Of a stretch of 27,916 bases of DNA, positions 1 to 27,916 are shown one piece after another. The stretch is from a virus. The DNA lies in IMG/VR virus record IMGVR_UViG_3300005860_000005, positions 1 to 27,916 of that record. One strand, given 5' to 3'. Both the position numbers and the translations under genes were made by a program. Under the pieces are notes generated by a model. The model had not been told where the DNA came from, searched no databases, and saw nothing but the letters and a program-made list of their open reading frames with translations. The first letter of the stretch is position 1, and each line of letters begins with the position of its first letter.

Positions 1-2
1 CG

Positions 3-632
3 CCACATGAGATGTGTGAGCCAGTAATAGGAACGTCAAGGGCATACGTTTACAGTGTAGTTGGCGTTAGGGCCAGCGGCGGCGGGTGGTACTTCTACGG
101 GTTCGGCCAGCACGACGGCCCGAGCGTTGGCGCTCAGGAGTATGCAAGGTTTATAAAGAGTATGGTCGGCATAGCCCAGCCACCAAGTGGAGGACAACCC
201 CCTGGAGGCGGCGCTCCTCCTGGCACGCCATCACCTCCGTATAGGACATCATCTACAGCATACGCATTAGACAACGCTGACCTCGTAATAGGCTGGGATC
301 CAGTACCAGGTGCTACCCGATACGATCTGCAACACCAGGGCGATATGTCTATCATATACAGCGGTCCCAGTACCTCCGTTAGGCTGACCAACCTGTACTC
401 CAACTCACCCTACACGGTCAGGGTAAGGGCGTGCAACGCATACGGGTGTTCCGACTGGAGCAGTTGGGCTACCCTGTGGACGGCCGCATACTACCCGAGT
501 GGAACGGAAGGAACGCAGCCTATAATACCTCCCCCGAGACCTACACCTGACCGCACGATATACGTCGTAATCGCAGGAGGCGTCATAATTGCGGCAATAG
601 GAATCTACATGGTGGTCAAGGGAATCAGCTGA
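3..632 (+). CDS. Membrane-anchored fibronectin type III protein (5' end outside window)
   Basis: The frame is open to the left edge and the first ATG (position 12) has no ribosome site before it, so the gene probably begins upstream. From that ATG it reads 206 residues. A Pro/Gly-rich linker (about 57-75) leads to one fibronectin III/Ig-like domain (about 78-158; core strands VIGWDPV, ATRYDL, YTVRVRACN), a second Pro-rich linker, and a single C-terminal transmembrane helix (about 184-203). This predicts a surface or virion protein displayed from a membrane. It is followed by three more membrane-anchored beta-sandwich proteins and a lysozyme-like protein on the same strand, which suggests one structural or entry module. 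Domain family seen by motif; role inferred. Confidence 0.75.
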   Translation, partial: PHEMCEPVIGTSRAYVYSVVGVRASGGGWYFYGFGQHDGPSVGAQEYARFIKSMVGIAQPPSGGQPPGGGAPPGTPSPPYRTSSTAYALDNADLVIGWDPVPGATRYDLQHQGDMSIIYSGPSTSVRLTNLYSNSPYTVRVRACNAYGCSDWSSWATLWTAAYYPSGTEGTQPIIPPPRPTPDRTIYVVIAGGVIIAAIGIYMVVKGIS

Positions 633-668
633 CCCGGACGTTCTATAATCTTCTTTGAGGGATGCTCC

Positions 669-1340
669 ATGTCGGCTATAGAGTGCGCCAGGGCGATACT
701 TAGATACGTAAGCGACAAGAATACTGCTATAATCCTAGTTGCTATTGCCGGAGCCGAATCCGGGTGGAACCTCAATGCGGCAGGGGATAAACGTAACCCC
801 GGCACATGCCCGCCGAACTGGTGCAGGGAGTACTGCTCCTGGGGACCCTGGCAGATCAATATATGCTGTCATTCTGGCTGGATCGGCGCCTATATAGGTA
901 GTTATGACCCCTGCACTATAGCGCAGTGGCTTACAGCTGACTGGAGCAACAGCGCCTGGGCAGCATGGAAGATACTGACTGAACACGGCGGCTTATATGC
1001 CTGGAGTGTTTACAAGAATGGAAGCTATACGGCCTACTTGGCAGAGGCAAGAGCAGCAGTAGAAGCCGTACTTAGTGAAGGTGGTCGGCCACCCGGAGGC
1101 GGAGAGCAGATCTCCAATGAGGAGAGGTGCATACATGCAGGAGGTATATGGACTGGGCAAGAGTGCATATTCACACCACCTCCTCCTCTACCGATAACAC
1201 CACTTTCATTTATACTAGTACCTATTACTGCAGCTCTTGGCAGCCTGTCGGGTGCAGGGCTGTTGTTCCTATGGCGTAAAGGGATGAGCATATCAGAAGC
1301 CAAAGATATGCTGTTAAGGAGGATACGTCATGGCAGGTAG
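669..1340 (+). CDS. Membrane-anchored lysozyme-like (transglycosylase-type) protein
   Basis: 223 residues. The N-terminal 110 residues resemble the lysozyme/soluble lytic transglycosylase fold: candidate catalytic Glu30 in AGAESGW, then GD at 39-40, and the typical SWGPWQIN box at 57-64. Six cysteines in 47-66 suggest disulphides. A Pro-rich segment with CIHAGG and EECIF-like cysteines follows, then one transmembrane helix (about 178-203) and a basic tail. It probably cleaves peptidoglycan glycan strands while held in a membrane, for virus entry or release. Its 3' end overlaps the next gene by 11 bp, so the two are likely co-translated. The catalytic assignment rests on the motif only. Confidence 0.75.
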   Translation: MSAIECARAILRYVSDKNTAIILVAIAGAESGWNLNAAGDKRNPGTCPPNWCREYCSWGPWQINICCHSGWIGAYIGSYDPCTIAQWLTADWSNSAWAAWKILTEHGGLYAWSVYKNGSYTAYLAEARAAVEAVLSEGGRPPGGGEQISNEERCIHAGGIWTGQECIFTPPPPLPITPLSFILVPITAALGSLSGAGLLFLWRKGMSISEAKDMLLRRIRHGR

Positions 1341-1875
1341 CAGAGTATACCTTATAGCAGGCGGCATACTGGTTACAGGCGGCATTATAGGGTTAGCCTA
1401 CTGGTACTACACAAAAGGCAGGGTACCAAGGGCATACCTTGCCCAGGTTCAGCCCCCTAGGCGCTCCGGTAACACAGTAACCATAACAGCCACCGTGCAG
1501 AACATAGGTCGCTCTATGGGCTACTTCAAGATCCAGGCACTGCTGGTCAAGCCTGAATGCCCGTACCAGGGCACTACAGGACTTTCTTCACAGGGCGGCG
1601 GTTCCAACTGGATGAACATTGCAAACTGGATAAACTCTAGGATACAGCAGGGCGACTGGAGCGCCGGAGCATGGCTTGGATATCCTGAAGGACAGGGATG
1701 GGTACAGATACCAGCCGGTTCGCAGGCAACCCTATCTGTCAGCGCCAGCGTAGCCCCTGAGGTAAAAGGAAACTACAACCTGTACATCATGGCCGCCGTC
1801 AGCAAGGACGGTACCACTCAGGGCAGGATTAAGAATCAAGAGTACTACTACTGGGTGCCGGGCATCCAGGTATAG
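1330..1875 (+). CDS. Membrane-anchored beta-sandwich (CARDB/Ig-like) protein
   Basis: 181 residues with an N-terminal transmembrane helix (about 6-27) and a short basic stretch. The remainder is a secreted-type domain with alternating beta strands (NTVTITATVQNIG, YFKIQALLV, QATLSVSASV, YNLYIMAAV). That pattern, with the 'VQNIG' turn, is typical of CARDB or other Ig-like adhesion modules. It starts inside the end of the lysozyme gene after GGAGGATACGTC, which supports an operon. Opposite anchoring (N-terminal here, C-terminal in the first gene) means both can display their domain outside the cell or particle. Specific function unknown. Confidence 0.7.
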   Translation: MAGSRVYLIAGGILVTGGIIGLAYWYYTKGRVPRAYLAQVQPPRRSGNTVTITATVQNIGRSMGYFKIQALLVKPECPYQGTTGLSSQGGGSNWMNIANWINSRIQQGDWSAGAWLGYPEGQGWVQIPAGSQATLSVSASVAPEVKGNYNLYIMAAVSKDGTTQGRIKNQEYYYWVPGIQV

Positions 1876-1888
1876 GGGGTACTAGGGA

Positions 1889-2257
1889 ATGACGAAACAT
1901 GATGCGGCCATAGCTGCCACCGGAATAGTTCTGGTAGGGATCGGAGGATACCTAGTATACGCTAAAATTACCGGTAGGTGGCCGTTCAAGCCCAAAGAGA
2001 GACAAGCTCCGCCAAGCATACCAGGAGGTCCCGAGACTCCTCCGGCTCCAACCAGTCCACCCACTGTAAGCCAGCCAACATACGATAGTTCGGGTAAGGC
2101 TAAAGTATCCGTGTCCTGGCAGCCAGTACAAGGGGCAGCCTACTATCAAATCCTAGTAAACGGTAAGGTGGCAGTTAGCAACGTACAGGGTACCTCCTAC
2201 GAGCTTACTCTAGACCCCGGCCAGACGTACCAGATTGCCATAGCCGCCTGCTCATAG
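1889..2257 (+). CDS. Membrane-anchored fibronectin III-like small protein
   Basis: 122 residues. An N-terminal transmembrane helix (about 8-25) is followed by a basic patch, a Pro-rich linker (about 38-62, PPAPTSPPT) and one fibronectin III-like domain (about 64-120; KVSVSWQPVQGAAYYQILVN and YELTLDPG). The WxPV...AxYYxI pattern matches the fibronectin domain of the first gene, so the two are probably duplicated modules attached to different anchors. Surface display is inferred; no enzymatic residues are visible. Confidence 0.7.
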   Translation: MTKHDAAIAATGIVLVGIGGYLVYAKITGRWPFKPKERQAPPSIPGGPETPPAPTSPPTVSQPTYDSSGKAKVSVSWQPVQGAAYYQILVNGKVAVSNVQGTSYELTLDPGQTYQIAIAACS

Positions 2258-2271
2258 AGGGGGTATAATAC

Positions 2272-2772
2272 ATGGCCGGACCGGGCAGGCCCGGCGACCC
2301 TTATAAGGTCAAACAGGTATGCGTCGGTGTTGGTGTTGCCGACGTGACCATTGCCTGGGCGCCGGCCCCTTATGCAGACTACTACGAGGTATGGAACACG
2401 TGGAGCAACTTTCTGGGCACTACCACTAAGCCTGAATTCGTTATCCGTGGCGTCAGTGCCCCTTCCAGTATTATACCTCCCTTCTTCTATTTGGAAGTGT
2501 TCGTAGTAGCCGTAAAAAGAGATGGGTACCAGACTGAAGCAAGCAACATAGTGCAGATACGCATTGATCCTTGTCTGACGCCCGACCCCTGCGCCAGCAA
2601 GACAGGTATTACTAGATGGTGGTGCGAAAGAACAACTCCCGAGAAGGTAGCCATAGTAGTAGGCGGTGCAATAGTAGTAGGTGCAACTATATGGTTCCTT
2701 GCACTTAGAAACTTGGCCCAAGCCGCAGCTCCCAAGATAACTGTAGTCACTGGTGAAGAGGAGAGAGGATAA
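2272..2772 (+). CDS. Membrane-anchored fibronectin III-like protein, C-terminal anchor
   Basis: 166 residues. A fibronectin III-like domain occupies about 12-98 (VTIAWAPAPYADYYEVWN, then YLEVFVVAVKRDGYQTEASN). A cysteine-containing linker (CLTPDPC, WWCERTTPE) follows, then a C-terminal transmembrane helix (about 124-146). The start follows GAGGGGGTATAATAC. It is the third copy of the WxPxPxAxYYE module in this cluster. The stop codon lies one base before the next gene's ATG, whose ribosome site is inside this gene's last codons, so translation of the two is probably coupled. Confidence 0.7.
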   Translation: MAGPGRPGDPYKVKQVCVGVGVADVTIAWAPAPYADYYEVWNTWSNFLGTTTKPEFVIRGVSAPSSIIPPFFYLEVFVVAVKRDGYQTEASNIVQIRIDPCLTPDPCASKTGITRWWCERTTPEKVAIVVGGAIVVGATIWFLALRNLAQAAAPKITVVTGEEERG

Positions 2773-2773
2773 T

Positions 2774-4345
2774 ATGGGATACACGGAGGCAGTATCTAGT
2801 CTAGGATATGCACTAATAAGCGCATTTCCTCATAGCAACGTGGTTAGAAAAGTGGTAAGCGCGGCTGGGTTCGCCGCTATGGGGGCCGACGTCCTGTTTG
2901 CCAGGCGGCTCCAGAGGCTAAAAGAGCTAGAAAACCAGCAGAACATATACCTCAAGCAGGCCGAGCTATACAGGCGGGAGGCTAACAAACTTGCTTCTTT
3001 AGGCAGTCAAACCAGCAAATACCTGGCTGAAGAAGGTGCCTCCCCAGATACCGACTGCTTCAGCTGTGCTACAGCTCACCTAGCTGGTATGGAGGGTGCA
3101 CTAAGACGCGCCGCAAGGGAGGCTGAAAAAGAGGGCCACTGTGGACCCTCCTGCCAAAAATGGGTCCATATCGCTGCCCAGGAACCCGCGGCATTATTCG
3201 CAAGGGACTGGACGAAGGAAAAATACGAAAAGCTACCACCAGAGCAGAGGCGCATCATAGAAAAGTATGCCCCGGCAGTTGAAGAGCAGATGAAAAAAAT
3301 AGCTCCAACCCCTGAAGGTGAGGGCATACTTAGGGCAGCCGCACTGCTAAAGGAATCGATAAGGTTTGCCGAAGCCGGAGATAATATTAATCACCCCGAG
3401 GTAGAGTGGAGGAGGCTTCAGGCAGAAGCAGAGTTATCGGCAGCCGAGAGACTTAACCCGGGTACACTACCTGCAGAAATATCCCAAGACCTCCGGCGTC
3501 TCAGGAGAGATGTCGGTTCAAATATAACTAGCGTAGAAAAGTTAATAGACGCCGCCAAAAGAGCAGATAGCTTATCCCTGACCGTAAACTCTCAATCGTG
3601 GCGCGAACTATCCCCTAAAGACCTGGAGGCAATAGCCGACAATATCAGCCGTATAAGAGTAAGCTTCGCAGCCGACAGGCGTGGCGAAAACATCCTAGCC
3701 CATATATACTCTCCGACATCAAGCAACGAAAGACCTCATGGTATACCCGAACACATCATAAAGGAATACACCGTACCAGGAGTAAGCACCACTAAAGAAG
3801 CCACAAAAGAGCAGATAAAAGAAATGTTCGATAACGTGGTAAAGCGTCTAGAAGAGAGGGGCATAAAGGTAGTATACCGAGATGAAATAACCAGAGAGCA
3901 TGATGTCCCTCCTGGATCCATACCTCCTGGTGGCGTTATAGAAGCATTTTACGACCCACGAAGAAATACTATAACGCTCGGGGCAAGTAAGATGGCTAAG
4001 GATAGCTACTCTATACAGTCACTGATGCATGAAGCAACCCATGCTCTCCTCCATAACCCGGCATGTCACCCGGTAATAAGCAAGAAGCCCTATGACGAGA
4101 TGCCCGAAGAAGGTGAAGCTGATCTCGCAACCCTCGCAGCTATGCTAGAGCTGGGTATACCGGTAGAAGACCGCAGGGGTGTAACAAAGAAGCCCAGCGA
4201 GATAAGAGTGGACTGGGAAAGGATAAAGTCACGCACAGGTCCTGATGAAGAAAACATAAGATGGGCCTCGCAATGGCTCGTCCGCGCCGCACGTGGTGAA
4301 GACGGAGGGCTAATAAGCGAAAAATGCCCCGCCTTAAGGAGGTGA
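2774..4345 (+). CDS. Putative zinc metallopeptidase (HEATH motif) with cysteine-rich helical N-terminus
   Basis: 523 residues from ATG 2774, chosen because GAGAGAGG precedes it; a GTG at 2753 is an alternative. The C-terminal part has a gluzincin-type zinc site: H419-E420-A-T-H423, then E448 in PEEGEADLATLA as likely third ligand, as in minimal metallopeptidases. The N-terminal half is helical and rich in charged heptads, with a DCFSCATAHLAG segment and CGPSCQKW that may bind metal. An amphipathic or membrane helix may lie near 1-40. It could process virion proteins or attack host proteins. It is the third protease type found within 5 kb. The catalytic motif is clear; substrate and location are unknown. 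Confidence 0.6.
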   Translation: MGYTEAVSSLGYALISAFPHSNVVRKVVSAAGFAAMGADVLFARRLQRLKELENQQNIYLKQAELYRREANKLASLGSQTSKYLAEEGASPDTDCFSCATAHLAGMEGALRRAAREAEKEGHCGPSCQKWVHIAAQEPAALFARDWTKEKYEKLPPEQRRIIEKYAPAVEEQMKKIAPTPEGEGILRAAALLKESIRFAEAGDNINHPEVEWRRLQAEAELSAAERLNPGTLPAEISQDLRRLRRDVGSNITSVEKLIDAAKRADSLSLTVNSQSWRELSPKDLEAIADNISRIRVSFAADRRGENILAHIYSPTSSNERPHGIPEHIIKEYTVPGVSTTKEATKEQIKEMFDNVVKRLEERGIKVVYRDEITREHDVPPGSIPPGGVIEAFYDPRRNTITLGASKMAKDSYSIQSLMHEATHALLHNPACHPVISKKPYDEMPEEGEADLATLAAMLELGIPVEDRRGVTKKPSEIRVDWERIKSRTGPDEENIRWASQWLVRAARGEDGGLISEKCPALRR

Positions 4346-4349
4346 TACA

Positions 4350-4805
4350 ATGAGGTTTAGGAGCTGTTCTGAAGCCCTAGACGCGCTATCAAAGGGTCTA
4401 AGCCCTGAGATATGCCATGATTTCAGGGCAATACGGCAGGTAGTAACATGCCGTGCCTGGTACGAGAAAAAACAAGAACCATTTAGTGTAGAGACTTTCC
4501 AGAAGAGAATGAGCGACGCATGGAATGAGGTACGCACCGCATGCGAGAAGCACGGCGGCATGAGACCACAGATAGGCTTCCTACCTGCACAGCTATCAAC
4601 ACCAGCTCCAGGAGAGGTATACGCCCAGTTTAATAAGGTCCAGGAGATAAAGAAGGACGGATTACACGTCGGCATAATAGCAGAGGCGACCGATGGTACA
4701 GTTACCGTATGCGTGAACGATAAATGCGAAGTAGCTAGAAGGGGAGAACCTATAGAGAACCTTAAAGTAATGCTAAGAATATACGGATTCGATGTTGAGG
4801 ACTAG
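4350..4805 (+). CDS. Hypothetical protein with DCxxC-like cysteines
   Basis: 151 residues. A strong site, AAGGAGGTGAT, fixes the start 4 bp after the metallopeptidase stop. The N-terminal half is helical with scattered cysteines (SCSEALDAL, EICHDF, VTCRAW, RTACEKHGG). The C-terminal half looks like a small beta barrel: EVYAQFNKVQEIKK, LHVGIIAEATDGTVTVCVNDKCEVA. The latter resembles SH3-like or KOW-type beta hairpins, but I do not recognise a family. Its position in the plus-strand run suggests a structural or morphogenesis role. Confidence 0.6.
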   Translation: MRFRSCSEALDALSKGLSPEICHDFRAIRQVVTCRAWYEKKQEPFSVETFQKRMSDAWNEVRTACEKHGGMRPQIGFLPAQLSTPAPGEVYAQFNKVQEIKKDGLHVGIIAEATDGTVTVCVNDKCEVARRGEPIENLKVMLRIYGFDVED

Positions 4806-4816
4806 GTGGTGGTACC

Positions 4817-5110
4817 ATGCGCCCAGAAGATGACTGCAACTTCTGCCTCGCACTACTCGACGCCCACTGCGCCGTAAACGGCGAAAAGTTCTGCAAGCTT
4901 AAAGAGGAGTACCTTACTACGGATATGAGCGCTGACGATATGCTAGACAAGTTCTATACCCTGGCCAGCGATGAACAATTGGTAAACACCGACCGGGAGG
5001 TGATGCGAAGGATAGAGTACCTAAGAAAAGCGGACCAGATCATCTACGACCCAGGCCGGGCTGCAGCCGAGAAGTGGCTGCACAACTACCGCTACGGAAA
5101 AGGCTCATAA
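4817..5110 (+). CDS. Small cysteine-containing helical protein, unknown function
   Basis: 97 residues. Five cysteines cluster in the first third (DDCNFCLALLDAHC, KFCKLK), echoing the CFSC...H segment of the metallopeptidase two genes upstream. The rest is helical and charged. A GGTGGTACC site precedes the ATG, 11 bp after the previous stop. The shared C-x2-C-x(6-7)-H/C pattern suggests a small metal-binding fold repeated in this cluster. No function assigned. Confidence 0.55.
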   Translation: MRPEDDCNFCLALLDAHCAVNGEKFCKLKEEYLTTDMSADDMLDKFYTLASDEQLVNTDREVMRRIEYLRKADQIIYDPGRAAAEKWLHNYRYGKGS

Positions 5111-5115
5111 GCCTG

Positions 5116-5124
5116 TGGTAAAAT
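5116..5124 (+). promoter_or_regulatory. Possible extended -10 promoter
   Basis: TGGTAAAAT (TGn plus a -10-like TAAAAT) lies 22 bp before the ATG of the next small gene; no convincing -35 is seen. With the terminator after that gene, it would give a short single-gene transcript. Weak call. Confidence 0.3.
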
Positions 5125-5146
5125 TAAACTCAAGGAGGGATGATTA

Positions 5147-5344
5147 ATGGCTCGTCCGACAAGCGCCGAAGAAATGCTCCGCCATTATGAGCAGGGTGTT
5201 AGCAGTGTAACCTTCCAAGACTACTGCGGACCCCAGATCAAATTAGGCGTTTCCCAGGCCGTATGCCAGGCCCGCTTCGCCCGCTACCAGGAGAGGACCC
5301 GTGGTAAGGGGCAGAAGTTCCTCCAGCGTTGGCAGGGTGCCTAA
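5147..5344 (+). CDS. Small basic protein, probably its own transcription unit
   Basis: 65 residues, basic (many Arg/Lys/Gln), with two cysteines (DYCGPQ, AVCQARF) and a helical C-terminus ending QKFLQRWQGA. AAGGAGGGATGATTA gives a near-ideal ribosome site, a possible extended -10 lies upstream, and a strong intrinsic terminator begins 26 bp after the stop. That arrangement suggests high independent expression, as for a small structural or nucleic-acid-binding protein. The family is not recognised. Confidence 0.6.
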   Translation: MARPTSAEEMLRHYEQGVSSVTFQDYCGPQIKLGVSQAVCQARFARYQERTRGKGQKFLQRWQGA

Positions 5345-5369
5345 GCCCTTCCTCCTTCCATACCATAGC

Positions 5370-5404
5370 AGAAGGGAGGTCTCCCCTCCCTTCTCTTTAT
5401 TTAT
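5370..5404 (+). terminator. Intrinsic terminator
   Basis: A perfect 10-bp stem (AGAAGGGAGG / CCTCCCTTCT, 5-nt loop) is followed by CTTTATTTAT. It closes the small basic gene on the plus strand and separates it from the retropepsin-like gene. Confidence 0.75.
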
Positions 5405-5419
5405 GGGAGAGGATTTCAA

Positions 5420-5860
5420 ATGAAGATGACAGTACCGGTAAGAATAACCAACCCCAACAACGGTAGGAGCGTAGATACCATATTCCGCATAGACACAGGA
5501 GCAGACTTATCGGCTATATGCACTGTAATAGCCGACGAGCTACAGGCACGTCCTACTGGTATAGCCATAGTCCGTGATGCAGAAGGTGAGGGGATAGAAG
5601 CCCCTATATACAAACTATCCATGACCATTGGCAACTGCTACATCGGTAATATCAACATGGTAGGACTAAACCTTAAGGAAACCGGATATGGCGGGCTAAT
5701 AGGAATGGACATACTTGAATCAGGTGTGCTAGCAGGCGGCAAGGGAGACGGCTGGCTGTTTATCACAGGCGGAACTACCAGCCCGTACCCCTATATCATC
5801 GTTGGAGGACTGGGTTTCCTATTTGGAGCTGGCATCACACTCCTCTTGACCCGGAAGTAG
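5420..5860 (+). CDS. Membrane-anchored retropepsin-like aspartic protease
   Basis: 146 residues. The single-domain retropepsin signature is visible: D25-T-G-A28 in FRIDTGADL, followed near 92-99 by the hydrophobic-hydrophobic-G box GLIGMDIL. Such domains act as dimers, each chain giving one catalytic Asp. The C-terminus is a transmembrane helix (about 124-143) with a short RK tail. The start follows GGAGAGGATTTCAA. It converges with the minus-strand operon, whose last gene overlaps its 3' end by 70 bp; that operon also encodes an aspartic protease. Processing of viral or host membrane proteins is plausible but inferred. Confidence 0.75.
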   Translation: MKMTVPVRITNPNNGRSVDTIFRIDTGADLSAICTVIADELQARPTGIAIVRDAEGEGIEAPIYKLSMTIGNCYIGNINMVGLNLKETGYGGLIGMDILESGVLAGGKGDGWLFITGGTTSPYPYIIVGGLGFLFGAGITLLLTRK

Positions 5861-6195
5861 TAATACCTCCTCTTGCGGTACTGCTTCCACTTATTATCAT
5901 AGAACCCGTAATCCTCTTCGTCATAAGAATAATAGGCCCTGTTTCCAGGGCCTATTGCTTTGCTAACCTCAGGAGAAACTATATACGGCTGCTTACCCTT
6001 CATAAACACTACATCGTAACCATACTTAACACCTGCTGACAGAATAATCCTATCCCCTATAACCATCGCATTAACCTTTCTTGGCCTGCCCATAAGCCAG
6101 TACAGCTCCCTGGTAAGGTATACCTTACCTGATTTTCCGGGGTATACAGACAGGTAGCACCTGTCGAATGATATGGCAGGTCTGTAGTCTTTCAT
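5791..6195 (-). CDS. Hypothetical protein with beta-barrel-like N-terminus and basic Tyr-rich tail
   Basis: 134 residues from ATG 6195, which overlaps the preceding protease stop as ATGA and indicates translational coupling. The first half alternates beta strands (CYLSVYPGKSGKVYLT, VNAMVIGDRIILSAGV). The C-terminus is Tyr/Arg-rich (KQYRKRRYYYFRVKR). Its last 23 codons run antisense to the transmembrane-helix codons of the convergent protease, so the true length of one of the two genes could be disputed. The strand pattern faintly resembles residues 67-107 of the protein at 11922-12434. Function unknown. Confidence 0.5.
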   Translation of the reverse strand: MKDYRPAISFDRCYLSVYPGKSGKVYLTRELYWLMGRPRKVNAMVIGDRIILSAGVKYGYDVVFMKGKQPYIVSPEVSKAIGPGNRAYYSYDEEDYGFYDNKWKQYRKRRYYYFRVKRSVMPAPNRKPSPPTMI

Positions 6196-6893
6196 TTTAC
6201 TCCCAGCACCCACTCATTCCCCGTAACATACAGGTTATGTTTAGAAAGCACATCCATACCCACAAGTATTTCTGTATCGCTAAATATCTTATCCTTACCG
6301 TCCTCACCAATCACCCTTACCCTTCCCGCAACCTGAACCCACTTGCCATTTCCAGTATTCACATACAACGACGGTACCTCAAACCACCTGTATGGCCCTC
6401 TACCCTCTATGTAGAACACATCGCTTACAGGTGTGTATCCCGCACTCTCAAGCCTACGGGCGGCCACATATGTAACCGGAGACCCCGTATCTATAATCCC
6501 TATAACCGCCGATATTCTACCTCTTCTATCATCTACACCCATAGTTACATAAAGCCTATATCCACTACCCACGGGTACGACCGCACCCCTAACAACTGCC
6601 CTGTACTGACCTACTTCTACTGGAACCTGCTCCTTCTGCACGGCCTGCACTGGCCTGCTATCCTGCTTCTGTACTGACCTATCTTCACTGTCCACCCAAT
6701 ACCTGCCGTCATTAACCTTCTCTCTGCTAGTAGTGTCGTCATACCTATTCCTATCTATGACTCCGTACACGTACTGCCTAGTCTTACTTACTGCGCTATC
6801 GAAAGCCGTAGGAGCAAATATCGCTACCAGCGCCACCATGATTATGACTATAAGCAGTGCACCAATACTTCCTCTCTCGTCAAGCCTAAGCAT
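6192..6893 (-). CDS. Retropepsin-like aspartic protease with pilin-like N-terminal anchor
   Basis: 233 residues. A short charged N-terminus precedes one transmembrane helix (about 9-27). The segment DERGSIGALLIVIIMVAL is reminiscent of TadE/pilin-type leaders. A low-complexity Gln/Val linker (about 70-95) leads to a retropepsin-like domain with D135-T-G-S138 in IGIIDTGSPV and ILVGMDVL at 209-216. GGGGAGGGGGAAGGG precedes the ATG. It lies in the same operon as the SLH serine protease upstream, and converges on the other aspartic protease across one intervening gene. Catalytic motifs are clear; whether the two proteases pair or process each other is open. Confidence 0.75.
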   Translation of the reverse strand: MLRLDERGSIGALLIVIIMVALVAIFAPTAFDSAVSKTRQYVYGVIDRNRYDDTTSREKVNDGRYWVDSEDRSVQKQDSRPVQAVQKEQVPVEVGQYRAVVRGAVVPVGSGYRLYVTMGVDDRRGRISAVIGIIDTGSPVTYVAARRLESAGYTPVSDVFYIEGRGPYRWFEVPSLYVNTGNGKWVQVAGRVRVIGEDGKDKIFSDTEILVGMDVLSKHNLYVTGNEWVLGVK

Positions 6894-6916
6894 AAGCCCT
6901 TCCCCCTCCCCGAAGA

Positions 6917-7645
6917 CTAAATTCCTGCTCTACGCAGGAAATCTTTAACTGCCTCCAGTTTAATCGCAAACCCTATACCCTCGGCCGGGGACATTATCTT
7001 GCTTACGGCAACACCTACCAATTCTCCCTTTGTATTGATCACGGGCCCGCCACTGTTACCAGGGTTTATCGGGGCGTCCAGCTGGAACACGTCTCCCCTC
7101 TCTATACTACTGACTATCCCCGCCGTAACACTCTCGATAAATCCAAAAGGAGAACCTATAACGGCTACAGGGTCCCCTTTTACAACTGGAGTATCGGCAA
7201 GTTTCAGGGGCTCTGGCAGGTAGTCAGATGTTTTGATTAAAGCAAGATCATAGACGGAATCCACGATGACCAGTTCACCCTTGAAATTAGGCATGTTCTC
7301 CTTGATAAGGGTGAAATCCTTAACCACGGTCCCGTCTTCACTTTGGACCACGTGCCTATTTGTTAAAATGTACCCTACTCCATCTTTAACCTTGATATAG
7401 CTCCCGCTTCCCAGAGCATCCCCTCTATGAACACACACAACATCAGGTATCACGAAGGGCATAAGGTAGGCAAAATAGTTCATATGCAGAAGCAACCTGT
7501 CGGCTAGGCTAGCGGCCTCTTCCCTTGTAAGAGGGGCTTCCGGCTTGAAAGTACCGTCGGGATACCCGCTCATAACACCGGCTTTAAACACCCTGTCTAT
7601 ACTTCCGGCGCTCCACCTAGTAGGCTCGACGTCCACAAACGGCAT
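6917..7645 (-). CDS. SLH-domain, HtrA-like serine protease
   Basis: 242 residues from ATG 7645, which has GGAGG seven bases before it; a GTG four bases into the upstream stop is an alternative. Residues about 1-50 are one SLH motif (GVMSGYPDGTF...LTREEAASLADRL) that would bind secondary cell-wall polymer. The rest is a trypsin-fold HtrA/DegP-like domain without PDZ: catalytic His in ILTNRHVV (about 98), Asp in VYDLALIK (about 133) and Ser in NPGNSGGPV (about 198). No signal peptide is seen, so export may depend on virion assembly or lysis. It likely acts at the S-layer or envelope. Confidence 0.85.
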   Translation of the reverse strand: MPFVDVEPTRWSAGSIDRVFKAGVMSGYPDGTFKPEAPLTREEAASLADRLLLHMNYFAYLMPFVIPDVVCVHRGDALGSGSYIKVKDGVGYILTNRHVVQSEDGTVVKDFTLIKENMPNFKGELVIVDSVYDLALIKTSDYLPEPLKLADTPVVKGDPVAVIGSPFGFIESVTAGIVSSIERGDVFQLDAPINPGNSGGPVINTKGELVGVAVSKIMSPAEGIGFAIKLEAVKDFLRRAGI

Positions 7646-7647
7646 AG

Positions 7648-7818
7648 TCACACCTCCTCGAATATCTTCTTAAACTTATTGTCAAACCTGTTAAGCCTCT
7701 CATAAGCCTCTAACATATCCAGGTAAGCCATCATATACTCGTAAAATTCTTTGAATAACTTAGCAGCCTCCTCTCTAGTGATAGGCCTACGCATATCCAA
7801 GTTCCCCCACCGTTCCAT
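7648..7818 (-). CDS. Half-SLH mini-protein
   Basis: 56 residues, starting MERWGNLD and ending KKIFEEV. The segment RRPITREEAAKLFKEF matches the second half of an SLH motif (compare LTREEAASLADRL in the gene downstream), with the GYPDGTF half missing. The rest is a charged, probably coiled helix. The stop TGA overlaps a potential GTG start of the serine protease, and GAGGAGG at its 3' end serves that gene. It may be a remnant of an SLH gene or a small adaptor that pairs with SLH domains. Confidence 0.6.
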   Translation of the reverse strand: MERWGNLDMRRPITREEAAKLFKEFYEYMMAYLDMLEAYERLNRFDNKFKKIFEEV

Positions 7819-7832
7819 ACCTAACCCCCCTC

Positions 7833-8771
7833 CTAACTTCCAACAAGTTTATCTGCCGCCTCATTAAAGGCCATAGCCATTGTCTTCCTCATCTCCCTGC
7901 TCCACAACCTCCACATTCTAGCCAGCGCCGAAGCAACCTCCTCCCGTGTAGCCGGCTGGGTTGGCCTGAACGTACCATCGGGATACCCTACCATAATCCC
8001 CAACTCCTTAAGCAGTTCTATATCTTCCTTAGCAGGCCTGTCATCATAGTCGCTACCATAGAACATCCTGCTTACCTCCTTTATAGCCCTTAGCTGATTA
8101 TCATTGGCGTGCTGCCAGGACCACCACGATATGCCCGAGCAGCCATCCTCACGGACTATTCTAGCAAATTTGACCATATCTTCATAGCTCACCTCATCGT
8201 ATGCCTGGCCCACGGGAACAACCGACTTCCCTAAACTAGCATATCCCGCCTTGGTAAGCCTCCAGGCTTCCTCTACCGGAATACCCATAGTAAACCAGTA
8301 GACCTGGGGCATGGCTACATCGCAGTATTCGGCAAAGACCTCCCAGGGGAAGCTCCTATGGTAGTCGATAATAGCGAAAGAAGTAAAGCCCAAAGGTACA
8401 TCAGGAGCCTGCTCCCTCACAATCTCCAAAAACGTCCTGGCCGCTATATCAGATCCTCCCTTCTCAAACTCCGATTCGGCATCCACTATATACCAGTCCG
8501 CTCCCTGGCGTATAGACTCCAAAGCCATATATGCTTCACCTTGAGGGTAGTTACCGTACACATACCCCCATGCCGCCACCTTAAACCCGTTCCTCTTGAA
8601 TATAGGTGAATACCTTGCGAACTGGCTCCACAACCTAGTACCATCATGAGACTTAATTATCATCCCCGTTATGCCCAGATCCTTAGCCACTGCTATCATG
8701 GCATCGGGGTTGCCGTTCAGTATCGATTCTGCCGTCCATATCCAAAGCCAGTTGCCATCCCATACGGCCAT
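7833..8771 (-). CDS. Glycoside-hydrolase-like TIM-barrel protein with C-terminal SLH motif
   Basis: 312 residues. The first 235 look like a TIM-barrel glycosidase related to GH25-type cell-wall lysozymes: strand-end motifs GMIIKSHDG, FKVAAWGYVYG, WYIVDAES (D97, E99 as candidate acid pair), CDVAMPQVYW, and SGISWWSWQH. Residues about 246-290 form one SLH motif (LGIMVGYPDGTFRPTQPATREEVASAL) that would anchor it to the cell wall. AGAGGAGGTGTCTTAG precedes the ATG. It probably cleaves peptidoglycan or wall glycans as an endolysin-like enzyme. The exact GH family is uncertain. Confidence 0.7.
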   Translation of the reverse strand: MAVWDGNWLWIWTAESILNGNPDAMIAVAKDLGITGMIIKSHDGTRLWSQFARYSPIFKRNGFKVAAWGYVYGNYPQGEAYMALESIRQGADWYIVDAESEFEKGGSDIAARTFLEIVREQAPDVPLGFTSFAIIDYHRSFPWEVFAEYCDVAMPQVYWFTMGIPVEEAWRLTKAGYASLGKSVVPVGQAYDEVSYEDMVKFARIVREDGCSGISWWSWQHANDNQLRAIKEVSRMFYGSDYDDRPAKEDIELLKELGIMVGYPDGTFRPTQPATREEVASALARMWRLWSREMRKTMAMAFNEAADKLVGS

Positions 8772-8784
8772 CTAAGACACCTCC

Positions 8785-9010
8785 TCTTTGGAATACGCCA
8801 CATTCACACCTTATCTGGCAAAGTAGTCCACCGCGTCATACTACCATCCGTTGTGGCATAATGAACTACCCGAATATCACCGCAGATCGGACATCGCCAT
8901 TTTACAAGTCGTACACAACCTACTCCATCGCATATCCATTGCTCTATCTCCCAAATGCACTCAAACATATTAAGCCTTTGCCCCCTCCAATTTTTCTTTG
9001 GAATACGCCA
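8785..9010. repeat. 16-bp direct repeat flanking a zinc-ribbon gene
   Basis: TCTTTGGAATACGCCA occurs at 8785-8800 and exactly again at 8995-9010, 210 bp apart. The left copy lies between two genes; the right copy encodes the end of the cytosine methyltransferase. Together they bracket the small gene at 8804-8968, as if that cassette had been inserted or duplicated by recombination. Confidence 0.8.
8804..8968 (-). CDS. Small zinc-ribbon-like protein
   Basis: 54 residues, starting MFECIWEIEQ. Cysteines C4, C13, C18 and the knuckle WRCPICGD (about 28-31) suggest a small zinc-binding fold. GGAGGGGGC upstream gives a ribosome site, and the ATG begins one base after the methyltransferase stop, so it is in the same operon. 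It lies between the two 16-bp repeats. DNA- or protein-binding is possible; function unknown. Confidence 0.55.
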   Translation of the reverse strand: MFECIWEIEQWICDGVGCVRLVKWRCPICGDIRVVHYATTDGSMTRWTTLPDKV

Positions 9011-9680
9011 TAATAGCTCTCCCTATAACCTCTGCCACCTGCGGCACTACAGCGTTACCTAGTGCCCTAATTCTGTCCACGTAATGGGGAACCCCATTAC
9101 GCTTTCGTACAACTGCGGACTCGGATAGCAGGGTGTCCCGTGTAATTCTCTCAATAGGCGTGGCAGGGATGATTTCTGACAGCCTGCACCCTTCCAGTCC
9201 CGTGCCTGGGGGGTGGGCAAAGATAAAGATCCGCTCTCGAAGGTGGGCAGCTCCCACGGCCCTAGCCGGAAACACAAACCATTCCGCATCATACCCCATT
9301 TCGGCCAGATCCCCGAGAACTTCGCCCATCCCCCAAACAAGGAGACCCGGAACGTTCTCCACGAGGACGTAGCGCGGTCGTACCACGCGAACGATACGGG
9401 CAAATTCGGGCCATAGCCAGCGCTCGTCTGCCGTTCCTTTTTTCTTTCCTGCCACCGATACTGGCTGGCAGGGAAAACCACCTGCGATGAGGTCAACTGG
9501 TTCAAGCTCATCACCCCTGACCTGCCGTATATCTCCATACTTCGGTACATTAGGCCAATGTTTTTCTAAAATCAGTCGGCAGAATGGGTCTATTTCTACC
9601 TGCCATGCTATTTCCATTCCTGCCCATTCCAGTCCCAAATCTAATCCTCCAATACCGCTAAATAGGCTTCCAACCCGCAT
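8970..9680 (-). CDS. C5-cytosine DNA methyltransferase (compact)
   Basis: 236 residues from ATG 9680 (GAGAGGAG before it); an ATG at 9695 is possible. All core motifs are present: I (LFSGIGGLDLG), IV with catalytic Cys (GFPCQPVS), VI (VENVPGLL), VIII (HLRERIF) and X (GNAVVPQV). It transfers a methyl group from S-adenosylmethionine to C5 of cytosine. The target-recognition region between VIII and X is only about 45 residues, so specificity is probably short. It follows the adenine methyltransferase and UDG genes in one operon, suggesting genome protection from restriction. A second long open frame overlaps it on the same strand. Confidence 0.9.
   Translation of the reverse strand: MRVGSLFSGIGGLDLGLEWAGMEIAWQVEIDPFCRLILEKHWPNVPKYGDIRQVRGDELEPVDLIAGGFPCQPVSVAGKKKGTADERWLWPEFARIVRVVRPRYVLVENVPGLLVWGMGEVLGDLAEMGYDAEWFVFPARAVGAAHLRERIFIFAHPPGTGLEGCRLSEIIPATPIERITRDTLLSESAVVRKRNGVPHYVDRIRALGNAVVPQVAEVIGRAIMAYSKEKLEGAKA
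9059..9550 (-). other. Long overlapping reading frame inside the cytosine methyltransferase gene
   Basis: A 163-codon frame, shifted by one base relative to the methyltransferase, contains SSWRTFRVSLFGGW, GMMRNGLCFRL, SLPTPQARDWKG and VMGFPITWTELG. I recall such WPRSG-MRNG...PTP...MGFPxGWT strings from proteins annotated in phages next to or as cytosine methyltransferases. They may reflect a conserved overlapping frame or simply the constraint of the enzyme motifs. No separate ribosome site was identified. Expression is unproven. Confidence 0.3.
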
Positions 9681-9712
9681 TTCTCCTCTCCCCATTGCAC
9701 TTAATAAACATT

Positions 9713-10594
9713 CTATTCCTCAAACAAAGACAACTGCTTCCCTGAATGGGAGAAGCAATTGGGACTTAGCCACACGCTCTCAATTCTAGCCTGCCCGGCG
9801 GCCGCACCCTCACCGATGATCCCCGTCTCCCTGGTCCGGCCGACAGCGTGGCAGTAAGTCTCAAAGTCAAACCTCCTCCAGCCAGCCTCCTCTAGAGGAT
9901 CATAGACAGGATGACGATACCCAGAAAGTATAACCTTTCCCCTTACCGTCATCAGGAGGTCCACCAGCTGGCGGTGGTCATCAAGCGATATCTCACACGG
10001 ATACACCCCTAACTCCCGTCTGGTCTCCTCCACGTAAGGGGGATCACAATAAAAACAGGTATCTGGCGTATCATACCTGGGTATCAGCTTCCTGAAGTCC
10101 ATATTCTCAATCTGCACCCGCATGACCCTCTCATGTATACGGGGCAGCATCTCAAGAACATAGAGCCACTTGGAGGTAGTAGACGCCATGCCCTTATGCG
10201 AGCTGGTCACCACACTCGACCAAGACCTTCCAAATACACCGCTAAAGCTCATGCGTGCAACCACAAACCAGCGGTAGGCCCGCTCCACCTCGTCCTCGCA
10301 CTCCTCCCAGGTGGCACGACAGAAGTCGTACTCCTCACGGCTATAAGGCGTGAACGCCACAAGATGATAGAACCTAGCAAACTTCTCCGGGTCACGTATC
10401 ACCCGAAAGAAGTTGACCAGCCCCTTGTCTATGTCGTTGTACACCTCCACCGGCGACGGCCTCTTGGCAAAGAGAAGCGAGGCACCACCACCGAACACCT
10501 CCACGTATATGCGATGTGGGGGTATAAGCGGCACCAGCTTGTAGACCATGTTCCCCTTCCCGCCGAACCACACTATGGGAGAGGTCATCCTCAT
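9713..10594 (-). CDS. dam: D12-class N6-adenine DNA methyltransferase (Dam-like)
   Basis: 293 residues. The D12 (alpha-group) order is seen: AdoMet-binding WFGGKGNM (9-16) and YVEVFGGGAS (30-39), then YNDIDKGLVNFF, then catalytic DPPY (184-187) within CFYCDPPYVEE. It methylates adenine N6, commonly in GATC-like sites, though the site here is not predictable by eye. The ATG overlaps the UDG stop as ATGA, showing translational coupling. Adjacent to a C5 methyltransferase, it suggests dual modification of the element's DNA, probably against host restriction. Confidence 0.9.
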   Translation of the reverse strand: MRMTSPIVWFGGKGNMVYKLVPLIPPHRIYVEVFGGGASLLFAKRPSPVEVYNDIDKGLVNFFRVIRDPEKFARFYHLVAFTPYSREEYDFCRATWEECEDEVERAYRWFVVARMSFSGVFGRSWSSVVTSSHKGMASTTSKWLYVLEMLPRIHERVMRVQIENMDFRKLIPRYDTPDTCFYCDPPYVEETRRELGVYPCEISLDDHRQLVDLLMTVRGKVILSGYRHPVYDPLEEAGWRRFDFETYCHAVGRTRETGIIGEGAAAGQARIESVWLSPNCFSHSGKQLSLFEE

Positions 10595-11655
10595 CGGACT
10601 ATAGCCCTCCCAAGACGCTCAAAATCCTCCTCTATGGCCTCCCTAAGCTCGGGCTTATAGAATGCAGCCGCCGGGTGGTAGGTAGCGAATAGAACAAAGG
10701 ACCCCTGCCTAACAAACCTTCCCCTGTACTCATGCACCGCTCCCCCAGGTATAAAATAGTTCAACGCAGTACTGCCAAGGGCCACCACCAGCTCGGGCTC
10801 TATAAGAAGGAGCTGCTGCTTAAGGTACACACCACACGCCTTAACTTCTTCCTCAGTGGGCGTCCTATCCCCACCGTCCGGACCAACGGGCCTACACTTT
10901 ACCACATTGGTAATGTACACCTCCTCCCGCCTAAGCCCTATCGAAGACAGCAGCCTATCCAGAAACTTTCCAGCCTTGCCCACAAACGGCCTACCCGTGG
11001 CGTCTTCCTGCCTGCCCGGACCCTCACCCACAAACACAATGCTACTCGGACATCCCTCGCCCACTACCACCCTGATCCTAGACCTGCACAGCCCGCACCT
11101 ATTGCAGGAGGCTATACGGGACGACAGCTTACCTAGCGCAAGCCTTACTCTGGATAGCCTGCTACTATCCAATACTCTCAAGGTAAACCTTGTCTCTTCT
11201 AAAGTCTCGGCTCTATCTACCTCCAGCCTGCCTATCCTAACCCCTGCATCCTTGCTATCCTCCTCTTCGCTATCCGCACTACCACCTAGCCATTCTAGCT
11301 CTTCAGGAGGAATATCCATAAGGACACCGCCGAATGCCTTCTTAAACTCATGTATCATCCTCAGTTCATCAGGCGATCCTACAATACCCAAAAGAAGATG
11401 TAGCTCATCGGCAGTATACACGCACCCCCTGTCCACACCATCCAGCCTGCCCAGGTACGATTCGTCAGGCACAAGATATACATCATCGGTAAGCAATCCA
11501 CTCTTAACCTGTAAAACAATACCTGCCTCCCTAAACTTCTCCACAGTGGAAGAACTAAGAGCCTCGATCCACTTGTCCCTTACCTGATCACCCTTCCCTA
11601 GCGCCCTAGCCTTTTTGTAGATCTCGGAAATGCGCCTCAATTCCGACACTGCCAT
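10591..11655 (-). CDS. Family 4 uracil-DNA glycosylase with long N-terminal extension
   Basis: 354 residues from ATG 11655. The C-terminal 175 residues are a family 4 (thermophile-type) UDG: CNRCGLC (about 184-190), GEGPGRQEDATGRPFVGKAG (about 210-229), KCRP and ACGVYL supply Fe-S cysteines, and TYHPAA near 325-330 is the uracil-site motif. It excises uracil from DNA, a frequent hot-environment lesion. The N-terminal 170 residues are extra for this family: helical, then an acidic stretch (SADSEEEDSKD) as linker. I do not recognise that part; it may tether the enzyme to replication proteins. Confidence 0.9.
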   Translation of the reverse strand: MAVSELRRISEIYKKARALGKGDQVRDKWIEALSSSTVEKFREAGIVLQVKSGLLTDDVYLVPDESYLGRLDGVDRGCVYTADELHLLLGIVGSPDELRMIHEFKKAFGGVLMDIPPEELEWLGGSADSEEEDSKDAGVRIGRLEVDRAETLEETRFTLRVLDSSRLSRVRLALGKLSSRIASCNRCGLCRSRIRVVVGEGCPSSIVFVGEGPGRQEDATGRPFVGKAGKFLDRLLSSIGLRREEVYITNVVKCRPVGPDGGDRTPTEEEVKACGVYLKQQLLLIEPELVVALGSTALNYFIPGGAVHEYRGRFVRQGSFVLFATYHPAAAFYKPELREAIEEDFERLGRAIVR

Positions 11656-11921
11656 CACCCACTCTTCCGGCGCTTGCTCGCTTCGCTCGCAAGCGCTTTA
11701 TGGGGGTTTTGTTAGCGCTTTAGGCCGCCACCGGGACGGGTTTCGGGGGATGGGGAGGCGTCAACTTGGGAGCCCCGGGTCCCGATGCCACTTCCTATAT
11801 CGCAAATGGTCATGCCCAATACCCCCTAAAATAACGGCATTTTAAACGGGTATTTTACCCCGGGGGATATTACCTACGTACCCCCAGTTTTAACCCCCCT
11901 TGCACCAAACGATAATCGGGT
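11656..11921. other. Gene-free region with hairpin and short repeats
   Basis: No open frame with a ribosome site is seen. A hairpin GCGCTTGC (11670-11677) / GCAAGCGC (11689-11696) has a loop that itself contains CGCTTCG. The element AGCGCTTTA recurs at 11692-11700 and 11714-11722, TACGTA occurs twice, and the rest has runs of C and T. It could hold a terminator, promoter or protein-binding site for the minus-strand operon. Confidence 0.5.
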
Positions 11922-12434
11922 TTACGTAGCGTTTTTACCCCCGTCGTCGTGTCTTAACCTGCCAACCCAGGCCTTAACTTCCTCATCCCATTCGGCTTCG
12001 TACATCTTCGGGAGATCTATTCCCAATTCCCTTAACTTGCGTGCCAGTGCTATGCAGTTAACCCTTATGCCGCTTGAACCAGACTTGTTACTTACGGGTA
12101 GACCGTTCTGTTCTACGGCCTTTACGACCATTATGGTTCCTACCGAGTTAAGGTAAATCTCGACCTGTCCGGTTTTAATCTTCTCGGCCATTAACTTCGG
12201 CATATACACTTCCCCGTTCCTGCCTACCGTTATAAACGTCTTGACGTTCCTGTACATATACCTGTGACTGGCGTTGAACACGTAGGGGAACAGACTAAGA
12301 TCTACCGTCGTCTTTACAGGAGAAGCCCCATACTTTTTTTCGATTATCTTATCCTCCACGGGTATAACGGGAGCATTCGGGGTAAGTATATCCTTAGAGG
12401 AAGGAGTTTCAAGCACCTCTCTTAGCCTGGGCAT
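11922..12434 (-). CDS. Hypothetical protein with beta-rich central domain
   Basis: 170 residues. GGAGGAGGTG precedes the ATG, and the gene overlaps the zinc-ribbon gene upstream by 26 bp. The centre reads as beta strands (VKTFITVGRNGEVYMPKLM, QVEIYLNSVGTIMVVKAV), followed by a helical segment IRVNCIALARKLRELG and an acidic/basic tail. The layout resembles small double-psi or AbrB-like barrels, but key residues are not diagnostic. The protein at 5791-6195 shows a similar strand pattern. Function not assigned. Confidence 0.6.
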   Translation of the reverse strand: MPRLREVLETPSSKDILTPNAPVIPVEDKIIEKKYGASPVKTTVDLSLFPYVFNASHRYMYRNVKTFITVGRNGEVYMPKLMAEKIKTGQVEIYLNSVGTIMVVKAVEQNGLPVSNKSGSSGIRVNCIALARKLRELGIDLPKMYEAEWDEEVKAWVGRLRHDDGGKNAT

Positions 12435-12612
12435 TAAGCCTGCACCTCCTCCTCTGTTCTGCCTTAATAATCGGCTTGCACCACTTACAATATTTGGTGT
12501 TACCAGATATTACATCCATTACCCTGCCGCACCTCTGACACGTCTTGGGCTTATACCTGCTGTTGAGGATTATGGCACTCCTCTTCCTTCCTTTTACCCT
12601 GGGCATACCCAT
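12409..12612 (-). CDS. Small basic zinc-ribbon protein
   Basis: 67 residues. Two knuckles, CQRCG (about 25-28) and CKWC (about 42-45), form a typical zinc ribbon flanked by Arg/Lys-rich tails (RVKGRKRSA, AEQRRRCRLNAQAKRG), suggesting nucleic-acid binding. GAGGAG lies before the ATG. It begins 5 bp after the next zinc-ribbon gene ends, in a run of five tightly packed small genes. Confidence 0.65.
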   Translation of the reverse strand: MGMPRVKGRKRSAIILNSRYKPKTCQRCGRVMDVISGNTKYCKWCKPIIKAEQRRRCRLNAQAKRGA

Positions 12613-12617
12613 ACCCC

Positions 12618-12887
12618 CTAACTCCTCGGGTACCAGTAGCCGGTTACAGCGTTATACGTATACGTAGAGCTGCTGCTAGCTGTGGTATAAAACGTAAAAC
12701 TCGTTAACTGCCTTAGCGACTGCCTGCCAGTTCTCTCCAGACCACCACGACCGTCTGGTCTCCTGTAGTGATCGTGCCCGCACTTAGGACAATAGATAAC
12801 CTGCTCCCCTAGATAGTCCGGGTCGTACTCGAAATACTGGTAGGTCTGGCACCAGTGGCACCACTCAAGAATCCTCCTTTTTGCCAT
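12618..12887 (-). CDS. Zinc-ribbon protein
   Basis: 89 residues from ATG 12887, chosen for GGAGGAAGGG before it. Knuckles CHWC and CPKCG are joined by a segment with FEYD and followed by HDHYRR. A C-terminal Ser/Thr/Tyr-rich tail (TASSSSTYTYNAV) follows. The WC...FEYD...V.CPxCGxxH layout repeats in the protein at 13076-13348, so these two appear to be paralogues. Probably nucleic-acid or protein-binding. Confidence 0.65.
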   Translation of the reverse strand: MAKRRILEWCHWCQTYQYFEYDPDYLGEQVIYCPKCGHDHYRRPDGRGGLERTGRQSLRQLTSFTFYTTASSSSTYTYNAVTGYWYPRS

Positions 12888-13086
12888 AGCCCTTCCTCCT
12901 CCTTGCCGCCGCCCGGGCCAGGGACTCAACGGCACACTTGGTAACATAGGGAGTATCGGGGAAGCCGTGCTCCTCGACGTAAGCTATGGCCCTTCGTATC
13001 AGTGCGTCATGCCTCTTATCTATCACGCCGTTGAAGTCCTCCCGGACAGCGTAGTATAAGGCAGAGTTAAATTCGCTAATTTTCAC
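12865..13086 (-). CDS. Small helical basic protein, unknown
   Basis: 73 residues, mostly helical, with a basic C-terminus (ARAAARRRKGYGKKEDS). It overlaps its upstream neighbour by 11 bp and its downstream neighbour by 23 bp, as is typical of compact phage operons. No domain recognised. Confidence 0.55.
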   Translation of the reverse strand: MKISEFNSALYYAVREDFNGVIDKRHDALIRRAIAYVEEHGFPDTPYVTKCAVESLARAAARRRKGYGKKEDS

Positions 13087-13348
13087 TGTTATCCTCTCCT
13101 GATATCGGGGGAGACCACACTGCGGTCAGTACCCACGGATTTTCTTGCATTAGCTTGCTAGCATCTAAAAAGGGGAATTCAGACGCAAGATCATCCTCCG
13201 AAAATAACTTCGATATTCTAACCAGGATATGTCCAGCACCGCATTGGGGACAGTTCACCATCTGAACATCCGTAGACACTGCATCATACTCAAACTCTAT
13301 GATCTCTCCACACCACCAGCACTTACACTGATCACATACCCTACTCAT
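13076..13348 (-). CDS. Zinc-ribbon protein, paralogue of the one at 12618-12887
   Basis: 90 residues. CDQCKCWWCG and CPQCGAGHI are the metal knuckles, with FEYD between them as in its paralogue. The ATG overlaps the RusA stop (ATGA), and GGAGGGAATGAC is inside that gene. The C-terminal half has an acidic helix (SEDDLASEFPF) and ends ISGEDNSEN. Likely translated with RusA; role unknown. Confidence 0.65.
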   Translation of the reverse strand: MSRVCDQCKCWWCGEIIEFEYDAVSTDVQMVNCPQCGAGHILVRISKLFSEDDLASEFPFLDASKLMQENPWVLTAVWSPPISGEDNSEN

Positions 13349-13725
13349 GTCATTCCCTCCCAGTATCCTAGCTCTTCAATCTCTACCTCGGCCCGTTCGA
13401 ACTTCCTCCCATCGGCCGAGTATATGCCCGTACCCTCACCATAGCGTACTATTTGCTTATCGTTGGGTATAACTCCAGCGTACTGTAGACCATCCTCAAT
13501 CGCTTTTACAAGGTTACTAAGGTCACCGTGATTTTTCCCGTAGACGTAGAACCTGACCGTAAGGATGACCGGACCCTCTATCCTGGGTATCTTGGCAAAC
13601 TTCGCCCACCAGGCTACGGTCTCCTGGTACTCTAAGCTCTTCCGGGCCCTTTCCGTCCACTTGCTGCGCCTGGTCATCCTCTGGGCCGGGACCGGGCGGC
13701 CAGGGATAATTAAGCTGTACTTCAA
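13345..13725 (-). CDS. rusA: RusA-like Holliday junction resolvase
   Basis: 126 residues, the usual RusA size. The family signature is visible: HGDLSNLVKAIEDGL (D68, N71, K74, D78), then GVIPNDKQI (D89), the acidic cluster that binds two metal ions, and a basic N-terminus (RMTRRSKWTERARKS). It cuts four-way junctions made in recombination or replication. Its ATG overlaps the stop of the sigma-like gene (ATGA), so their products are coupled in amount. Confidence 0.9.
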   Translation of the reverse strand: MKYSLIIPGRPVPAQRMTRRSKWTERARKSLEYQETVAWWAKFAKIPRIEGPVILTVRFYVYGKNHGDLSNLVKAIEDGLQYAGVIPNDKQIVRYGEGTGIYSADGRKFERAEVEIEELGYWEGMT

Positions 13726-14429
13726 GGCTGACCATCCCCCACACCTGTTTGTGTATGTGGTATCTCATATCCCCAGAACGCAAGCTTCTCCACTACTTCC
13801 TCTAAGCACTTCCTACCGAAACCCTTTATAGACATAAGCTGTTCCTCCGACATACCGAGCAACTGGCCTACCGTATCGATACCAGCTTTCCGTAGAGCAT
13901 TATAAGCCCTAACACTGAGGTTAAGAGTATCTATCCCTGCATCAACTGGTACACCACTACCGTCATTTCCCGGCAGGGGTAAGCCATGAGAAACAATGTA
14001 GTTCTCCAGTACACCTACCTTATGCCGTAGTCTTTCTATGGTCCTAATAAGAACTTTTATCTCGGTATTAAGCCTATCTATCTCCATTTCCAGCACTGTC
14101 ATAGTTCTATTCAACTGGGTATCCCACTTCCTGCGATTAGATAAGTGAGACATCCGCCTCATAGCTTTGGCCTCTATCTGCCTTATACGCTCACGGGATA
14201 ATCCCAGCTCACTAGCCGTCTCACTTAAAGTCATACCTTTTACCTGCCTCATATACAGCACTTCTATAGACCTCTTTGATAGCCCGGCCCTGTCCGCATC
14301 TGTTTCCTCGTCGATATTCTTGTACCTGTCAGTAATGTAGTCCAAAAGCTTTAGCGGGCAAATTCCTTTGTACTTCTTGTTAAACTCATGGCAATACTTG
14401 TACACATCAATGATGGCAAGAGTCTTCAT
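13722..14429 (-). CDS. Sigma-70 region 4 fused to RNA polymerase alpha C-terminal-like domain
   Basis: 235 residues from ATG 14429, which overlaps the preceding stop as TGATG. Residues about 50-95 are a sigma region 4 helix-turn-helix (MTLSETASELGLSRERIRQI, the classic -35-recognising pattern). Residues 108-148 are a coiled coil. Residues 165-222 match the alpha-subunit C-terminal domain (IDTLNLSVRAYNALRKAGI, TVGQLLGMSEEQL, IKGFGRKCLEEV), which binds UP-element DNA and regulators. No sigma region 2 is seen, so it is probably a regulator or sigma-like appropriator rather than a complete sigma factor. It likely redirects host polymerase. Confidence 0.85.
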   Translation of the reverse strand: MKTLAIIDVYKYCHEFNKKYKGICPLKLLDYITDRYKNIDEETDADRAGLSKRSIEVLYMRQVKGMTLSETASELGLSRERIRQIEAKAMRRMSHLSNRRKWDTQLNRTMTVLEMEIDRLNTEIKVLIRTIERLRHKVGVLENYIVSHGLPLPGNDGSGVPVDAGIDTLNLSVRAYNALRKAGIDTVGQLLGMSEEQLMSIKGFGRKCLEEVVEKLAFWGYEIPHTQTGVGDGQP

Positions 14430-14872
14430 CACTCTACCACCCTCACTTTTACTGTTCTGCGCCCCCATCTTAGAGCGCTTTCTCGGTCCGGAAGGTACAG
14501 GTCCGCACGGTACCCTTTTATTGCTCCCCCCGTATCCAGGGCCACCACGTAGCCCACGCCCGGGATCCAGACGATAGACCCCAGGGGGATGATCTCGGGA
14601 TCCACAGCCAGAACTCCTTTATCCACAGGCAGCCCCGTGAAGGTCATCCCCCGCCCGTCCATGCCGGGGTCGTTGGCGGTATAGGCGGTAATCTCTAGAG
14701 TAAGCTCCCTGAACTTGAGATGCCGACTTGCCAGTTCGTACCTCCTGACTTCTACCTTTTTGACGGGAGGATCTGGCTGCCAGATAATTACCGCCTCTTC
14801 ATATGCTACGGGCACATCTACAATTAGAGCAAATATAGTGGCGATAAAGAGCATTGCTACTAGTCTAGCCAT
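14429..14872 (-). CDS. Membrane-anchored 3D-domain cell-wall protein
   Basis: 147 residues from ATG 14872 (GAGGG at good spacing); ATG 14896 is an alternative. A hydrophobic N-terminal helix (about 3-22) is a signal or anchor. The C-terminal part is a 3D domain (the YabE/YuiC-type double-psi barrel related to MltA): EITAYTANDPG, GVLAVDPEIIPLGS, VALDTGGAIKGYRADLYL. The three conserved aspartates give the name. In Firmicutes these domains act on peptidoglycan. It may help virus release or remodel the wall. Confidence 0.85.
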   Translation of the reverse strand: MARLVAMLFIATIFALIVDVPVAYEEAVIIWQPDPPVKKVEVRRYELASRHLKFRELTLEITAYTANDPGMDGRGMTFTGLPVDKGVLAVDPEIIPLGSIVWIPGVGYVVALDTGGAIKGYRADLYLPDRESALRWGRRTVKVRVVE

Positions 14873-15074
14873 TACTTCGGCCCTCTTCACCCCCATTTTG
14901 CCTGACCACTAACGTCATTCTAAACCTAGCTACTCCTTCTCCACAGCTGAGGCACTTATAAGTTAGTCTCCTAACGTAGACCACATTTAGCTTAGGTTTA
15001 CCAAAGTCTATAGGGTTTAGGTCAATTCTACTGGTATTAACCTTACCGCATACTGGGCAATTCCAAACAAGCAT
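14865..15074 (-). CDS. Small zinc-ribbon protein
   Basis: 69 residues with knuckles CPVCG (about 6-9) and CLSCG (about 41-44) joined by a basic strand-rich linker. AAGGAGGAAATAGAT precedes the ATG. Its ribosome site begins within about 20 bp of the end of the TIGR-like array, so it may be on the same transcript. It overlaps the 3D gene by 8 bp. Confidence 0.65.
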   Translation of the reverse strand: MLVWNCPVCGKVNTSRIDLNPIDFGKPKLNVVYVRRLTYKCLSCGEGVARFRMTLVVRQNGGEEGRSNG

Positions 15075-15094
15075 ATCTATTTCCTCCTTTGAAA

Positions 15095-16044
15095 CAAACC
15101 GCTCTCCCTATTGGGTACTCTCTCACCCCCTGGCCCACTCTAATCTACTAGCACTCTCTAGCATAGTGGTTCGCTCAACCTTCATGGTGGACTCTCCCTA
15201 GATGGCTAACTCTGTTCTCGTTATACCCTCATACCACCTGGCACCCTTTCATGCTGTGGATCACTCTTAGACCCTGGTACTCTACAGCTTCCTAGCTGCT
15301 TCATTAGGTATTTCGCTCCGACAGCTTGGCATACTCTTGAGTGTTGGCCCACTCTGTTGCCCTGGTACCCTCTTGCCTTTTGGCTCACTCAATTGCTTTG
15401 GTGCTTTCCAATATTTTGATTCACTTCTATCCGTTGGTTCTCTCCCACACTGTGGTTCGTTCACGCTCAATGGTACCCTTTTGTTACATGGCCACTTCAA
15501 CCCAATGGTACTCTTCCCCTCTAAGGCCCACTCAAGAGCCATGGTACTCTCAAGATACGTGGTTCACTCTAACTTAAGAGTACTCTCCGGACCAATGGTT
15601 CACTCCAGGCCTCTGGCACTCTCTCGATTCGTGGTTCAATCCTCATTCATAACACACTCCCATTCCGAGGTTCACTCCCTGAACTTGGCACTCTCTTTTT
15701 TCGTGGTTCGCCCAATTCTCGTGGTACCCTCTATACAAATGGCCCGCTCACCTTTACTGGCACTCTTTTGCCACTTGGCTTACTCGCATACCATAGATAC
15801 CTCATAAACCCTGGCTCACTCTCCTATAAAGGCACTCTCTACCGTACTGGCTCCGCTCATATCCAGTGGTACTCTACGGCAGGTCGGCCCACTTTGGGAT
15901 GGTGGTACCCTTATGGTTCTTAGCTCGCTCAGCACACTTGGTACTCTCACTCGCTGTGGCCCACTATAGCCTAATATTACCCTCCCTCTTAGGCTCGTTC
16001 AACCTCCGTGGTACTCTCCCCACTCTTGACTTACTTGGCTACTT
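15095..16044 (-). repeat. TIGR-type array: about 53 half-units of 18 bp, 36-bp super-period
   Basis: Plus-strand reading: 10-bp cores followed by 8-nt unique spacers, repeated about 53 times. Core A is TGGYACYCTC, core B is TGGYYCRCTC, and they alternate, giving a 36-bp period (for example A at 15542, 15578, 15614; B at 15560, 15596, 15632). Reverse-complement cores are GAGRGTRCCA and GAGYGRRCCA. No two spacers seen are the same. Variation in cores is mostly transitions. Length departures are few: 16-nt units at 15293 and 15975, 17-nt at 15489, 19-nt at 15848. An A/B phase slip lies at about 15221-15326. Flush against the tas-like gene, it matches TIGR arrays processed to 36-nt dual-spacer tigRNAs. 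The strand is inferred from the neighbours. Confidence 0.9.
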
Positions 16045-16066
16045 TAGAAGGTTTTCTATGTATGGC

Positions 16067-17092
16067 CTAGACTAAGCCTATCACCTCCAGATTGGGTACC
16101 GGAATTATATCTACATGGCCTAAATGTTCTATTACATAAGGTTTGGGAGGTTCCTTGCCGTAATGTAGCCTGTAAGCAACATAATGATAGTGGCTCAAAA
16201 AAATCTTAACTGCGTACCTCTTAGCTCGGGCATGGATATGTCCGGGAGGTAACACCCCTTGCTTGTAATACTGGTAGGCTACAGTATCTTTGTCTATTTC
16301 TTTAGTACGTAGAATATTCGCTGCCTGTTCAGCATACTCTCCTTTTTCGTTTTTCTCTATCTCATATTGCTTGCGCGCTTCGTAAATCTTCCCGTAGATA
16401 TCATCCGGGTGGTTCTTTACTTTGACAAAGCTTTCCCCTATCTTCCAGCAGAGTACTTTAAGCCGATGGTTCCAGGGACGTTTAGCCAAAGCCGAAATTA
16501 GGTTCTGCGCTGTCCTGGGCTTAAGCTTACCGTCTTTACCCCTAGGCCAAAGAGATAATATACTTTCAACCTTACGCCCAGCAAGCATGGCTATAACAGC
16601 TATATCAGCATTTGATACCTCACCAGTCCTTCTCCCTAAAGCCTCTGTAACCAGTTTCTTTGCCTCTTCCTTCCCATACCACTTTGTGGTTGGATCCAGT
16701 CCCGCATATCTCCAAATATGTCCAACAGTAGGGGCCTTGGTTATATCAATATGGGCTAGAAGACCCGATGCAATCACTGGACCGATACCCCGGATGCTTT
16801 TTGCCCACCTGCCAAGTGGCTGCCTCTCACTCCATTCATCCAGAACTGCTTTAATTCGTTTCTCTAAACCATACTGCTGCTCGAATATCCAGCCTACCAG
16901 CATATTAGGCTCCCCTAACTCGTTAAGAGCACGAGACTGATTACCGGCTTGACAACGGTAGTCTTGTATCTGGTAGTATATATCTACAAGATATCGTACT
17001 TCTCTAGGCTGAAGCCCTATAACAGCCATCTTTAAGTCTTTGCTCAACCTTGCTAACGGTTCTAGACTGAGTTCTTCTTCCAGAACGGCCAT
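16067..17092 (-). CDS. tasA: TIGR-associated (Tas) protein, nuclease-less TasA-like, Nop/IS110-like core
   Basis: 341 residues; CCAAGGGGGAGGG precedes the ATG. The helix-hairpin-helix IRGIGPVIASGLLAHI (100-115) and IWRYAGLDP (126-134) match the Transposase_20/IS110 C-terminal core, which is related to the Nop domain of box C/D snoRNPs. RPWNHRLKVLCWKIGESFVK (205-224) and a conserved C-terminal block (LPPGHIHARAKRYAVKIF) continue that family. The N-terminal 90 residues are helical and do not show the IS110 DEDD site, and no HNH or RuvC motif is visible. That composition fits TasA, the DNA-binding form. The stop codon is about 5 bp past the array's decayed end units, so gene and array form one locus. 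Without a nuclease, it may bind targets and block them, or recruit others. Confidence 0.8.
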   Translation of the reverse strand: MAVLEEELSLEPLARLSKDLKMAVIGLQPREVRYLVDIYYQIQDYRCQAGNQSRALNELGEPNMLVGWIFEQQYGLEKRIKAVLDEWSERQPLGRWAKSIRGIGPVIASGLLAHIDITKAPTVGHIWRYAGLDPTTKWYGKEEAKKLVTEALGRRTGEVSNADIAVIAMLAGRKVESILSLWPRGKDGKLKPRTAQNLISALAKRPWNHRLKVLCWKIGESFVKVKNHPDDIYGKIYEARKQYEIEKNEKGEYAEQAANILRTKEIDKDTVAYQYYKQGVLPPGHIHARAKRYAVKIFLSHYHYVAYRLHYGKEPPKPYVIEHLGHVDIIPVPNLEVIGLV

Positions 17093-17135
17093 ATAAACCC
17101 TCCCCCTTGGTAATTAATTCTTGTGAGTTTTTTTC

Positions 17136-17169
17136 GCCCCTCTCCTGATAAATCTACTAGGAGAGGGGC
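17136..17169. other. Perfect hairpin in the leader of the tas gene
   Basis: An 11-bp perfect stem GCCCCTCTCCT / AGGAGAGGGGC with a 12-nt loop lies in the 155-bp gap upstream of tas. A T7 run is on the 5' side of the plus strand, so on the tas transcript it reads as A after the stem. It is not a classic terminator for either strand, and may be a leader structure or binding site. Confidence 0.7.
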
Positions 17170-17247
17170 TTAGTCACTCAAAAAGGTACCGTATTTCCTT
17201 GCACACGGGCTGCACGATTACCACCCTCTTTCTAACCACGTTAGTAC

Positions 17248-17463
17248 TCAACCCCTAAAAGTCGTTGCAGTCATAGCAGGTGGTATAGTTGGGTATGGTG
17301 GCTGGATTGAATACACGGGCCTTTCATTAAGTATCTGCATAAAAAGCCGCTCCAGTAAATCCCGTTCTACTCTCAACTTGGTGTTTTCCTCTTCTAGTTT
17401 TCGTACACGTTCTTCTAAGAAGGTAATACGTTCACGCATATCCTGTTCCAGATTAAATTGCAT
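17248..17463 (-). CDS. Small coiled-coil protein
   Basis: 71 residues: heptad-rich helix RITFLEERVRKLEEENTKL and LRVERDLLERLFMQIL (about 12-45), then a Pro/Tyr/Thr-rich tail. AAGGAGGTTGAGCG precedes the ATG. It probably dimerises. It is the first gene after the replication cluster and lies just before the tas leader. Function unknown. Confidence 0.6.
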   Translation of the reverse strand: MQFNLEQDMRERITFLEERVRKLEEENTKLRVERDLLERLFMQILNERPVYSIQPPYPTIPPAMTATTFRG

Positions 17464-17524
17464 CAGCGCTCAACCTCCTTCTTAAAACCTTTCCCTATAC
17501 ACCCAACTAAAATTTTTGTCTAAT

Positions 17525-17908
17525 CTAAAGCCACTCTCGGGGTATATCTTCTAATGGCACTTCCGTGCCTATATCATCCACCCGCACTTTTGTCTTACGT
17601 TTCCGCTTCTGTACCTTCTCTTCTTCATGCTCCAGCCTGTAACGGCACATTCGCCATCGAAAGTACGGCCAGCCATATTTTCTTGACGCCCCTGGATCAT
17701 ATACTGGTACCCACCCCTTGCTCCATAAACTACAATCCTCAAACTGCCTGCACTTCCGACATGCCTCAAAACTGCGATGAAGTATCAGTATCGGCACCGC
17801 ACTTTGCTTAAGCACTTCCGTAGAAAACCCCCGAAGATCTATCCCCTTAGTAGCCAAGAAAAGCACCACGCCTTGAACTTCTTCAAGCTGACCACCAATG
17901 AAGTTCAC
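17525..17908 (-). CDS. Hypothetical cysteine-containing protein in the replication cluster
   Basis: 127 residues from a GTG start; AGGAAGG lies in the last codons of the upstream gene. Cysteines cluster as CRKCRQFEDC (about 50-59) with a further MCRYR (about 88), a pattern that could hold zinc or an Fe-S cluster. The C-terminus is basic then acidic (KRKRKTKVRVDDIG). No family recognised; position next to the helicase-loader-type gene suggests a role in replication. Confidence 0.55.
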   Translation of the reverse strand: MNFIGGQLEEVQGVVLFLATKGIDLRGFSTEVLKQSAVPILILHRSFEACRKCRQFEDCSLWSKGWVPVYDPGASRKYGWPYFRWRMCRYRLEHEEEKVQKRKRKTKVRVDDIGTEVPLEDIPREWL

Positions 17909-17910
17909 TG

Positions 17911-18456
17911 TTATTCATCCTTCCTAGGTAAGACCCCAACCTTCCCACTGCCTAATGCTTTTCGTTGAGCTATCTTAGCCGCTAACTCTTTTACTTCACG
18001 CGGCATAACCATACTCTGACGTTCACGGTTAATTACTTGCTCGTATACTTTCATGAACTGTGCTCTCACTATTTCTGGCTGTTCTGAGAGGCATATTTCC
18101 TGCCAGCCCAAATGCCTTACCGCTGTAGCTACGTCTTCTGGTAGCGAAGCAAGAGCTTCCTTCTGCCTGTAAAAGCCATATCTTCTCACGGTTTCAAGAA
18201 CTAGGCCCCACGCCTCACCTGGTGCTATCCCATCTGGCTGCATGATTTCAGCGACAGCCGAACGTATCTCGGCTACCGTAGGAAAGTGCCTGTTAGTTGC
18301 TATGACCTTGAGTACAGCCTTTTCGGCAACTTCGTAAGGGATATCTTCAAGCATTTTTTGCCATAATATGGCAGTAGGGCGCATATCTTTATCCTGGAGG
18401 GCGGGGAAGTTAGCTGCTGCCAGTCCAACTAGCTGCTTAGCCTCTTCCTTAGTCAA
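17911..18456 (-). CDS. G39P-like helicase-loader family protein
   Basis: 181 residues from a TTG start that overlaps the initiator stop (TTGA), with GGAGGAGGG upstream. The N-terminal part matches the SPP1 G39P fold: TKEEAKQLVGLAAANFPAL, then a W...ML motif and DIPYEVAEKAVLKVIATNRHFPTVAEI. In Firmicutes phages this family loads or controls the replicative helicase. The C-terminus is a basic helix (EVKELAAKIAQRKALG). It follows the winged-helix initiator, as expected for a lambda O/P-like pair. Confidence 0.75.
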   Translation of the reverse strand: MTKEEAKQLVGLAAANFPALQDKDMRPTAILWQKMLEDIPYEVAEKAVLKVIATNRHFPTVAEIRSAVAEIMQPDGIAPGEAWGLVLETVRRYGFYRQKEALASLPEDVATAVRHLGWQEICLSEQPEIVRAQFMKVYEQVINRERQSMVMPREVKELAAKIAQRKALGSGKVGVLPRKDE

Positions 18457-19457
18457 TGCTCTACACCCTCCTCCTGTGCCCACTCCATTAGGCTGGCAAA
18501 GGCCCGTGGTATTTTCTTACGTGACTGGTATAGCCCTTCTAGCACCCGGGCAATAACGGTTTCACTTCTCACTGCCCAATCGAAGTTAGCACGCCACCCC
18601 CTATCGTTATCTCCGCACAAGAAGGGAGAAGCCCGAATAGCACGGAAATAGCTGCGCCACCATTCTGGTGATCGTCTTTCAGGAGAGGAAGCTACCCGAG
18701 ATTTTATCTTGCGACGCCTCTCTTCAGTGATTTTTACTACTTTGGGCAAAACATCACCACACTCTTCGTTCCAGAGGCGTACTACTTCGTTGGGTTTTAT
18801 GCAGTCTACGTCTTCTTCTGGTAGTTCAACAAGAGTAGAAGTTTCAACTTCAGGGGATTGAAGGGTAGGGGGCGAAGCGTTAGCTTCGCCATCGCCGTCA
18901 GGCGAGTTGTTGACTACTCCCTTTAGGGAGTAATTATTTTCTATTTCTTCGGTTACGGTTACGGATTCTGTTACGGTTACTGTTACGGTTACTGGTTCCT
19001 CAAACTGTTTACAAAACTCTTTAGGTAAGTGTTGTAATAACTGTTCTAGCAACGGTTTAAGAAAGTGTTTATCCAACTGTTCAATAAACCGTTTCAAGTC
19101 TTGCAATAGATAACTTCTAGGCAATTCGGCCACTATTTTTGCAGCAGCCTTGGCCTGATTTTCGTTTTCTATTGGGTTGTGTTTCAAATAATTGGGCAGG
19201 AGGAGGAGACGGGTCTTCTCATCATACTTGACAAACCCATTCCGTAACAGTTCCTGAAACGCTTTCTCAAACCGTTCCAATTCCCATCCCAGATCGTCAC
19301 AAGCATATAGTTTGGGTAATATATAACACCCAATCATGTTGGTATGAGGAGAAGACAACAAGTACAGTGCCAGCAGTTTTGCATCGTCGCTTAAACTTCT
19401 TATCTTCTCATCGGTCCAGAACTTAGTTTTTATGCGACAATAGCGCCCGTCTGTCAT
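18453..19457 (-). CDS. Phage replication initiator (winged-helix, DnaD/O-like)
   Basis: 334 residues. GGGGGAGGAAAG precedes the ATG. The N-terminus looks like a winged-helix initiator domain (RIKTKFWTDEKIRSLSDDAKLLALYLL; FEKAFQELLRNGFVKYDEKTRLL; LPNYLKHNPIENENQ). A disordered middle with a VTVTVTESVTVTE segment leads to a C-terminal domain found in phage replication proteins (FRAIRASPFLCGDNDRGWRANFDWAV, VLEGLYQ). It probably recognises the origin, which may lie in its own middle (18916-18992). It stands upstream of a G39P-like protein. An O-like role is inferred. Confidence 0.7.
   Translation of the reverse strand: MTDGRYCRIKTKFWTDEKIRSLSDDAKLLALYLLSSPHTNMIGCYILPKLYACDDLGWELERFEKAFQELLRNGFVKYDEKTRLLLLPNYLKHNPIENENQAKAAAKIVAELPRSYLLQDLKRFIEQLDKHFLKPLLEQLLQHLPKEFCKQFEEPVTVTVTVTESVTVTEEIENNYSLKGVVNNSPDGDGEANASPPTLQSPEVETSTLVELPEEDVDCIKPNEVVRLWNEECGDVLPKVVKITEERRRKIKSRVASSPERRSPEWWRSYFRAIRASPFLCGDNDRGWRANFDWAVRSETVIARVLEGLYQSRKKIPRAFASLMEWAQEEGVEH
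18916..18992 (-). other. Candidate replication origin: iterons and palindrome inside the initiator gene
   Basis: Seven consecutive 6-bp units (GGTTAC x4, TGTTAC x2, one GGATTC) span 18951-18992, next to an AT-rich stretch and a perfect ACTCCCT-TT-AGGGAGT palindrome (18916-18931). This mirrors lambda, where iterons lie in the O gene. They encode the VT-rich linker, so the repeats could instead reflect only protein sequence. Confidence 0.45.
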
Positions 19458-19520
19458 ATACTTTCCTCCCCCAAAAATATCTAGAAGAGCTAACTATTTA
19501 CACTACTTATTTTTGTATTC

Positions 19521-19651
19521 AAGGAACTTCCTTGCCAATCTCCCATCGCAATTTGATTTGCTGGGTAGGAGAAGGAAGCCAGCCACTTGCGATAACTCGG
19601 AGGTTCACACCTCCTTGCAATAGTTTTAAGTTGTGGATAATGTGGCTGGCT
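19521..19651. other. Structured intergenic region with a perfect DnaA box
   Basis: In the roughly 200-bp gap (19458-19657): AAGGAA-C-TTCCTT (19521-19533); arms AGCCAGCCAC (19577-19586) and GTGGCTGGCT (19642-19651) that could close a long stem; inside it GGAGGT...ACCTCC (19599-19614); and TTGTGGATAA at 19631-19640, the exact complement of TTATCCACAA, the DnaA-box consensus. It could be an origin or a regulatory leader for the initiator gene. Confidence 0.6.
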
Positions 19652-19657
19652 GGCTTA

Positions 19658-20629
19658 CTATACCCCTATGCTCATCTGTTCGGTCCTATCTATGGGTCGT
19701 ACAGTAGTAGTCTTTAAATACTCATATAGCTGGTCTAGCTCTTGCTGGGTTTTGATATGAGTACTTAGTTTAGTTATTTTAACTTCTGTTCCTAGATACT
19801 CAGTTGCTAGTTCTTCTACGTCTTTTTCTTTAAGCTTTAATTCGGTCTTTACATTTTTCCAGAAAGTTGTCCAATCTGGCTGGATACTCTGGCTGTTTAG
19901 CTTCTCCTTATTTTTGGCTGTGGAAGGCTTAGGTACCCTAGGTGGCTGTGGTTGTGCTTGAGTATATCCCTCTACGGCTTGACCTGCTTCTATCCATTCT
20001 TCTAGGTCCTCAGCGTCCTGAGTAAATATTCCCGAAGATCTAGTAGCGGAAAGGGTAGCATCTATAAGGGCTCGCTTTTTAGCCATCTTCAAGACGGTAT
20101 TCCACAGAGCCCATGGGTCCTCATTGGGTATACGATAAGCCTTGTATGTTTGGCCGTTTTTATCTTTCTTTTCTTCGTAGTGGAGGGTGTTCTTGTCTAG
20201 GTTTTTAGGCACTTTCCACTCAGGCACCCAACGCCAGCGATAGCGGCCCTCCATGGTATTAGCCTCACCGACGCCTTCGGCCACCGTAACACCGCTTCTA
20301 CGGTGGATAAGGGCTACAGTTACACGGGCCCGATAGAAGCCGGTTTCAATGTTCTTTTCTTCTTCCACCTGCTTTATCACTGGCGCGAAGCCGTAAAGTT
20401 CACACAGTTTCTCGGCACCAGGCTTTAGTAAAGTAGGTTTATCGGTTCCGGGAATGACACCGTAGTCCTGCTCTGGGACCATGACCTCCTTGAAGAAGCT
20501 CTGTACAAGCCCAAGTTTAGCTTTCATGTCATTTAGCCTGGCTGCCATTTCTTGAGGTGTATACAGGATTTCTATCTCTACTCCTTGTTCTTGTGGTACA
20601 ATAGTGATGACCTTATCTTCGTGGTTCAT
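19658..20629 (-). CDS. Phage protein, probable recombination/ssDNA-annealing type
   Basis: 323 residues. AAGGGGGAT precedes the ATG. A family-like block runs through about 60-210: LLKPGAEKLCELYGF, TVAEGVGEANTMEGRYRWRW, and LKMAKKRALIDATLSATRSSGIF. I associate this block with phage genes near recombinases, possibly of Rad52/RecT-type annealing function, but cannot assign a family with certainty. A Gln/Pro/Lys linker and a charged helical tail follow. It sits between the Cys-rich small gene and the initiator and is likely translated with both neighbours. Confidence 0.5.
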   Translation of the reverse strand: MNHEDKVITIVPQEQGVEIEILYTPQEMAARLNDMKAKLGLVQSFFKEVMVPEQDYGVIPGTDKPTLLKPGAEKLCELYGFAPVIKQVEEEKNIETGFYRARVTVALIHRRSGVTVAEGVGEANTMEGRYRWRWVPEWKVPKNLDKNTLHYEEKKDKNGQTYKAYRIPNEDPWALWNTVLKMAKKRALIDATLSATRSSGIFTQDAEDLEEWIEAGQAVEGYTQAQPQPPRVPKPSTAKNKEKLNSQSIQPDWTTFWKNVKTELKLKEKDVEELATEYLGTEVKITKLSTHIKTQQELDQLYEYLKTTTVRPIDRTEQMSIGV

Positions 20630-20837
20630 TTTTTATCCCCCTTTTATGCCCTGACCTGGGGCGTTGTAAGAACTCTTTTACCATTTGACGAGTATTCTCA
20701 ACTGCCTTTTGTAGGCCCACTCCGTAATTGACGCCTCCACAAATACAGGTACATTTGTCATGCTTGGCATTATAACACTTGGCATCACAACGTCTTCTTT
20801 GCCCACTACTACTTTCCGAACTAATTAGTGTTGTCAT
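20613..20837 (-). CDS. Small Cys-rich phage protein (CDAKCYNA...CxCxCGG)
   Basis: 74 residues from ATG 20837 (AAGGTGG upstream). Five cysteines in RRRCDAKCYNAKHDKCTCICGG, followed by NYGVGLQKAVENTR, match a pattern recurring in phage and mobile-element proteins of unknown function. It overlaps the next gene by 17 bp. Metal or Fe-S binding is possible. Confidence 0.6.
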   Translation of the reverse strand: MTTLISSESSSGQRRRCDAKCYNAKHDKCTCICGGVNYGVGLQKAVENTRQMVKEFLQRPRSGHKRGIKNEPRR

Positions 20838-20842
20838 AGTTT

Positions 20843-21763
20843 TTACCACCTTTCTTGGCAGATTAGCCAGTAACCACACCCGGTAGGGGTGCACATAAAA
20901 TTATGGGGTTGTGGATAGAATAGCTTATCCCGTATGGCTCGGGCCACATAGCCCAAGAGCTTTAACAGTCTATCAACTTCTTTTTCAGTTCTTGGTTCAG
21001 CAGTTAGGGTAACAATTTTGGGGCTTTTAGTCCGGACGATATAATCCATTCGGAGGCCATTTTCGGGTCGGCCAGTGATGATGCGGTAGCCGAGAGAATA
21101 GGCGGTCAACTGTAGGTCTTTATCAAGCTGCTCAGCCGAAGGAGAGCGTTTAGATGTCTTTGTGTCTACTATTGTCCCGTCGTACTGGATGATGTCTACT
21201 ACTCCTTTGAGCGTGTACTCTACGTTCTCAAACTGTATTTCAAAAGGTTCCTCTACAAGGGCGGGATAGGTCTCGGGGGCTACTTCCCGCATATATAGCT
21301 CAGTGGTCTTTATACCTTCGTCTTTGACTTCTCCTGGTTTTTCACCTTCTTCCCATTGGGCTTGTGGGGCAAGGCGGTCAAATTCCTGAGCGAAAACCTC
21401 CTGTACTTCTTCAACGGGCCTATCTTCTCCGGTTTCCTTCTTGTGTCGGTAATTATGTTCGAGAGCAGCATGTGTAGCTAGGCCAAAAATCACGGCAGAT
21501 GCTGGAGGAATTTTTAGGCCCTCAACATAGCGCCAGTAGTACTGGAGCGGACAGCGCAGATATGTATTTATCTGGCTGATAGAGAGATGTTCTTTAGGAA
21601 GGCTTAGTTCGTGGGCATACCTACGCTGGCGGAGGTATTTTGCACTGGATCCGTCCACAAGGATTTCCGCGTAATCCCCGCGTATCTCTGCATCGAGTAT
21701 GCGGACTTTCTTGGCTATATCAATCTGTCCATCCTTGACAGGGACTATAAACCTTGCAAGCAC
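20843..21763 (-). CDS. PD-(D/E)XK nuclease of Cas4/AddB type, likely Fe-S
   Basis: 306 residues from a GTG start (AAAGGAG seven bases upstream). The nuclease signature is clear: FGLATHAALEH (His98), GVVDII (Asp190), VDTKTS (Asp200, Lys202) and QLTAYSLGYR (Gln218, Tyr222). Four cysteines at about 71 (LRCPLQYYW) and 291, 296, 302 (CTPTGCGYWLIC) match the placement of the 4Fe-4S ligands in Cas4 and AddB. The first 60 residues are an extra beta-rich domain. It would process DNA ends for recombination. It neighbours the annealing-type gene, supporting a recombination role. Confidence 0.85.
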   Translation of the reverse strand: MLARFIVPVKDGQIDIAKKVRILDAEIRGDYAEILVDGSSAKYLRQRRYAHELSLPKEHLSISQINTYLRCPLQYYWRYVEGLKIPPASAVIFGLATHAALEHNYRHKKETGEDRPVEEVQEVFAQEFDRLAPQAQWEEGEKPGEVKDEGIKTTELYMREVAPETYPALVEEPFEIQFENVEYTLKGVVDIIQYDGTIVDTKTSKRSPSAEQLDKDLQLTAYSLGYRIITGRPENGLRMDYIVRTKSPKIVTLTAEPRTEKEVDRLLKLLGYVARAIRDKLFYPQPHNFMCTPTGCGYWLICQERW

Positions 21764-21768
21764 TCTAT

Positions 21769-21975
21769 TTACTCCTTTCTTTTGAAAGAAATTACACTCA
21801 AGGCGAATCCTATAAGCACTAGTAAAGCTGCTATGTACCCCCATATTCCTGGAGAATCCAATGCAGACCCGAATACAACTACTAATACTATACCCGTGAT
21901 TCCTAAGATTTCAGAGGTTTGGGTATATCGGCGGGAACGTGAGAGATATCGCGTTTGCAATGGGGGCATATCCAT
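21769..21975 (-). CDS. Small two-helix membrane protein
   Basis: 68 residues: basic N-terminus, then two hydrophobic segments (about 24-39 and 46-63) and a KRKE tail. AAGGGGGTGAA precedes the ATG. Its first 24 codons overlap the zinc-ribbon gene at 21903-22040 in another frame, so either a true overlap or a shorter protein is possible. It could be a holin-like or superinfection protein; no motif decides. Confidence 0.5.
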   Translation of the reverse strand: MDMPPLQTRYLSRSRRYTQTSEILGITGIVLVVVFGSALDSPGIWGYIAALLVLIGFALSVISFKRKE

Positions 21976-22040
21976 TTCACCCCCTTTTCACTGGCAGAAT
22001 AGGAATACTTTTGGCAATAGGGACATTTTTTCTCAAACAT
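21903..22040 (-). CDS. Zinc-ribbon mini-protein
   Basis: 45 residues starting MFEKKCPYCQKY, with CPYC and CPHC knuckles. GGAGGTATCACC precedes the ATG. It overlaps the lone integrase-domain gene by 8 bp upstream and the membrane protein downstream. Likely one of the window's many zinc-ribbon small proteins. Confidence 0.6.
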   Translation of the reverse strand: MFEKKCPYCQKYSYSASEKGVKWICPHCKRDISHVPADIPKPLKS

Positions 22041-22371
22041 GGTGATACCTCCTTATTTTTTCTTCCTTTATGGCTAGGCGCCGGGTGAGCACAGGATTAC
22101 CCGACACTATACCCTCTTCTACTAAGAAATCGTAAAATCCTTTCAGGCAGTAGATGTGCATGTTCACGGTGTGGTGAGCGAGATCCTGTTTTAGAAGGTA
22201 GTTATGGAAGAGCTTAATATCCTTTATACTAAGTTTAGTGAAGTCGATACCGTTGGCGTTACACCACTCTTTGAACTTGAGCAGGTGGGATGTGTAGCTC
22301 TTTATGGTGGCCTCGGAGCTGCCTTGGGCCCGCATGTCGGCAATGTACTCCCTGATGAGTTTATCGAGCAT
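22033..22371 (-). CDS. Stand-alone tyrosine-recombinase N-terminal (SAM-like) domain
   Basis: 112 residues from ATG 22371. It matches the core-binding domain of XerC/D-type integrases: EYIADMRAQGSSEATIKSYTSHLLKFKEWC, IKLFHNYLL, HHTVNMHIYCLKGFYDFLVEEGIVSGNPV, ending in a basic tail. The catalytic domain (R-K-H-R-Y) is missing. It could be a truncated recombinase or a DNA-binding partner of the full integrase at the right edge. A promoter lies upstream (22434-22462). Confidence 0.75.
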   Translation of the reverse strand: MLDKLIREYIADMRAQGSSEATIKSYTSHLLKFKEWCNANGIDFTKLSIKDIKLFHNYLLKQDLAHHTVNMHIYCLKGFYDFLVEEGIVSGNPVLTRRLAIKEEKIRRYHHV

Positions 22372-22433
22372 AGCCATCCCTCTGCGGAAGGATTTTTGTA
22401 CTCTCTCATATCGGGGTCTTGTTTCTACCCTTA

Positions 22434-22462
22434 AGTTTATGTTAATATAAACTGCAGGTCAA
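22434..22462 (-). promoter_or_regulatory. Sigma-70-like promoter for the integrase-domain gene
   Basis: On the minus strand TTGACC, 17 bp, TAAACT. It would start a transcript about 55 bp before the lone integrase-domain gene. A GACA/GATA repeat (22483-22515) lies some 20 bp upstream of the -35. Confidence 0.5.
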
Positions 22463-22482
22463 GACCATTTACGAAATTTTTT

Positions 22483-22515
22483 AGATAGACTGACAGATAG
22501 ACAGATAGACAGATA
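22483..22515. repeat. GATA/GACA tetranucleotide repeat, copy 1
   Basis: GATAGACTGACAGATAGACA and on to 22515 repeat an 8-bp GACAGATA unit about four times. It is near the promoter of the integrase-domain gene. Related (TATC)n tracts are at 22767-22780 and 26604-26620, each at a minus-strand promoter. Confidence 0.7.
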
Positions 22516-22523
22516 ATATTAGA

Positions 22524-22542
22524 CCCGGACCATGGGTCCGGG
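22524..22542 (-). terminator. Hairpin after the first ribbon-helix-helix gene
   Basis: CCCGGACC / GGTCCGGG (8-bp perfect stem, 3-nt loop), immediately after the gene's stop on the minus strand, followed by TCTAATATT. The U-tract is short, so it may only slow or stabilise the transcript. Confidence 0.5.
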
Positions 22543-22545
22543 CTA

Positions 22546-22713
22546 CTAGTCTACTTGAATACCTTCCATCTCCAAGAACTTCTTTATAGACTCTACTATA
22601 ACCGAATTAACGCTAACGTCTCTTTCCTTAGCATAGCTGGAAAGTTTCTCGTACAGGTCATAGGGTATGGTCAACGACCTTGTAGTTACGGGTGTAGCCT
22701 TCCTTCTTGTCAT
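22546..22713 (-). CDS. Ribbon-helix-helix regulator 1
   Basis: 55 residues from ATG 22713 (AAAGGAGGTGTGCAT). Pattern: strand TTRSLTIPYDLYEKLSSYA, helix RDVSVNSVIVESIKKFLEM. This is the CopG/Arc/MetJ fold, which binds DNA as a dimer through a two-strand ribbon. Its promoter (22736-22764) has a GATA repeat upstream, a candidate operator. A close paralogue is encoded at 22849-23007. Probably autoregulates and may control other promoters here. Confidence 0.8.
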   Translation of the reverse strand: MTRRKATPVTTRSLTIPYDLYEKLSSYAKERDVSVNSVIVESIKKFLEMEGIQVD

Positions 22714-22735
22714 ATGCACACCTCCTTTATACACG

Positions 22736-22780
22736 ATTGTATAGCTAAACTAACCTCTAGGCAAGTAATCTATCTATCTA
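22736..22780 (-). promoter_or_regulatory. Promoter and TATC-repeat operator of regulator 1
   Basis: Minus strand: TTGCCT (-35, 22759-22764), 17 bp, TACAAT (-10, 22736-22741). Just upstream, AATCTATCTATCTA (22767-22780) forms a TATC repeat, a likely operator for the adjacent ribbon-helix-helix protein. Confidence 0.55.
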
Positions 22781-22835
22781 CACGCAAACGTAAAGGATTC
22801 TTTTTGTCGAGATAAAATTTTGTCCTGGTAGAATT

Positions 22836-22865
22836 AAAGGGCCACGCACTACTGCGTGGCCCTTT
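22836..22865 (-). terminator. Strong bidirectional terminator overlapping regulator 2's stop
   Basis: AAAGGGCCACGCA / TGCGTGGCCCTTT, 13-bp perfect stem, 4-nt loop. The stop codon of the second ribbon-helix-helix gene sits in the loop (22849-22851), so ribosomes finishing that gene cover the stem. Confidence 0.85.
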
Positions 22866-23007
22866 CTATATACGAGGCTATAGCTGATATTATCAGCTTA
22901 TTAATACTAACCCCCTTTGTTATGGCTAGCTGTTTGAGTTTGAGGTGTAAGTCGTAGGGTATAGCTATACTTCTTATGCACACTGGGTTAGGACTACCAC
23001 TACCCAT
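22849..23007 (-). CDS. Ribbon-helix-helix regulator 2
   Basis: 52 residues starting MGSGSPNPVC. IRSIAIPYDLHLKLKQLA and KGVSINKLIISAIASYIE repeat the pattern of regulator 1 (TIPYDLYEKL, DVSVNSVIVESIKKF), so they are paralogues. The ATG overlaps the upstream gene's stop (TAATG), indicating coupling. The gene ends inside a terminator loop. Heterodimer or competition between the two regulators is possible. Confidence 0.75.
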   Translation of the reverse strand: MGSGSPNPVCIRSIAIPYDLHLKLKQLAITKGVSINKLIISAIASYIERATQ

Positions 23008-24101
23008 TAGTCATGCCCCCCCTGTATATAGCTAATAGGCCTTATTATTACCTCTATGTCTTCCCGAACTTGTTTGCTCCAGCTGGGGTGTTCCCCCTTG
23101 GAGTGCAATACCGTCACGTTGGTATTGCACCCAAATCTTAGACGATAGGTATACACACAGTATATGTTACAGTACGACTTCTTTACAGAGACGGGGGTAG
23201 GGACAATTCTCATACTTGTTTCTCTTTCAAAAAGATCTAGATCTATTTCCGGATCGTCATCCCCCCTCCAATGCGAAATCTCTATCCAGTAATTGCCTAT
23301 TCTATTCCCACTCACTGCCAAGTGGGAGTATTGGCTGTACATAACACCTGTGTGTATTAGTACAGACCCATCCATCCTTATATTGGCCTCGAACACCACT
23401 ATTGGGTGTGTTTTTTCCAGCTCTGCTTTTGGGTGGTAGATGTATCCGGATATGCTGGCCGCAAATGGGTCGGCTGGTACCCTCGCGCGGACTCTGTACG
23501 ATGGGTTTCCGAAGGGTAGCCGCGCGTAGGGTAGTAGGGTTCTGGCTATCTCCTCTTGGTCCCTAGTTACCTTGAGGGCCCACTCCCTAGACCCAGCTGC
23601 CCTCTCCATGGACACCGTAATGTTACCTAGTCTGGTTAGAGTGATCCAGTTGTACCTGCGGGCTACCTCAAGTACTCCTATAAAGGAGGGAGGAAATTTA
23701 AAGCCCATATTCTTTCTTGCTTTACTTTCTATTACATCTGCTACTGCCCTTCCCACCTCCTTCCTAACGGCGTGGTAGAAGTATTCGGAGGGCCAGTATA
23801 CAGTCTTACCTCCGCTACTTACGCCTTTGGGTATGTCTGTAGCCTCCTTTATGGCTATAGACTGACCAAGGGCTAGTAGCGGATCCTGAATAACCCTTTC
23901 TTGGATTGCGTAATAAACTTCGTCCCATATGTGGTCCTCAACCTTAAGACAGTGGGGTTGAGGCGAGATTAAGAAGGTTCTAGAAGGATCCATAATCTTC
24001 TGCACTACGTATGCATACACATAGTTGCAGTCATAGGCTGGCTTAATAGCCTCTCCAGTAAATCCTTCCATAATCTTGTCTACTAGGTCAGTCCATATCA
24101 T
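23007..24101 (-). CDS. Large hypothetical protein, unknown
   Basis: 364 residues. AAAGGAGGTATTAAGCG precedes the ATG. No known domain recognised. A helical N-terminal part (ALGQSIAIKEATDIP, YHAVRKEVGRAVADVIES, GVLEVARRYNWITLTRLG) leads to a beta-rich C-terminal half (PIVVFEANIRMDGSVLIHTG, YWIEISHW, CNIYCVYTYRLRFGCN). There is no transmembrane helix. It is coupled to regulator 2 by stop-start overlap, so that regulator may control its effect. Could be an accessory host-interaction protein; uncertain. Confidence 0.6.
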   Translation of the reverse strand: MIWTDLVDKIMEGFTGEAIKPAYDCNYVYAYVVQKIMDPSRTFLISPQPHCLKVEDHIWDEVYYAIQERVIQDPLLALGQSIAIKEATDIPKGVSSGGKTVYWPSEYFYHAVRKEVGRAVADVIESKARKNMGFKFPPSFIGVLEVARRYNWITLTRLGNITVSMERAAGSREWALKVTRDQEEIARTLLPYARLPFGNPSYRVRARVPADPFAASISGYIYHPKAELEKTHPIVVFEANIRMDGSVLIHTGVMYSQYSHLAVSGNRIGNYWIEISHWRGDDDPEIDLDLFERETSMRIVPTPVSVKKSYCNIYCVYTYRLRFGCNTNVTVLHSKGEHPSWSKQVREDIEVIIRPISYIQGGHD

Positions 24102-24266
24102 CGCTTAATACCTCCTTTATATTTGTTATATTTGTGGTGCGGCCGGGCCCATATGGCCCGACGCACACGCTATATTATTCTTCTTCAATCTTTCTCCCTG
24201 CCTTTCCCCCCCCCGGCAGGGTGGGGGAAGTATATGAGCCGGGATTAAGGCCCTGGCGGGCCTAAG
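24102..24266. other. GC-rich hairpins between genes
   Basis: No gene seen. Three inverted repeats: GTGCG...CGCAC (24137-24166) around CGGGCC...GGCCCG; CCCTGCC / GGCAGGG (24196-24221); AGGCCC / GGGCCT (24248-24263). Related GCCCGGC / GCCGGGC hairpins lie between the next genes. Confidence 0.6.
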
Positions 24267-24740
24267 CTATTCTGGAGGGATATAGCCCAGCACCTCAACG
24301 GGCACGGCTATGCCCTCTCGGTTAGGTGCTATTTTGTGTAGCTCGGGGGGTACCCAATCTCGAATGTGGGTAGCCCTCCCCTGAGCGTCGAAGTAGCAAG
24401 TGTCGAAACCCCCATGAGGGGTTTTAACCTGTACTTCGAGCCACCCTGGAATGGGATCCCCCGTAATAGGGGATTCTAGAGCGCTAAGAAATACTTCTAT
24501 GTCCTGCTCCTGCTCTTCAAACCCGTCCCAACCGCCGGGGACGTGGCGAAGAGCTTGGGCAACCTTGTTCCATGTGGTGTATACTGCTCCGTGGAGCATG
24601 TGTTGCTCCACGAAGCGGTGTAGGGCCTCCTCCATAGCCCCGCTCTGGCTGGTTTTAAGCCACTTAACTGCCCAGGCCAGGTAACCCTGGGCGGTGGGAG
24701 AGAGGTAAAAGGAAAGTGTTTTTCCAGGACGTTCTGCCAT
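24267..24740 (-). CDS. Hypothetical protein with ribbon-helix-helix-like start
   Basis: 157 residues. GCAAAGGAGGAACAAAT precedes the ATG. The first 45 residues (LSFYLSPTAQGYLAWAVKWLKTSQSGAMEEALHRF, quoted in part) suggest a ribbon-helix-helix-type N-terminus. A central loop with CYF and a C-terminal WVPPELHKIAPNREG follow. Not recognised beyond that. First in a run of small minus-strand genes separated by GC-rich hairpins. Confidence 0.55.
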   Translation of the reverse strand: MAERPGKTLSFYLSPTAQGYLAWAVKWLKTSQSGAMEEALHRFVEQHMLHGAVYTTWNKVAQALRHVPGGWDGFEEQEQDIEVFLSALESPITGDPIPGWLEVQVKTPHGGFDTCYFDAQGRATHIRDWVPPELHKIAPNREGIAVPVEVLGYIPPE

Positions 24741-24776
24741 ATTTGTTCCTCCTTTGCTTGCCTAGCTACGGGTATG

Positions 24777-24830
24777 ACAGTAAAAAAAAGGGGGAGGTCT
24801 AGACCACCACCGCAAAGCGGCGGCAGCCTA
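24777..24830 (-). terminator. Possible intrinsic terminator
   Basis: On the minus strand the gene end carries CCGC...GCGG, GGTCTAGACC, then CCCCC and eight T's (24783-24790). A hairpin plus U-run, but the stem is weak. Confidence 0.35.
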
Positions 24831-25128
24831 GAATTCTCCCCTGATCGTCTCTAACTAGGTCGTCCGGGACCAATAGGTCCGGACGCCTGGCGGCCTGGGC
24901 AACCGCCAGGGAGACAATATAGTATACACCCTCCTGTGGCTCTGGCAAGCTGATGTCAGCCGCCAGAGCCTTCTTGACCAAGGGGACACCTGCCAGGTCC
25001 CCCAGCGATTCCAAGCGTTCCTCCAGCCGCAAGGGCTGGGAGGCCGCTGGGATGGTAAGTACCAGTTCCCCATCCCGGTTCAATACGTGAACCGGGTGGG
25101 GGGTGGTGTTAATAAAAGTGACTTGCAT
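24799..25128 (-). CDS. Hypothetical protein of a phage/plasmid-common family
   Basis: 109 residues. Blocks HPVHVLNRDGELVLTIPAAS, AGVPLVKKALA, LPEPQEGVYYIVSLAVAQ and RDDQGRILGCRRFAV recall a widespread small protein of phages, plasmids and Actinobacteria/Firmicutes with no known role. GGGAGGGAT lies upstream. A small soluble alpha/beta protein. Confidence 0.6.
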   Translation of the reverse strand: MQVTFINTTPHPVHVLNRDGELVLTIPAASQPLRLEERLESLGDLAGVPLVKKALAADISLPEPQEGVYYIVSLAVAQAARRPDLLVPDDLVRDDQGRILGCRRFAVVV

Positions 25129-25152
25129 ATATATATCCCTCCCTTTCCCCTT

Positions 25153-25380
25153 CTAGGCGGGGTCTCCCCAGTCGTATTCCCCGCCCTCGCTCTCTCGACC
25201 CCTGTCCGGGAATGCCGGACAGGGAATGATGGGTGTAAATAGGTTGCAGTGACTAGCGCGATAACTCTTGCGACGGCAGGTAAACTGCCGTGCACACGCG
25301 ATGCAGCCCGTGCACTGGCTGCGCAAGAAGCAACCAGCGCACTCTTTTAAAGGAGCACTGAGCCAGACGTCCTTTTTCAT
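25153..25380 (-). CDS. Cys-rich small protein
   Basis: 75 residues from ATG 25380 (AGAAAGGAGGAAAA). Nine cysteines, starting CAGCFLRSQCTGCIACARQFTC, suggest a zinc- or Fe-S-binding fold. Acidic tail ends GEYDWGDPA. A GCCCGGC hairpin lies upstream. Confidence 0.6.
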   Translation of the reverse strand: MKKDVWLSAPLKECAGCFLRSQCTGCIACARQFTCRRKSYRASHCNLFTPIIPCPAFPDRGRESEGGEYDWGDPA

Positions 25381-25394
25381 TTTTCCTCCTTTCT

Positions 25395-25418
25395 GCCCGG
25401 CTATGTTCCCCGCCGGGC
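25395..25418. repeat. GC hairpin (GCCCGGC / GCCGGGC)
   Basis: GCCCGGC (25395-25401) and GCCGGGC (25412-25418) pair perfectly. The same sequence repeats at 25817-25839. It overlaps the stop of the next gene. Perhaps a terminator, an mRNA-stabilising element or a protein site. Confidence 0.7.
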
Positions 25419-25547
25419 TGGGGGAGTGTATGGAAATGCGAACGCGGGGAAGTAAGTATGACAAGTATGGCAGTAGCCGCTACCGTCACGGTAGGTGCTT
25501 ACTTCCCCGCCGCAGTCTGGGCAGGGAAGTAAAGCGATAAGGTACAC
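25401..25547 (-). CDS. Zinc-ribbon mini-protein
   Basis: 48 residues from a GTG start with AGGAGG upstream, inside the end of the preceding gene. CPDCG (9-12) and CHTC (26-29) are zinc-ribbon knuckles, followed by a Phe/Pro-rich tail. Alternatively the same frame reads further upstream, but that would overlap the neighbour fully. Confidence 0.5.
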   Translation of the reverse strand: MYLIALLPCPDCGGEVSTYRDGSGYCHTCHTYFPAFAFPYTPPARRGT

Positions 25548-25549
25548 AG

Positions 25550-25801
25550 TTACTTCACCTCCTCCTGTTTCGCCCAGAGGAGTTCCCTTATCTCCTCCAG
25601 GCGAATCAGTACGTCCTCCCCCAACACGTCGGCTAGCGTACCGACGTAGTGGGGATGATCCTCGACGGCGTATCCGTCGATGGTCGCCCAATCGGGACAA
25701 AATACGTATCCCGATTGGGTCCGGACCACGTGCGGACTGCCGCCCCAGGAGCGGCAATCCTCATATACGAGCGCGCGTAGAATGTCAAACAGGTTATACA
25801 T
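25550..25801 (-). CDS. Small acidic hypothetical protein
   Basis: 83 residues from ATG 25801 (AAGGAGGATACA). FDILRALVYEDCRSW, YVFCPDWATIDGYAV and a helical acidic C-terminus (VLIRLEEIRELLWAKQEEV). Not recognised. Its 3' end holds the ribosome site for the zinc-ribbon gene. Confidence 0.55.
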   Translation of the reverse strand: MYNLFDILRALVYEDCRSWGGSPHVVRTQSGYVFCPDWATIDGYAVEDHPHYVGTLADVLGEDVLIRLEEIRELLWAKQEEVK

Positions 25802-25816
25802 TGTATCCTCCTTTCC

Positions 25817-25839
25817 GCCCGGCCTTGCTCCCGCCGGGC
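25817..25839. repeat. GC hairpin, second exact copy
   Basis: GCCCGGC (25817-25823) / GCCGGGC (25833-25839), as at 25395-25418, just after the stop of the gene transcribed toward it. Confidence 0.7.
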
Positions 25840-26259
25840 CTAACGATACTGGCTGCCTTCCCTGGTAAGCACCATCCATCCGACATCCTGGATGGCACCA
25901 TACCAAATTTCTTCCTCGCCGCGGGAGATGTACTCCCGCAGGCGGGAGAAGAAAGCAGAGCGATCCTGAAAGCGAAAGCCTAAGCGGTGAAGCCAGCGGG
26001 CATAACGAATAATACATTTCCAGTGAAGCCCATCCCCACAACGGTATGGATGGGCTACAGTCCACACCTCCGTAATGGAGGGAGGCAAACGACGGAGGTA
26101 ACGGCGAAGAATGCGAGTCATATGGCCCTTACCTGGACTGGTGCAAAGAAGCTGGTCCAGGATAAGGGCTTTCCCGCCAGGTGTATAGACAGAGTCTTCG
26201 ACGTGGCGGGCTATGGAGCATGTGTGGTCATAGGAAACGTTCTTTCCGAAGCGCACCAT
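25840..26259 (-). CDS. Basic hypothetical protein
   Basis: 139 residues from ATG 26259; AGGAGG lies about 11 bases upstream, a GTG at 26268 is an alternative. Rich in Arg and Trp (TRILRRYLRRLPPSITEVWTV, CIIRYARWLHRLGF). No family recognised. Could bind nucleic acid. Confidence 0.55.
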   Translation of the reverse strand: MVRFGKNVSYDHTCSIARHVEDSVYTPGGKALILDQLLCTSPGKGHMTRILRRYLRRLPPSITEVWTVAHPYRCGDGLHWKCIIRYARWLHRLGFRFQDRSAFFSRLREYISRGEEEIWYGAIQDVGWMVLTREGSQYR

Positions 26260-26290
26260 GGCGCTCACCGCCTCCTAACTCTTGGTCTGG

Positions 26291-26309
26291 GCCGGGATAG
26301 GCTCCCGGC
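26291..26309. repeat. GC hairpin (GCCGGGA / TCCCGGC)
   Basis: GCCGGGA (26291-26297) / TCCCGGC (26303-26309) between two small minus-strand genes; variant of the GCCCGGC hairpins nearby. Confidence 0.55.
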
Positions 26310-26313
26310 GGGC

Positions 26314-26529
26314 CTACGAGATGTGCGTAAGGAAATGCTCTACGCTTTCAAAAATGTCGTCCGGGTGGGGCCAGGTAGCGGGCCCCTTTAAGACAGCAGG
26401 GGATATCTCTAGGATTAAGCGGCCTACCCCTGCTTCTTCAGCGGCCTCCCTAATAGCGGCCGCTGAGGGGGCGTGGACAAAATATTTAGACTGCCCCCAA
26501 CCTAGTTCTAGAATGACTTCGTACAACAT
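26314..26529 (-). CDS. Small hypothetical protein, first gene of right operon
   Basis: 71 residues. AGGAGGACACCA precedes the ATG. Reads YEVILELGWGQSKYFVHAPSAAAIREAAEEAG, a beta-alpha start like small phage regulators, then SVEHFLTHIS. It is the first gene after the strong promoter at 26594-26622. Role unknown. Confidence 0.55.
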   Translation of the reverse strand: MLYEVILELGWGQSKYFVHAPSAAAIREAAEEAGVGRLILEISPAVLKGPATWPHPDDIFESVEHFLTHIS

Positions 26530-26593
26530 TGGTGTCCTCCTTTCTCCCCGCCTTTTACCCCCGGCAGGGTGGGGAAGAATGGGTTCTAGCCAG

Positions 26594-26622
26594 ATTGTAC
26601 AACCTATCTATCTATCTGTCAA
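26594..26622 (-). promoter_or_regulatory. Near-consensus sigma-70 promoter with GATA-repeat spacer
   Basis: Minus strand TTGACA (26617-26622), 17 bp, TACAAT (26594-26599). The spacer is GATAGATAGATAGG plus TTG, so the tetranucleotide repeat lies between the boxes. It drives the right-hand operon from about 26588 and is a strong candidate for regulation by the ribbon-helix-helix proteins. Confidence 0.75.
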
Positions 26623-26834
26623 CCCTTTTTCGTTCGACGATATCGAATTTTTTCTGCCATATATTCCCTGGGAATTTCTCCCTGGGAATATCTTCCTTTT
26701 GTAGAGGGAAAGAAAACATTTTCCCTATGGGAAGGAGGATGGGATAGGGAATAAATCTCTATGGGTAGGAGAATGGAGAATAGGAATTCTGTTTTTATTT
26801 TTTTTGCAAAAAAATTTCCCAATTATGGGAGGAA

Positions 26835-26872
26835 TTCCCATTTAACAAAAGACGCATTATGTTAAATGGGAA
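26835..26872. repeat. Perfect inverted repeat upstream of the integrase
   Basis: TTCCCATTTAAC (26835-26846) and GTTAAATGGGAA (26861-26872) are perfect 12-bp arms around 14 nt. Lying in AT-rich DNA before the integrase gene, it is a candidate attachment or recombinase site. Confidence 0.6.
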
Positions 26873-26921
26873 AAGCTGGAAAATGCAAATGGAAAATTTT
26901 TGAAAACAAAAAACAAAAAAC

Positions 26922-27093
26922 GAAAAAGAAAAAAGAAAAAGGGAAAGGGAAAAAGGGAAAAAGGAGAAAGGAAAGAAGAAAGGGAAGAGGAAAGGGAAGA
27001 GGATATAGAAATAGAATAGGAGATGGGATAGAAGATAGGAAAGAGGAAAAAGGGAAAAAGGAAAGGGGAAAAGGGAAAGAGAAAAGGAAAGGG
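26922..27093 (+). repeat. Long polypurine tract
   Basis: 82 uninterrupted purines (26922-27003), a short mixed part with a few T's, then 57 more (27037-27093), built of GGGAAA/GAAAAAG units. It lies before the integrase and could form triplex DNA or arise by slippage. Frames running through it have low-complexity Lys/Arg-Gly or Phe/Pro content and are not believed. Confidence 0.8.
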
Positions 27094-27164
27094 TTTCCCC
27101 GCAATTTCTGTGTCTATTATGTGCCAAAAGAAAACGTTTTCCTGTGGAGAAGGAGAGAAGGGAA

Positions 27165-27916
27165 ATGAGTTATCCCATTATGCCTTACCCAAAACCTACT
27201 AAAAAGGAAATTGATCCCATTTTCGAGTGGATGTTGAGCATTGGGGAAGTCCGTAAGAACACTCTCGACGCCTATGGTACTGCCGTTTTTGCCCGGGCTG
27301 CACCCTTCATCAGGGGTCAAGACCCCAGGACATTAGGACCTGCCGAGGCTGAGCTGGTGGTCCAGGCGTTACGGCGCCGTTACTCCCCGGCCACTGTCAA
27401 CCAGACCGTCTCTGCCCTCTCCTCCCTGTGGAAACACCTCATGAAAAGAGGCATAGTAAAGGAAAATCCCTGGGAACACGTCTCCCGGGAGATACCTGAG
27501 AACAGGGTTGCTGAAAGATATTTGACCCGAGAGGAGGTAAAAAGGCTTGTCCTAGCCGCTCCCTCCCTCCGGGACAGGGCCCTTCTGCTTTTCCTCTACG
27601 CCACCGGGGCCCGGGTATCTGAGGTGGTAAGGCCCAAAAACACCCCGTCCAACTCCCCCAGGGGCCTAAGGTGGAAGAATATCCGCTTCGAGGCCAACGG
27701 CTGGGCCTATGCCACCCTCTACGGTAAAGGCGGTAAGACCCGGACGGTGGGGGTAAGGCCGGAGGTCGCCGCCCTACTCAAGAAGATGTGCCCTAACCCC
27801 CGGCCCGAGGACCCGGTGTTTCCCATTACCCGTGTCGAAGCATTCCTTCTGGTCCGCAAGTGCGCTGCCCGGGCGGGAATAAAAAAGCCAGTGTCTCCGC
27901 ACTGGCTACGACACTC
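27165..27916 (+). CDS. Tyrosine recombinase/integrase (3' end outside window)
   Basis: 250 residues visible from ATG 27165 (GGAGAGAAGGGAA). N-terminal SAM-like domain (about 15-105; RKNTLDAYGTAVFARAA, SPATVNQTVSALSSLWKHLM), catalytic domain with Arg150 (TGARVSEVV), Lys188 (GKGGKTRTV) and H246-W-L-R249-H. The Tyr nucleophile would lie just beyond the window. XerC/D- or phage-type integrase; it cuts and joins DNA for integration or dimer resolution. It is divergent from the right operon. The lone N-terminal domain at 22033 belongs to the same superfamily. Confidence 0.9.
   Translation, partial: MSYPIMPYPKPTKKEIDPIFEWMLSIGEVRKNTLDAYGTAVFARAAPFIRGQDPRTLGPAEAELVVQALRRRYSPATVNQTVSALSSLWKHLMKRGIVKENPWEHVSREIPENRVAERYLTREEVKRLVLAAPSLRDRALLLFLYATGARVSEVVRPKNTPSNSPRGLRWKNIRFEANGWAYATLYGKGGKTRTVGVRPEVAALLKKMCPNPRPEDPVFPITRVEAFLLVRKCAARAGIKKPVSPHWLRH

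What the first reader, a model, noticed from the sequence alone, without database searches (positions are those of the whole stretch)
15095..17092. TIGR-Tas system: 36-bp dual-spacer array beside a TasA-like protein
Seen: about 53 half-units of a 10-bp core plus 8 unique bases, cores alternating A/B for a strict 36-bp period, ending about 5 bp from the stop of a gene with an IS110/Nop-like helix-hairpin-helix and no visible nuclease. Known: TIGR-Tas systems (described in 2025) have arrays processed into 36-nt RNAs with two spacers, and a Nop-domain Tas protein related to IS110 transposases and box C/D snoRNPs; they occur in phages. Inferred: this is such a locus, with about 26 tigRNAs, one of the larger intact-looking examples, in a probable thermophile virus.
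Basis: partly seen in the sequence, partly recalled or inferred. Interest (0 to 1): 0.95.

Follow-up and report, generated by a model that had tools for sequence, protein, structure and literature searches.

The report
Phage TIGR-TasA guide-RNA array
A phage genome carries a worn but recognisable member of the RNA-guided TIGR-Tas systems described in 2025: a guide-binding protein without a nuclease, next to about 25 two-part RNA guides whose DNA targets remain unknown.

Summary
On the minus strand, 16072-15100, two 10-nt repeats alternate with 8-nt spacers: GAGUGAGCCA (edge) and GAGAGUACCA (loop), period 36, about 25 units. The chain scores 211 against 9.6 +/- 1.4 in shuffled sequence and is on one strand only. 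The array abuts a 341-aa gene.

That protein passes NCBI's TIGR-Tas model (196 bits, cut-off 100). Its confident AlphaFold model matches solved TasH (Z 19) and TasR (Z 17.6) better than IS621 (13.5) or Nop5 (7.1), and starts after their nuclease domains: nuclease-less TasA.

Eighty viral relatives were fetched; 65 of them, plus the window, carry such arrays. Across 58 arrays the two inner pairs of the edge repeat covary, as reported for TIGR edge repeats. So this is a new member of a known kind.

No spacer pair matched the phage itself, related phages or TIGR-bearing contigs above chance. Side result: sister arrays are mosaics of whole guide units joined mostly at edge repeats, which bears on how TIGR arrays change.

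The parts
16067..17092 (-). tas gene, 341 aa, TasA type (Nop-type RNA-binding core, no nuclease domain)
   Evidence: NCBIfam NF052498 196 bits vs cut-off 100; phmmer 9mty TasR 2.4e-16, TasH 2.9e-9; AF2 pLDDT 93.1, pTM 0.88; VIA Z 19.3 TasH, 17.6 TasR
15100..16072 (-). TIGR dual-repeat array, about 25 complete 36-nt units (edge-spacer A-loop-spacer B)
   Evidence: chain score 211 vs shuffled max 12.9
15131..16036 (-). edge repeats, consensus GAGUGAGCCA (G A N Y G A R N' C A with pairs 3-8 and 4-7), alternating every 36 nt
   Evidence: family covariation of both pairs
15113..16018 (-). loop repeats, consensus GAGAGUACCA, alternating every 36 nt
15100..15104 (-). truncated 5' half of an edge repeat (GAGCG) closing the array, as described for TIGR arrays
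   Evidence: sequence read; Faure et al. text
16469..16693 (-). tas codons 134-208, holding an extra ~66-residue helical insertion found in 13 of 78 aligned family members; fold not matched to anything known
15230..15318 (-). half-unit slip: edge/loop order is interrupted beside degenerate cores and a 6-nt spacer

Best explanation
This is a phage-borne TIGR-TasA system. The tas gene and the array behind it are read as one minus-strand transcript within the phage's replication and recombination gene block (inferred from orientation and the abutting ends). As shown for other Tas proteins by Faure et al. 2025, the transcript would be cut inside each edge repeat by an unidentified host RNase, in a Tas-dependent way, giving 36-nt tigRNAs: half edge, 8-nt spacer A, loop repeat, 8-nt spacer B, half edge. 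A TasA dimer would hold one tigRNA through the GA and CA boxes of edge and loop repeats. Spacer A would pair with one strand and spacer B with the other strand of a 16-bp DNA site, which the complex opens and bends. Lacking a nuclease, it most likely blocks or bends the target (interference with transcription, replication or maintenance of a competing element) rather than cutting it. The cores have drifted but their box positions are still held more tightly than the middle, so I infer the system is old and at least partly functional. Shown here: membership, anatomy, absence of a nuclease domain, covariation, no self-target. Inferred: transcription, processing, DNA binding, outcome.
For: NCBIfam TIGR-Tas model at 7.7e-58. 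TasR and TasH are the nearest solved sequences with one protein and with a 45-sequence profile, 6.2e-27 and 3.1e-15 against 5.7e-6 for IS621. The model aligns from TasH residue ~64 and TasR residue ~111, i.e. after the nuclease domains. Array anatomy and significance. 80 viral relatives were fetched; 65 of them plus the window have a detectable array, and several bacterial genomes have the same layout. Edge pair 3-8 forms a standard pair in 57 of 58 arrays with G-C, A-U and U-A types (0 of 5000 permutations reach this); pair 4-7 in 58 of 58. In the window, box positions differ from consensus in 15% and 13% of cells, middle positions in 33% and 32% (Fisher p 8e-4 and 4e-4). Published mechanism.
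Against: Only 4 of 25 units have all three flanking repeats with perfect boxes and 8-nt spacers, and the two edge pairs do not covary inside this array, so part or all of the array may be decaying. No target was found. No terminator was seen after the array. No RNA data exist.
Confidence: 0.88

Rival explanations
1. The array is a decaying remnant: the phage once used a TIGR-TasA system but the repeats have lost selection and few or no working tigRNAs are made.
For: Repeat identity 0.78/0.80 is among the lowest of 76 arrays; 31 of 51 repeats have intact boxes and 4 of 25 units are fully intact; transitions outnumber transversions 74 to 34; half-unit slips.
Against: The tas ORF is intact; spacing is kept at 8 nt for 49 of 53 spacers while substitutions are frequent; box positions are about half as variable as middle positions. 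Other arrays (L071, L024, L050, L037) are similarly loose, so looseness may be tolerated.
Confidence: 0.25
2. An IS110-family transposon whose RNA or ends produce the repeats; the gene is a transposase that uses bridge-RNA recombination.
For: Pfam Transposase_20 hit, PHROG name 'transposase', shared fold with IS621.
Against: NCBIfam IS110 model scores 30 bits against a cut-off of 140, TIGR-Tas 196 against 100; no N-terminal DEDD domain; one copy in the record; guide arrays beside most relatives.
Confidence: 0.02
3. A regulatory array that directs TasA to the phage's own genome (transcription or packaging control) instead of foreign DNA.
For: TasA lacks a nuclease and sits in the replication block.
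Against: Best own-genome matches of true spacer pairs are no better than mispaired controls, in the window and across the family.
Confidence: 0.08
4. A degenerate CRISPR array or a simple minisatellite.
For: Periodic repeats with unique spacers beside a protein gene.
Against: Two alternating 10-nt repeats and 8-nt spacers; no cas genes seen; spacers unrelated to each other; the layout recurs beside homologous tas genes in many other viruses.
Confidence: 0.01

Closest known systems
TIGR-TasA with dual-repeat array (Faure et al. 2025, PMC12045711; e.g. Flavonifractor plautii FpTIGR)
   Same: Solo Nop-type protein, adjacent array of two alternating ~10-nt repeats, 36-nt unit, found in phages; edge repeat with covarying inner pair; truncated edge at the array end
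   Different: 8-nt instead of 9-nt spacers, box motifs GA...CA rather than the UG...CCA given for TasR, an extra ~66-aa insertion, a longer and far more degenerate array, no ParB-like partner found
SpTasH of Salicola phage CGphi29 (TasH structures PDB 21kl, 9vzx, 9w02-04)
   Same: Best structural match (Z 19.3); SpTIGR also has 16 nt of spacer per guide by the paper's account
   Different: Has an N-terminal HNH nuclease; only ~22% identity
TaTasR (PDB 9mty)
   Same: Z 17.6, 30% identity over 194 aligned residues; same coiled-coil and C-terminal domain order
   Different: Has an active RuvC domain; 9-nt spacers
IS110 transposases IS621/ISCro4
   Same: Shared Nop-like RNA-binding core (Z 13.5 and 12.9)
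   Different: DEDD transposase domain and bridge RNA; the window protein has no DEDD domain
Box C/D snoRNP protein Nop5
   Same: Distant fold match (1nt2, Z 7.1)
   Different: Binds fibrillarin and guides RNA methylation

Membership tests
TIGR-Tas system (dual-repeat type) | Tas protein with Nop-type RNA-binding domain, closer to TasR/TasH than to IS110 | tested here: met
   NF052498 196 bits vs cut-off 100; profile search and structure ranks
TIGR-Tas system (dual-repeat type) | Adjacent array of two alternating 8-12-nt repeats with short spacers | tested here: met
   10-nt edge and loop repeats, 8-nt spacers, 36-nt period
TIGR-Tas system (dual-repeat type) | Edge repeat with box pair plus an extra covarying pair | tested here: met
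   Pairs 3-8 and 4-7 covary across 58 related arrays; not seen inside the window array alone
TIGR-Tas system (dual-repeat type) | Repeats conserved within a locus | tested here: inconclusive
   Identity only 78-80%; 4 of 25 units fully intact
TIGR-Tas system (dual-repeat type) | Processing to 36-nt tigRNAs bound by Tas | not testable with these tools
   Needs small-RNA sequencing or pull-down
TIGR-Tas system (dual-repeat type) | Tandem-spacer DNA targeting | tested here: inconclusive
   No target above chance in own genome, related phages or 1.24 Mb of family loci
TasA subtype | No HNH or RuvC nuclease domain | tested here: met
   Model aligns only from TasH residue ~64 and TasR residue ~111 onward; Pfam finds no nuclease above cut-off, HNH_3 0.026 is below its cut-off
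IS110 transposase | N-terminal DEDD domain and match to the IS110 model | tested here: not met
   NF033542 30 bits vs cut-off 140; no N-terminal domain in ORF or model
CRISPR-Cas | Single repeat of 25-36 nt with long spacers and cas genes | tested here: not met
   Two 10-nt repeats with 8-nt spacers; no cas family named among the proteins scanned
TasA-TasParB operon variant | ParB-like gene in operon with tasA | tested here: not met
   No ParB_N match in the record; neighbours without ParB hits

The most novel reading that the evidence does not exclude
TIGR arrays evolve by exchanging whole guide units at edge repeats, without leader-end growth, and TasA tolerates strongly degenerate repeats. 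A drifted array such as this one would then still supply many DNA-binding guides that block rather than cut rival elements, with the extra helical insertion adding a DNA or RNA contact.
Probability: 0.3. Interest if true: 0.55.

Novelty: new member of a known kind. Interest (0 to 1): 0.4.

Why it matters
TIGR-Tas is a recent RNA-guided system whose natural targets, array growth and the role of nuclease-less TasA are open questions according to its discoverers. This locus adds a phage example with a long, drifting array. Together with its relatives, it gives a comparative set in which unit exchange, repeat decay and edge-repeat covariation can be measured.

Tried and rejected
Target search: exact 16-nt matches of 1057 unique spacer pairs, in the orientation A + reverse-complement B with gaps 0-2, against 1.24 Mb of family loci gave 6 hits (4 at gap 0, from two units, one of them low-complexity) against 0-2 for mispaired pairs in the same orientation, but other orientations and mispairings gave 0-8, so I do not claim enrichment. 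Own-genome search: no better than mispaired. Two related phage records in full: no better than controls. One spacer pair shared by four sister arrays was scanned through IMG/VR: 5 hits with no common gene, one in a gene also present near other tas loci, judged chance. The insertion in Tas does not go with loose repeats (Mann-Whitney p 0.19). The insertion has no fold match (best Foldseek E 0.3; best Z 5.3, within background); a missing match does not make the fold new. Rfam: no hit. No tblastn match to the protein in 50,697 named phage records. PADLOC does not know the protein. A second scan for relatives of a window structural protein found none. Host identification failed: relatives cannot be drawn for a virus record.

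Full report
WHAT IS THERE. The window is a whole IMG/VR virus record of 27,916 bases. Between 16072 and 15100 on the minus strand lie 54 ten-base cores separated mostly by 8-nt spacers. The autocorrelation has sharp peaks at 18, 36, 54 and 72 and is limited to this stretch. Scored with rules taken from other loci, the minus strand gives a chain of 51 repeats with score 211. The plus strand gives 11.2 and 60 shuffled windows give 9.6 +/- 1.4. The cores alternate between GAGUGAGCCA and GAGAGUACCA. Exceptions are four spacers of 6, 6, 7 and 9 nt and a half-unit slip near 15318-15230. The array ends in GAGCG (15104-15100), a half edge repeat, just before the ribosome-binding site of a small zinc-ribbon-like gene (read). 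At its other end it runs into the stop codon of the 341-aa gene 16067-17092.

THE PROTEIN. NCBIfam's TIGR-Tas model matches at 7.7e-58, 196 bits against a cut-off of 100, while the IS110 model reaches 30 bits against 140. The closest solved proteins are TasR (9mty) and TasH (21kl), by single sequence and by a 45-member profile. The AlphaFold2 model is confident (pLDDT 93.1, pTM 0.88). It aligns to TasH at Z 19.3, TasR 17.6, IS621 13.5, ISCro4 12.9 and Nop5 7.1. The alignment starts only after the HNH and RuvC domains of TasH and TasR, so this is TasA. A helical insertion of about 66 residues (codons 139-204) is present in 13 of 78 aligned family members and gave no clear fold match.

THE FAMILY. 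A scan of viral contigs returned 80 relatives. Of these, 65, plus the window, have a detectable dual-repeat array, giving 76 arrays and 1355 units. The genome collection adds 17 more, including Halomonas sp. NO4 and Acidobacteriaceae bacterium KBS 96, with the same layout in most. One repeat reads G A N Y G A R N' C A in nearly all arrays. Across 58 arrays position 3 pairs with 8 in 57 cases (G-C 38, A-U 12, U-A 6, U-G 1) and 4 pairs with 7 in all 58 (C-G 38, U-A 18, U-G 2); no permutation of 5000 reaches this. This is the extra covarying pair that Faure et al. describe for edge repeats. The other repeat, 8-10 nt long, is then the loop repeat. The arrays share ancestry, so these counts are not independent events, but the same pair types recur in different lineages.

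STATE OF THIS ARRAY. Repeat identity is 0.78 and 0.80, against 0.9-1.0 in many relatives. By a strict rule only 4 of 25 units are flawless, while the median array has 54%; a few well-kept arrays also score low there because their box letters differ. Within the window the edge pairs do not covary. Still, box positions carry 15% and 13% differences and middle positions 33% and 32% (p 8e-4 and 4e-4), and spacing is well kept. I read this as an old array under weakened but not absent constraint; a remnant is the main rival. It is not among the largest: L066, L071 and L024 have 46, 51 and 56 units.

TARGETS. From the published cut positions I derived the target order as spacer A followed by the reverse complement of spacer B (inference). 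No search gave a convincing signal above mispaired controls: 1.24 Mb of family loci, the phage itself, two related phage records, one conserved unit through IMG/VR. The phage's own genome is therefore an unlikely target. Foreign targets stay open because the host is unknown.

ARRAY CHANGE (side result). Sister phages with roughly 84-96% identical flanks carry mosaic arrays: runs of shared units with unrelated units between them, inside the array and not only at one end. In four separate pairs 29 of 35 block ends fall at edge repeats and 6 at loop repeats (binomial p 6e-5). So the whole tigRNA unit is the usual module of exchange, which agrees with the edge/loop assignment, and re-pairing of spacer halves does occur.

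MECHANISM. Transcription with tas, processing to 36-nt tigRNAs, dimer binding and two-strand pairing are carried over from Faure et al. and were not tested here. Without a nuclease the likely outcome is blocking or bending DNA; the authors themselves list this as a possibility, with help to phage integrases as another.

VERDICT. A new member of a known kind.

Noticed in passing
window 9059-9550 (-) inside 8970-9695 (-): Two different reading frames of the same DNA both match phage DNA methyltransferase families: the outer frame PHROG 363 (1e-81), the nested 163-aa frame PHROG 1008 (7.6e-26). Possibly an overlapping gene pair or a family built from such overlaps.
   Followed up: partly
L058/L060/L062/L066, L072/L073/L075/L076, L061/L063: TIGR arrays of sister phages are mosaics of shared and unrelated units, with internal changes and junctions mostly at edge repeats (29 of 35 in four pairs); spacers also carry point substitutions.
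   Followed up: partly
window 13722-14468 (-): A protein joining a sigma-70 region 4 domain (2e-15) to an RNA polymerase alpha C-terminal domain (3e-22).
   Followed up: no
window 6917-7651 (-) and 7833-8771 (-): Phage proteins with an S-layer homology domain fused to a trypsin-like protease, and one with an S-layer homology domain near the C-terminal end of a glycosidase-looking protein, hinting at a host with an S-layer.
   Followed up: no
window 17134-17168: A GC-rich hairpin (GCCCCTCTCCT ... AGGAGAGGGGC) in the gap upstream of tas, next to a run of T on the plus strand; read from sequence, not a scored terminator.
   Followed up: no
L024 (7454-13277): Three separate TIGR arrays of 9, 18 and 56 units around one tas match; a simple ORF pick did not recover one clean tas frame there, so the gene may be broken or mis-assembled.
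   Followed up: no
window 22033-22377 (-) and 27167-27916 (+): An integrase N-terminal domain alone as an ORF, and what looks, from the sequence only, like an integrase running off the right end, preceded by about 190 bases of purine-rich low-complexity DNA.
   Followed up: no
931 unique 8-nt spacer pairs of the family: The first spacer base after the CA box is A or U in about 62-64% of cases in both spacers.
   Followed up: no
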